Shown here in pieces: positions 1 to 64,000 of a stretch of 64,000 nucleotides of DNA (positions within the stretch are counted from its first letter, which is position 1; the number at the start of each line of letters is the position of its first letter). Where the stretch lies: positions 303,797,536-303,861,535 of the forward strand of contig OY282560.1 of the NCBI GenBank assembly GCA_958295665.1, given 5' to 3'. Source of the stretch: Tipula vernalis. Its lineage: Eukaryota; Arthropoda; Insecta; Diptera; Tipulidae. The translations under genes were made by a program, and so were the position numbers. The notes beneath the pieces were generated by a model. It searched no databases, was not told where the DNA came from, and worked only from the letters and a program-made list of their open reading frames with translations.

Positions 1-1149
1 CCTAGCCCGCTTAAGTAGTTGTCGAAGCAATCCTGTTTGAAGCTTTTGGTTAGCCTATTGACTTTGTTACTTATTCGATTGAAGGTGGTTTTGTCAGCAG
101 GATTTCTGGTGAGATGCCATATTCTCCTTGCCTTTCTCCCTTCCTTGATTTGTTCCCTGATTTCAGCCGGGTATTTGACTTCAATCTCCGCTTTGTCCTT
201 TAATTCTGGGGTAGCTAGACTGGCGGCCATACGAGTGTATTCAATAAAATTGTTTGTTTGTTGTTCCAATTCTTCATTACTTTTAATACTAACTTTTAAT
301 TCAACTTGCTCTTCCAGTTTTTCTCTGAAGAGATCCCAATCCGTGAATCTATTAGTATGGTTTTGCTTTTCATTTTTCTTGATGATTATAGCGCTTACTG
401 ACAACAGTACAGGAATGTGATCAGATGTTAAGTCGTTACCTTCGACTCTAGTGTAACTGGATGAAATACCTTTTATGATGAAGAAATCAAGCAGATCTGG
501 TATTTTTCCTGCATCCGTTGGCCAATACGTTGGCCCCTTGGAGACAGATATTCACATTTGTTTTCATCAATGGCAAATCAAGCAGATCTGGTATTTTTCC
601 TGCATCCGTTGGCCAATACGTTGGCCCCCTTGGAGACAGATATTCACATTTGTTTTCATGAATGGCATTGAACAAAGCATTTCCTTTCCCAGGAGAAATT
701 AGCCTGGAACCCCAAGCTGTATGTTTTATATTATAGTCCCTTCCAATAATAAATCTTGGACCGAGCTTATTAAAGACGTTATTAAATTATAACTTCGTTG
801 GTGTATGCCGTGGAGGACAGTATGCTGCCGCAATATTTAGATCTGCGCCATTATATTGGGTTGAGATAACAGTTGCTTGCATGTAGCTTTCTCGAATATC
901 CTCTTGTTGATTATGTTTGATATTATTTTTAATTAGTACAGCTGAACCACCTCTGGCTCTTTCACTAGGATGGGTTGTCCAGTAGGAATTAAATCCCTTT
1001 ATTCTGAAAAAGCTTTTGTTGGAGAAGTGCGTTTCTGAACTAAGTGCAATATCTATGTTGTTTGTATGGAGACATATTTCCAGTTCTTGGGCTCGTTGGG
1101 TGAGCCCATTAGCGTTCCAAGTTACAATGCGTAGGAACGAGTTAATCAT
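1..1149 (-). pseudogene. Jockey-clade LINE ORF2 fragment (endonuclease domain)
   Basis: Remnant of a non-LTR retrotransposon whose ORF2 would supply the target-nicking endonuclease and reverse transcriptase. The frame at 787-1149 opens with the usual jockey endonuclease start (RIVTWNANGL), has the catalytic-type SSETHF segment and ends in AAYCPP. Further on, the minus-strand reading of 380-440 gives GNDLTSDHIPVLL, matching the conserved SDH motif at the end of the endonuclease domain, followed by the charged linker that precedes the RT. The middle is damaged by a 91-bp tandem duplication (about 488-665) and the frame is not continuous. The RT would lie beyond base 1. Clade assignment is from motif style only. 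Confidence 0.8.
488..665. repeat. 91-bp tandem duplication inside the LINE endonuclease
   Basis: Two nearly identical copies lie head to tail with a period of 91 bases. The second copy has one extra C in its run of Cs. The duplication shifts the endonuclease reading frame and helps explain why the LINE is dead. Confidence 0.85.
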
Positions 1150-1216
1150 TTGTATGTTTGCTGACTGTTTTTGCTAGGCGGATAGAAATTAATTTCTAGT
1201 TTTGCCACCCTTTCTG

Positions 1217-1399
1217 TTAAGTGATCAAGTGTCTGTTGAATTTGACTAAGCTTTTTAATAATTTCAAATGCTTGTTGTTTTGGTTTGATTCATCAGCAGA
1301 TAATTTGGTGATTTGCGCATAGGATAATCCAACTGTGGATGGTGTGATTGTTGTTTGTGGTTTAGCAGCTTCACACAAAGAAAAGATTGCTTTAAACAA
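1217..1399 (-). pseudogene. Possible LINE ORF1 tail or linker remnant
   Basis: A short open frame lies just upstream (minus strand) of the endonuclease frame, where the end of ORF1 would be expected. No zinc knuckle or other diagnostic motif is visible, so the assignment rests on position only. Confidence 0.3.
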
Positions 1400-2460
1400 A
1401 CAAAACTTGCTTCAATTAATAATTTTTACACCATGATATTCAACCTATCAAGCCACTTTATTAAATCAAGAACTGGCCTGAATGATCCAAGAATATTTCG
1501 ATTTTATTGGTTTAAGAAATATTATTTCGATTGAAGCATGTCCATCTAGTATTAATAATAGAAACTTCTTTATTAAACATAGAAATAATTATAATAAATC
1601 AAAGATTAATGTGAAGCTATCCGCTTGCTATATTTAAACAAATTTCATTAAAATTTGATACATCTCTGCTTAAAATCGAGTATACATAATTACTTTAATA
1701 AAGTAATTGTTTGCTTATTTGAACAAAATACTTGGTATACATGAAAACAAAAATTATTAAAATATAGTAATAATTTTAATACGCCATTGATTAATATCGA
1801 GAAAACTGCTTGCTGTCTTTAATCACAAATTTCATTAAAATCTAATCTCGAATAAAGCAATTGTTTGCTTTTTTTAAACAAAATCCTTGCTATATATGAA
1901 AACAAAAACCATTAAATTAGAGCAATAATTTGATATAACGTTTATTTATTTAAAGAAAGTCGCTTGCAATTGGTTGCTTTACTTAAGAAAATACTTACTT
2001 CATTTCAATAGCATTTCTGCTTGATATTAGTAAATTATTCATTATGACAAGGTTCACATAAATCGCAGCTTACTAACATACCCTTACAAACAACTTCTTG
2101 TATGAATATTTTAAACCGAATATTTTAAACCCTCAAACCGGGAACAATAATTATTTACCATTGCCGAATATCATTATTAAAGGGCTTTATTAAAATAATA
2201 AAAACACATTTGGTTGTTTTAAATAATTAAAATAAAATTTCTTTTAATTTTTATTAAAAATAATTATTACAGATTATATTATACTCTTAATTTAAATATA
2301 AAATTTTTTATTTATATATATTTCAAAATATGCATGTAAATGATTATTATTAAATATTAGTTATTATTGTTTAAATAATTAATTAAAGTTATTTTAGGAT
2401 TTCAGTTGTACCATCGTTTCGTTTTTGTACGTTTTTTTGTTGCAAAAATAATTAATTTTT
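1400..2460. other. AT-rich region with diverged tandem units, no gene
   Basis: No coding frame is visible. Two related blocks of about 150-190 bp (about 1605-1795 and 1795-1940) share the order GCTTGCT, AAATTTCATTAAAAT, AATTGTTTGCTT, AACAAAATnCTTG and ATGAAAACAAAAA. They look like diverged tandem or subterminal repeats of an unidentified element. Confidence 0.45.
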
Positions 2461-2495
2461 CGATACGTATTACATATATACATATATTATTTATA

Positions 2496-2496
<1 letters not shown>

Positions 2497-2562
<66 letters not shown>
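2497..2562. repeat. (AT)n microsatellite, left of errantivirus A
   Basis: Alternating AT/TA run interrupted by a few C bases. It is continued on the far side of errantivirus A at 10059-10130, so both are halves of one microsatellite that was the insertion target. Confidence 0.9.
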
Positions 2563-2568
<6 letters not shown>

Positions 2569-2891
2569 GGATTTATAGTTTATAAATACATAAAAAAAAT
2601 TATTTCTTTTCTTTTTAAATTTTATTTTACACATTTGAGTTATACATTAGACCTTAATGCTAACAAGATCAAAACTTAACTAACTTACTTAATTTTATTT
2701 TACCTTTCTTGTAACTTAAAAATGCTTACTTTACTTAATTGATTAAATTATAAAATAGAACAACACGTTGGTATCAGGTTTATTGGAATTTGTATAGACA
2801 GCGCGTGGCGGCGCAACATCCGGCCAGGATGTACATCAGCATTTTATATTATCGTAATAATTATGCATCAGCATTATGGGTTCCCATAACT
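2563..2891 (-). repeat. 3' LTR of errantivirus A
   Basis: In element orientation it starts AGTTATGGGAACC and ends CCAAAATT, the AGT...AATT style of gypsy-group LTRs. It matches 9730-10058 over the full 329 bases as far as I can read. Confidence 0.93.
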
Positions 2892-4462
2892 CCTCCCTGG
2901 GGTAGAGAAAGAACGTCCTCGTTCTTTGGTGTAATCCCTATTTTTACCAAAAGATCCCGGTATTGTGAGTTCGCATTTGGCTCTGTAGGTTTTGTGGTTG
3001 AACTTCTTGGATTGTCTACTTTTATTGTTGTTGTGTGCCTTTGGATGCTGGCGTAGATTAGTAATATTATTATTCCGATGGTTGATAATGATAACCCTCC
3101 CGATAATGACCATATCCATGTTTGATGGTTTATTTGTTTCAGGTAGACTTTGTTCAGTTGTTTCCTGTTTTCAATATTTTCCTGGACGATTTCGTCAACA
3201 CTAATTTCTTTTATTAATTGACGAATGGCTTGGATATTGTGGAGTGCACCCTGGATTTCCATCTTTTCACTTTTGATTTCGTATGATTTAAATTTTTTGT
3301 TCTTAAAAGTTACTGTACAGTTCCAAAACGATATTAGAAAATTTCCATCTAATATTCGGTTGTTAGGGCCACAGTCCGAAGAAAGTGTTTCGTTTTTTGC
3401 ATTTGATATTACCAGTTTGTCTTCAGCGATAAATTGTAGCGTAGTTTCCTTTTCTTTTGTCACGTTACAATGGCTTCTTGTCCCCATTACAAGTGGTAAT
3501 ATACAATTATCCTCGAATTCTTTAATCTCAGAGTGTTTTTGTACAAAGTTGCCATGCTTTGTTGTTGTAAACAATTTTTGGTTTGTTCGAATGAGATATT
3601 GTGGATAGTCTCTGATTATTGTATTATTGATGATTAGTGGTATTATCATCATCGCTGTTGATTTTTCTTCTTCTAATTTGGGTACTTGTAATATGTAGAG
3701 CAGGGTATCGTCATTAACTGCTATTTTTGGTGTTACGTACTGAAGTGCCTCATCCGGCAGTGAAATATTAACGCCTTGGTTTATCATCAGGTCTTTGATT
3801 AGGATGACTTCTTTCAAAGATAAGATTTTATTGCTGGGTAATTCGGACTTAGTTCTTATTATTGCCTCCTGGATATCCTCCAATATGCCATTAACTGTAT
3901 CTATATTAATTATGGTTGTGATTAGTTCGATTTCTGTGAGAGTTATTCTGTTAGCTATTGTATTATTTGTTATTGCTTTATTTACTGTATCTGTAATTAG
4001 CTGTATTCGCTGGTTTATTCTTTCATTTATTTGGTACTGCTGGTTGTTTTGAGTTATAAGGTCGTCCATTGTACTGTTAATGATGCTTAGGTCTTGTGCA
4101 TCTGGTGTGCCGGCGATCCATTTCCAGGCAGATCCTAATGTGTCCCATCTTTTCCGTCTCCTTCGATGGATTGGTTTGATTTGATAGAAATTGTTGTTCA
4201 GTTTTCTTAGTTTTTGTTCTACTATTTTATAAATTTCTAGCCTATCATTTACTTTATTTATAATAAACTTATTCATTGATTTTATAACATTCTCTAAATT
4301 TCTTAAATCTATTGGGTGTATTAACTTAATGTTTCCAATTTGTAATTTACAATCATTAGTTTTTATTACTAGAATGGGGTCTTTGTGCAAATTTTTTATT
4401 TCTAACTTTTGTGTATTGCCAAATTGAGTTAAGGACATTAATAATAAAAATTTTGAAAACAT
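2861..4462 (-). CDS. env: Errantivirus A envelope (Env/F-like) protein
   Basis: 533 aa. A hydrophobic leader (residues 1-15) serves as signal peptide. A run of basic residues at 100-105 (RRRRKR) is a furin-type cleavage site, followed by the W-x-x-x-G...K-x-I-A-G-T-x-D pattern seen in errantivirus Env and baculovirus F proteins. A hydrophobic anchor precedes a short cytoplasmic tail. The frame begins 28 bases after the pol stop and its last codons run into the 3' LTR. In gypsy-group elements env is made from a spliced subgenomic RNA; I did not identify the splice sites. The length is near the family norm and no stop interrupts it. Confidence 0.88.
   Translation of the reverse strand: MFSKFLLLMSLTQFGNTQKLEIKNLHKDPILVIKTNDCKLQIGNIKLIHPIDLRNLENVIKSMNKFIINKVNDRLEIYKIVEQKLRKLNNNFYQIKPIHRRRRKRWDTLGSAWKWIAGTPDAQDLSIINSTMDDLITQNNQQYQINERINQRIQLITDTVNKAITNNTIANRITLTEIELITTIINIDTVNGILEDIQEAIIRTKSELPSNKILSLKEVILIKDLMINQGVNISLPDEALQYVTPKIAVNDDTLLYILQVPKLEEEKSTAMMIIPLIINNTIIRDYPQYLIRTNQKLFTTTKHGNFVQKHSEIKEFEDNCILPLVMGTRSHCNVTKEKETTLQFIAEDKLVISNAKNETLSSDCGPNNRILDGNFLISFWNCTVTFKNKKFKSYEIKSEKMEIQGALHNIQAIRQLIKEISVDEIVQENIENRKQLNKVYLKQINHQTWIWSLSGGLSLSTIGIIILLIYASIQRHTTTIKVDNPRSSTTKPTEPNANSQYRDLLVKIGITPKNEDVLSLPQGGVMGTHNADA
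2892..2898 (-). other. Polypurine tract of errantivirus A
   Basis: AGGGAGG on the minus strand directly abuts the AGTTATGG start of the 3' LTR, the expected place for plus-strand DNA priming. Confidence 0.7.
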
Positions 4463-4490
4463 TTTCTGAAATGAGAAAAAAAATTTTAGT

Positions 4491-7400
4491 TTATTGTTTT
4501 TTTATCCTTTTTATTTTATTTTTATTCCTTTTAATATTGTTACTGGTTTTAAAAGTTTTTAGAGTTATTTCCTTAATTTTTGTCTCGACCCCTCTTGGTT
4601 GACTTTTTGTTCTTATATTTGGTTTTACAAAGACAGATTGGTTATTTGTTAATATTGGGGGTTCTTCTTTTGCACTGTTAATTTTTGTTATTTTATTTTT
4701 TGTTAATTCTAACTTATCACCTACATTCTTAAATATAATGTTTGCCTGTGCTTGAATTTCATTTGGGGACAAAAGATTGCTTTGGTTAAAAATAACCTCA
4801 TTTGGCGTGAAGCCAGTGGATGAATGCACAGAACTATTGTAAAGTGCCACAGCGAGTTCTATGGCCGTTAGTGTATCGGCTTTTGGGACTTTATCCTTAT
4901 TAGTATTATATATTTCAATAATAGTAGAGTGAGTCTTCTCTATTTGTCCGTTCGACTCAGAAGAGGATGTGTATTCTAACCTGACGTTAAGTCTGCTTAG
5001 ATATTCTTTGAATTGTGCCGATTGGAATGTCGTTTCGTGATCAGAAACGATACTATTTGGTATTCCAAATAGTGTGAAATATTTTGTGAGTGCCGATGTT
5101 ACATCCACTAAATTTTTAGTGTTGATATGAACCATTTGAAGGTGCTTTGAAAATGCGTCTATTATTGAGAGAAAACTAATTTTGTTGATACTGAAAATAT
5201 CAATGTGCACTCTTTCTAGAGGTTTTTTTGTAATTGGCCTCGGTGAGATTTTTATGTTATAGGGTCGACGATCATATTTGTGTGTGTTACACACGTTGCA
5301 TGCGTTAACATGGCTTTTGATTTTATTGGTGAAGTTTGGGAAGAAATAAGACCTTCTAATTTGGCTTTCAACCTCTTTTATGCCTCTGTGGGCTCGCTCA
5401 TGCTCTTTTATTATAATGGCGTTTTGACGGTCTGGACTTTTCACATCCTCGACCATTTTGGTAACGAAAACCAAATGGCCATTTTGGGAGAATTCTTGTT
5501 TAAAACATTCCTGAATTTTACCGTATAGGATTTCAGGTGCGAGAATTGCGGATTGTTTTCCGTTGTGGTATTTTTTTATGAAGTCTGTAATATCTTCCAG
5601 TTCGAATGAGTTCTTCGAAATAATTATTCTATTAAAATTTGGAAATATGTTTTCTGTGATTATTACATCTAAGTTTGAAAGTTTAAAAACTAATTGGTTC
5701 CTGTAGTAATTGAGAGGTCTTTCTGAAAAATGAATAAAATACTCATCCGATGTATTAGCAGAGTGGATTGTGTCCATCTCGCTACTATTTTCTTGAAGGT
5801 TTTCTGCAACTTCTTCAGGTCTATTTAACACACTATCTGAAGCTTGGTTAACGTTTAGTTCAGTTGTATTTCCTTTTGGCATTCTGCTAAGCGCGTCTGC
5901 GACGACGTTGGCTTTGCCTTCTTTATAAATGACATTGTAGTCATAATTTTCTAATTCAAGTCTCCATCTTAAGATCTTCGAATTTTTTTCGGAAGACTTT
6001 ATGAACGTCAGTGGCTTATGGTCAGTCACCAGCGTAAATTTGTTACCGTAAAGGTAAGGCTGGTACTTTTTTACTGCCCAAATAATCGCCAGTGCCTCCT
6101 TCTCATTGGTGGCGTAGTTGATTTCTGTCTTATTCAGTGTCCTTGATGCAAATGCGATAGGCCTTTCGATGTGATTTTGGACTTGAGAGAGAACTGCGCC
6201 TAATGCGTATTCTGAAGCGTCCGTTGTCAGAATAAAAGGTTTATTGAAGTCAGGATACGTAAGTATCTGATCTGTAGCTATCGTTGCCTTAAGCGTCTCG
6301 AATGATTTTCTATATTCCTGGTCAGTCATATCTAATGGCACATCTTTTTTTAGATACTTGGTCATATTTTTGGCAATTTTTGAATAGTCTTTGATAAATC
6401 GCCTATAGTATCCCGATAGACCCAGAAACTGTTTTATTTCCGTAGGAGTTTTGGGTAGTGGCCATTCTAAGATCTTTTTTATTTTATCCTTATTAGGTTT
6501 TACGCCATCTTGAGTTATGACGTGTCCTAAGAACTCCGTTTCTTTTTTCAAAAATTCGCACTTATCAAGCTGAATTTTTAGATTAAATAGTGCTAATCTT
6601 TGTAAGACAGTTTTTAAATTGTTAATATGAGATTGAAGATTTTCTCCTAAAACAACTATATCATCCAAATAGACGTGACATTTTTTTCCCAACAACCCAT
6701 GTAATACATTATTCATGGCCCTTTGAAAAGTAGCAGGCCCATTTTTCAGACCAAAAGGCATCCGGCAAAACTCGAAATGACCTTTGTCAGTTGAAAAAGC
6801 GGTTTTTTCCTGCGACTTAACGTCCATGGGAATCTGATGAAAACCAGACTTCAAGTCAAGAGTAGTGAAGTATTCTGATTTTCCCAGATTGTCTAAGATC
6901 TCTTCTATTTGGGGAATTGGGTATTTGTCATCAATTGTTTTTTCATTCAATTTCCTATAATCAATGACAACCCTAACTTTGCGAGTTCCAGACGCATCGG
7001 CCTTTTTTGGAACCACCCAAATTGGTGAGGAATATGGGCTATTTGAGTTTTTGATGATGCCGCTGTCCAGCATTTCTTGCACTTGGTCCTCGACATCTTT
7101 TTTAAATGTGTGAGGATACCGGTAGGTTTTCGTATAAACTGGTATCTCGTCCCTAGTTTGAATTTTATGTTTAATAATTGTTGTGGCTGATAGTTTTTCG
7201 TTTTGCCGCAACAGTACTGATTGGTTTTCAAAAAGTGTGTTGACAAGAGTTGTTTTCTCCAGTTCAGCTAGATGGCTTGTTCTGATTAACTCATCTATAG
7301 CTTGTTTACTGATTAGTGAATTTCCGGATATCGGTATAGGTTTCAACGTCTCAAAATTATTTATTTCTAATTTTAGTTTTGGTAAATGATATGGTGGATC

Positions 7401-7784
7401 TGGATCATTGGATAGTATGTTAACCGTTGTTTGGTTACCGTTAGCTTTATACAAGCCAGGTTGTATCGTAATATTTTGATCTAATTTACTAAAGGTTGGT
7501 ACATACCAGTCTCCTATCTGATTCGTTTTAAAGACTACTGTGTGATTGTAGAAGTTCTCCGTTGGGTAGTAACGGTAAAACTTGAAGGTTATATTATCCA
7601 TTGTTATTGTTTTTGTTTCGAAATCAATTTTCGCATTGGTCTTAGCCATGTATTCTGAGCCTAAAATTCCGTCAAAGAATCTGTGAAAGTTTAGTTCATG
7701 GTAAGTTTGTATAGGTAGTTTTTCACTTAATAAATTTATTTTACATTTTAGATTTACTGTATGTGTGCCTAATATGTTTTTCAC
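4491..7784 (-). CDS. pol: Errantivirus A Pol (protease, RT, RNase H, integrase)
   Basis: The listed start is a GTG within a longer open frame. Upstream codons to about 7920 encode the protease active site DTGA, so Pol is really made by -1 frameshifting from gag. Counting from the listed start: RT FGLKNGP near 345 and YLDD at 372-375; RNase H TDAS at 521-524; integrase zinc residues H795, H799, C829, C832; catalytic triad D862, D915, E949. All are intact. The frame has no internal stop over about 1,140 codons, so the element could still encode active enzymes. Confidence 0.93.
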   Translation of the reverse strand: MKNILGTHTVNLKCKINLLSEKLPIQTYHELNFHRFFDGILGSEYMAKTNAKIDFETKTITMDNITFKFYRYYPTENFYNHTVVFKTNQIGDWYVPTFSKLDQNITIQPGLYKANGNQTTVNILSNDPDPPYHLPKLKLEINNFETLKPIPISGNSLISKQAIDELIRTSHLAELEKTTLVNTLFENQSVLLRQNEKLSATTIIKHKIQTRDEIPVYTKTYRYPHTFKKDVEDQVQEMLDSGIIKNSNSPYSSPIWVVPKKADASGTRKVRVVIDYRKLNEKTIDDKYPIPQIEEILDNLGKSEYFTTLDLKSGFHQIPMDVKSQEKTAFSTDKGHFEFCRMPFGLKNGPATFQRAMNNVLHGLLGKKCHVYLDDIVVLGENLQSHINNLKTVLQRLALFNLKIQLDKCEFLKKETEFLGHVITQDGVKPNKDKIKKILEWPLPKTPTEIKQFLGLSGYYRRFIKDYSKIAKNMTKYLKKDVPLDMTDQEYRKSFETLKATIATDQILTYPDFNKPFILTTDASEYALGAVLSQVQNHIERPIAFASRTLNKTEINYATNEKEALAIIWAVKKYQPYLYGNKFTLVTDHKPLTFIKSSEKNSKILRWRLELENYDYNVIYKEGKANVVADALSRMPKGNTTELNVNQASDSVLNRPEEVAENLQENSSEMDTIHSANTSDEYFIHFSERPLNYYRNQLVFKLSNLDVIITENIFPNFNRIIISKNSFELEDITDFIKKYHNGKQSAILAPEILYGKIQECFKQEFSQNGHLVFVTKMVEDVKSPDRQNAIIIKEHERAHRGIKEVESQIRRSYFFPNFTNKIKSHVNACNVCNTHKYDRRPYNIKISPRPITKKPLERVHIDIFSINKISFLSIIDAFSKHLQMVHINTKNLVDVTSALTKYFTLFGIPNSIVSDHETTFQSAQFKEYLSRLNVRLEYTSSSESNGQIEKTHSTIIEIYNTNKDKVPKADTLTAIELAVALYNSSVHSSTGFTPNEVIFNQSNLLSPNEIQAQANIIFKNVGDKLELTKNKITKINSAKEEPPILTNNQSVFVKPNIRTKSQPRGVETKIKEITLKTFKTSNNIKRNKNKIKRIKKQ

Positions 7785-7921
7785 TGTTATTTTATGTGAT
7801 TCTAGTAATTTTTTAGGTGCTATACCGGGTTTAAGTATGTTCTTATTAGCACCGGTATCTATTAATAATTTAACTGTTTTATTTAATATTGGTTGGTTGA
7901 GGATTAGGTAGGGTAGAAAAT
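7785..7921 (-). CDS. Pol frame upstream extension with protease active site
   Basis: The pol frame stays open here and reads LLIDTGANKNIL, the aspartic protease core. It overlaps the end of the gag region in the -1 frame, the arrangement expected for ribosomal frameshifting. I did not pin down the slippery site. Confidence 0.75.
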
Positions 7922-9067
7922 TTAAGTGTCTAAACCTATTTCCTGATCCTCTTGAAAATTTTGTTCTTCGGAACTCGATTCTGTGTGATTAATGTCGATT
8001 TCCTGTTCTTCGTCTTCACACACTTCATGATTATTTATTAATTTACGATTGAAAGAATTTCTTGTTCTCATTGAAAGGTCCACCTCCATAGGTATTGGTT
8101 TATCCTTTACAGAGTAACTTTGTCTCCTTTCGTTCGTATTTACAAATTGATTGGGTTTTAACTGAACCATATTATTTCTTATTTGGTTCCCGTTTCCCGG
8201 TTTTTGTGTGGTTGTTTGGTGATTGTTCTGATTTAACGGCTTCTTCGAGTTGTTAGAAATTAACTCGTTGCAGTTAAATTTACAGAGGAAAGCATACGCT
8301 TCCTCTATACCTTTGGGCTTTGCAGCTTGCGCGTACCCGAAATAAGGTTTACGTAAACCTGAAATAAATGCGGCTAACGCATCTTCATCGATGAACGCGT
8401 TAATAGCGATCCACGATTCATTGTATAATTTGTTTTGTTTTGATAGTCCCTTTATATTTTGCACTATCTCTTTCATTTTGTTGAAGTAAGAATGGATCGT
8501 TGTTCCTTCACTTTGCTTTGTTGACCAAAGCTGTGATTTATAAAACGATAGTTCCTGTCGGTCCCCTAGGGCTTCCATTAGGATTTCTTTTACTTCTTTA
8601 AACGTTTTCGGATTGCCAGCTAGACATAATACGTCTTTGGCTCGTCCTTCAATTTTATTATTAACTGCTTGTAGATAAAGATAGAACTGTTGTTCTGGGA
8701 CCAATGGCTCAAATACGCCAAGTGTGTCCTCTACCGTCTTTATCCAAGCGGTAAGTTGCTTACGATTCCCATCGAATGAGGGTATCGATTTTATAGGGTC
8801 TGGTATCCTGAACAGATCCAGTACGTTTACTTTATTGACAGGCTCGGGTTTTTCTTCACGTAGCGGTTGTTCAAACCTTTGGTTCAAGTACGCCAATACT
8901 TGGTCGTGCTCTGTTTGTTTTGTGTTCAATTTCTGGAGTTGTTCTGCTATAGTATTTAGTTGTGCAGTAATTTGCGCCTCCATTGTTATTGGGAATGTTT
9001 CGATACTATTCTCGTCCAGATTCCTATTAATATCGAAAATTTCTCTTGATTTCTTTCCCATACACAA
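7922..9067 (-). CDS. gag: Errantivirus A Gag
   Basis: 381 aa from the first ATG; an internal ATG at residue 29 (MEAQITAQLN) may be the true start. Early residues include a Q/L-rich coiled segment, then a capsid-like body with the IPSFDG...LTAWIKTVEDTL pattern common to gypsy Gag. The C-terminal third is Q/N-rich and acidic at the very end. No CCHC knuckle is visible, as in many errantiviruses. It is encoded directly upstream of pol in the 0 frame. Confidence 0.88.
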   Translation of the reverse strand: MCMGKKSREIFDINRNLDENSIETFPITMEAQITAQLNTIAEQLQKLNTKQTEHDQVLAYLNQRFEQPLREEKPEPVNKVNVLDLFRIPDPIKSIPSFDGNRKQLTAWIKTVEDTLGVFEPLVPEQQFYLYLQAVNNKIEGRAKDVLCLAGNPKTFKEVKEILMEALGDRQELSFYKSQLWSTKQSEGTTIHSYFNKMKEIVQNIKGLSKQNKLYNESWIAINAFIDEDALAAFISGLRKPYFGYAQAAKPKGIEEAYAFLCKFNCNELISNNSKKPLNQNNHQTTTQKPGNGNQIRNNMVQLKPNQFVNTNERRQSYSVKDKPIPMEVDLSMRTRNSFNRKLINNHEVCEDEEQEIDINHTESSSEEQNFQEDQEIGLDT

Positions 9068-9729
9068 TTAAAAAAATTGAACTATTTTTCTTGGTTTTCC
9101 GTGCCTATCTAGTAGTACACCGAAAAAAAAATTTTATCGTCTCTATCTTGTAGTGGACGAATTGACAGGTCTACGTCTATCTAGTAGTGCGTAACTTTGC
9201 CAAAATAGGTAACACTTTTATTTTTTATCTAGGTTTACGTTAAATTTTGGATAAGAAATCACCGAAAAAAAATTGTATCGTCTCTATCTTGTAGTGGACG
9301 ATTTGACAGGTCTACGTCTATCTAGTAGTGCGCAATTTAGTCAGAATTGGTAACACTTTGTTTTTTAAAAATTTACGTTGTTTTAGATAATAATAAAAAA
9401 AACTCTTACCTATAGATGCGAAATGTAGTTCTACGTCTATCGTTTGTAGTGCGAGAATTACAATTCCGTGTTGCTGTCGTGTTGAGCTGGTTCGTGTAAA
9501 AGCTTAGTAAACTGGGTGGAATCCTAAATCCTCGTAGCGGTTATAAATAACCTTCAGCATGAGACGTCAAGAAAAAAAATGTGGTTCGCTTGTATCACTG
9601 CGATCACTAATCACAAAAAGTTTTTACTTTTATATTTTTCTTAACAGATTCACTTTAAAATGAGTTTTTATTTGCTCATTTCTTTACACATCACTTTACT
9701 TTACTATTTACACTCCGCTAGGCTGCGCC
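9068..9729 (-). promoter_or_regulatory. 5' leader of errantivirus A with repeated motif array
   Basis: Untranslated leader between the primer-binding site and gag. Six copies of a 15-18-bp motif related to TCTATCTAGTAGTGC (plus strand) occur at 9104-9118, 9141-9156, 9175-9190, 9282-9297, 9316-9331 and 9435-9452. They are partly organised in two 141-bp blocks that also share a run of As and a GACAGGTCTACG segment. The position corresponds to that of the Su(Hw)-binding insulator in Drosophila gypsy, but the motif itself differs from the gypsy one. Confidence 0.7.
9712..9729 (-). other. Primer-binding site of errantivirus A
   Basis: GGCGCAGCCTAGCGG on the minus strand directly follows the LTR end (AATT). 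The TGGCGC start is typical of gypsy-group primer-binding sites. I could not name the priming tRNA. Confidence 0.65.
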
Positions 9730-10053
9730 AATTTTGGATTTATAGTTTATAAATACATAAAAAAAATTATTTCTTTTCTTTTTAAATTTTATTTTACACA
9801 TTTGAGTTATACATTAGACCTTAATGCTAACAAGATCAAAACTTAACTAACTTACTTAATTTTATTTTACCTTTCTTGTAACTTAAAAATGCTTACTTTA
9901 CTTAATTGATTAAATTATAAAATAGAACAACACGTTGGTATCAGGTTTATTGGAATTTGTATAGACAGCGCGTGGCGGCGCAACATCCGGCCAGGATGTA
10001 CATCAGCATTTTATATTATCGTAATAATTATGCATCAGCATTATGGGTTCCCA

Positions 10054-10058
<5 letters not shown>
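9730..10058 (-). repeat. 5' LTR of errantivirus A
   Basis: 329 bp, same sequence as 2563-2891. As 5' LTR it would hold the promoter. It abuts the leader at the primer-binding site and the microsatellite at its outer end. Confidence 0.93.

Positions 10059-10130
<72 letters not shown>
10059..10130. repeat. (AT)n microsatellite, right of errantivirus A
   Basis: Uninterrupted TA repeat of about 70 bp that begins at the last base of the LTR. It is the other half of the microsatellite at 2497-2562. Confidence 0.92.
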
Positions 10131-10132
<2 letters not shown>

Positions 10133-10154
10133 CTTTTGATTTGTAATAAAAACA

Positions 10155-10235
10155 TATTATTACAGATTATACGCTTAATTTAAATATAACATTTTTTATT
10201 TATATATATACATATTTCAAAATACGCATGCATAA
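10155..10235. repeat. Direct repeat of 2262-2340
   Basis: The segment with ATTATTACAGATTATA, CTTAATTTAAATATAA and TTTTTTATTTATATATAT also occurs at 2262-2340 in the same orientation. It therefore brackets the microsatellite and errantivirus A. Its origin is unknown; it could be part of an older element. The rest of 10131-10315 is AT-rich with no gene. Confidence 0.6.
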
Positions 10236-10315
10236 AATAATAATAGAACTTATGACTTATGTGTAAATTATAACATTACTTTTGAAAATTTTAGAAATTT
10301 CAAACATCTAAATAC

Positions 10316-12742
10316 TTAAATAAATCCTGGTTTTATACACTTTGTACCATCCGGTAAGGTATGTAATACAATTGGCTTTATAAAAGATGAGTTCAGAACA
10401 ATAAAAATATATAAATCAGATATAATTGAACCGTTCGTAATATACACTTGATAATGATCATCATATCGAGTTATGTGTACTTCTTGAGTAACAAGTATAA
10501 CATTCGAATTTTGATAAACAATATCAGTTATTTTTTGCAACACCTTTTTATGTTTATTAAAGATATAGAAATTGTTTTTGTAAACAGTTCCTTTAAATTC
10601 AAGTGATACAGCTGACGAATATTCTTTTATGGCATCAATCTGGAGAAATTGTTTCAACTCTGCGTAGAAAGGTTTTGTTTTCATTTCAGAAGGGTCACAT
10701 TTTATGAAAGAAGCATCTGAACCTAACCCATCGTTTTTAAGTATCCGTAAAGCAAATTTCATTGCACATTTTTTGGCAAGCGAAAGTGAGAGATTTCTCC
10801 TTGAAAATGTAGAGTTCGTGTAATTTTTCATTTCACGGTGCTTCGACTCATACCTCATGCACCAATAATGTATTAAAGGCCCTGATTTCTTGATAATATT
10901 AGGATAATGGGTTAAGAGATGGTGTTTTGGTTTGATGTTATCCTGAAACAAAGTTTCATAAAGTAAATTATGTATGGAGATGTTTTTATGAAGCCACTCA
11001 ATATCTTTACTGGTAAATGATTCTACAAGTAAATTATGTGTTATATCTTGTAAAATTATTATGTACTTCCACACCCTGTCATTTTTTGGAACAAGATCTC
11101 CCAAAAATAATGTAACATACTTTAATAAACACACACTTTCCCTAGCAGAAACATGTAATTTTTTCTTTTTAATATGATCGATTTTTAATGGCGCTCCACG
11201 TGAATTAATCTCCATTTCACCAAAATCAAAATGTTGGTATCTATAATTAAATGTCTCCAAAGTGAAAAAGTTCTTTACAATTATAAAATAATGAAGAGAA
11301 TTAGCTAACCCATATTTTATTATTCCTTCGAATACATCATGCATGATGTCCACGCAAAAATTAGATACAACATGAAAACTTTCAATTTCATTAAAAATAG
11401 AATCTTCCAAAATTCCAGTGGCTAAGTAATCATTTTTATATACGTCAACTTTATAATTTTCCTCATTTCTCAGAAGCATAGGAGACTCGCAACTATGCTT
11501 CGACATATCAATTTTAGAAACTTTGCAAAAACGGCAACATTTGTTATGGCTAAATGATTTGGAGAAACCTAGAATTGAATTCAATCCCAGATTATCCCCA
11601 ATTACAAGGCCTAGAACAAAATATACAGTAATAATCTCGTTAGCTATTGTTAATGAAACGCCATCTGTTTCAAGTTTCTTAATTGTCTCAATTAATTTTG
11701 CTAAACATTTTCGAACTCCAAATCGTTTGAGGTCTCTTGATTTGAGAAACATGGCAACAAATATGTTTTCAGCCGAAGCATATTTGGAAGGTAAACTTGG
11801 AAAATTATAATAAAAAGCTGCCAGTGACTGCGCTCCCGATTTCGAGCCAAGAGGATTTCCAGGTTCGAAATCGTCATAGTATAAATGGTAAGGTATTACG
11901 ATTTTTTCTTTAAAAGATATAATTTTTTTTTGCCATAACTCACCTTGAACAAAATTTGAAATTTTGCCAAGATTATTTGTAAAATCTATTTTCTTTTCTA
12001 AAAGGTTAGAAGTATTTTCTATCGTTTGATATAATATAATGGCTGTTCAAACATTTTTTTTATTTGATGCTCGATAGGCATTAAAACTCCTTCTATATTA
12101 TTAGTATCCAAAACAGATACACTTTTTCGCACTGTTTCTTTTATTTCAGAATTAATAAGAAATTTTTCAGGTGGTTTATAAAAATTATAATCTGATAAAC
12201 TTTTTAATATTAAATATTCTGAGCTCGAAAGGATTCGGAACAAAATTTTAACATTTCTTCGACTGTGGGTTGAATAATCGAATCAATAAAAGGAATTAGT
12301 TTTAGTAATTCAGAAAACATAACGTGAAGTACATCCGTTAAATTTTTTAGAAAATGATCAAGTAATGTGTTTGTAACATTACTATGGCTTGACATTTCAG
12401 TAACGAAAGCCAGTATCGATTTGTTGATTTTTTCTTTGAACTCTACAATGTTAATATTCAAAGCTTCTTGAGGTTCGTTTAAAATTTGTTCAGAATCAAC
12501 CTCACAAATTGGCTCAAAATTAAGTATAGGTATATTAGTATGTTTGGTTTCAGTGTTTAATGTGTGAATGAAACTGTTTACCGGGAGAGTATTTTCCTCT
12601 TTCTCGTGTTTTTTAATTAAATGTCTCTTAAACGTTGATATACATATTTCGAAAAACTGATGAAAATGAATGTATTTTAAATGTGATACATATACAGTTC
12701 AGTTGTTTGAAACTGCTGAGAACATAGAGAACAATTTAACAT
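10316..12742 (-). pseudogene. Zinc-finger TNP2/CACTA-like transposase, frameshifted
   Basis: Transposase-related protein of a family widespread in arthropods; I place it near TNP2/CACTA by its GDNLGLNSILGFS, CRFCK, DIMHDVFEG and HLLTHYP...W..RYE segments, with moderate certainty. From ATG 12740-12742 the reading gives an N-terminal C2H2-like finger (CSLC ... H...H), a variable linker, then the conserved DDFEPGNPLGS and FASAEN-type block running into the long 3' frame. At least three single-base frame changes are needed, near 12690, 12225 and 12030, so this copy is not translatable as it stands. The 3' frame (10316 to about 12015) is open for some 560 codons. It would have bound element ends and catalysed transposition. 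Confidence 0.68.
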
Positions 12743-12952
12743 GGTGAGAAAATGTGTCTTTATCAAGGAAATGAATTCTTTATCACGGAAATGAATTATA
12801 TTTATTATAATTGTTATGTATTATTATGGCAAATTGACAATTTTCTTTGAAAATTTCAATTACAAGTCATTTAAACGACACATATTTCAAAATTTAACAG
12901 TAACATATATGCAAAAAAAATCTTCACTATTTCATATTATTATTATTCTAAT

Positions 12953-14107
12953 TTATCGATATCTAAAAATAAAACTAATAAAATCCCAAACTTTTTGACT
13001 TTCAATGGGATATTTTAAGTTGAATACAAAAAACATTTTAAAACAAATATCAAGACATTTAACAAAATCGTCAAACTTGTAATAAATACCGTCAAAAATA
13101 ATTGAGTATTGGTAATGATTACCATCCGAAATAACAGCAATTAATGGTTGCAGCGTGATGTTATAATTAAGATAATGCTGCTTTTTCTCTTCGATTATTT
13201 TCTGTAGTTCGATCATAGAGCCAACTTCTACCGCGAATGATTTTATAGAATTTTGAATTGATGGTTTCCACACGGTTGTTTTCAATTTACTTGTGAGTCT
13301 TGTTGAAGGTTTTAAAATGTAGTGTATGTACTGGAACAATTTGTAGTTTTTGTAGTCTGTAAATAAAATTGAAAAGTTAATATTAATATAATATTAAAAG
13401 TTATTAACATTGAAACTTAGCTCAATATAATATGAAATATTAAATTACCTTCGTCTTTTGGTAGATTTTTTATTTCTGCCAGAACGGCTTTGTTTTTAAT
13501 TTTGCTGCTTAAAATACCAGGGATCTTCCTGATAAACTTATCCCATTTATCATATAATTTAAAAGATTTGTCCGGATAAATGATGTCAAAATCAAGTTCG
13601 ATCTGAAAATGAATTTATACAAAATAAATACAGTGGCGGATATTGAAACCCGGACAGCAAATAGAAATGCAATTTTTCCGTATGTTTCGGAGGGGTACAA
13701 AAATCAAACAATGAAACTGAGATTTTTTAGGTGTCCAGATTTCTATGTCCGGTACTGTATATACCAAATAAATAAATTTACCAATCTAAAGGCTGTGGCT
13801 GATTTTAAAAGCATGCATGTACGATAACCATTTCTTATTTTCCTCGAAATCGACTTCTTCTTCTGATAAAATTGTTTTTAAATGATAAAAAGTTAAATAA
13901 ACAATATTGCTTACTATTTTATGAATTTCAAATTAGCAAATCATATTTTATACCTAAGTGATCGTTTATTTCTGGTGTTGTTTCGTTTGAGGAACACGAT
14001 GCAGGCTGATTTTTATAGAGACCAACTTTTTTCAATTTGTACGAGCTATTGCGGAATTTGTTGTACAACTTCCCCGATGGTTTTTTTCCTCCCTTATAAT
14101 AGAGTTC
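12953..14107 (-). pseudogene. Accessory gene of element 1, exons 6-9
   Basis: Four exons bounded by consensus-like splice sites: 13954-14107, 13782-13862, 13449-13602 and 12953-13356. Exon phases agree across junctions except in the second of these. That exon is 81 nt, while its counterpart in the relative at 25252-25478 is 227 nt; the loss leaves the W-L-S start and F-R-L end in different frames. The last exon ends with the family-like IFDGIYYKF...VDICFKxFF.L...YP segment. I know of no defined function. By position beside a transposase it may play the role that TNPA plays in plant CACTA elements, which is inference. The other exons lie beyond the P element at 21207-22200. Confidence 0.65.
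13631..13757. mobile_element. 127-bp MITE with TA duplication (Tc1/mariner-like)
   Basis: Starts CAGTGGCGGATATTG and ends with the inverted form of CAGTACCGGACATAG. The 26-bp terminal inverted repeats agree at 20 positions. TA flanks both ends (13629-13630 and 13758-13759). It sits in the intron between exons 7 and 8 of the accessory gene and has no coding capacity. Confidence 0.75.
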
Positions 14108-14457
14108 CTAAATAATGAATCAAGAAAGGGTGAAATTGACTATGAATATAAATAGTTTTCAGAAAGTGCAACCCATATTTTCCGATAAAATTATTTATGT
14201 ATTTATTTAGAAATGTTTACCTACATAAATATAGTATTTATAATCAGTTTTTATTAAAAACAATAAAAGTAAAATGAAACACATGTTTTTATATAATTTA
14301 AATGGAAAAATTGAATATTTCTGGAAAATGTAAATTGTTTAATTTTTTAAAATATGAGAATTTTCAAGGAAAATATGTGTTACATGATAAAATATATAGA
14401 GCAGCAATGTTGTAAAGAAAAATTACCTAAAAATTTGTAAATTGTATAATTTTTAAT
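14108..14457. other. Intron 5 remainder, left of the P element
   Basis: AT-rich intron sequence between the exon-6 acceptor (TAG at 14108-14110) and the P element. No gene seen. Confidence 0.6.
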
Positions 14458-14464
14458 GTATTAG

Positions 14465-16089
14465 CACAGAGTACATAATTACCCAGAGGCACATCTTTCA
14501 TACTTGACCGAGGTATATAAACTAAATTAACATGAATTTATTTGAATTATTTTCAAGTATTGGGACAAAACGGGATAACGATATATACAACATAACTATG
14601 TTGATCTTTATCGATCCTATGATTTATTAACAAAGCAAATATTTTATAGCCCATCTCACTTTACATTAATATCGCAACAATGTTGTACTATGAAACAAAA
14701 AATGTATCATTGATTAATTTAAATGATTGCGCAGAAGCAAAATACATATGTACAAGATATATACCAAAACCAACAAAAATGTTTATACAAGCCAAACCAA
14801 AATCTTCTATAATAAAAGTCATGAAACTCTCTTTTACAGACAAATACATTTATTGATTCCACTAGATTTGGCTGTATTAGTTACACTAACAATTCAACGT
14901 AAATTTGAATTTTTTTTTCTTGTTTCTACACCAACACCTTTATACTTAGTTAACTAACACATATAAATTTAGTGATGCCAAATATACACCAATACACATA
15001 GAACCTGATTTTTTTTATTTCATATGTATGGAATTTTCATGACTTTTATTATAGAAGATTTTGAGCCAAACAGTACAAACACTTAAGGTATAAAAAAGTA
15101 CATTAAGGCGTAGTATTAGTGATGCATACAAATAAATCAGAAAGTATATATACACAAAACAGATAAGTATAGGTGATACATTCATAATAAATATAGTGTA
15201 CATTTTTTTGATAGTATCTGTGTAAGGAGGGAACGAGACGGCTTTTGTATATACAATTTGTAAGCAAGATCACCACTTCGACATACAAAAATATATAAAA
15301 TAAATGCACGTGTTTATCTATGTGTGTGTCGATCGAAAAAAGAATATGAAATAATAAAAGGAAAAAATTAAAAAATCCTCTAGTGTACAAGGTGTATTAA
15401 AATAAACCATTTTTTTGTATAATAATAGACAAAAACGATTGTCGATTTCCGAAATTAACGTGCAACCTGTAGCAATACATTTTTTGTAAATATGAATGTC
15501 TCGACTGGATATGCGAAAATGTATATGTTTTTATTCTTACAGAATAGCAATATGTACTTACATACTCATACTCGTAAATATTATTTTGATCCAATTTTGT
15601 TTAAATTTTGAATCCATAAATGCAATAATCATGTAATAATAAATATTTTTAGTTCTATCGATTCTAATTCTATTCTGTTATGTAGGTACTTTAATATTTA
15701 TGTCAATAGGATAGAGGAGATTCTTACTCAATTTCAATGTTTCAAAATGTTAAATTTGTTAAAACAAACTTTTGAAAAAGGAATAGAAATAGTTAGGTGA
15801 TTGATTGTTTTGATTTTTTAACCGGTCATTAACCTTTATATTTTATTGTTTTGATACTTATGTTTTTCATATTCTGCTCCTCATTTTCATAAAATTTTTT
15901 AATAATTACAATTTAATATGGTAGGAGGGAGGAAATGTAATCTTTTAATCGCAATTTAGGATTTGATAACAATTATGTAAGCGTAAGTATTCATATAATT
16001 AATTGGTACAGAGACGATTAAATACAGATATAATACCAGATCGCTATCCGATGCCCCACATTTTAAACTTTTCCATTAATTCCGCCATA
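14465..16089. repeat. Left long terminal inverted repeat of the P-type element
   Basis: Inverse of 19844-20978, lengthened by a 484-bp insertion at 14764-15247. Apart from that insertion, only scattered differences are visible, for example near 14680. It contains no convincing gene; short frames in it are mirrored in the other arm. Confidence 0.88.
14764..15247. mobile_element. 484-bp insertion in the left arm, duplication TATATA
   Basis: Present in the left arm only; the right arm keeps the uninterrupted sequence. TATATA flanks it at 14758-14763 and 15248-15253. Inside is a 29-bp perfect inverted repeat (14798-14826 against 15035-15063). No open frame of note. Family unknown; it resembles a non-autonomous element. 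Confidence 0.75.
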
Positions 16090-16727
16090 AATGCAATAAT
16101 CATGTAATAATAAATATTTTTAGTTCTAATTGTTAAGACCGAATTATTTAAAATTATTTTAATAGTTTAAATTTGTAGGCGGTCTGAAGGTCCTACTATT
16201 TGTACACACCAGTTCTAGCGAATTTTCAGATTATATTATTTTCAATTGTTAAATTTGTAGTGACGACGATTCGCATTGTTGTGATGACGAATCGCGCCGC
16301 TACAAATTTAATAGTGTGCGGATTAGCGACGATTTAATACAATTATTATACCAGACCGCTACCCAATCCCCGCATTCAAAACTTTTCCATTAATTTACAT
16401 GGAAACAAGATATAATCTGATTCCGTCGTCATTTGGCCTCTTCGAATTTAGTGATATTTGCGATTTGGACTACGAAACGCCACATACACGTCCTTCTCTC
16501 CTAAAAAAAACACCTTTCCTATCCTTACCTATTGTTATATGTAAACGGCTGTAGGATGTGGCCTGGCAAACCGGGATACTTGCCCAGCGCTTGGTCCTAC
16601 AAGTCTAATCAATCATTCTTACAATGAAAATTTCCATTGAGGAACTGCATTGATTAATTTTAAAATAATGATGCGATTTTTCCAATTAAAACAAAAGTAA
16701 TAATTAATCTAATATCAAAAATTCATT
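16090..16727. other. P-element 3' flank with partial duplications and a hairpin
   Basis: Beyond the left arm lies a copy of 15614-15655 (at 16087-16128). A diverged copy of the inner arm edge follows (16318-16397 resembles 16010-16085). A hairpin of about 23 bp per arm spans 16254-16315 (TAAATTTGTAG ... CTACAAATTTA). No gene. Confidence 0.6.
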
Positions 16728-17819
16728 TTAATGGCTTAAAACTTTCAATTTTTTGGATGCCTGAGTATTTTTAGTTGTTGGATTTGGTTTTTTATTTTTA
16801 CTTTGGTCTTTTATTACCCACTTGCAATTTTTGCGAAGCAAAACTAGTAAAAAAAATTTTAATAAGACCGTAATGTGGCCAAAGCATGGTTCAGATTCAC
16901 TGGGTAAAAATGATTTAAATTCACTTTTTAATTTTGCTAAACAGAAATTAGTCATTTCATCACAAATATTGTTTATGTAGCTTTTTTGATTAAAAAATAT
17001 TTCAAAAACTTTAACTAAAAATTGGGAAACTGCAAACAATTGTTCTGATGGAGCCTTTAAAGATCCAAAATTGGAATTATGAAGATTTTTTTTATAATTT
17101 TTTTCATGAGTAAATATATCGTGAACATTAATATGTTCATCGGTTTTTAAAAGTTTTTCTGTGCATCGATCACAGTCAATTTTTTTATAAACACAGTACC
17201 CAGCGTAGTAAGCAATAGCATTTGTTGTCAACGTACTAAATTCTTCCAAATTCAGCAACATTTCAATAGAATTCGATCCTTCATTTTCTTCCGGAGCTTG
17301 TAATTTTAAACTTTTATTGTATTCGTCTTTAAATTGTTTCCAGTTTAGTTTTAAATTTTCTGAATCGTCTGGTAAACAATTAGAATGTAGCGAATTAAAT
17401 AAAATTTTCATTACTACAATATTTGCGTAGTGCACTCCAATTTCATAACACGACGGTGTGAAATTATATCCGCCTTTGCCCCTCAATGCAGAAAAGAAAT
17501 TTTCTAATGCATCTTGGTTAGTCTTACCCGTTAATATAAAATCAACTGAATGCTTAGAATTTAAATATTGCACCAATTCTAATTGAGCAGATACGGTTAG
17601 TTGAAAACCCTTTATAAACTTAAAATAATTTTGGCTACTTGACAAAATTTTTAAGTTTCCTAGAAATTCCAAGCTTTCCTTTAGATAAGTGTATATTTTA
17701 TTATTAACTTTGAGTGGCTGTTCATATGGATTCTTCGAAAAAAAGTTGCGGCAGTTAAGGCAATCAAATATATTATTGAATCGTTCTATAATAATTGCCG
17801 TAGGTATAGCATGGTCCAA
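16728..17819 (-). pseudogene. P-type transposase, C-terminal part
   Basis: 363 codons in the same frame as the upstream THAP half, separated from it by one TAA at 17841-17843 with coding-like sequence continuing across. It contains GFQLTVSAQLEL and LENFFSALRGKGG, the block that holds the third catalytic acid of P transposase (E106 of this segment). The tail is basic. Together with the upstream half it would make a protein of about 890 aa, close to known P/THAP9 transposases. Confidence 0.85.
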
Positions 17820-17840
17820 ATAGTTTTCAAACGTTTCTGG

Positions 17841-19406
17841 TTAAGTTTTTAAAGTAGTCCGAATAGCACAAGAAACAGTGTTGCTTAAAATTTGGGCAGC
17901 TAGTTTTACACTCATTTTCTGGAAACTATTGGGATCCATATGATTCTTTGTTATTTTGTGCAACATTTTAACCTTTTGATTTTTTTCTTGATCGTAAATT
18001 AATTTTACTACGTTGAAGTCTGTGATACCGTAGTCTGAATGATGAAACTGATGTTTTATAATGGCATTTCTTGCTGATTTAAGCAAATGTGGTGGGTCAT
18101 ATTGCACAAAAATTGGTTTGTTATTTACTAAAATGTATGGTTTTTCCAGTGAAACACCAAAATGTTTATATATCGCAACGTTAGTTGGGGCCTGATCACA
18201 GGTTAACATAACCACTTCTAAGTTTAGGATGTCACTACACAATTTTATGTTACTTAAAATAAGCTCTGAAAGTTCACTAACACTGATATAATTATTAATT
18301 AGAGTATAATTTAGTACGTGTTTCCAATTCCCCACTAAACCACGTAGCATAAAAAAAATTGCTGAAGTGGCTAACTGATTCGACCTATTATTACCATTAT
18401 CACAGTAACCTTCAACTTTATTAGTTAAAGGATTTACTACTAAATCTTTTCTTATGGCAATTTCGTCGAAAGATAAAACACATATCCGCGATGTTGTTGA
18501 CATATTTAAAAACAAATGTTTTAATTGATCTAACAAAACATAGTTTGTTCCCGGTGAAATGAATTTTATTGGTGACCATGAATATATTGACGAAATGGAG
18601 GGTAATTTAAGTTGAAACGTTGATTTTAAATATTTATAGGTCGTCGCAGATTTATAGTATAAACATTGTGCAAATGTTTTGTCGCTTTCTTTATAATAGT
18701 AATCTTCCTTTAAGAGAAGTTTACACACATTTCTTGTAGGCTCGTTTGCCGATTTAACTTGATCAATCATTTCATCCACACTATTATTTCGAATTTTTTT
18801 ATATTTCTTAGTTAAATTATTAAATTTTCTTTTCAAATTAATAAATTTAACTCGGAATTCTTTGATTTTCTTTTGCGCTAGAATTAATTTTTTTCTGTAT
18901 ATAAAACTATCTTTTTTATTTTGCTTACACTTCCGACAAATATAATCTTTGTCGTTTTTTATTTCACAATGACCGCAGTTGAGTTTATTAATGATGTTTA
19001 AGAATTCCACATCCTCATCCAAAGGATCAGTTTGTGTTATTTGTGATGTAAATTTGTTTAAATTACTAATTGATAAATTATCAAAACTATCAATATCGAT
19101 TCTCTCATCAACTGGTGTTTGTATGTTATCAGATAGTTCAATATCAGAATTATTTGTTAAATTCAAAAACGGTACCGCATTTTTAGTTAACCGACGATTT
19201 TCAGTGATACATCCACTCAAGAAATGTCGTTCACAGACATAGTTATGTTTGTTTGTCAAAGTTTCTTTTGATAAACCAATTGAAGTCATCCAGACCAAAC
19301 TTCTCTTTGGGTCGCTTGGAAATTTAAAAAATTGCGAGGTGGATTTGGATGATGATGCTTTACAACATGGCACTACACATGTATTTATTCTTTTTGAAGA
19401 TGCCAT
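17841..19406 (-). CDS. P-type transposase, THAP-domain N-terminal part
   Basis: 521 aa. The THAP zinc finger has C10, C14, C58 and H61, the conserved W39 and the AVPF box at 77-80; it would bind the element ends. A second cysteine cluster (143-160) and a basic coiled segment (165-208) follow. RNase-H-like catalytic acids are D314 (LSFDEI) and D404 (LTCDQAP). The frame ends at an in-frame TAA at 17841. If translated alone it would be a DNA-binding protein lacking the last catalytic residue, like the truncated P repressor. Whether this stop is a decay mutation cannot be told from the sequence. Confidence 0.88.
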   Translation of the reverse strand: MASSKRINTCVVPCCKASSSKSTSQFFKFPSDPKRSLVWMTSIGLSKETLTNKHNYVCERHFLSGCITENRRLTKNAVPFLNLTNNSDIELSDNIQTPVDERIDIDSFDNLSISNLNKFTSQITQTDPLDEDVEFLNIINKLNCGHCEIKNDKDYICRKCKQNKKDSFIYRKKLILAQKKIKEFRVKFINLKRKFNNLTKKYKKIRNNSVDEMIDQVKSANEPTRNVCKLLLKEDYYYKESDKTFAQCLYYKSATTYKYLKSTFQLKLPSISSIYSWSPIKFISPGTNYVLLDQLKHLFLNMSTTSRICVLSFDEIAIRKDLVVNPLTNKVEGYCDNGNNRSNQLATSAIFFMLRGLVGNWKHVLNYTLINNYISVSELSELILSNIKLCSDILNLEVVMLTCDQAPTNVAIYKHFGVSLEKPYILVNNKPIFVQYDPPHLLKSARNAIIKHQFHHSDYGITDFNVVKLIYDQEKNQKVKMLHKITKNHMDPNSFQKMSVKLAAQILSNTVSCAIRTTLKT

Positions 19407-19843
19407 ATTTTATTTATAACCTAAATGTTTATAAAATATTTTCATAAAATAAAGTTTGTTGTATATTTTAGATATTATAGACCCTATAGTTTGATACATA
19501 CGTAAGAATAACGGAGACTGATCCGGTGATTTACGACAAATTTAACTTCTTTAATACTAATTATTTATTAATATAATATTAATAATCTTCAATATGTCCA
19601 CAAATAGAATCAGTTTCTAGTTCGAAGAAAACATCCAAACTAAATTTATTATGAACATCAAACGTGAGTGATTTCATAACTGTAATACACACATACTACT
19701 ATCACAATCGTATAATATATAAATCTATGTATGTATATTATTGCATATATTATCAATGCCTCCTATATATCATACTGGCCTATAACTACAAGCACTGCCC
19801 CTTTATCACAGGCCTAGTAGGAGTCAGATAAATTTATGCCTTA
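19407..19843. other. P-element 5' region between gene and right arm
   Basis: Presumed promoter and leader of the transposase, AT-rich. No other frame or recognisable motif. Confidence 0.5.
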
Positions 19844-20978
19844 TATGGCGGAATTAATGGAAAAGTTTCGAATGTGGGGCATCGGATAGCGATCTGGTAT
19901 TATATCTGTATTTAATCGTCTCTGTACTAATTAATTATATGAATACTTACGCTTACATAATTGTTATCAAATCCTAAATTGCGATTAAAAGATTACATTT
20001 CCTCCCTCCTACCATATTAAATTGTAATTATTAAAAAATTTTATGAAAATGAGGAGCAGAATATGAAAAACATAAGTATCAAAACAATAAAATATAAAGG
20101 TTAATGACCGGTTAAAAAATCAAAACAATCAATCACCTAACTATTTCTATTCCTTTTTCAAAAGTTTGTTTTAACAAATTTAACATTTTGAAACATTGAA
20201 ATTGAGTAAGAATCTCCTCTATCCTATTGACATAAATATTAAAGTACCTACATAACAGAATAGAATTAGAATCGATAGAACTAAAAATATTTATTATTAC
20301 ATGATTATTGCATTTATGGATTCAAAATTTAAACAAAATTGGATCAAAATAATATTTACGAGTATGAGTATGTAAGTACATATTGCTATTCTGTAAGAAT
20401 AAAAACATATACATTTTCGCATATCCAGTCGAGACATTCATATTTACAAAAAATGTATTGCTACAGGTTGCACGTTAATTTCGGAAATCGACAATCGTTT
20501 TTGTCTATTATTATACAAAAAAATGGTTTATTTTAATACACCTTGTACACTAGAGGATTTTTTAATTTTTTCCTTTTATTATTTCATATTCTTTTTTCGA
20601 TCGACACACACATAGATAAACACGTGCATTTATTTTATATATTTTTGTATGTCGAAGTGGTGATCTTGCTTACAAATTGTATATATCTTGTACATATGTA
20701 TTTTGCTTCTGCGCAATCATTTAAATTAATCAATGATACATTTTTTGTTTCATAGTACAACATGGTTGCGATATTAATGTAAAGTGAGATGGGCTATAAA
20801 ATATTTGCTTTGTTAATAAATCATAGGATCGATAAAGATCAACATAGTTATGTTGTATATATCGTTATCCCGTTTTGTCCCAATACTTGAAAATAATTCA
20901 AATAAATTCATGTTAATTTAGTTTATATACCTCGGTCAAGTATGAAAGATGTGCCTCTGGGTAATTATGTACTCTGTG
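19844..20978. repeat. Right long terminal inverted repeat of the P-type element
   Basis: 1,135 bp, inverse of the left arm without its 484-bp insertion. It ends in CTCTGTG followed by the GTATTAG duplication. Confidence 0.9.
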
Positions 20979-20992
20979 GTATTAGCACATAT

Positions 20993-21098
20993 AAGAATAT
21001 CAGATGATTCAAGCCGAACAAATTGTCGGCAATTCATTTTGGAACCCAAAAAACCTCATTCGGGCAAAATCATTCGGGCTTGATTCATCTGATATCTT
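20993..21098. repeat. Small foldback right of the P element
   Basis: Arms of about 26 bp (20993-21019 and 21072-21098; ATCAGATGATTCAAGCC against its inverse) enclose about 50 bp. The 13-mer TCTGTGGTATTAG occurs at 20974-20986 and again at 21100-21112, bracketing the foldback. This suggests it inserted or arose at the P-element junction. Confidence 0.6.
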
Positions 21099-21206
21099 AT
21101 CTGTGGTATTAGTTAGTAACTTTAATAACGAAAAAATATTAATTTATTTATATATTCTCATCTACATAAAATGTATATTAACTATTTAATATGATGAAAT
21201 ATTTGC

Positions 21207-22200
21207 CTTATCTTCACCAGTGAAATAGGTAGCTATTTCTGAACTAATTTTTTCTAGCAGTAGAGCGCTCATATTCTTCTCTCGGATCACGAACTCCTGC
21301 ACGATGCTCTCAGTTAACAATTTTCTTGTTTCGTCGTCCAAAGAACCATTTTTGTTGTGTATATTAATAAACCTTTTACCCCGTTCAGAATTTAGAAATT
21401 CTTTTAATACCTATAGACGTTTAATTTAAAAATAATTAGAATTTTTATTAAAAAGTAGGGTTTAGTACGGTATACAAATTGAAATTCTGCCTGTGTTCCG
21501 TCTTGATTTGAGGGCAACGATGCGCTTGAAGTAGTGGTTATCAAGGAGCTCATCGACATATCCGTTTCAATTGAAATAGCCATTGTACTCAATGTACAGG
21601 AATGTACAGGAAAACCCTAATAAATAATAAAACATGATATGTACAAAACTAATTTTGTCAAACTAATTAATATTGTTCCTACATGTTTATGGCGCCATTC
21701 CACAATTTTAGAGCGCAGCCTACATTTCATGCTCAGATCACTTCGGTTAGGAAACATTACGTCTAAATTTGATTCGGTCAAAATTTTAAGATCCATTATG
21801 TCATCAAGCTTTGATTCTAAGGCCATTAATAAAAGTTTAATAAATGCTATTAAAAATATTACTATATTAAATATAAATACTTTGAAAAATATTCCAAGTT
21901 TGCTCCAGTCCCCATTCAACTAATAAATTTTGCAGTGCGTTGGGTATCTCATTAGCTAAACTATTATCAAGCTCATGATATGTATTTGGCGCACCGGCCT
22001 CTGTTTTAGAGAATTGAGGATAAAAAATGATAGTTAAATTATTAAAATTAGAAAGATGATTATAACCAAAATTGTCTATAAAACTATGTTAATTCATTAC
22101 CGTTATTTACGTAAGGTTAATTTTGATCATAACATTTTGAAGAATTAAACCGTAAAATGTTATTTACAAATAAATCGTTTGTGCCCTCTTGGTTAGACAT
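21207..22200 (-). pseudogene. Accessory gene of element 1, exons 1-5
   Basis: Exons 22168-22200 (ATG), 21881-21998, 21683-21846, 21476-21616 and 21207-21410. Each has GT/AG-type borders except the last, whose donor reads AAG|GC. Phases add up with no stop through to exon 6 at 14107. Exons 2-3 encode a helical LLVEWGLEQ...LTESNLDVMFP stretch resembling a SAM-like fold; exon 5 encodes GKRFIN...ETRKLLTE..VQEFV. The downstream exons are at 12953-14107, so intron 5 is now 7.1 kb because of the P insertion. No established function; it is related to the frames at 25105-25769. Confidence 0.65.
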
Positions 22201-22669
22201 TTCAAGTGTTACCTAATGAAGCGATTACTTTTAACTATTATTACCTGTTGTTGTTATAACAACTATAAATCAATCTAGAAAAATAAAGCAAAAGTCCCGA
22301 GTATATTTTATGGAAACAAAAACAATCAAAATAGCGATTTGTGAAATGTTTATAGCGTTTTATTTGTATTTTTTAAAAATTTTAAAATTATAGCATGTCC
22401 GACATTTTTAGTTTATTTTTTTAAAAATTTTGTTTAAAAATTGAATTTTACGTTTGAAAAGTTTTCATTTTAGCCAAAAAAAAGTCGTAATTTTGATAAA
22501 TAAATTAGAATCATCGCCCTATTCATCAAAAATATTGCATCGTGGATTTTATACCACCAAAAAATTAGAGCATGCCCGACATTTTTGTTTTATACTTTTC
22601 TCTTTTTATCGCAAGAAAATTTTTTCTATTGCTCTAAGTCTCAACAAAAAAAGTTGGAAAAACATTGTT
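22201..22669. other. AT-rich upstream region of the accessory gene
   Basis: No gene. A motif of about 20 bp, TTAnAGCATGnCCGACATTTTT, occurs twice (near 22389 and 22564) and may be a subterminal repeat of element 1. Confidence 0.45.
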
Positions 22670-23059
22670 GGAACGTGTAAATCACGCATTAAACACAAAT
22701 TGAAAAACTAAAATTAAGATAACGTTTCCTTTAAGAAGATTATGTTTACCGTTTACTTTACTCGCTAGATATTAATTTTACTACACAATATAATCTATAT
22801 CAGAATCACAAAATAATAGCATCAATTACTAATTTCAAATTATTGTTGCAACTAAAAATATTTCAATATGGTCGCCATTTTGCATGCGTTATGATAATTA
22901 ACATTACAGAAATCTATAAACAACTATTTTGTAGGCAATAAACCTCAAATTTTAATTAAAATTAATGAATTTTCACCTGTTTACATTCATTACTTATGGC
23001 AAAAATTAATTAATTTTAATGCACAAAAATATTTATGTTTAACTATTTTTTTTTTACTG
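22670..23059. repeat. Tandem repeat unit 1, left part
   Basis: The left two thirds of a repeat of about 0.6 kb (markers AACTAAAATTAAGATAACG, CAATATGGTCGCCATTTT, AATATTTATGTTTAA). It breaks off at TTTACTG, and its continuation is found at 30898 after the CACTG-ended element. Two further units follow at about 31141-31707 and 31708-32355. Confidence 0.82.
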
Positions 23060-25100
23060 CACTGAGAGAATTCGTATTCTATTATTAAGAATATCTAATA
23101 CTCAAATGCACAAAATAAAAATTTAACAATTTTCAAGTCTAAAATGTATCACATCAAGATCTGTATGCACAAATGAAAACGAAATGCCAATTTTTCTACA
23201 CAATCGTGCTTTTACAAATTGATTATTATATTCTCCATTTGACAGGATGCAAAAATACATAATTGAAGACTAGTACGCCGTAATAGAGTATTACCAATTT
23301 GAATTGGAGACTTGTATGCTTCAAATGATAATTTTATCAATTTTATAAAATTATGCAGCATTTAGTCACGATTGAAGTAAAAAATTTGAAATTAAATTGA
23401 GAAAATTGGTTTTGATTGGCCATTTTAATATAGTTTTGGTTTGAATCATTTATTCTCAAATAAATTCCATTGACAATTAATAAATTAAAAAAAACATCAC
23501 GAATTTTAGAAATTATGCAACATTATTCTTGTTTTTGCTAAACTGTTAGAATCAAGTTAAGAAAACTAATGTCTTTCAATATTTGGCGAATCATGTTTAC
23601 AGCATTGCTACATAGCACAACTGTGAACGTTTTCCTAAAAACGTATTTCTATTTTATGATTAAATCATCATCAGTTTAGCCACAAATGAATAATATGGCA
23701 ATTTCTGGCCTAATTTATTTAGTTTTCCTTAATAAGCATAAGTTTCTCAGTATACGTTTTGACAATTTATTACTTCAAAAAAACAATGACCAGAACTTTG
23801 AGTCTATAATGACGGGTTTTGTGTTGATACTGTATAGTGTATAAGGGTTCATTTAGAATTTTTGTTAATTAAATTCCACGCAGTAACAATATTTTCCTTC
23901 TTAATAAATTCTGAAGTTCCAAATAGCGTATGTATATACCTCATACTGCAGCACCGTATATGCATTTACTCTTTATTAACCACTGTCAGGATTGATGTGA
24001 AAAGTAGTATGATGTATGGTTACTGAAATGAATTGAAGGTTTTAGGAGCAATTGAGCGTTAAGATTTTGTAACATCACTTTTTTTTCGATATTCGACCAA
24101 TTATTGAATGCTGTCCTAAGTAAAGTTGAAAAAATCGATTTTTGTCGAATATCGGAAAAAATGTTATACAAAATCTCTGTCCTGGTATAAATGGAATGAA
24201 TGTTTAGATACTATAATTGTTACATTGAGATTCACCACCTATTGAAACTGATGTGATTCATTACAACTGGCCAATTTCCATTAATGGTTTCAATATCGAA
24301 ATCCGCAGAACGGCAATGGAAGCCATTGAAATGTTTTGTTTGAAACTGCACTCATATCGTTTGTAGTGAAATAGATAATGGTAAAAAACACATAAACGGA
24401 TTAAAATTATAATACGCATAGTGATTTAGGAACAACATATTCCATATATTTACATATACGCCAATTAATCATTAAATTATAAATAAGTACAGATGGTTTT
24501 CATAGTTGTTATTCAGCATTGCTCAATCTGTATAAAGAAACGTGTTCATATAGGTATGCATAACTAGAATCACATCAAGAATTTAATTTTTCATTTCTTA
24601 GCATTATTCATAATTTTAATTTAATCAACAATTTACAACTACTAAATTTGACTGTAGTAGTCTCAGTTTAAGATGATACATATCCAATGAAATGAATTAT
24701 ATAAATACATTATATACTCCAGTGATGTATACTAATATCAATATGAAACTAAATACGTACATTCATGCAGGTTTTTCTTGCCTTATCCTTAAATTGAGAA
24801 TAACATCAATAATTTGAAACTGAATTATCTTATGTTTTTGAGAATACTATTCATACTATCGTTGGAACAACATATCAATTACATTTATCTCTTGTTTTCA
24901 TACAGTTTGTTTGAAGAATTCAATCAGTGAAGACGTGTGTTAAAAAATATTTTATTTTTATATATGGGGAATTATTTTTCAAATCGGCCACCCCCTCTCC
25001 TCTGCTCATTTCAATTTTGGAGAAAAAAATTTTTTCAGCACACGAAAAAATTCGTCAAGAAGTCTAGTTTTTGATATCGTTAGGGGTTCAAAAAAGAAAA
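23060..25100. other. Left end of element 2, non-coding
   Basis: About 2 kb after the CACTGAGAGAA terminus with no gene. Short related words (TACTCAAATGCACAAA, TTCAAATGATAA, AATTGAGAA, CACATCAAG) recur and may be subterminal binding sites like those near the right end. Confidence 0.5.
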
Positions 25101-25104
25101 AAAA

Positions 25105-25769
25105 AATCTAACCTCAAAAAAACTATCTAAAGTGAGAGGTATATTTACCAGCCGTAAACGCCGAAGTTCTAAATCATCAGGTGAATATTGAATACTTAAT
25201 TAAAAAATTTTAAAATTTATGAAAATTAATTAAAATGAATTTATTTGGCAGACGAGTCATCAAAATTTACAAGTGAAGTTAAGGTAAGTGAAACGCATTT
25301 AGCGAACAAGAAGTGGCTAAGTTGCTTTCACGAACCGTGGGAAGTCGTCGAGTTGAAGTGGCAGTCAACATTTGTGGGAAGACAAGAGGAACAACACAGA
25401 TTAAGCTCGCCATCGTTAAAAATTACTAGTTTTCTGAACGAGTGTGGCCTTTTTAAATCGGACAAAGGGTTTAGACTGGTAGGAAGGGGCATATTTTCAT
25501 ATTTAATTTATACTTATAATAATATAGTAATTTTTTTCCAGGTCGATATAGATTTTGAAAATCTATCTTTGGTGATGGCAGTGGGACGGGATACAGAATG
25601 GGAATACGTTACGGTGTTTGATGGCATTCTCTACAAATTTTCTTCTTTGATGGCCGCTGTCGATTGTTGCCTTAAACTGTTCTTCGTCTTTGACATAAAA
25701 TACCCGTTTGAATCGGTCAAGGTATGGACATTCATAAAACAATTTTTTTATAAAATAACAAATTTTTAA
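25105..25769 (+). pseudogene. Accessory gene copy 2, internally deleted
   Basis: Three exon-like pieces with splice borders: about 25105-25180, 25252-25478 and 25542-25769. The second begins with the NKKWLS segment and ends F-R-L; the third begins DIDFEN and jumps directly to the VFDGILYKF...VDCCLKLFFVFDIKYPFES end. Compared with the copy at 12953-14107 it lacks the D-K-W-x-KF exon and the start of the last exon, and I see no exons 1-5. The intron after F-R-L is at the same place in both copies. Protein function unknown. Confidence 0.65.
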
Positions 25770-26319
25770 ATGACTGTAAATGAATTAAAAATTAATTTAA
25801 ATTATATTAATTATTATTATTGACAATTATTTATCAATTAAAACAATTATGAATTAGATTAGATTATTATTAATTGATATTACTCGTATGAATTGATAAT
25901 TATATTTTTATTAAAATAATAACTTAGAAATAAAACTGTATAATATAAAACATATTTTAGTTGAGAATAATGAAGTAATTGTAATTGCACAAAACATAGC
26001 AACAAACAAAATCATTACAAAATATATTTAACTGAGAATATAATTCATACCTAAAAATCATCTATTTCACTATGCAATTTTTTGGTTATTTTTGTTATTA
26101 ATAAGTGATAATACAACACTGTTGTATTGTCGCTGTGGGAAAAACGTTGTTATGGCAATAGCCTACTATTTATTATTTTTGGCGATTTTTATTAATAAAA
26201 ATAAATTCATTAGAATCAAAGTAACACACAACAAAAACAAAATTCTTATATAACTATCTGTCAACTTATGCAATTACAAAATATTTGTGAATCAGTATTG
26301 ATTACTGCTTGATACAGAG
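25770..26319. other. Spacer with a short palindrome upstream of recombinase 1
   Basis: AT-rich. A 17-bp near-palindrome (ATACAACACTGTTGTAT, 26111-26127) runs into GTTGTATTGTCGCTGTGGG. A related string, GTTGTATTGCTGTTGAAAAAA, recurs at 29571. The two could mark the edges of a recombinase cassette. Confidence 0.4.
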
Positions 26320-27510
26320 ATGGATAATTGTGATAATCAAAGATGGGGAGAGTGTACAAATAAAAAAATCGAAGAGTTAATACTCAATAGTGTTCCTTTA
26401 AACACGGAACGAAATAAGAAAAGTATTTGGAAACAGTTTATGAATTTTTGTGCAACACGTCAATACACAATTGAGCGAGACACATCAATTGATATGCTCG
26501 CGTCATATTTAAAAGATTATGCATGCAATATGCGTAAGTCTAACGGAGAAAATTACAAGGAAACTGTAATTAAAACTATTTGGAATACGCTAGCGAAAAT
26601 GCTTCAAGAAAAATATTATGCAGAATTTAAAATAAAATTTGATCCATTTCGTGATATTGAGTTTAAACAGGCAAGATGTGCCAGAGATTCAAAACGGAAA
26701 CAACTTCAAAGTGAACCGAACAAACGGAAATTAAGTGCTGTAGCTTTTACGTCAAATGAATCTACTTGTATGCAAACGTATTGGGATGAAGATAACCCTT
26801 ATGGACTTCAAAAGAAATTCTTCAACATTGTTGCGACAGAATTAGCGTGGCGTGGTAACGAAGCCGCGTTTGCTTTAACTCATTATTTTAAGAGAATTAC
26901 AGACCATTTCGGTAATGATACGGGACGAATTGAATATAACCCTATATTCACCAAAACTACACAAGGAGGTGCAAGCCGTTGTGCTAATAGTAAGTGGCTC
27001 ACGCAAAATGTGAATAATATCAACGTTTGTCCCGTACGATTATTCAATAAATTAATGAATAAACGGCCAAATCATGTAACCTCCGAAAGATTGTTTCTTA
27101 CACCCAATCCTTTCTGGAAAAATTCAACTGGAAGGTGGTATAAAAATCTTCCTGTAGGTGTCAATGAATTATCAAAATGGACCAAACAAACGGCCCAGGC
27201 AATTGGAATTGATGTGCAAAATAATAAAATCACCAATCATAGTCATAGATCAACTGCGGTTACTATAATGGCAAATGCGGGTATTTCAGATCAACAATTG
27301 ATTAAAATAACCGGCCATAGCAGTGCTAATTCAATTCAGCCATATTTAAATATGCAGCCAGAGCAACACAACAATATTCTAGAAAAGATGCGAGGAAGTT
27401 CTGCTGAGCCGTCAAAAGCTGTAAACCCAATCGTTTCATCTAAAATTAACAACAAAAATGAAGGACAATTCCGATTTGAAAATTGTACCTTCAACAACTG
27501 TCAGTTCTAA
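26320..27510 (+). CDS. Crypton-like tyrosine recombinase 1
   Basis: 396 aa, uninterrupted. An N-terminal helical core-binding domain (about 30-140) precedes a catalytic domain with R178 (LAWRG), H307-x-x-R310 (HSHR), H333 (TGH) and the nucleophile Y342 (PYL), the full R-HxxR-H-Y set. The sequence style (DxxDPF, ARDSKRKQLQ, Q-G-G-A...W) fits animal Crypton and related domesticated recombinases. The end carries NCTFNNCQF, a short NCxF repeat. Such enzymes cut and rejoin DNA through a 3'-phosphotyrosine. The neighbouring gene at 28070 is a clear paralogue in the same orientation. ATG 26320 is in good position; no intron is needed. Confidence 0.85.
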   Translation: MDNCDNQRWGECTNKKIEELILNSVPLNTERNKKSIWKQFMNFCATRQYTIERDTSIDMLASYLKDYACNMRKSNGENYKETVIKTIWNTLAKMLQEKYYAEFKIKFDPFRDIEFKQARCARDSKRKQLQSEPNKRKLSAVAFTSNESTCMQTYWDEDNPYGLQKKFFNIVATELAWRGNEAAFALTHYFKRITDHFGNDTGRIEYNPIFTKTTQGGASRCANSKWLTQNVNNINVCPVRLFNKLMNKRPNHVTSERLFLTPNPFWKNSTGRWYKNLPVGVNELSKWTKQTAQAIGIDVQNNKITNHSHRSTAVTIMANAGISDQQLIKITGHSSANSIQPYLNMQPEQHNNILEKMRGSSAEPSKAVNPIVSSKINNKNEGQFRFENCTFNNCQF

Positions 27511-28069
27511 ATATAATATGTTTCAATGGTATTCTTGCATAATAAATAATTGTTATTACAAATATAATCTTTCATGTTGTGAATTTAAGTTTTATCTTTC
27601 ACACCAATTCATTATATTCTCCACCCAAATATAACTCGTGGTCCTCTTAAGAATCGATAATTTTTTCCAAATGTCACTCATGCGTATCCCAAGCTTTAGA
27701 AAATGCAACTCGTGCTGCGCACTCGTTGCATTTTCGTCGCTGAGATACGCATTCGTGACATTTGAAAAAAATTATCGATAATAAGCGGACCACTAGTTAT
27801 ATTACGTCTGATAATTCAACTTGTGTAAAAAAATTCATAGTAAAATGTATCAAAGTAGCTGTTTGCTAGCGGATATTTTCGAAAAAGGAAGGAAGGTGTG
27901 ATGCAAGTGGATATTTTTTTCGGATATTTTTTTATTTACCTTTTTCAATTATTTTATAAGTTTAAATAATAAATTTCTATATAACATCAAAAACCCATGA
28001 GATTTCTGTCACTTATTAAAGAAAAGTTTATTATTTTGGTTGCTTTAAAATAATAAAATTTCCAAAAAT
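27511..28069. other. Spacer between the two recombinase genes
   Basis: Contains the 27631-27800 palindrome and AT-rich sequence, with no other frame. Confidence 0.6.
27631..27800. repeat. Palindrome 1, 120 bp after recombinase 1
   Basis: Imperfect inverted repeat of about 82 bp per arm, with blocks such as ATCGATAATTTTTT, CAAATGTCAC and ATGCGTATC paired in both arms. The apex (27708-27725) is ACTCGTGCTGCGCACTCG. It can fold as a 4-bp stem with a TGC loop, flanked by a symmetric TC/TC internal loop and then AAC/GTT. Confidence 0.88.
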
Positions 28070-29248
28070 ATGCCGTCGAAAACGCGTTTTGGAAAAATCT
28101 CGAATGAAAATATTGTAAAGGAAATCGATAAAACTACGCCTGAAAATACTAAGAGAAGTAAATCATCGATTTGGAATCAATTTGATGCATTTTGTAAAGA
28201 AAGAAGTTTCGATTTAAAGACAGAACAAAAAATTCCTGATGTCGCTATGATTTTAATGGATTGGGGGTTTAACATGAAAAAGCAAAACGGAGAAGACTAT
28301 AAAGAGTATGTAATTAAGACGATGTGGAATACAACTGCTAAAATGATTCAGGCTGATTATTTTATTAAATATAAAGTAACTTTCGATCCATTTTCCGATA
28401 TACAATTTAATGAAGCACGTAAAGCCAGAGATTCGAAACGAAAGCAGCTGCAAAGTATAGTTGAAAAACGAAAAGAAAGTGCGATATCATTTACGAAGGA
28501 AGAAATAAATAAAATGGCCGACGCGTGGGATGAAAATACACCGATGGGACTATTAAAATTTTTTTTCCACGTAGCGGCATACGAGTTAGCTTGGAGAGGG
28601 GGAGAAGCTGCCAATTGTAAAATAAATTTCTTCAAAACAACAGCATTAAGTGATGGAAGTTTTTCAGGGAGGATTGAATATAATTGTATTTTTTCGAAAA
28701 CTTGCCAAGGAGGGGCAAAAAAGTGCAGTGACAGTAAATGGCTCATTGAAAACATAGAAAATCCAAACTTGTGTCCAGTTAGATTATATCAAAAGATATT
28801 AAGCAAACGCTCTCCAGAGATTACGAACGAACAATTTTTTCTTACCCCTAATCCCTTCTGGGAAAAACCAAATTCCAAAGGATGGTACAAAAATATGCCG
28901 ATAGGAATTAATGAGCTTCTGAAATGGACTAAAGTATCCGCAGAAAAAATAGGACTAAATATAAAAAATAAAAAAATTACAAATCATTCACATCGTTCAA
29001 GCGCAGTTTCCAATTTGATTAAAGGCGGTATAAATGAACAAGAATTAATTAAAGTAACAGGACACTCTTCTGCAAGCTCAATAAAACCTTACCTACAAAT
29101 AGATGAAAGCCACCATTCCAACATTATAAAAAATATGCGCCAACCAACTATTCAGAAGACGTCCACTTCTTTAGACACTATTCAGTCCACATCAACAGGG
29201 CAAATAATTTATAATAATTGTGTTTTCGAAAATTGTTCCTTTAAATAA
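28070..29248 (+). CDS. Crypton-like tyrosine recombinase 2
   Basis: 392 aa, uninterrupted, paralogous to the gene at 26320 along its whole length with many identical blocks (ARDSKRKQLQS, LAWRG, LTPNPFW, TNHSHRS, TGHSSA). Catalytic set: R176, H306-x-x-R309, H332, Y341. It ends NNCVFENCSFK. Two intact but clearly diverged copies suggest both have been kept under selection, possibly as a heterodimeric pair; that is inference. It is followed 103 bp later by palindrome 2. Confidence 0.85.
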   Translation: MPSKTRFGKISNENIVKEIDKTTPENTKRSKSSIWNQFDAFCKERSFDLKTEQKIPDVAMILMDWGFNMKKQNGEDYKEYVIKTMWNTTAKMIQADYFIKYKVTFDPFSDIQFNEARKARDSKRKQLQSIVEKRKESAISFTKEEINKMADAWDENTPMGLLKFFFHVAAYELAWRGGEAANCKINFFKTTALSDGSFSGRIEYNCIFSKTCQGGAKKCSDSKWLIENIENPNLCPVRLYQKILSKRSPEITNEQFFLTPNPFWEKPNSKGWYKNMPIGINELLKWTKVSAEKIGLNIKNKKITNHSHRSSAVSNLIKGGINEQELIKVTGHSSASSIKPYLQIDESHHSNIIKNMRQPTIQKTSTSLDTIQSTSTGQIIYNNCVFENCSFK

Positions 29249-29971
29249 ATTTTCCTTATATATTGCTCAATAATAAAGTTCCAAAATAAAATTTTTAATC
29301 AAAAAAATGTCTAATTTATTAACTTTTTTCTCTTTTCTCGTTGAATTATCTCAACAAATACAACTCGGGCTTTGAGTTAGCCGGGGATTTTTTTATTTTT
29401 GCACTCGTAATTAGTATGCGTAGCAATTTAACTCGACAAAACTTTTGTCCAGGCAAAAACACTCGAGCTGCGCTCTCGTGTTTTTTCCGTACAAGTTTTG
29501 TCTCATTAAATTGCTACGCATACTAATTGTTCGTAAAAATAAAAAAATATCCGGCTAAATCGAAGCTCTTGTTGTATTGCTGTTGAAAAAACATTACTAG
29601 AGTACCAGATTTTTAAATTAAATGAAGTAGTTTTAAAATTAACAATATTGAGGAAAACTAAGAATGGAAAACCATATGCAAAATATAATTTATTGTAATA
29701 TACAAAATTTACATAAAATATACAAAAATTTATGTAAAAATTATAAACTTATTATTATTTAATAATAAATTAGAATAAGAACATTACGTTATGTTTGATT
29801 ATAATAATAAATAATTTATTTTATTTTAATAAATAAATAGTAAAAAAATTAATTAAATCAAGTATTTTATTTATTTTTATTAACATTTAAACGCTCACTA
29901 TGGAAATATTTTATTCTTAAATGGAGAATTACTAACCGTATAATAATCGTCAATATTTCTGATCAGGGCCA
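29249..29971. other. Downstream region of recombinase 2
   Basis: Holds palindrome 2 (29352-29585), then AT-rich sequence without a gene. Confidence 0.6.
29352..29585. repeat. Palindrome 2, about 100 bp after recombinase 2
   Basis: Imperfect inverted repeat of 234 bp with long paired blocks (AATTAGTATGCGTAGCAATT, GACAAAACTT, ATTTTTTTATTTTT). The apex (29461-29478) is ACTCGAGCTGCGCTCTCG, the same architecture as palindrome 1 but with changed pairs. A stray frame of 61 codons across it is an artefact of the palindrome. Confidence 0.9.
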
Positions 29972-30026
29972 TATATTAACTGTATATATAAGGCCATAAC
30001 ATATATTAACTGTATATATAAGGCCT
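29972..30026. repeat. Short tandem duplication (30-bp period)
   Basis: CATATATTAACTGTATATAT followed by AAGGCC occurs twice in a row. Confidence 0.7.
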
Positions 30027-30057
30027 TGTTCTGATACAAGAATACGAGAATGGAAAT

Positions 30058-30530
30058 CATAATCTCAAAATGTGAAGTGGAGTCTCAAATAATTTCTACT
30101 GTATTCTAAAATCAACCAACATCCCAAATTGAGAATTCTGGTTTCAATAACATCTTCTGTATTCTCAAAACAAACCTTACCCAACATGTCAAATTGAGAA
30201 CAGTAGTTTCAATAACATCGCCCTTCATCTCAAATGATATCATATCCTGTCAAATGTTTATGATTTTTAGTCTCAACTTGAGGAAACTTTTCTTAATATT
30301 ACTGCTTTTCGTCTCAAATGAAAACGCACTCGCTCAAATTTTGTGAATATTAGTCTCAAGTCATGTACAGTAAGCTCAAATGACATGAATGTTGTTCTCA
30401 AATGATTTCTTATCAAGAGAATTTTCTTATCATTTATGAATATTAACATCAACATGAATATAATTTTTCATCAATCAAGCAGAAAAAAAATATAATCTTG
30501 ATCACTTTAGCCTCAATTATTACAAAATTA
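30058..30530. repeat. Subterminal TCTCAAAT repeat array of element 2
   Basis: About a dozen copies or variants of TCTCAAATGA lie between 30061 and 30515, for example near 30080, 30226, 30311, 30372 and 30396, with a few in reverse (TTGAGAA). Arrays of short repeats just inside the termini are a known mark of CACTA elements, where they bind an accessory protein. The region has no gene. Confidence 0.7.
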
Positions 30531-30897
30531 TTCATATTTTGAGCAAACGTAATAAAAACTATTGACGATTTGCAAACATATTATTCCTAAATTAATTTTT
30601 TTATTCTTAAAAACAAGCTACACTTTCATGAATTGAGATTACTTTTTTGAACACATTTACAATTTATAAACTACAAAATTTTTATATTAAGAGTATTAGA
30701 TTTAAATGAAGAATCGTACTTTACTTCGATTATACATTTACTTCTCAATTTTAGCATTTTTATAAACCATGAATTATCAAGGTTTTTTTAAAATTATTCT
30801 CTAAATGAGACAAACTTTGCTTAGCGCATATTTAAGCAGCTTTTTTGCTCAATTTCATACCTATTGTAATCAATATGAGCAATCATTTCTTTCAGTG

Positions 30898-32355
30898 TGT
30901 GTAATTACAAAATCAGCTTCTATTAAAATCAAAAACAACTAAATTAAAGTAAGCTACGCGTGCACGCGTATCCTTTCTGTTACACCATTTACACACACAT
31001 GTGCAAAATAAGCTTCAACCGCTTAATTTAATATGAAATATAATGAAACGTCGACATAAAAAGAAAGAAGAATATAATCATTGCGCATGAGTGATGAATA
31101 AGAAAGAAATTCATCATTTTCAACCAATACAATCGAGCAAAATCACAAATTGGAAAACTAAAATTAAGATAACGTTTCCTTTAAGAAAATCATGTTTCCT
31201 GTTTATTTTACTAGCTATGTAGATATTAATTTTACTTCACAAAATAATCTATATCAATCACAATCACAAACTGATAACATCAATTATCCATTCCAAATCA
31301 TGCGCTGCAACAAAAAATATTCCAATATGGTCGCCATTTTGCTTGCGTTATGAAAATTAATATTACAGAATTCTATAAATAACTATTTTGTAGACAAGAA
31401 ACCTCAAATTTTAATTAAAATAATTAAATTTTGATCTGTTTACACTACAGTCATTACTTATAGCAAAAATTAATTAATTTTAACGCCAAAAATATTTATG
31501 TTTAATTATTTTTTTTTACTGTGAAATTACAAAATCAGCTTCGATTAAAATCAAAAACGCAAGCAAGGCCTCGCTTAATTGAATACGAAATATAATAAAA
31601 CCTAGCCGTAGAACGAGAGAAGGATATTTGTATTGCCCATGAGAGATGAATAAGAAAGAATTTCATTTTCAAACCACTACAATCTAACAAACAAAAGTAC
31701 CACGCGTAAAACACAAATTGAATAACTAAAATTAATGTAACGTTTCCTTTAAGAAAGATTATCTTTGCCATTTACTTTACTTGCTAATATTCATATTACT
31801 ACAAAACACAATCTATATCATCACAATCACAAAATAATAGCATCAGTTACTAATTTCAAATTATTGTTGCAAAAACAAATAGTCCAATATGGTCGCCATT
31901 TTTCACGTGGTATGGCAATGAACATTACAACCAAATTTTATATAAATTTATTTTGTAGGCAATAAACCACAAATTTTAATTACAATAATTAAATTTTCAC
32001 CTGTTTGCAGTTTTTAATTATAGAAAAAACTAATTAATTTTAACAGAAAAATATTTATATTTAATTATTATATTTTTTTTACTGTGCAGTCACAAAAACA
32101 GCTTCTAGTAAAATCAAAAAATGACTAAAAACTAAATTAAAGTAAGCCGTGCGCGTGAACGCAAATCCTTTCTGTAAAACAATGTTACACACATGCACAA
32201 AGTAAGCAAGGCCTCGCTTAATTTAATACGAAATATATATAATGAAACGTAGACATAAAACAAGAGAAGAATATTGTTATTACCCATGAGATGAATAAGA
32301 AAGAATTTCATTTTCAACCACTACAATCTAACAAACAAAAGTGGTACATGTACAC
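30898..32355. repeat. Tandem repeat, rest of unit 1 plus units 2 and 3
   Basis: Unit 1 resumes at TGTGTAATTACAAAATCAGC. Units 2 (about 31141-31707) and 3 (about 31708-32355) repeat the same marker order with moderate divergence; spacing of the AACTAAAATTAA marker is about 566 bp between units 2 and 3. No open frame is conserved between units, so they look like a short non-coding satellite or dispersed repeat. Confidence 0.82.
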
Positions 32356-34082
32356 AAATTGAAAAACTAATATTATTCTGATATACTTAGGTAGATTGCG
32401 TTGAACGCAAACCCTGTTAACGAAATTATCATACATACATAATCAGACGATTTATAGTAATTAAGATTGTAAAATTTGTAATTTTTATGTTGTTTTATTG
32501 TAATTTATTCCATTGTATTTATTTAAAATTAAAATACCATTAAATCATTTTTTGTAAATTTAATTTGTTTACGCAATAAATAGTACACCTATAAAATGCG
32601 TTTTCTGAATGTCATTCGTAAACATAAGTATGTATGTATATGTAGTACGAAACTACGAAATATTTGAATACTGTTTAAATGAAAATGGGCTGAAAAAAGT
32701 TATGTTCAATTTGTATTTTATATAAATTTACGATTTTGGTGTAAAATCCATGAAGCGAGCTTGAGTTTGCTTAAAACTGAGCGCGTATAGCATGTGAGTT
32801 GTAAGATGTGCGTCGGTTCTAACTAGGAAATAATCTATTGTTAATTATGGCGTACTATATTTAGTAACAGAAACCAACTTTTAGTCGAGCACTCGTTATA
32901 CGTAGTATTTTCAAGTTTATATTTCTTATTTTGACAAAATTTCAACAGAAAAGGAAAATAATAGTATTAAATATCTACATATGAATTGTATTAGTTTATA
33001 AATTCTTTACATTTATTGAAAAAAAGATTTTATTCAAGTTTTAAATATAATTTTCACGCCATTAGTGGGTCCAGAAACAAAATGTTTGTAACAAACCGAA
33101 TTTCATTGCTTAATCTTAATTAGTGTACTCTACCCAATACAACCCAATATCCATTAAAAAAGCAATGTATTTACCATATTATATTATTTTAAATATATGT
33201 AGTTAAAATATGAATTATTTTTGTTCGATTTATTTTATTATGACAAGCAATCTGACGGTCAAGCGTCACAAAATATTTGCAACGCCGGCGATGATTTACA
33301 ATACTTTCAGCTTAGTAGGAATTTAAAGAATACCAAAATGGAATTCAATACTTAGCGTATTTCCTTGACAAATTTACAACAACAATTGCATATAATAAAT
33401 CCCCGCAAGAATAACATTAACCCAAAAAAAAATTGGGTTTAATTAAACATAATCCTAATTCTTGGTTATGATACCTGCCACCAGCGCCATAATACATAGT
33501 AAATTTATATTTTATTTCGAAAGGTTGGCTTTTGTCAATTAAATCAAATTGGCTATTTTCTTGGAAAAAAATTAACCCAAAATAATTCGAATTAAATTTT
33601 GGTCAACAAAATACGCTTACTATTGTAAATTGTCAAAAAAATTAACCTTAAATGCATTCATTTCATTTCTTGATATAGACACTCTTGTAAGTTTGTTTGA
33701 TTGAGAAGTTTGCTTAGTTTTTCTTCGGTATTTCCTAATTGCCATGACTATACATTTACGTGGAATATATATGATACATATTATAATGCTGTCATAATCT
33801 GATGTTGTAAGTATTTTGTTTAGCAACCAATATATTCCCTCTAAACAAAAAAAACGATTCGTAAAGAACGATGCGATTTCGATATGTAAACGATACATAT
33901 TTTTTATATGACACACAAACATATGTACATTTACTTTCCTACTGCGGTAGAAACAACTAAAATATAAATCGAATGTAATGCATTCTCTGTCTCGTCATTT
34001 CATTTCAAGTTTAACTTGAAACGACAGCGGGCGGCAATATTTATGTAAAAACAATGTGTCAATTAGAAATATTTTGTGCTCT
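32356..34082. other. AT-rich sequence, no gene seen
   Basis: Only short unconserved frames. A small inverted AACCCAAAA...TTGGGTT is present near 33419-33440. I cannot assign the rest. Confidence 0.5.
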
Positions 34083-34340
34083 GAGTTTAGACTTGTCAAG
34101 AGCACATAAAGGCGCGATATCTGGTTGTTTTTTGCATTTTGTCGTGTGATGATCTCCAGCACATTTAACGCATTTGGTTTGACGATAGCAAAAACTCTTG
34201 GTATGTCCAAGTTGTTGACAATTCGTACATTGTGGAATGTCCCTTGTCTTGTTAGGTGGCTCAATTTTAACTATACAGTACGCAAGTTTCTTGATGTTGT
34301 ATACTTCTTTATTGTTGTCTTTTTGTTTTAAGTCGATGTA
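34083..34340 (-). pseudogene. Jockey-type LINE ORF1 zinc-knuckle fragment
   Basis: The minus-strand reading gives a stretch with two CCHC-type knuckles (CTNCQQLGHTKSFC and CVKCAGDHHTTKC), preceded by a YIDLKQKDNNKEVYNIK-like segment. This is the usual end of jockey-clade ORF1, a nucleic-acid-binding Gag-like protein. It is cut off at the hAT element border (34341). Confidence 0.8.
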
Positions 34341-37300
34341 CAGCGTTGTGCCGATTGTTTACAAACTGTTGTTTCCTTTATTGTTTACTTAGTAAACAAC
34401 TTTATGTAAATAACCTGAATTTTTATGTAAACATTGTAAACATTGTAAATATTGTAAACATCATAAAATAAGAATTATATTATACAAGAAAATTACTTAG
34501 AAAACCAGTGAATATTGCGAAAAAATAACAGTAATAAAAAATAAACCACTTCTTCGTTTTTGGTATCTCGGCTCGGTACATATCACATGTATTTATTTTT
34601 GGCATTTCATTTATTTCAAAATTATAAAATATAATTATCAAAAATAAAAAGAATGTATAAATAAAATAATAAAATATTTAGGTATATTTAATTAAATCCA
34701 AAACAAATTAAATTACCTATTGGATGTTACTGAATTAAATTCAGTTAAAATTCATCTGTGCTGAGTGAGTCAGAAATTTTAAGGCTGTAATAATTTTCGA
34801 GAAGCTTCTTTGATTTTTCAAATCCTAGCCGATTTCTATTTGGAGAATGGACAAATGACTATGACGAAAATATTCGTTCAATCTCACTAGATGATGCGGG
34901 GATTTGTAACAGCTTTTTTGCTAATTTTGACAAATTAGGATATTTATATTCTGCCATGTTCCAGAAAACCATCGCATCCTGCATTTTTTTTTCGAAAAGC
35001 ATGCTAAAAAATCCATTTTTGGTTTTAAACTGATCCAGGTCTGAAATTCCTTCTACAGATAAACTGCCAATGATAAATTCAACTGCTGTAGTTCTCTCAT
35101 CATCCTTTAACAGGTTATCCTCGAACGCAGGATGAAGGAAATAGGCAGAAAGTGCGTATGTGTTAAGTGCCATTTTTTTCCGTTTTGATAACTCTTCACG
35201 AAAGTCTGCATACATTGGATTGCGTTGTAATAGGATCCATAGATGGACTGCTTCAGCCAAGGAAAATTTTCGATTTTGACATTTATCAATAAGTTGACAT
35301 ACCCCGTTGAAAACGCCTATGGCTTTTTGTATGTTTTCCCTTAGTTCGTCATCGAAAAGTAACAGTTTAACATCTTGCTTTACTTTTTTCCCATTTTCGT
35401 GATCCGCCGCAATCTCTTTCATATATTGTAAATTGTCGAGCAGAGAAACCAGGTTGTCTCGATAGGAACACCAGCGAACATCGCAAATTGTTCGTAATTT
35501 TCTACCCCCTTTTTGCCGAATAAGTAGTTCCAAATCTGGATGCTTAAACGTTTTAGTAATTTGATTCGCGGATAATAACAGCTGATCGGAAGGTTTGATA
35601 ATGTCTTTTGCTAGAAGATTACCTGTATGGCTATTACAAGTTGAATGCCATAGTTCCGTTCGTCGACCCATATTCACCATCGCAGAAGCATTGTCAGAAA
35701 CAACGGCTACGAGTGTAGTCTGAAAACGTTCTGTAGCAATTTGCTCTGATTTGGCCACTATATTGGCCAACGCCTCACCTGTCTCGGGAGTTCCGGTCAT
35801 GTCCCAAGCATTTAAAAACGCTCGCTCTCCATTTGCTGTATGTAGAATACTACCTACGGTTTTAGTGTTGTTCGACACATTTTTCCACCCGTCGATTAAC
35901 AACACAGATTCCGGTCCTATGCTCTTCGATATTGTCTTAATACATTTTTGATGAACACGATCTAAAATTTTTGTAGAAAGTACTTTTCTCGACGGTAGTT
36001 TGTCAGAGTATGCTGGTCTTATAAGGCGGATACATTTTTTAAAGTGATCCGATTCTACGACCGCAAAAGGAATGTTACAACCAAAAAAAAATTCACCTAA
36101 CGCATTGTTGAAATTTGTTTCTTCATCTTGAGTGACGGTATCAATATAATTTGAAATTTTATTCGCCTTTGAGTTTTTTTGAGATTTACCAGCAAACGAG
36201 AATATATGTGTGCTGTTTTTTAGTGTTGAAGTAGATGCTGGCGCAGACGAATTTATCGGGGATTGAAGTACGAACGATCGATTGGCACTAGGATCGATTG
36301 GTGTCGATGTCACCAAATTTGGTGTGCTTCTTGGTAATAAAAAATCGTCTATCTAGAAATTAACCATAATGTTAACAAAAAACGGATAAACTAAGCAGTA
36401 ACACAATGAATAATTTACTTGTATAATAGTGCCAATGTTAAGCTGATTTTGATTCGATGATGTATCCAGGACAGTATTATCCAACTGGTCTATTTGTACA
36501 GATGAGCAGTTGGAAAATGAGGTATGGCAAGCGTTATTGTTCGATTCTTCAAATTCATCAATTTCAAATACGGCCTTTTCGTGCGCCACGTCAGAGACGC
36601 TGATATTTAAATTTTGAGTACTACTTGATTGGCCTGCACTTGTCATTTTCTGTTTTGACGGGGAACATTTATTTCTGAGTATGAAAATAACTGCATTAAT
36701 TTCAAATTGCGTAAAACATTAGACACTTAACAATAACATACCTGTGTGATTTCAACCTCTGGAAGGCAATATTTTTTAGTACTGCATTGCAAGTTAAGCA
36801 CAATGCCGTATATTTTCTTTTGTCCCTCAGCAATTGGTATCCAAATGTACTATAAATTTCCCCCCGTGGTCTTCCTGTCATTATTTAACAATAACATTTT
36901 TCAATAACTAGCCAATATTTTCAAAGCTTTTTTTTGTAAGGCACTTTTCACAATCACAAATAATAATAAAGTAAACACTTTACTAAATTTTAATTAATTC
37001 GATTAGGATGTAGGATCACGAGCACAACCATAAGGCATACGTTGTTATTCTTATGTTAAAAAAAAAAATTATTTTTAGAATCCGTTAAAAATTCCATTGT
37101 CCTTTTTCAATCGTTATTTGAGAAAAGAGATAACCACAAACGCATTTTTTTTAAATGTGGTTTTCACCTTCTAATGAAACAAAGAAGCAAAAATGTACAT
37201 AAACAATGAAACGTTTAATTTTCTCTTTCTTGTCGTGAGACAACCCTATTTTATTTTTATCTTTTATGTTCAATTGTTTACGATGTTTCCAGTTGTTAAC

Positions 37301-37395
37301 AATTGTTTCCAGTTGTTTACCAAAAATAAGTTGTTTCCACTTGTTTACGATAAAAATGTAAACAACCGCTGTTTACTTGTAAACTGCCATCGCTG
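34341..37395 (-). mobile_element. hAT transposon with subterminal repeats
   Basis: Ends are CAGCGTTGTGCCG and the inverse CAGCGATGGCAG. Both ends carry many copies of TTGTTTAC/TTGTTTCC (left 34350-34470, right 37265-37390), typical transposase-binding subterminal repeats. The 3.05-kb length and a spliced hAT transposase on the minus strand fit. An 8-bp target duplication is not evident; only TGTA matches outside both ends. Confidence 0.72.
34745..36881 (-). pseudogene. hAT transposase with BED finger, three exons
   Basis: Exon 1 (36742-36881) encodes a BED-type finger (CLTC ... H). Exon 2 (36419-36675) is acidic and S/N-rich. Exon 3 (34745-36352) encodes the RNase-H-like core with LLIDGWKN, VVSDNASAM and CDVRWCSY, and the C-terminal dimerisation segment ASSSEIERIFSS. 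A TAG at 34859-34861 interrupts the last motif, and 37 in-frame codons follow (HSPNRNRLGFEKSKKL). The exon 1-2 junction needs one base less; a run of five Cs near 36662 is suspect. So this copy is slightly damaged. Confidence 0.82.
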
Positions 37396-37814
37396 TGTAA
37401 AACAATGGAAAGTGTTTCCTGTCGCGGTACTAGGTCCAGAAATGGATATAAAACTATATGCTATTAAATATTGCGATGGGTTGAAAACCGATCGCATAAT
37501 GTTTTTATGTTAAGTTTTGTACAATCAGCAATATTTGGTATGCTGTATTTGTACATTATGAAAACATAATGTTGTATTTTATGTTGCTTGCTTTGTGGTT
37601 GTTGGTTTCTGCAGAATCGGGAATAATGGTGGAGTCGTATTACGTAACTCGCGAAGTGTAGCGAAATCAACCATGGCGAAGTTGATAAAATGGCGATAAT
37701 CGTGCGGTAGTGTGTACGTGTAGTTATATTTCACTAAAAATGAAAAACGCAATTATTCACAGTATAATGTTTTATTTGTAACAATTTAACAATGATGATG
37801 ATAGGTGATAATAA
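36882..37814. other. hAT right end and intergenic sequence
   Basis: 36882-37395 is the non-coding 5' end of the hAT element with its TTGTTTAC repeats. 37396-37814 shows no gene. Confidence 0.5.
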
Positions 37815-38109
37815 GCGTATTCGATTGGTGTGAATTAACTGAAGTAGTAGCTGTATCTGAAGTAACAGAAGTGAAGATACTGTTCGATTGACAACTCTTC
37901 ACTTCAGTTAAAAATTGAGCAACTGAATTAACTGAAGAGATATTTTGCTCGTCTGTTACTTCAGATGAGTTATTTGTTTTTCTTTTTTGAATTTCTTTGT
38001 TTTCGTTTGTTTTTATTTTCGTGTTGTGATTTGTGCGACTTTTCTTGGTTATGAATTTCCGAACTCAAAAAATAATTATTAATAATAAATCTATAATATT
38101 TTTTCTAAA

Positions 38110-38731
38110 ATGGATAATAATAATAGTAATTTTGATGATTATGATAATTTAATTGAGTATGTCGGAGGAGAAACCGATCTATCAAACGCAGATGTCCCAG
38201 GTAAATTTGCTTTTATTTATCTTATATATATTTAGATATGAAATGCATATTAGATTATTCCGGATCATAGACAGATAATTTTTACAGCAAAATCTTCCAC
38301 TTGGACCAAAAATGAAACATTACAGCTCATTGCGACATACGATGAATTTAAGGAAACTTTCAATAATGTGAAACAGCGGAACTACGGAGTGCTCAAATAA
38401 ATGGAAAAATTTGCAACGCACGTACAAAGCGGTAAAAGATAATAAACATAAATCGGAACGTGGGCCAAAGGACAGTAACGCTGACAGTGGGAAAAGTGTG
38501 TCCATTGGTCTCTCCACACCTTCAGTCGAAACGATTCCTGATTTAAATTTAGCGGAAAATTCGGAACCCACCCCTAAAAAAACCACAAAAAGAAAGCGAC
38601 TAAGTGCGAAAGATCAATATTATAAATTGAAAATCGAACGTCTGGAAAAGAAGGAGAAGAGGGCGGAGGAAATTATTAGTATTGAAAGACAAAAAGTTGA
38701 AATTATGAAGGAGTTTGTTAATAAAATATAA
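38110..38731 (+). pseudogene. Harbinger SANT/Myb-like DNA-binding protein, deleted
   Basis: Exon 1 starts at ATG 38110 and ends at a GT near 38200. Exon 2 begins after a TTTACAG with WTKNETLQLIATYDEF, the first half of a trihelix/SANT domain, then jumps after about 25 residues to CSNKWKNLQRTYKAVKDN with a change of frame. The deletion removes the middle helix. The tail has a charged coiled coil (KIERLEKKEKRAEE). In Harbinger elements this protein brings the nuclease to the DNA ends. Confidence 0.75.
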
Positions 38732-38880
38732 TTTTAAGTATTAACTAGTTTAGTGTTAACTAGTTTTAAGGTGGTTTCTAGTTTTTAAAATTTTATTGAA
38801 ATATATTTGAAACCAAGTTTTATTTAAAAATTTTATGTATTTGGATCAATAAACATTCATTTTAAATAGTATTAATCGAG

Positions 38881-39790
38881 TTAATTACTGTTTGGGAAAA
38901 GTTGAAAAAAAGCTTGCAGCCTTCTATTTGTTGCTGTAGAGGTATCTTGAGCAGTTTCAATATGATGCGCCTGATTTTCGTTCTCGTTTGGAAACTCGAT
39001 TTCGTCGTGTGTCGCCATACATATATTATGGAAGACAATTGCGCTCACTGTGGCCTGTATTATAAATGATCGGCTTATATTCTGAAATTCTCGTAATCTG
39101 CAAAACTTTCCCTTTAGCATGCCAAACGCGTTTTCCACTTTTACTCTTAGTGATGAATGGATATAATTAAACCGAAGTTGTTCTGATGTTAAAGCGCCAT
39201 TGTCTTTGAAAGGCGGTACTAGCCAATCCTGGCACATATATGCCGAGTCACCGACCAGAAAATATCCGTACATACAGGAAGTATTTTCTCGAACAGCCTG
39301 GTATAAGCCAGACTTTCTCAATAATCTTGAGTCATACATTGACCCCGGCTCGCCACAGTAAACATCAATAAATTCCATATTGTAATTTACAACGCCTTGC
39401 AGTAGTATACTGGAATATCATTTTCTATTAATATAGTCATTATCCTTTCCGACCTTAGGTATCGTAATGTGGGATCCATCAATGCACCCCAAAACGTTCC
39501 GTAAGCCACCTTTATTTAAAAAAACATGCTCATTGACATTGGCTTGCTCTTCTGTTAGCCATTTAATAAATTTCGGCGAATGAGTATATAATAAATCGAT
39601 AATATTACTTATAATTGTATGAGCTGTACTATCGGACACATTAAATAAATTTGCAATCTGCCTAAAACTATTCTGATTAGACAAATAATAAATAGTCATT
39701 AGGATTTTTTTTTCAGCGGGAATCGCCTGTCTTCCTCCAGTGTGGTAAATTGGTACAACACAATTTGAATTAATATTGGCAGCAAAAACT
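38881..39790 (-). pseudogene. Harbinger DDE transposase, main exon
   Basis: HARBI1-like nuclease. Reading from about 39790: GGRQAIPAEKKILM, the helix-turn-helix SFRQIANLFNVSDSTAH, then LGCIDGSH (first catalytic D), a stop TGA at 39418-39420 where the frame otherwise continues YSSILLQGV, then VYCGEPGSMYDSRLL and the LVGDSAY segment (second D), and the RVKVENAFGMLKGKF end with the catalytic E. One nonsense codon separates two halves in the same frame. Confidence 0.85.
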
Positions 39791-41190
39791 TGTCACGACA
39801 GTCGACCGAACGGTCAACCCCCGTTATCAGAATTACCATGACGTCACCACCCGCAGCTTTTGCTCCGGCTATTGCGCAGTCTGGCGTGGGGTTTTGGTGG
39901 TGTCCTGTCACGGTCTAGATAGCTGCTCTACACACTTACCACACACACACACATCTCACATCATCACCTCCAAAAAAAAAAAAATTTACCACATTTTCAT
40001 TTCGTTTGTATAACCATTTTTATATAAAATACATTATTGAATTTAACAATTTAAAACGGGTAAATTCCTTTTCACTACAGATAATCCTTGCTTGCGGTTT
40101 GTTGACTGGTCCCGCGTGGTAGTCCGCAGAGCTCTCCGTACATCCACCTGACCGACGTAACCTAAAAATAAATATAATTCCCGAAATGAAACTGCAAAAA
40201 GAAATACACCCACTCTACAGATTAACAAATCTAATTTACCGAAATTCGATACCCAAATAAACAAATGGTCATACAACCTCAAAAAAAATGATAATATTAC
40301 AAAAAAAATATAAATGTTGCCGCTATCCCGTTATTCGTTCTGCCTAACTCGTTGCAATCCACGCTCTCTGGAAGGTCCCCTGATACTCGCCAGCGCCCGA
40401 CAATCTATACCACTGCGTATGGAAAAGTTGCCTCACGTTCGGTCCCGTTATTCGACACTTTCGAATTTGATGTTTTTAATCGCTGTGAGTATCCCGATGA
40501 TAGACTGGATTTTTTTTTTTTTTGTTCGGTTATTTCCTCTTGCCAACAAAATCCAACAAATCGTAAATATATTCTTTTGTATTATAAATACACCACTATA
40601 ACCGTAATGACTTATTATGTTTAAACGAAATCAGTTTAATTATGATGTTGATTCGTTCTTAACAGCCACAAAAAAAACAAATCCACTCAAAAGGGGCAAC
40701 AATTTTCGGTTGACGTGGTGGTTTTTTCCAATTCCAATTTTATTTCTTTTTCGTTGTTTGGTCTCGTTATCCCAATCGCTTTTCAATTTTTATTGTTGTT
40801 GTCGAACCGCTCGCCTTGAAATTTCACACCAAAAAGACCCGATTTTCTCCCAAAATCCAGGTTCCTAACTTTTATTCTTGTTATTTTTTTTTCTCTTTTC
40901 CTATCTGTCACAATTACCGCGTCCATCTATCACAATTTTTTTTGTCGTCAATCTGTGAAATAACGTCTAACCATCTATGATTCACGATTACTACTACTAT
41001 ATAAAAAAAAAGCCTATTAAGGTGCGTTACCAAATTGTATTTTTGTGTTTGTTTCTTAACTTATTTTTTTAAATTTAATTTTTTTTTTTTTTTTTTTTTT
41101 TTTGTTTCGTCCGGATCACGATAACGATACAATCGTTACAAACTCTATATAGAAAATAAAAACATACAAAGTTACGTTTCTATGGAATGC
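39791..41190. other. 1.4-kb segment between Harbinger exons, no gene
   Basis: It lies between the exon ending ATGG|GTAAGA (about 41203) and the main exon. It has mixed composition with C-rich patches, a CA run (39941-39951) and long T runs (41080-41103). It may be a large intron or hold an unrecognised insertion starting around GTCACGACAGTCGACC (39793). I see no coding frame. Confidence 0.4.
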
Positions 41191-41606
41191 CTTAACAAAC
41201 AAGTCTTACCCATTCGATTATTAAACGAAGATTTTTCTAAACGAATATTTGATTTAAATTCGTCATCAGTATATGCCTGTACGGTTTTTTCATAATAATC
41301 TATCACCCTGTGAAGTGGTGTAATTTCTTCTTTACTATCACTAGAGCTGGACGATGAAGCTCCCGTAAGTTTCCAGTAACTGGTATCTTGTAGAACCTGA
41401 ATTAGACAAATTCTATTATAATAGGAACAAAATATAATAATATACAATTTACAAATTACCATTAAAACTTCACTTAATAATCTTCTTTTTTCAGCAGAAT
41501 TTTCCATTATGCGAGTATGTACATATTTAAAATATTTTATTCGGTTCAAAATTGTGTGACACTTCTTTAACACAAGCCAATTTAAAAATGATTCATTTTT
41601 TGACAT
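41190..41606 (-). pseudogene. Harbinger DDE transposase, 5' exons
   Basis: Two exon-like pieces with an intron between about 41400 and 41460. They encode a basic N-terminus, then a serine-rich stretch and the RVIDYYEKTVQAYTDDEFKSNIRLEKSSFNNRM block typical of the start of HARBI1-like proteins. It ends at a good splice donor. Confidence 0.7.
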
Positions 41607-41961
41607 TTATCTGAAGTGAAGAATACCAATCGAACAGTCTCTTCTCTTCAGTAGCTCAATTAAGTGAAGAGTAACACCGCATACCCAATAGAAAACTTAT
41701 GACTTATGACTTACAGAACAGTATGAAAAAAAATTTTGCGAAAAAAAAAATTTGAGCTCGTTATGTTGGTGAAAAACTTATGAAAAAAGTTATCTAACTT
41801 TTAACTTTTTGCTTATGAGAAATGCAATGAAGTAAACCGCGTTTGTAAAATAGTTGTTGTTGTTGTTTTATTTTCAAAAAATTCGTTCAAAAAATTTGTT
41901 TAGCTGTGTGTAGTGATTTATGTTTTATTTTAAATTAAATTAATTTAATACATTTTTAAAA

Positions 41962-42132
41962 ATGGAAGACAAACTGATCGACGCGGTAAGGGGCTACGTC
42001 TATTTGTACGACAAAAAATGCAAATTATATCGCAACAAATTGGCAGCAGAAAATGCCTGGCAGGATATAAGCAAAATGATTGAATTGCCTTCAGAAGACT
42101 GCATAAAACTATGGACTAAACTACTGCAGGAA
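41962..42132 (+). pseudogene. MADF-domain protein fragment of the nested Harbinger
   Basis: From ATG 41962 about 55 codons give the first part of a MADF/SANT-like domain (LIDAVRGYVYLYDKKCKLYRNK...AWQDIS). The frame then runs into the antisense nuclease sequence. It is truncated by the internal deletion. Confidence 0.72.
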
Positions 42133-42909
42133 AATTTAATTTATTTTTGAAAAATCTTTTCCCAAAAGCGGATTGTTTAAATATTCCACCGTCGTGGTTT
42201 GATCCATATGCTCCAATGTCAACAAATAGGAATTTCAGGTTTGCGTCACAGACTGCCATTAAAACCACACTAAACGACTTTTTATAATTATAGAACAGTG
42301 TTCCTGACTTATTAGGGCATTGAATGATAATATGTTTACCATCAATACACCCCAAACAATTTGGAAAGTTCCATAAATTATAAAAATCTTGCGCAACTGT
42401 ATGCCACTCCGACTCAGTTGGTGGCTTTAGATATTTATTTTTAAGGGCCGTCCAAATAGCTCCGCAAACCTCAAATATAATTTTTGACACTGTAATGGTT
42501 CCTACTCGATACTCGTATGACATGCTTATCATCGAGTTTCCAGATGCGAGGTATCTGCAATAAATTAGCTACAATGCAAGAAATATTAGAATTATTTATT
42601 ATTGTACCTCAAAGTTAACATTAATCTGAGACCTGGTGAAATGCTTTTTCGTATGCTGTTTTTTTTTAGAAGAGGCGACACTAATGATAACAGCTCCTCA
42701 TATTCTTCTATTGTTATTCGCGAATAATTTTTAAATTTTTCCGGATACTTATACAGCTCTTTGATTAGAGTATTATAAGACCCATATTGAGGCCTCTGTT
42801 GCCATAGTGGATGAACCCAATATCGCCTTTCAGGCTTTCTCAGCTTGATATATGCCACTGTCAATATTGACATAAGCGCCAAATCAAGATTTCGGTCACT
42901 TGAACTCAT
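42116..42909 (-). pseudogene. DDE transposase fragment of the nested Harbinger
   Basis: Exon 1 (42608-42909) has RRYWVHPLWQQRPQYGSYNTL; exon 2 (to 42554) has the helix-turn-helix region, LGCIDGKH (first catalytic D) and FVDIGAYGSNHDGG. The intron has GT/AG borders. The frame stops at the internal deletion, so the last catalytic acid is absent. Confidence 0.82.
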
Positions 42910-43052
42910 TGTTTACACTATACCCAATTTAATTTATTAATTTTAATAGACACACACTGATCGTTTAAGAATCACTTGACGAATGAACAAATATTTTAAC
43001 TTGCTATAGTTTATTTATATGCACCATATGTTAGGTAATAAGTAAATACATC

Positions 43053-43278
43053 TTTGGTCTTTTGGATGACGCATCCAAAGATTATAAAAAGTGCAGATGT
43101 TGTTTTATTACCCTTTAAAGTTTGCCGTTTTTTAATTTTGTGTTCAGGTAGTTCATGTAAACACCCCTTTTACATGAACTACCTGAACACAAAATTAAAA
43201 AAGAGCAAACGTTAAAGGGGTAATAAAACAACATCTGCACTTTTTATAATCTTTGGATGCGTCATCCAAAAGACCAAA
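43053..43278. mobile_element. 226-bp foldback within the nested Harbinger
   Basis: Nearly perfect palindrome with arms of about 105 bp: TTTGGTCTTTTGGATGACGC pairs with its inverse at the far end, and the centre is near 43165. No coding. It could be a small foldback MITE; I see no clear duplication at its ends. Confidence 0.85.
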
Positions 43279-43608
43279 CAAAACAATATATTCAGACACT
43301 ATTATATATGTATTAGGTACAAATAAAAATATGTAAAAATAAAAGTTATTTTGTATTAAATATTAATAATTTAAAAAATAACACAAACATTTAATTTTGA
43401 CGTTTTCACATTTTGACAAATAAACAAAAAATTATTTTGTCCAATGAAGTTAGTTTTGCTTTAATTTTTTCTTATTCATTGGGTATGCTCTTCATAAGTA
43501 AAAAGTCATAAGTCATAAGTCGTAAGAAAAAAATTTTGCATTGGGTATGCGGTGTAACTCAATTAGCTGAAGTGAAGAGTTGTACAATTCAGTCCAACCG
43601 AATACGCC

Positions 43609-44529
43609 TAATGATGCAAGACTCGTAGTTCAACCCTCGTTAAGAATTAAAATATCTTTTTTGTTCGTCGATATATTTAAACGTGTTAATCGCGAACGCA
43701 CATAAGAAAAACTATATGTCAATCGTTTTTTGTGTTACCTGTTGTACCTTCCTATATTGGTGTTACCCATTGTACGTTTCGATATTGGTGTCTTGGTAAT
43801 TCCACGATGGTGCTGCCACAGTTATAATTAAAATTTATAAAACACCACTTTGCACAGTAAAACAGAATAAACTACGCACAAAAAATAACAAAGATGTTTG
43901 TGTGAAACGAAAAAAATAAAAATAAATAAACAAAAATATACTTTGTGTGAGAACTCCCTATACATCATATGAGAATTTTTTTGCTGAAAAAATTGTGGTG
44001 TCAGTGTTCATTCAATTTACATTCACAAAATAAACTCGGGATCGTGCATAGAAGGGTGTCGGCATTTCATTTTTGATGTTTCGGTAGTTATCACAACCCA
44101 ACATGTTTATTTGACTCAAATGTTGCCAACAGTTCGCGGACCTGAAAGCGTCCATTTTCGAATAACGTGGTTTTAGAATACCGAAACAGGTGATGCCAAT
44201 TTTTCTTGCATCGACGGTAGTGTTGCCGTCACACCCTTAGTTCTTCAGGCACACCTTTTACAATCTTTGGTTTCAGTTCTTCGATGTATGGGGGCTAGAA
44301 ATCATGGATATGGTATTATATCGTCGCGCTCGCAGAACGATTCACCAATTAATGTAACCACAAATTTTTTATATATATCTCTGTATATCTGCTGCTACAT
44401 GGATTTCACTAATACAATTGTGGAATATTATATTTTATATCGTGGGGATGAACATGAATTAAAAAATGCACTGAATACCGAATATGAACATGAATTAAAA
44501 AATGCACTGTAACCCCTCTATTGTTACTA
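43609..44529. other. Unassigned region, possible 3' end of gypsy element D
   Basis: No gene. A 36-bp tandem duplication (GAACATGAATTAAAAAATGC) lies at 44449-44510. The region follows the integrase fragment of D in its orientation, so it may contain D's 3' end, but no matching LTR was found near 62.9 kb. Confidence 0.4.
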
Positions 44530-45160
44530 TTTGTAAAATTTTAGTCCATTGTGTGTTGTTATGACACATTAAAGCGGCTTTTAAAACGCGATGCCACCTT
44601 TCAATAATGCCATTACATGCTGGGTTGTATGCGGTAGTCCGTTTATATTTAAAACCTAGGATCGTCGATAACTCTGTGAATAGAGCTTACTCAAACTGTG
44701 AGCCCTGGTCTGCTGTGATACTGGATGGTACTTCGAACCGACAACTCCAGTGTTTGAATATGGCATTTGCCACGGTGTCAGTCTTTTTATCTGCTAAAGG
44801 AATTACTTCCGGTCAACGTGTAAAGCGGTCTATCAGCGTCGCGCAAAACTGTTTTCCCTCCGATGGTGTAAGTGGGCCGATGATATCCAAATGGATCTCA
44901 TCAAGCCGCCGACTTGCGATTTTATATTCACCTATTGGAGACTTAACATGTCTTGATGTTTTTGATTTTTGGCATGCTCTGTATATTTTGGCCATATTTC
45001 GAACGTCTTTGCTAATCTCTCGCCAAATGAACTTTTTGGTCAACATTTTTGCTGTTGTTCGAATACTTGAGTGTGCCAAATTACGCACACTATCAAAAAT
45101 TAATCTTCGGAATTTTTCCGTGACGTACGGCCTTGGAGAACTGGTGAAAATATCGCAATA
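44530..45160 (-). pseudogene. Gypsy element D, integrase fragment
   Basis: The frame gives the integrase N-terminal zinc region (NLAHSSIRTTAKML...CQKSK) and the catalytic core with LDIIGPL (D), ADQGSQF (D) and GIIERWHR (E). A TGA replaces the W after IDRFTR, and another stop follows GSQFE. It is joined directly to the gag zinc knuckles, so protease, RT and RNase H are deleted. Confidence 0.8.
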
Positions 45161-45383
45161 AATTTCGCTGTTGCAACCAAATACACTCATTTGCCTTATG
45201 CCCCATTTGACCACATACCACACAAGATCCGAACAATCGTTTTGCTTTAGTGCAATGTTTTGAAAAATGACCAAACTCACCCCAATTATAACATCGAATG
45301 GACCCATCCTTTGTTCTGTTATTTGTACTCATAATTTTTGGAGGAGGCTTGTGAGAGGTGTAATTTGCATGCGACTCCACCAC
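45160..45383 (-). pseudogene. Gypsy element D, Gag zinc-knuckle fragment
   Basis: Two knuckles: CYNWGEFGHFSKHC, in which the second cysteine has become W, and CVVCGQMGHKANEC, which is intact. They continue out of frame into integrase at about 45140-45165, the deletion junction. Confidence 0.75.
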
Positions 45384-46131
45384 TTTAATCCCGGTAACGA
45401 CGAGTCACATGTTTTTCTCACATAAATATAATTACACTAAACTCACTTTGTATTTACGATTATTTATTTAAATTTGTATTGGGTTATGTGGGGTTTAAGC
45501 CAAGAAAAGAAAATAGTTAACGTTTTACCCTGTTTACTAAAAAAAAAAAAAAAAATTAAGAATCATCCATAGGAGTGGATTCATTGATTTCTAAAAAAAT
45601 ACAACTCTTTATAATTCATTTTTTTGTTTTTTTTTCTCTTTTACATAAAATTTTCCCGTTATATCATTTCTTTTGTTTTTAGAAAGAATGAGATACTCAG
45701 ATACAAAAATAATGATAGAAAAGGACAAACCTCTTTTTTTAGGTTGTTAAAACAAAATTACAAGGTGTTCCCTTTTAAGTTCAACAAAATAAAATTACAG
45801 GGTGTTACAAATTCAATTACAATCACAAATATATGTATTTCTAAATATGATTAAATACTACAATTAATACTTTAATTCGAATCGTGTTTATTGAAAAGAT
45901 TCGATGATTACTTAAACAAAAATGGAATTTATTTCTTGATCTTTTGGTTGTGAGCGCACAGCGTGTGATGCTTACCAAACAAAATGGTGTGTGTCAATGT
46001 GTCTAAATCTCTTTTATTTTTCGGTTACGTTGGCGCTTTGTTTTTGGAATCATTGGACCCTATTAACATCTACTACCAGACTACCTGACAATTTAATCGT
46101 GAATCCACTATTTAGAATTTGGTGTCGGACG
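45384..46131. other. Unassigned AT-rich insertion within D gag
   Basis: Separates the D zinc knuckles from the D capsid segment. It has a long A run (45540-45556) and no frame of note. It could be a small LTR-type or MITE insertion; borders not resolved. Confidence 0.4.
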
Positions 46132-46409
46132 TCAGTGGTGCCGCCACAGATTCAAGCCTCTTTCCTTATCCGTGATATTTTGAAATGCATTCAATAAATG
46201 TTCCGGTGACTGAAATAATTGCATCCTTGCTTGGCTTTGTAAGCGAGGATTTGCCATTCCATCAATCAAATAGTCAACAATTTCGCCAACAGATATTCCG
46301 ATCTCATTCGCCATGATGATTTTATCCTGGTAATTAGTAAAATGACTCGCCGGTTTTCCAATAACGTTGTTCAAATTTCCTACGCTGTTCAATTTTATTT
46401 GGTCGCGTG
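46132..46409 (-). pseudogene. Gypsy element D, Gag capsid C-terminal segment
   Basis: The reading gives FTNYQDKIIMANEIG...VDYLIDGMANPRLQSQARMQ, a common C-terminal capsid pattern of gypsy Gag. It stops at the CGTG where errantivirus B is inserted; the N-terminal Gag part is at 62088-62648. Confidence 0.78.
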
Positions 46410-46669
46410 ATTTATGTTGTTCAATTAATAGAAAATATAAAAAAAACATTTATTTCACTTTTGTTTCACTTTTATTTTCTTTATATTTATTACAATTAAT
46501 TAAACTTTATTTATTTTTTAAAAAGCCGGTCTCTTTAGAGCCGGGAATCAATATTTTGCTACTGTGCTCTTTGGAGTCAGTTTATTGAATCCTTTCTTAA
46601 GTTTTTTAGTTACATGATTTTTCTTTATAATATATTTTATAAACATGGTTCAACATGTTATTTTATAAC
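46410..46669 (-). repeat. 3' LTR of errantivirus B, outer part
   Basis: Matches 61614-61862, with an 11-bp duplication (TTTCACTTTTG). The LTR continues at 51443 after element C. Confidence 0.88.
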
Positions 46670-46858
46670 TGTTGTGTCTTTGATTAACAACATACAATAT
46701 ATTTTATTAATAAATCACACTTTATTACATATTTCTGTACTTGCTACGTTAATACAATGTTGTTCTCTCTGGAATCCTAGAACAATAATCCATGATAATT
46801 AAACTAGAGAGAGACAGATAACTGACTGAGATGACAATAGTTGCAGGGTTTGCCAACA
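46670..46858 (-). repeat. 3' LTR of element C
   Basis: 189 bp, preceded in element orientation by the polypurine tract AGAGGGAGA (46859-46867). Confidence 0.9.
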
Positions 46859-46865
46859 TCTCCCT

Positions 46866-48392
46866 CTAATTTAATTCAAATCCTTCCAGTCGTCGAGGAA
46901 TTCTTCGTTCTCTGAATGGTCGGCGAACTGGAGTAGCTGAATGTTGCTCATTGTCTTGTTGCACGTCAACCGCGCCTTCATGTAAATGTTCACTCTGAAA
47001 ATCTGGAACTGTATCCGCTGGAAACTCAGCTAGAAGCGTGTCAAGTGGTAATTCATATCCTGACTCAGATGAGGCTGACGGTTTTTGAACCGGTCGATAT
47101 CGCATTTGATTTGCGTGTGAACGAACAATTCTGTTAGAGTTTTTTAACTGGACGCGATACATCACGTTTCCCAATCGTTCCTTGATAATTGCGGATTGCC
47201 AGCGATACTTGTTGTTGTAGTACACTTTGACATCGACTGAGTCATCAACATTGAACTGTCGATTCTTACCGCTATGTTGCTTGTTGAATTGTTCATTTTG
47301 TTTCTGCTTACGATCATCGTGATTAATCCTTGGATGTTCAGATGGTTTTAACAGATCGAACGTTGTTCGCATTGGCCGTCCGAGCATGATCTCGGCTGGT
47401 GATTTTTGTAATGGTGTGTTAGGATTCAACGTTGAGCGATATGTAACCAAGAATATTTGTAGAGCTTCCTCGATACCTCCTTCCCTTTGATTTTTTTTTA
47501 GCGATCTCTTGAGTGTATCGACGAAACGTTCCGCCTGTCCATTTGATTGTGGGTGGAATGGTGCGGTACGCATGTGTCCAATGCCATTTGACTCACAAAA
47601 CTCTTTAAATTGTCGTGAAACAAACTGAGTCCCGTTGTCCGACACGATGGTTTTTGGAATACCAAAACGAGAAAATGTTTCCTCCAACATTTTTATAGTT
47701 TTTGTTGAAGTTGTTGTTTGCGACAGAAAAACTTCCGGCCACTTTGAATATGCATCGATTATTACGAGGAAGAAATACCCGTTAATGGGTCCGGCGTAGT
47801 CCATGTGAATTCGCTGCCAAGGACCATCAGGCACTTCCCATGATTCGAGAAAGGTTTTCGGTAGGGATTTAGCTGCACTCGCGCATTGATTACAGGCGCG
47901 AACCATCTCTTCGATCTGCTGATCAAGACCATGCCAGTATACATAGCTTCGAGAGATCGACTTCATCCGCTGCATTCCCTGATGTCCTTTGTGAAGTTGT
48001 TGAAGAATACGTCGCTGAAAATTTTCTGGGATAACAAGGCGATCACCGTACATGAGACAACCATTCGCTATTGAAAGTGCTTCTCGACGATGATAAAATT
48101 GTTTCACCTCAGTATCTTGAATTTGCTTGAATGAAGCAGGCCAGCCATTGTTGACGTGTTGAATAACTGTTTGGAGAACTGCTGACTTTTCCGTTGATTG
48201 CTGTATCATGTTGTGTGTTACGGGCAAATGATGAAAAATTTCGTGTTGTACTGATTGAAAATCATCGTCCGCTTGAATTGACGCTATCACAAATTCTTCG
48301 TCTGGTTTGACGTGAGAGTTGATCAGTCGTGAAAGAACATCTGCGTATCCGAAACTGTTTGTGGACACGTACTCGATGTTGAAATCGTACAT
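46866..48392 (-). pseudogene. Element C Pol, RNase H end and integrase
   Basis: 508 codons in frame with the upstream 48408-51071 frame. It begins with the end of RNase H (NIEYVSTNSFGYADVLSRL), then the integrase zinc region (HKGHQGMQRMK...CNQCAS), the core with HMDYAGP (D), VSDNGTQF (D) and NGQAERF (E), and a chromatin- or DNA-binding tail. All catalytic residues are present. Confidence 0.9.
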
Positions 48393-48407
48393 GAGTAGTG
48401 TGAGTGC

Positions 48408-51071
48408 CTATCTCTGAAGTCTATTCGCTGTGTATACCGGGATACCTTTCTTCGATCCGAAAATTGACAACAATGGTTTGTGATCCGTTTGAAGTAAGAA
48501 CTTTCGACCAAATACGAATTTGTGAAATTTAGTCACAGCAAAAACCAAAGCATAGGCTTCTTTTTCGATCTGACTATAATTTTGTTCGGCTTTGTTCAAG
48601 GTCTTTGAAACGTGGTAAACTGCTTTGACGGATTTGTCAGGAAACCGATGATAAATACAACCTCCGATGCCAGTGCTGGATGCGTCAGCTGCTACTATGA
48701 TCTCAAGGCTTGGATCAAAATGAGTAAGCAGCAGATCGGACTTTAAAATGTTTTTGAAACTATCAAATGCCCTCTGACAATCTGGTGTCCAATTCCATGA
48801 AACATTTTGTTCCAGCAGCATGTCGAGTGGCCGACGCAGTTGATGCATTTCTCTCACGAATTTACCGTAATAATTTATAGCACCCAAATATGAACGTAGG
48901 GTTGCTACATCTGTCGGTGGTGGCATGTTCGTAACTGCTTCCACTTTACCTGGATCTGGGCGCAGACCATCCTTGTCAATGACGTGACCCAGGTAGCGAA
49001 TCGATCTCATTGCGAATTTGCATTTTTCGAGTTTTAGGCTGAATCCGAAATCTTGTATTCGCTTGAGTGCGCGTGTCAGATTCTGATTGTGATTCAACTT
49101 GTCTGTGCCGGAGACGATAATGTCGTCCATGTAGGCAGCAACTCCCTCCAAATCATCAACCATATTTGCCATAATTTGTTGAAATGCACCCGGTGCCGAC
49201 TTCACGCCGGGGGGCAAGCGGTTAAATCGAAAAAGTCCTCGATGAGTTGTGATTGTGAGTAACTTTCGAGATTCTTCTTCGATCTCCACTTGAAGAAACG
49301 CGTCGGAGAGGTCTATGTGACTGAAGACTGTTCCGTTCGCGATTTTTGCGAAGATCTCTTGAGGAATTGGTAATGGATATTGATTTGGTTCCAAACTGTT
49401 GTTTAGACCGGTTGAATAATCTGCACATATCCTGACGTTTCCTTCTTTTTTCTTCACAACGACTATCGGCGCGGCCCAATCAGAGTATTCAACTGGAGTA
49501 ATGATGCTCAAATTCTGAAGACGTGTGAGTTCCTCATCAATGAGTGGCAGTGCCGCAAAAGCCACTGGTCGTTTTGCACGAAAAACTGGTTTCACATTAG
49601 GCTTTAGATGTAATGTGACTTTCGTCTTTGTACAGAGACCCAGCTTACCCGAAAACAAGTCAGGGAACAATGATTTTACATCTAAACTTGGTGCGTCTTC
49701 GGCGGTAATGTGATTGCATACCACGCTAAGTGGCACGTCCCACAGATTGAATTTGTCCATGAAATCAATCCCGAAGATGTTGATGTCTGACGCGACGTAA
49801 ATTAGTCCTGATTTTACGACATTTTTGAAGCTGATGTCGCCTTCAAATTGTGCTGTGATCTTGAGTTTGCTTTTGTCTGCGGTCCGTGCTCCGAAATTTG
49901 GTTTTGACAAACGGGGCTTCCCGATGCGTTCCCACATCGACTCGGAAATGATTGTGATGTCTGATCCACTGTCCATTTGAAGGTTAATTTCGACGCCGTT
50001 AATGAGTACCGCGATAAATTTGCGCTTATTGGCAAATCCACCCATACTGTTAACAATTGAAATTTCTTTAACACTTGGATTATCTTTTGGAATGTATTTT
50101 GTTTTGGAACTTATCTGTTTTTGTTGTGCTTTTTCAGGAAAGCACCCGCAGTAACCCTCCTTGTGTCCAGTTCTCCTACAATTTTGACATTTGTGACTTT
50201 TGAATGAGCAGTCTGCCGAAAAATGCATGCCTCCGCATGACCAACAAGGTGTTCTTGGAGTTTTTGCTGGATTATTGTTGGATAGTTTGTTGTCTCCTGC
50301 GTACTGCGTTTTGTTGTACGTTTTCTTCACTTTTTCTGTGTGCTTGACCAAATTGACGGCTGGTGACTTCTCTTGCTGGTGTTTCTCAACCAACCTAACA
50401 TCAGACCTGAGATTAATGAGAGTCTGACATTCTGCAATCATTTTGTCGATACCATTGATTTGTTCGTCTTTTGTGTTCATTTTTGATAGGAGCCGTGTAC
50501 GCACTTCCTTATCGCGACTCGAGCGAAGACCAATGATGAATATCAAGCTTTTGAACTGATCACTTGAAAGATTGGACAATTCGAAACTTTCACATAACTT
50601 GTTGACTTTACTCCCGTATGACACAAAATCCTCACCGTCGTTTTTTTCGAACTGTAGACACTCATATCGTCGGTGAAATAGAGATTTTTGTGGCCCGAAC
50701 AGCTCTGTAAGTTTTTGAACCGTCTCGGCAAATGAAAAATCTTTTGGTGTCTTGGGCAGAATCAGATTCGAATATTTTTCATAGTTCGACGTGTGCAGTT
50801 TCATGAGAAGAAGTCTCACTTTCGCTGAGTCGTCGAGATTCTTGGCATCTTCTTTGAATAATTCTGCGAATCTACTGTACCACGCCTCGAAGAAAACACG
50901 CGAATCAGCATCGTAACAAAACTCTGTGATTTGTGATGAAAGGTTGAATGCCGAATTTGAGGTTATGTTGGCTGCTGTATTTTCATCACCAATTAACTGT
51001 GTCAAATGATTGATAGCAGCACTCTGGTTTTGCAAAATCTTGTTTAATGCTTCCAAATACTTTGGATCCAT
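48408..51071 (-). CDS. Element C Gag-Pol polyprotein, up to RNase H
   Basis: 887 aa. Gag capsid-like part (1-230), two zinc knuckles (CWSCGGMHFSADC and CQNCRRTGHKEGYC, 276-308), protease DSG at 367-369, RT with YMDD at 647-650, RNase H AADAS further on. Gag and Pol share one frame, as in the Mag/Cer-like gypsy branch. The frame ends LQR-TAG where the family has LQRW, so one W-to-stop change separates it from the integrase half. Confidence 0.9.
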   Translation of the reverse strand: MDPKYLEALNKILQNQSAAINHLTQLIGDENTAANITSNSAFNLSSQITEFCYDADSRVFFEAWYSRFAELFKEDAKNLDDSAKVRLLLMKLHTSNYEKYSNLILPKTPKDFSFAETVQKLTELFGPQKSLFHRRYECLQFEKNDGEDFVSYGSKVNKLCESFELSNLSSDQFKSLIFIIGLRSSRDKEVRTRLLSKMNTKDEQINGIDKMIAECQTLINLRSDVRLVEKHQQEKSPAVNLVKHTEKVKKTYNKTQYAGDNKLSNNNPAKTPRTPCWSCGGMHFSADCSFKSHKCQNCRRTGHKEGYCGCFPEKAQQKQISSKTKYIPKDNPSVKEISIVNSMGGFANKRKFIAVLINGVEINLQMDSGSDITIISESMWERIGKPRLSKPNFGARTADKSKLKITAQFEGDISFKNVVKSGLIYVASDINIFGIDFMDKFNLWDVPLSVVCNHITAEDAPSLDVKSLFPDLFSGKLGLCTKTKVTLHLKPNVKPVFRAKRPVAFAALPLIDEELTRLQNLSIITPVEYSDWAAPIVVVKKKEGNVRICADYSTGLNNSLEPNQYPLPIPQEIFAKIANGTVFSHIDLSDAFLQVEIEEESRKLLTITTHRGLFRFNRLPPGVKSAPGAFQQIMANMVDDLEGVAAYMDDIIVSGTDKLNHNQNLTRALKRIQDFGFSLKLEKCKFAMRSIRYLGHVIDKDGLRPDPGKVEAVTNMPPPTDVATLRSYLGAINYYGKFVREMHQLRRPLDMLLEQNVSWNWTPDCQRAFDSFKNILKSDLLLTHFDPSLEIIVAADASSTGIGGCIYHRFPDKSVKAVYHVSKTLNKAEQNYSQIEKEAYALVFAVTKFHKFVFGRKFLLQTDHKPLLSIFGSKKGIPVYTANRLQR

Positions 51072-51230
51072 CGCTGATTCTTTTTTCGTTTCTTTTTGGT
51101 GTCACAATAGATTTTTTCTTTGCCGCCACGTTGAGCAAAAAAAAAATGCGTTTTTTTTTTATTTTTTTTTTTATTTATTTATTTCGCACTTTGAAATGTT
51201 GTTCACGAAAAAAAAAAAAAAAAATTCTTT

Positions 51231-51243
51231 ATCCTCGTCGCCA
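51231..51243 (-). other. Primer-binding site of element C
   Basis: TGGCGACGAGGAT on the minus strand, six bases inside the 5' LTR. It is a common start for gypsy primer-binding sites; tRNA not assigned. Confidence 0.6.
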
Positions 51244-51249
51244 CATATA

Positions 51250-51437
51250 TGTTGTGTCTTTGATTAACAACATACAATATATTTTATTAATAATCAAACT
51301 TTATTACATATTTCTGTACTTGCTACGTTAATACAATGTTGTTCTCTCTGGAATCCTAGAACAATAATCCATGATAATTAAACTAGAGAGAGACAGATAA
51401 CTGACTGAGATGACAATAGTTGCAGGGTTTGGCAACA
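51250..51437 (-). repeat. 5' LTR of element C
   Basis: 188 bp, copy of 46670-46858 with one indel and about two substitutions. Confidence 0.9.
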
Positions 51438-51442
51438 ATAAC

Positions 51443-51667
51443 TGATAATGCTTATTGCTTATTAATTAAAAATGAATATTTTGTTAGACAAAACAATAAT
51501 TTGATTTACATAAAATATGATACATTAAATTTATAATAATAATTTTAGGTCATGATAATATTTTATGTTGTTAGTATAAAATTGTATTATGAGCATCTTT
51601 ACTTTGTTGCATTTCAATTTCTTGGAATTCTTTATTTTGTTGCGATTCCATTTCTCGGAATGTAACT
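51443..51667 (-). repeat. 3' LTR of errantivirus B, inner part
   Basis: Matches 61863-62087. In element orientation it starts AGTTACATTCCGAG and is preceded by the purine-rich tract GAAGGGAG (51668-51675). Confidence 0.88.
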
Positions 51668-53115
51668 CTCCCTTCGTTAAGAGTAGAGTTCTCCTGAATT
51701 CTATTTGTAAATTTAATATTTATTTTATTTTGTTTAAACTTTATATAGATAATCAATATTATTATTAATGCTATTACTATAATTAATATTATGCTTATTC
51801 CTGAATATGTTAATATTTTATGAAATTTCAACAATTTTATTTCATTTATATTTTTATTGGTTTCCAAAATTATTTCCTTAAATGTAAATGTGTTATTCTC
51901 TGACTTATAATCTAGATTTTGAATGATGTAATCATTATTTACTTCCTTTATATTATTATAAAAGGTTTTGTTATTTATGCTAATGCTACAGTTAAAAAAT
52001 TTTACAAAATAATTTCCATTCAATTCGAATGTTCTTTCATCATAATTTGATGTTAAAATTACTTTATTAGCCAATTGTATTAATATACTATTATCATTGA
52101 TGCTATAAATTTCTGTATCACAGTTTTTAATATTTTGACAATTTTTTGTTAATATACAGTGTTTTAAATTATTAAATTCATGAAATGCTTTATTTGTATT
52201 GTATTCATAATAGGTATTGTTAATTTCAAATGTTTTAGTGATCTCATAATTTATTGAACTACAATCATTAATATTTGACAGGGGTATAATTAATTTTGTA
52301 TTTGCTTTTTCCATGCAACTGGGAATTTTGATTAAAAATATCAATTTATTATTATTAGTTTTAGAATATCCTACTTTTAAATTTTTTATTTTACTAGCAT
52401 CTATTTTGTATTCTACAATCTCTTCATGAGTTAACAAAGATGGATGTATAATGTTAAGATTACTAAATACTATATTATCTTGTAATTCACTTATAATTCT
52501 ATCTATTTCATATATTTTTAATTTTATATCATATATCATTAATCTAAGTAGAGTTTGGTTATCTCTGTTTATAATAAAATCCTTAATAATTTTTCTATCT
52601 TCCAACATTGTATTATATAATTTGTTTATAGTGTTGTTAAAGTTATTATTAATTTTAATTTGTTCATTTATGTTTACAGCTAGATTTTCGTTATTCTGAT
52701 CAATTATGTATAAATGTTTATTAATTAATTGTCTGTCTTCATCGTCCATTGTTCCTGATATCCACTTGTTTATTGTTCCTATGAAATTTACTAAACCTCG
52801 TTTATGTATTGAGTGATGTCCGTCTTTTAAAGTCATTAATTTATAAAGTAAATTGTCTACGTCTTTAAATAATGTAGATTTAATACAGTGTTTTGTAAGC
52901 TCTACTGTCATTTCCCTCACTGTTGACCTCAGGTTTAATATTAGAGTTTCTATTTCTACTATGTCGATTATGTGTAATGAATAATTGTAAGATTTGGGTA
53001 AAAATGTCTCGCTTTCTCGAAGAATAGTATATCCTGTGTTGCTTTCAATTTTCTCTACTTGAATTTGTGCTTTCGTTAGTTTCGTCATTGTTAGTATTAA
53101 GAGCAATGTTGTCAT
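51571..53115 (-). CDS. env: Errantivirus B envelope protein
   Basis: 514 aa, uninterrupted. Hydrophobic leader, basic cleavage site HKRG followed by the LVNFIGTINKWISGTMDDED fusion-type segment, a long helical ectodomain with many N-glycosylation motifs, a membrane anchor near the end (SIILIIVIALIIILII) and a Q-rich tail that extends into the LTR. It overlaps the pol end by 71 bases. Intact although the rest of the element is broken. Confidence 0.87.
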   Translation of the reverse strand: MTTLLLILTMTKLTKAQIQVEKIESNTGYTILRESETFLPKSYNYSLHIIDIVEIETLILNLRSTVREMTVELTKHCIKSTLFKDVDNLLYKLMTLKDGHHSIHKRGLVNFIGTINKWISGTMDDEDRQLINKHLYIIDQNNENLAVNINEQIKINNNFNNTINKLYNTMLEDRKIIKDFIINRDNQTLLRLMIYDIKLKIYEIDRIISELQDNIVFSNLNIIHPSLLTHEEIVEYKIDASKIKNLKVGYSKTNNNKLIFLIKIPSCMEKANTKLIIPLSNINDCSSINYEITKTFEINNTYYEYNTNKAFHEFNNLKHCILTKNCQNIKNCDTEIYSINDNSILIQLANKVILTSNYDERTFELNGNYFVKFFNCSISINNKTFYNNIKEVNNDYIIQNLDYKSENNTFTFKEIILETNKNINEIKLLKFHKILTYSGISIILIIVIALIIILIIYIKFKQNKINIKFTNRIQENSTLNEGRVTFREMESQQNKEFQEIEMQQSKDAHNTILY

Positions 53116-53960
53116 TATTATCTGCGAATTTTAACGGTCTTTTAATATTTGTAGGATGTATATTAGTTAAATTAAGTAATCTGAATTTTGGTTGGTCTTT
53201 ATGTCTGAGTGATTTATAATTTTTTATGTAACCTTGTTCCCTAGTTTCTGTATATTCCTCTCTATTTTTGTTGTGTATAGTTAACCTTTTTGTTTGGGAA
53301 TCAACTAAATTCTTGTAAATTTCTTCTTGATTAATGCCCTCTTCTGCTTTTATTGGGGTGCATATAATGGTATTGTGATACTGATTATTGTAGCTTTTTA
53401 TTGCTTCTAACATTTGATACCTTATAGGACTGGGTTGGTCTATATTTAAAACTCTTAATTTTTCTGTCAGTGTATTGTTAAGTCTTTCTACGTCGGCATT
53501 ACCTGTGTGGCTGTTAGGTTTTGTTAAATGTAATTCTATACCTTCTTTATCTAAAAATTCTTTTATATTGATATGCTTAAATTCATTATCAGCTATTATT
53601 TTTCTGGGTTTCTTAATATACATTTTAAATTTTTCAATAATGTCTGTAAAATTTCTGTTTTCTAACGGATAAGCCGTTGCGAATTTTGTAAATTTGTCAA
53701 TAAAAATAAGAAAAGGTTGTTTTTTATTAATATACGTATCTATATGAACGATTTGATTTTTGTTTGTCGGTATTTCTGTCTTTTGTAGTTTTGGTTTGAT
53801 TGGGTTCCTATCGTATTTCCCTGTATTACAAACGTCACAATTGTTCGTAATTTTATTTATTGTAATTTTCAAATTTTTACTGTAGATTTTAAACTTTAAA
53901 TCTTCATAAAGTGCTATGATACCGGGATGTTTCTGTTTTTTGTGTTGTATGGATAAAATC
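53045..53960 (-). pseudogene. Errantivirus B integrase
   Basis: Reading from about 53960: the zinc region (HPGIIALYEDL ... CDVC), then the core with HIDTYIN (D), ADNEF (D) and NADVERLNNTL (E). The upstream link to RNase H is broken by the Harbinger fragment. Confidence 0.85.
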
Positions 53961-53974
53961 TTGGATGATCGATT

Positions 53975-54565
53975 TTACAGTGAAACTATATTGAAATAAA
54001 AATGGAATATATTTGTTTATATATTATATATTAATAAAAACGAAATTGATTTATATACTTACGGACTGATACCAACAAAACCACCAGCTACTCGGTAACT
54101 ACACCCTGCAGCCATCCAGTATAAAAATACAATTAGTTCATACTCCTTTATCCAGCCGTGTTGTTTATCTGGCATTAGTTCTAAAAATTTTTTAAAACTG
54201 CCGGCAGTTATACGTAGATGTTTCTGCGTTATAATTGTATTGCCGTTTAAAATTGCAGTTACATCATCAGATATACACCGCAGTCTACAGTATTCCAAAG
54301 GCTAAAATATAAAAAATATGTGTTATCAAATAAAAAGTATTAACGTATTATTATAATATATATGTACTTCTCTGAATTTTCTCCTATATCTCCGAACTAC
54401 TGCATCATTATTGTTATATTTGGTATAAATTAACAAAATTTGTAATAAAATTGGCGTATATTTCCTAGATATTCGCTTCATTTTGTTAAATCTCAGAAGC
54501 TGTCAAAATTTAAACTAATTCACTCGGCAACTTGATTTTTTTTGTTAAAATATTTCACCTCAATA
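53975..54565 (-). mobile_element. Harbinger fragment nested in B pol
   Basis: About 590 bp separating RNase H from integrase. It encodes a piece of a PIF/Harbinger nuclease N-terminus (54059-54298: GSFKKFLELMP ... ELIVFLYWMAAGCSYRVAGGFVGIS) and a second short exon near 54370-54480. Both ends have GTGAAA-like sequence; the exact duplication is unclear. Confidence 0.65.
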
Positions 54566-54577
54566 ATTTTTTTTCAC

Positions 54578-56302
54578 CTAAATTTTTAACAAAATATTTT
54601 TAACACATTCACTAACAGCCTTAATTAAGTCTTCCTCTGTTTCTACGTCTTGTGCAAAATGTCTGCATTTAATGAATTTGGTATTTGGAAATTCTTTGAT
54701 TAATACTTGAAATATTACATGTAAATCGTGATCAGATATTTCAGAATATATGGCTACTTTTGTTGACGATATGTATGTTTTAAGTTTATTAATTAACTCT
54801 ATGTGATTTATATTTGGATTTATGTTAATCCGACGATTCCCTAATACATTTTCAAGTTCGTTAGTGAAATTTTCTGTAATTATTATCTGTGTTCTAAATC
54901 GGTTTACTATAGTGTCTAAGAATGTTAGTTCGTCGTTTAAATTTTCTTCTTGTGAATGTATTGCCGCTTGAATGGATATGTTGTCTTGGTTTTCATTTAC
55001 TATTTCTTCATTATTAACTTCATGTTGGGAAGGGGGGTCTTGTAGGAAATTGTTTCTCTCTTCGTTAGCTTCGAACATTTCGTTAATTCCAAAATTTTCA
55101 CTAATTTCATTTATTTCGTGTTTATCATTGTTTATTCTACTTAGAAAATCTGCTATTTTATTTTCCTTTCCTTTTAAATAATTTATTTTTATGTTGTACT
55201 CTCCTAAAGATAGTATCCATCTTTGGAGTCTTGGGTTTAAATCTTTGCCTAAATATTTAGTGTGTAACCATTTTAATGCTTGATGGTCTGTTTTAAGTTC
55301 GAATTCTTTTCTATATATGTACGGTCTAAAATATTTTACTGACCATATGACTGCCAATAGTTCTTTTTCCGTAGTGTTATTTCTAATTTCATGATCATTT
55401 AGCGTTCGGCTGGCGAATGCTATGGGATGGTTTTCTTGAAGCAAAACTGCACCAATTGCAAATTGACTGGCGTCTGTATTTAATACGAATGGTTTGTTGA
55501 AATCGGGATATTTGAGAATTGGATGGGTAGTTAGTAATAATTTTAGTTGCTCAAAAGCATGAATATAAGATGGATCTAATTTATTTACTTTACTATTCTT
55601 TTTGAGATATTTCGTCATAGGCTGCGCTATTCTGGCATAGTCCTTGATACATTTTCTATAGTATCCTGTGATACCTAGGAATGATTTAATTTGTTTTTGA
55701 GTTACTGGGAGTTTTAATTGTGCTATATCATCTATTTTCTTTGAATTTGGTTTTACACCTTCTGTCGTTAACAAATGACCTAAATACTCGGTCTCTTTAC
55801 AAAAGAAGTTACATTTGTCTATTTGGATTTTTAAATTTGCTTTTCTTAAATTTTCAAATATTTGATTTACATTAATTATGTGTTCTTGTAGAGAAGTGCT
55901 AAATATTAATATATCATCAAATAGACTACACAGTACTGAATTTATTAATCTTTGAAAGGTGGCAGGGGCGTTTTTCAATCCAAAAGGCATTCGAACATAT
56001 TCGTAATGTCCGAATGGTGTGGAAAACCCGGTTTTATTTTGGTCTTTTTTGCTTACTAGGATTTGATGAAATCCCTTCGCTAGATCCAAAGTTGTAAAAT
56101 ATTGGGCTCTACCCAATTTATCTAATATATTTTCTATATTAGGTATTGGAAACTTATCATTTATAGTAATTTCATTTAACTTTCTATAATCAATGACAAT
56201 TCTCCATTTTTTTGTATTTGAATTGTCCATTTTCTTCGGTACAATCCAAAGGGGAGAATTATAGGGTGAATTCGATTCCCTAATAATTCCTTGTTTTAAC
56301 AT
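54578..56302 (-). pseudogene. Errantivirus B RT and RNase H
   Basis: 574 codons. RT has DYRKLNE, FGLKNAPATFQR and the DD of motif C. The residues before it read SVLCSLFDD rather than a VYLDD-type motif and the spacing is about eight residues short, which points to a small in-frame deletion that would probably kill polymerase activity. RNase H TDASQFAIGAVL is present. The frame ends at the Harbinger fragment. Confidence 0.88.
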
Positions 56303-56323
56303 ATCCTTGATTTGTTTTTCGAT

Positions 56324-57023
56324 TTATTTTTCGTGTATTTGCGGATATCTGTATAATTTACAATATATAGGATTCTCATTTGTTAATTTAATTTCGTGAG
56401 TTATTTCGTGAATGAAAGTCAAATTGTCACCTTCTTCATAAAATAAATCTTTATTTTTGGATAATAAATGTTTTAAATTTTCTTTTTCTTCATTGTTTAA
56501 ACTATTTTGGTTTATTTTAGAGATAATTTCCTCTTGTGAAACAATTGGTTCTAAGTGATTTACTTCGGTAAGATCACGGGGATATCCAATTATTTCGAAA
56601 GGGATTTTGTGCTGATTAAATATCTTCAGATATTCATTTTGTATATCAACTTCAGCTTGAAAAGGAATTAAAAAATTCATTCCGATAATCGCGTCATATT
56701 TTTCACTCTTTAGAGGAAAAATTTTCCATTCTAATGTACCAGTTTTTACTAGTTCCTTTGGAATTGGCGTGATTATTTTTTTATTTACAAAATTGGGTCC
56801 TCCTAAAGAATTATACATAATAGGAGTTTCTAATTCTATTTCTTTAAAATTAAGAGTATTTGATTTTAATAAACTGGTAACTGAACCAGTATCTATTAAA
56901 CAATTAATAGATTTATCATTAAATGTTAGTTTTACTATCGGTAGCTGGTTGATGGTGTGGGGTTTATAAAATTTACCCCCTGATTTAAGGGATTTACTTG
57001 ATTTATATTATCGACTTCCATTG
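56324..57023 (-). pseudogene. Errantivirus B protease region and gag end
   Basis: The protease core LIDTGSVTSLL is read at about 56880-56915 and the frame runs on to 56324, where a TAA replaces a sense codon in the EK-x-IEKQI segment just before RT. In the other frame the last Gag residues run from 57023 to a stop near 56930. Gag is cut at 57024-57031 by hAT element F. Confidence 0.8.
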
Positions 57024-57206
57024 GTCCTGGTCAGGCCCGCGCCTAGCACATTGGCCGCCCGTGTTCATATGAAAAATTAGCCGCCCCTTCTTCACCTCTA
57101 AAAAAAACTACCGTTTAGAATAATATTTCACCCATATAAATTCACATATTTATTTAATAATTAACATTAAAATATTTAAAACAAAAACCAAATGAGTACT
57201 CATATA

Positions 57207-59197
57207 TTAAATAAATTGCACTTTGCGAGCTTTCAATTCTGCGAACTTTTTAATCACATCATGCATATCTAAATTTTCAGCTAGATCGTGTTCAATAGAA
57301 ACCAATGCCAAGTTATCTAATCTGTTTTGGCCCATTGTGCTTCGAAGAAAATTTTTAATTAATTTTAGTTTTGAAAAGGACCTTTCTCCAGTAGCTACAC
57401 TTACTGGTAATGTAAAGAGTATTCTAAGAGCAACTACTATGTTTGGTAAAGTACTACATAAATTATTTTCAATAATATGTTCTAAAATTTCTGGCCCTAA
57501 TAAATCTGGCTTTAAAATATGTCGAAGTACTTTTAATTCGTCGATCATTTCAACGGCATCGATATCCTTTTCATTCTTAATTTCGTCCGATAATTTAATT
57601 TCTAAATCTTTGCAATATTTGGAAATATCATCATCGCTTAGAAGCTTTAAGTTTTTTAAGTCATACAGAAAGCTGAATGCGTCACAATGTGAGTTTAATA
57701 AATCAAACCTGTCTTTTAATGAATTTATTGTCGTATCCAAAATTGAAAAATAAAAATTAATTTTAAAATTTAACTGTACATCGTGCACCGTTTCATCAGG
57801 GCTTTCATAATCAAACTGAATTTTTTTTACGTCGTCTTATAAGTGAGATATCGGGAAATTTAGTTTCGGCATCCAAAATTTCGGCTAAATGTTTGGCTTC
57901 ATTTAAAAATTCTAAAAACCCATCATCAGATCGCTTGTCCTCCAGGTATTTAGTTAAATTATTTAACTTCTCTATACAGGAATTTATGTTTAGTTGTGAA
58001 CTTTGCATTATTTTACTAACTACGTTAACGTTATTTAAAATATCATACCAGATTACCACTGAACATAAAAATTTAAAAGATTTTAATTTCGTTGCTAAAC
58101 ATTTCGCCTGATGTCGTGAATTATTATCTTTATTTTTATCTTCGATTATGTCAAATAGTGCATCATAAATTTCGCCAATTCCTTGCTTTAATGGTCTTAT
58201 TGCATCTATGCGACTTTCCCATCGTGTATCGCTTAACGGTTTTATCAATAATTTCGTAACATGGTTTTTTAATATGTCCCAACGTTGTGTTGACGAAGAA
58301 AAAAATACAAACAATTCTTGAATTATATTAAAGAAATCGACTGTTTCAAAGTTAATTTTGGCAGCATCATTCACCACTAAGTTAAGTGTATGTGCAGCAC
58401 ATGGTACAAAAAAAGCACGGGGATTTTTGTTTAAAATCTTCTTTTGCAATCCGTTATGCTTGCCCCGCATATTAGCCCCATTATCATACCCTTGCCCGCG
58501 CATGTCATCAATATCAAGGCCTAATTCACTTAGTTTGTTTAATATAAAATTACACAATCCTTCCTTCCCCCGTCGAATTTGTTATTGGGCAAAATCCTAA
58601 AAAATGTTCTTTAATATCCACTTTTTTGGTGTTTTCATTTAAATTTACGAATCTAATTATAATTGTTAGCTGCTCGGTATGGCTTACGTCAGGCGTACAG
58701 TCTAATATTATAGAGTAGTATTTACATTTTTTTGCCATAAATAATATATGATTCTTAATTTGGGTAGCACTTAACGAAATAATCTCATTCTGGATTTTGT
58801 CACCTAGATATGTCGGCATAAATGTCTGAGTATTTTTAGAATTTTGAATTTTTCGACCCGGATTCTCCCGGATTTTTTTACCCGGATCATCACTTATTTC
58901 GTTAACTTCAATTTCCTTTATTTGAATTTCGACAAAGCCCTTTTCAGTACTACAATCTGTACCTACAATGATGTTCTCTTCATCTTTATAATTTTGTATG
59001 TTGGATCCTGAATCACATTCACTATCACTTTCACTATTAATATTTGAAGATGTCGAGGGTTCTTCAAGATGTTTAACGTATTTTAAAATAGCACCTTCTG
59101 ATTTTTTATTATTTTCGTCTTTAAATTTTTTTGTTTTACGATATTGCGCACCGGAGGACCGTTTCGATTTTCTGTAAGTTTGGCTGTTTTTAGGCAT
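57207..59197 (-). pseudogene. hAT (ZMYM-like) transposase, frameshifted
   Basis: Three consecutive pieces in three frames: 58550-59197 (basic N-terminus, then LDCTPDVSHTEQLTIIIRFV), 57811-58557 (GQGYDNGANMRGKHNGLQKK, CAAHTLNLVV, DTRWESR) and 57207-57788 (LPVSVATGERSFSKLKLIKN.LRSTM, the dimerisation domain). Frame changes fall near 58550 and 57800. The TTF-type zinc finger normally found after the N-terminus is missing. Confidence 0.85.
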
Positions 59198-60187
59198 GGC
59201 TGATGGCTAATTCTATAAACATATTCTCCATTACAAACTATTATAAATATGTAATATGTAAACAATTTACTTACATGATCGGTAATTTCACGTAACGATG
59301 CACTTGTCTATTTAATTTAAGTACAATTATCAATGTATGTGTTGTATAATGTAAATAATACAAAATATGTACAGTAAAGGATGTTAGATATGTATCTAAT
59401 CTTAAATTTAACACTAATGTTTATTAAACTTTTATTTAAAAATTTATTGCACTTAAAACAATTGAATTAAATGCATATTTTCGTTTGATAATTAAATACT
59501 ATCCGCTATAAAACATAACTAAGAATAATTCAGTAAATCCCCTAATTATAGTACACGCGTAGAAGTATACATATAATGTTATCCCAGTTATGATTATGAC
59601 TTTACTCAGAGCGATCGACGAAAGTTTATGAAAAATAAATGAGACTAAAAATTTGAGACAGGCATATAGCACAGACACAGTACACATAATACATAATCAT
59701 ATAAATAAAGAGCGTAGATAGCTATTTACACTTTTCCTTTTCTTCTTTCGACGTGTTACGTATTTCTCTTCACAATGACAAACCAATATCAACTCAGCAG
59801 GTCAGCAAACCAGCAAATAAATAAAAAGAGATTAACATTTTTTATATTGTGTTAACTTCTCCTTAACTCTCCGTTACAGGTTGTTTCCGTCGTTGTTTTT
59901 AGTGTTTTTTCAGAAAAAAAAAAAAAAAGTTTTTGTTGTTGTTTTCTTCACGATATTGGTATTTGTATGTAATTTGTAAATACATTATGTACTCAAATTT
60001 TAATATCTATGTTTCGTTTGTCTTTTATTCTTTTAAGCCAATTTTAAATTTATACAGTTAGGTAGAGTATTTTGATTAAGCATGAAGAAAATATTTTTAG
60101 TTATTATGGCAATTCAAATCCGGCCGCCCCTAGAATTTGGCCGCCCGTGTTCGTGGCACACTCGAACACGGGGTTAGCGCGGCCCTG
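59198..60187. other. 5' non-coding part of hAT element F
   Basis: AT-rich, no frame. The last 75 bases are the GC-rich terminal region. Confidence 0.6.
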
Positions 60188-61349
60188 GTCCTGGTTGTTG
60201 AGTATTGTTTCTATATTGTCCAGTTCTATTGTCATTAAATTGTCGCCTAAACTGTCCTGAATTATATCCGTTATTTCTGTGATCTTGTGTTCTAAACTGT
60301 CCTGAGTTATTGTTATTTCTGTAATCTTGTGTTCTAAACTGTCCTGAGTTATTGTTATTTCTGTAATCTTGTGTTCTAAACTGTCCTGACCTATTGTTAT
60401 TATAATTATAGCTATTATTATTACCATTTCTAAATTTCTGGTTATAAACACCGTTAATATTGTTGTTCCTATAAGGGTTTCTGTTTTGAAAATATGTTTT
60501 ATTATTTGTTTTAAAATTAAATTCTTTATTTCTATTTATTCTAAATTCGGATTTAATTATATCCTCTGACAGGTATATTTCCGATTTACAAAGAATATTG
60601 TCTAATTCGAATAACGATTTCGTTGAATCTATTTGTAATTGAACTAGAGGAAATATTTTTGATTTTAATATTTGCACTAATTCCCTATCTATTGAATAAT
60701 ATGTGAAATTATCCTCGTCGTCAAAATCACATATCTCACTACACTCACTCTTATATTTATTTAATTTATTAAAAATATCTTTAAGATTAAATACCTTGAT
60801 TTCCTTTGCATTGTAGAGTAACTGATGGATGGTGTTTTTAGGTCTGTATCTCAATTTTAGCTGCCTGATGACGTTTTCCCAGGTGCGTTGAGTTTCAGGT
60901 ATTTCCATGATGGTTCCTCTGGCATTCCCAATTATTTTTGTGTTGATTAGCTTTCTTAAGCAATATTGTTTAAGTTCCTCGTTCTTATTACCGCATAGAC
61001 TTTCGGTATCTACGATGGTTTTTAGGAAAGATTTTAATTTGTAAGTACCTTCCCCTGAAAAGGCTTGGATCTCACTGAAGTTTCTTATAATTTGATCTGG
61101 ACTTAGATCAAATCGGGTGGTTTTAATGCCTTGCATTATTGTTTCCTGGTTTACCAGTTGTTGTTGCAACACTGTAATTTGATTTTGTAATTGTTGTTGC
61201 TGTTGTTGCTGCTGCAACAATTGTTGTTCGACTTGTTCTGTATTCATTTTTGTTGTAGTTTTTTGCTGTCGATTTAAGTCGAATACTTTGCTTCTTTTAC
61301 TCGCAATCTTGAGATTATTGATTTTAAATTGTTCACTTTTAATTAACAC
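60188..61349 (-). pseudogene. Errantivirus B Gag
   Basis: About 390 codons before the hAT F border. Q-rich coiled segment (40-75), capsid-like body (IQAFSGEGTYKLKSFLKTIVDTE ...), and an N/R-rich tail in which SGQFRTQDYRNN is repeated three to four times. No CCHC knuckle. The C-terminal end continues at 57023 beyond hAT F. The likely start is the second ATG (MNTEQVEQQ, residue 35). Confidence 0.85.
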
Positions 61350-61430
61350 CCACTTTTTATTACTACTTTTTAAATATTATCACGTTTTTATAAGTTTATT
61401 ATTTTACTTTAACTATTTAGCACGAAATTA

Positions 61431-61464
<34 letters not shown>

Positions 61465-61613
61465 GTAACTATTCAATTATTTACGTGAAATGATTTTCGT
61501 GTCTACGAAAAATCAATTTTTACTTATTTTTCTTTGTATCTTATCACTTCACTATTTTAATGTTCTTTTACACTGTTTTCTCTTCTTCGGAGGAGAAAAT
61601 TACCAACTGCGCC
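61350..61613 (-). promoter_or_regulatory. Leader and primer-binding site of errantivirus B
   Basis: Contains a T run (61438-61462) and, next to the LTR, GGCGCAGTTGGTA (61601-61613, minus strand), the primer-binding site, close in form to that of errantivirus A. Confidence 0.65.
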
Positions 61614-62087
61614 ATTTATGTTGTTCAATTAATAGAAAATATAAAAAAAACATTTATTTCACTTTTATTTTCTTTATATTTATTACAATTAATTAAACTT
61701 TATTTATTTTTTAAAAAGCCGGTCTCTTTAGAGCCGGGAATCAATATTTTGTTACTGTGCTCTTTGGAGTCAGTTTATTGAATCCTTTCTTAAGTTTTTT
61801 AGTTACATGATTTTTCTTTATAATATATTTTATAAACATGGTTCAACATGTTATTTTATAACTGATAATGCTTATTGCTTATTAATTAAAAATGAATATT
61901 TTGTTAGACAAAACAATAATTTGATTTACATAAAATATGATACATTAAATTTATAATAATAATTTTAGGTCATGATAATATTTTATGTTGTTAGTATAAA
62001 ATTGTATTATGAGCATCTTTTCTTTGTTGCATTTCAATTTCTTGGAATTCTTTATTTTGTTGCGATTCCATTTCTCGGAATGTAACT
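61614..62087 (-). repeat. 5' LTR of errantivirus B
   Basis: 474 bp, AGTTACATTCC...ACATAAAT in element orientation. It retains the empty target site of element C (TATAACTGATAATG). Followed by the CGTG duplication. Confidence 0.9.
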
Positions 62088-62648
62088 CGTGTCACATAAT
62101 TTTCCCAATTCGCACAGCAATTCCTCTAATTCTAATTCTATATGTTCAGGTTTAGAATGGAACCACTCTTCAGCTTTACCTTTCAATTTTTGTATAACCT
62201 CAAACTTAATTTCTTCCAAATTCACGTTATAATGACGGACAATCAATTCAATTTTACCGATGAAATTTGGAAAATTATCTCCCGATCCACTAAATGTGCT
62301 TAATAATTTTGAATAATCCAATTTTTTATTCACAATTTTTTGATTTATGTCTTTTGGCTGTTCCGTATTTACCGCTACATTTTGATTTACATCATTTTGG
62401 CCCTCTTCGCCGTTAATCCGTTTCGTAATTTCCACCATTTTCGAATCACCATTTCCTTTCAAGTTTTTCTCAATTTCGTTCAACTGCTCCGACAAATCTC
62501 TCAACATATCTTTCAATTGCGCGCTCTCCCAATGGCCATCTTTATAAATCACCTCAATCAATCTGCTTTGCAAATTTGCCTTGTTTCCCGTACTGTCCAT
62601 ATTGCTTTGTTCCAGTTTTTCTTTTAACTTGTCTACGTTCATTATCAA
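62088..62648 (-). pseudogene. Gypsy element D, Gag N-terminal part with SAP-like motif
   Basis: Begins with a SAP-like segment (VDKLKEKLEQSNMDSTGNKANLQSRL, residues 4-29), then a coiled segment and a capsid start (FSGSGDNFPNFIGKIELIV...KAEEWFHSKP). It is cut at the CGTG target by errantivirus B; the rest of the capsid is at 46132-46409. SAP folds usually bind AT-rich DNA. Confidence 0.75.
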
Positions 62649-63110
62649 TATATCTTCAACTCATTTTTCGAATCAACACACATACCATATATATTAATAT
62701 CTCAGTTTGTTTTTTTTTCGCACTACGATTTAATAAAATTTTGAGAGCCTCTCACTTCTCCAATTCCACACAACACCACTGAGTGTACCGTTAACAAAAT
62801 TTTACAAGCTTTACTTCACGTGTTCGCCATTATTTTCCTATTATATCGAAATTAAGTTCACTATACCACCAATTTATTCACTACCCCACATCTGACTTTT
62901 ACTGTAAGGGTTTTTTATTTGAACAAAATAATTTCGGTTACAAATTCAAATTTATTATTGTACAAACTCAATTTATATTTTTAATTTTATATCAATTCGC
63001 CCACAAAATGGCGATAACTTAAATTTACATGCGTCCTCTATGACGACTCAAACACAACAATCCCGTACTTTTTATTTTTTTACCCTACATACATTTTATC
63101 ATTTCCCAGT
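62649..63110. other. Upstream region of element D gag
   Basis: Expected to hold D's leader and 5' LTR. A TGGTGGTATAGTGAAC string near 62849-62864 (minus) might be the primer-binding site. No matching 3' LTR was recognised, so the borders are unknown. Confidence 0.4.
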
Positions 63111-63122
63111 AGGAAAGTCATT

Positions 63123-63440
63123 AGAGACACACTAATGATTCGTCAATGATTGACATGCATGACACGTATATAGAATTTTATCACAAAGCGGGACTCGATT
63201 TCGTGTGTGACATGTCTGAGACGCTTATCGTATGACTCGTCATCATTGACAATAGTAAGACAATCATATAAGAAAAATGTGTGACATGCCTGAGACACTT
63301 ATTAAATGACTCGTCATCCTTGACAGTAATGTGACAGTCATATGCGAAATGTGTGTGACATGTCTAAATCGAATAGTCAGTGAATCGACATTTGTGACAA
63401 TTCAAAGACAGTTATTAAACGAATCATATACGACATGGTC
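63123..63440. repeat. 74-bp tandem repeat
   Basis: GTGTGACATGTCTGAGAC and the linked ACTCGTCATCATTGACA segment recur at 63205, 63279 and 63353 (period 74), with weaker copies on both sides. Non-coding. Confidence 0.8.
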
Positions 63441-64000
63441 GTGATGATTATTTAAGGACTCGTCTCTCTTAATTTAAAAGTCAATTTTAGGAATTAATTC
63501 AATAAAACAGTACTTAATTCATATCATCATATATTTATGTTAGGTACATTTCAGTTATCACAAAATCTGAATTCAAAAATTGTTTAATTTATCATTTGTA
63601 CATATAAGCCTTTAATAATTTAATACAGCCTACGATAAGTCGTTAATCTTAAATTAGGGGATTATATTATTATCAAAAAATTTGTACATATTCACTTTGA
63701 GTAATCATCTAAATTAACTTAAAATTCAAAAATTAGGAATTAACATAATCTTTAACAAAAATTTAAATTAATTTTATTAAAATTATCACAAAATTTAATT
63801 TATAGTAAATTCCATTTAATAAATTCAGTATAAAAATTCAAAAAATAATTCAAATTAAAATAAAAAAAGTATAATTAAAAAATTCTTATAATAATAAATT
63901 ATTTTCGCGACTAGATCTTTTCAGTTTTCTTTGGTGCGATCGCCTTATAACCATTTTAATTTTTTTTTCATATACAGCTAATGCTTCTCCGCCTATTGCG
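63441..64000. other. AT-rich sequence to the window end
   Basis: No gene or repeat recognised. Confidence 0.5.

Follow-up and report, generated by a model that had tools for sequence, protein, structure and literature searches.

Two Crypton-type transposons, probably nested in tandem, within a CACTA-type element of Tipula vernalis

The Cryptons of animals are so far little understood. Those classed as CryptonA and CryptonI are short units encoding a DUF3504-related tyrosine recombinase alone, with insects among their hosts, and the passages of the 2011 survey devoted to them report that terminal repeats were not found when 50 Rhodnius copies were compared (Kojima and Jurka 2011, PMC3212892). 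The fungal and stramenopile groups CryptonF and CryptonS are described in the same survey as having direct repeats of 4–6 bp at their ends, which are thought to be the substrate for recombination, and a GCR1_C domain is noted in the fungal elements (PMC3212892). The survey also derives the DUF3504 genes ZMYM2-4, QRICH1 and KCTD1 from Crypton recombinases (PMC3212892), and a passage in a curation guide characterises Cryptons as generally low in copy number (PMC8969392). Of particular relevance here is the mariner-Crypton composite MarCry-1_FO from a fungus, a DDE-type transposon holding a Crypton recombinase, for which four near-identical copies are given as showing that the composite moves as one (PMC3212892).

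The locus described here, found within a 64,000-nucleotide stretch of T. vernalis DNA (the window), likewise has Crypton recombinase genes inside a DDE-type transposon, but here a single locus with the composite was found. The original prediction offered two accounts of it: either a Crypton cassette had inserted into a CACTA element, or the element was a hybrid with two mobilisation chemistries. A hybrid would be remarkable, and nesting ordinary. Judged from the sequence, the recombinase block very probably consists of two separate Crypton-type transposons, A and B, lodged in a CACTA element whose transposase gene is mostly gone; the insertion of each at a TATT-N5-GANAAT site was most likely the work of the tyrosine recombinase that it encodes. 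The odd element is likely to reflect simple nesting because A and B are each sharply bordered and present in dozens of further copies across the genome. In contrast to the animal Cryptons described in the 2011 survey passages, they have exact ends, a GA-N-AAT core common to the 5' end and the target, and, in the two units of the window, hairpins of 176–222 bp (PMC3212892). The 6-bp GANAAT is comparable to the direct repeats of CryptonF and CryptonS, but the target here is bipartite, which the passages on those groups do not describe, and the GCR1_C domain of fungal Cryptons was not found by Pfam in either recombinase (PMC3212892). Given a survey without terminal repeats in animal Cryptons, the sharp ends, the hairpins and the target site are the worthwhile part of these results, which also bear on the DUF3504 genes. 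With two families of many near-identical open copies, exact ends, a two-part target and 3' hairpins, integration of an animal Crypton becomes directly testable.

CACTA (EnSpm) elements have CACT-type inverted ends and create a target duplication of 2–3 bp. The host element and the remnant of its accessory gene are as follows.

23060..30897, no strand assigned: CACTA-type element, non-autonomous, 7838 bp (4287 bp minus the insert), with a flanking TG duplication; defined by its ends, its flanks and the sister copies L011, L012, L013, L030 and L031.
25245..25769, + strand: CACTA accessory gene remnant (ORF, 174 aa); identity is 95% to L013 across 174 aa and 50–66% to the exons of L009.

The element opens with CACTGAGAGAA at 23060 and closes with the inverted CACTGAAAGAA ending at 30897. 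The ends share the consensus CACTGA(G/A)AGAA, and a motif search of the whole window for CACTG[AT][GA]AGAA finds these two sites alone; genome-wide, CACTGAGAGAA occurs 686 times, versus 165 for the reversed control. An empty site rebuilt by joining the flanks and removing one TG lines up, through the junction, with the neighbouring copy of the repeat unit, which is uninterrupted (81% over 644 bp; none of the 34 gap positions falls at the junction). The termini and TG duplication originally proposed are thereby borne out. A 2-bp duplication is present in all eight elements with both ends readable (TG in the window, TA in L011, TT in L012, CT in L013, CA in L031, TT in L009/L010, TG in L015 and TA in L034), a count from which L030, whose right end is lost, and L016, of which one end was fetched, are left out. 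The animal CACTA (EnSpm) element Spongebob also has a 2-bp target duplication, but its ends are described, in the passages concerned, as beginning CCC, whereas those in the window begin CACTG and most of the transposase gene is gone (PMC4298943).

The accessory ORF is 46% identical over 56–57 aa to the ORF at 12953–13336, in agreement with the predicted relationship to the accessory gene beside a transposase. The related copies L009 and L016 contain an 820-codon frame, 45% identical to the window ORF at 10316–11752, that may encode a TNP2-like transposase; Pfam detects in it DUF4218 alone, weakly and below the cut-off (E=0.0096). The recombinases had been thought to stand in place of this transposase. 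Rather, the transposase gene had already been mostly deleted, and the recombinase block sits in what is left of its C-terminal part. Movement of the host element, if any, would require transposase from full copies such as L009.

The block itself comprises the following features.

26034..27809, + strand: Crypton-type transposon A, 1776 bp, GAGAATATAATTC...TATATTACGTCT; of 28 further copies read, the 5' end is common to 28 and the 3' end to 27.
27810..29584, + strand: Crypton-type transposon B, 1775 bp, GATAATTCAACTTG...TGTATTGCTGTT; of 22 further copies read, the 5' end is common to 21 and the 3' end to 19.
26320..27510, + strand: tyrosine recombinase A, 396 aa, open; PF00589 (3.6e-9) and PF12012 (2.9e-7), both above cut-off.
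28070..29248, + strand: tyrosine recombinase B, 392 aa, open; PF12012 (1.4e-11) above cut-off, PF00589 (7.3e-6) just below.
26110..26128, no strand assigned: small palindrome close to the start of A, its arms those of the B 3' hairpin; present in all 10 A copies read that far.
27628..27803, no strand assigned: predicted 3' hairpin of A, DNA fold z-score -16.1, with 0 of 200 shuffles as good; the outer stem stops 6 nt short of the end of A.
29357..29578, no strand assigned: predicted 3' hairpin of B, DNA fold z-score -17.6, with 0 of 200 shuffles as good; the outer stem stops 6 nt short of the end of B.

A and B directly abut, head to tail, and the two open recombinase genes are those originally predicted. 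The proteins are 50% identical; PF00589 scores 26.3 bits in recombinase B against a cut-off of 27.1 bits. The residues R178, H307, R310, H333 and Y342 of recombinase A, which from the motif we take to be a putative catalytic set, occupy positions invariant between the two. The tyrosine recombinase in each unit is of the Crypton/DUF3504 kind, and the units have neither a reverse transcriptase nor a DDE transposase, and no terminal inverted repeats; instead, element and target have a short direct repeat in common: the 5' end reads GA(G/T)AAT, and 37 of 46 copies have GANAAT on the right of the 3' end. Besides the recombinases, the units have one ORF of at least 120 aa, a frame of 132 aa that runs antiparallel to the recombinase B gene. 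A solved-structure search with recombinase A returned a single insignificant match (E=0.18), NCBIfam gave weak matches alone, far below cut-off, and no relatives were found among viral contigs. Values of dN/dS between A and B were 0.46 and 2.84, and are uninformative because synonymous sites are saturated. The small palindrome prompted consideration of a third, miniature unit at about 26033–26134, which was rejected, since all 10 A copies read that far begin at GAGAATAT and contain the palindrome.

If the CACTA lineage had adopted the recombinases, other copies might be expected always to carry them. Five sister copies were found, all from one chromosome (L011, L012, L013, L030 and L031), and none has the block; nor was a recombinase match found in any of 27 CACTA-anchored loci over 3.1 kb, weak block matches to L023 and L004 having been discarded as low-complexity. 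L013 is the sole sister to keep the uninterrupted site, close to the end of its transposase remnant, the other four being deleted there. It reads TATATTTAACTGAAAAAACATTACTAG where the window has TATATTTAACT, then 3551 bp, then GAAAAAACATTACTAG. The two halves of the original target are these.

26025..26033, + strand: left half of the original target, TATTTAACT, uninterrupted in L013; fits the target matrix.
29585..29590, + strand: right half of the original target, GAAAAA, uninterrupted in L013.

Two open recombinase genes between intact CACTA ends are compatible with a lineage that adopted the pair and moves by two chemistries, for which MarCry-1_FO is a precedent (PMC3212892). The block is, however, missing from every sister, A and B have their own borders at many unrelated sites, and the 132 matches listed include one A-B pair; in its strong form this explanation is refuted. 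The original prediction had itself named recombinase units with clean borders at unrelated sites as evidence against a hybrid, and such units are what the genome holds; the alternative it offered, insertion of a Crypton cassette into a CACTA element, is supported.

The genome contains at least 86 A-type and at least 46 B-type matches, counts that are lower bounds since scoring covered 105 of 387 candidates and 105 of 460. Stops are absent from 54 of 59 full-length A matches and from 26 of 33 of B. The 50 further copies have borders at identical bases, and their flanks are almost always unrelated. Five of these lack the expected end: the right end in L040, L074, L118 and L134, and the left end in L131. 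The right-end test demanded the element's own last bases, so that copies with another last base would drop out; in the four failures the whole end is missing at the place read.

The near-equal lengths of A and B, their like organisation and their exact abutment might suggest parts of one two-gene Crypton that arrived in a single insertion. Against this, none of the 27 readable right ends of A continues into B, none of the 21 readable left ends of B is preceded by A, and among the 132 matches listed the window alone has the two at tandem distance. A single two-gene element is accordingly highly improbable, and the supposed recombinase pair represents two different Crypton families.

From the borders of 45 copies of both families, excluding the five with a missing end, a bipartite target consensus TATT-N5-GANAAT was obtained. 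GA is invariant across all 45; A stands at +5 in 44 of them and T at -7 in 42, and +4 is A and +6 is T in 41 copies each. An earlier reading, a fixed TGA core, was replaced by GA plus N-AAT, the base preceding GA being T in 29 of 45; it is the GA-N-AAT core that the 5' end of the units has in common with the target. The half-sites are inverted and eight bases apart, and this spaced layout is, on inspection of the borders, that expected of a tyrosine recombinase.

The sequence itself does not fix the order of the insertions. Most likely B came first, at the junction of TATTTAACT and GAAAAA; its first bases, GATAATT, would have completed a better target at the left border of B, where A most likely then inserted. 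With a matrix trained on sites of both families, the original site scores 9.5 bits and the left border of B 14.9 bits, a value reached by 1 of 127,944 window positions. The reverse order, with A first and B then entering at the right border of A, would yield an identical final sequence, and sites scoring as little as 1.0 bits, on a level with that border, are in use in other copies; but the border scores a poor 1.1 bits (1,250 of 127,944 positions score as well), and this order is unlikely.

In the preferred account, each unit's own recombinase would recombine the circularised transposon with a TATT-N5-GANAAT site. We infer that the encoded enzymes perform the insertion because both proteins match recombinase families; the circular intermediate would be of the kind proposed for Cryptons from their analogy to prokaryotic elements. 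Alternatively, the units could have been inserted by a transposase-like or repair route, the GA/AAT preference then arising from something other than a tyrosine recombinase. This would suit the short, AT-rich half-sites and an exchange confined to GA, and the circle is itself an inferred step of the competing recombinase view. Yet each unit encodes a protein of the recombinase family in which the residues expected from the motif are in place, and the inverted half-sites lie eight bases apart in the target, which makes such a route very unlikely.

Returning to recombinase-mediated insertion, the exchange in the copies read resolves at a single GA dinucleotide and always runs the same way. Immediately before GA, the left border has the target's base and the right border the element's T; at core position 3, 25 of 27 A copies have a right-flank base other than the element's G, and in these the left border keeps the element base. 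Confinement to GA fits poorly with a 6–8 bp overlap. Double-strand exchange over such an overlap with random repair would give mixed outcomes, and for this reason it is tempting to suggest, as a speculative and rather unlikely possibility, that the animal Cryptons here exchange a single DNA strand while the long 3' hairpin is extruded next to the crossover, like integron cassettes and the Vibrio SE elements. Each insertion would also leave a target-like site at its own left border, so that tandem growth would be built into the system. SE elements, as portrayed in passages of the report on them, similarly have a tyrosine recombinase and borders pointing to directional, strand-biased exchange, but they are bacterial and larger, with two recombinase genes per element and no inverted-repeat structure detected in their targets (PMC9345347).

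Inverted arms in the joined ends are suggestive only; those of B agree at 8 of 11 positions at 9-bp spacing, and equally good arms occur in A at other spacings and positions.

The CACTA-type element called at 23060-30897 of the window is real, as judged from its ends, its 2-bp TG duplication and an empty-site alignment. Its left end is CACTGAGAGAA and its right end a near-match, CACTGAAAGAA, in inverted orientation; when the flanks are rejoined minus one TG, they match the neighbouring repeat unit right through the join, with 81% identity over 644 bp. The repeat units that host the element and provide its empty site lie at 22660-23059, 31150-31520 and 31700-32080. In the 1.27-Gb genome there are 686 occurrences of CACTGAGAGAA against 165 of a reversed control. 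A 2-bp duplication is present in all eight CACTA elements with two readable ends.

Copies of the window element with the same ends were sought, as the original prediction had proposed, in 10-kb stretches at 25 CACTGAGAGAA sites and in two shorter pairs, all on contig C1. Its subfamily was found at five loci (L011, L012, L013, L030 and L031), 88-99% identical to it over the main aligned pieces. None of these five carries the recombinase block, and there was no recombinase match in the 27 CACTA-anchored loci over 3.1 kb. The region of the insertion point has been lost from four of the sister copies but is kept in L013, which reads TATATTTAACTGAAAAAACATTACTAG without interruption where, in the window, 3551 bp separate TATATTTAACT from GAAAAAACATTACTAG. 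The block is an insert in the CACTA element. It is made up of two separate transposons, A and B, whose limits in the window follow from the fixed ends of further copies; they are given here with a neighbour of the same insertion point in L013.

26034-27809 of the window: Crypton-type transposon A, with ends common to further copies
27810-29584 of the window: Crypton-type transposon B, with ends common to further copies
5972-6902 of L013: element that we take to be mariner-like, with a 245-codon open stretch and a TA duplication, ending 11 bp left of the Crypton insertion point

Borders were read in 28 further copies of A and 22 of B. The 5' end of A is GAGAATAT in 28/28 and its 3' end TATATTACGTCT in 27/28, in one of these as TATATTACGCCT; the ends of B are GATAATTC (5', 21/22) and TGTATTGCTGTT (3', 19/22). 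The recombinase frames of A (396 aa) and B (392 aa) are both open and 50% identical, and between them the presumed catalytic residues, which we assigned by motif, do not vary. In Pfam both match PF12012, and A also matches PF00589, which falls just below cut-off in B. At their C termini the two recombinases carry similar Cys motifs (NCTFNNCQF at 27465-27507, NCVFENCSF at 29206-29245), to which Pfam gave no match. Genome searches, in which 105 candidates were scored of 387 for A and of 460 for B, so that counts are lower bounds, found at least 86 matches to A (94-100% identity; two represent one split copy) and at least 46 to B (89-100%). Among the matches listed, 59 of A are full length, 54 of them without stops, and 33 of B, 26 without stops.

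The original prediction had placed two Crypton-like recombinases where the CACTA transposase would lie, and had weighed a nested insertion against a hybrid with two mobilisation chemistries. The two intact genes stand, but they occupy the remnant of a mostly deleted transposase gene, near codon 783 of an 820-codon frame by alignment to locus L009. The test proposed for the hybrid goes against it: the five sister copies lack the block, and A and B are dispersed elsewhere with exact ends of their own. Nested Cryptons are an ordinary arrangement. Kojima and Jurka (2011, PMC3212892) describe a mariner-Crypton composite, MarCry.

The 820-codon frame belongs to a longer CACTA family. Among the places listed on C1, five pairs of CACTGAGAGAA sites share a spacing of 9,954 bp, an identity that suggests recent activity of a family of about 9,965 bp. 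Two of them were read, L009/L010 including its two ends and L016 almost in full; these elements are about 9,965 bp long and carry an accessory gene together with the frame, which is 45% identical to the window ORF at 10316-11752 and is presumably a TNP2-like transposase, its Pfam match to DUF4218 being weak and below cut-off (E=0.0096). This family is the likely transposase source for the window element. L013 and the window element alike lack most of the transposase gene, and the window element was therefore probably non-autonomous already before the block arrived. At 16728-19406, inside the stretch previously assigned to the neighbouring TNP2-like element, two ORFs make up a gene in which Pfam identifies THAP and P-element-type transposase domains; more than one transposon is probably present in that stretch.

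Each Crypton unit in the window has a long 3' hairpin (z -16.1 for A and -17.6 for B, folded as DNA). The outer stem of both is AATAYAAC/GTTRTATT, which stops 6 nt short of the unit end. The 64-kb window has three arm pairs of this kind that fit within 260 nt, and all three belong to the block; besides the two hairpins there is a small palindrome close to the 5' end of A, found in all 10 A copies read that far. Another long palindrome, at 43053-43278, is built of two inverted repeats, one nested in the other, with 89% and 94% complementarity, and lacks the Crypton hairpin arms.

The target was derived from 45 copies with both ends, in flanks of 71% A+T. On its left are A at -8 (36 copies), T at -7 (42) and T at -6 (31); on its right, GA at +1/+2 (45), A at +4 (41), A at +5 (44) and T at +6 (41), giving the consensus TATT, five free bases, GA, one free base, AAT. 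Of 46 copies, 37 have GANAAT directly after the 3' end (25 of them GATAAT), while the background for GANAAT in the flanks is 21 of 3,866 positions. A B copy (L065/L066) sits in satellite whose uninterrupted form, TTGCTGTGACAATTTTC, is present at L006. TATT and AAT(A/T) form short inverted half-sites eight bases apart. This resembles tyrosine recombinase sites, which, according to PMC3212892, are typically two inverted repeats around a 6-8 bp segment, but there the repeats are of 11-13 bp, whereas the half-sites here are short. The same source gives direct repeats of 4-6 bp for fungal and stramenopile Cryptons and no such repeats for animal ones. A search of a literature library with few subscription journals, Repbase reports aside, found no paper devoted, by its title and abstract, to animal Crypton target sites or ends. 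With borders defined to the base, 3' hairpins and a bipartite target, A and B offer a good system for an open question.

The borders are asymmetric. At core position 3 the right flank differs from the element's G in 25 of 27 A copies, while the left border has that G in 28 of 28; B behaves alike, the 4/19 copies with a right flank other than T keeping the element's base on the left. Immediately before GA, the left border has the target's base (T in 29/45) and the right border the T of the element. On these sequence patterns, exchange resolves at GA, always in one orientation in the copies read. Mixed outcomes would be expected if both strands were exchanged over a longer overlap and then repaired at random. 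One-strand exchange, known in integron cassettes, would give the asymmetry observed; it would also follow from biased repair or from an overlap of very few bases. In Vibrio SE elements such exchange is reported, as a strand bias (PMC9345347).

Arrival of B first or of A first gives an identical final sequence; the order proposed, B and then A at B's left border, rests on the strength of the sites. The original target, 26025-26033 plus 29585-29590, scores 9.5 bits; the left border that B's arrival would make scores 14.9, and the right border that A's arrival would make 1.1, on a matrix that somewhat favours the B-first result, being trained on both families while B carries the consensus GATAAT. 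In a leave-one-out scoring, the sites that the 45 copies occupy range from 1.0 to 16.3 bits (median 11.0). B would thus have entered the original site and created a strong target, into which A would have inserted. For both, a circular form of the transposon as intermediate is supposed by analogy.

Among the 132 matches listed, no A-B pair other than that of the window lies at tandem distance, and the next closest pair, the split copy aside, is two A copies 4.5 kb apart. The median score is reached at 11 of 127,944 window positions, or about 200,000 sites genome-wide on both strands, and the rough expectation is 0.1 tandem pairs (132 insertions among 132 residents) against one seen, so tandem pairs are explicable without special attraction. 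At G000:C2:333996162-334003788 (L137, L051/L052, L085/L086) two A copies flank 3976 bp in which a 173-bp satellite is repeated head to tail 23 times, an array that starts and ends at one monomer phase, the Crypton insertion point, and whose outer flanks are not satellite. This locus could be the trace of an A-plus-satellite circle recombined with a resident A, or a trace of the recombinase itself.
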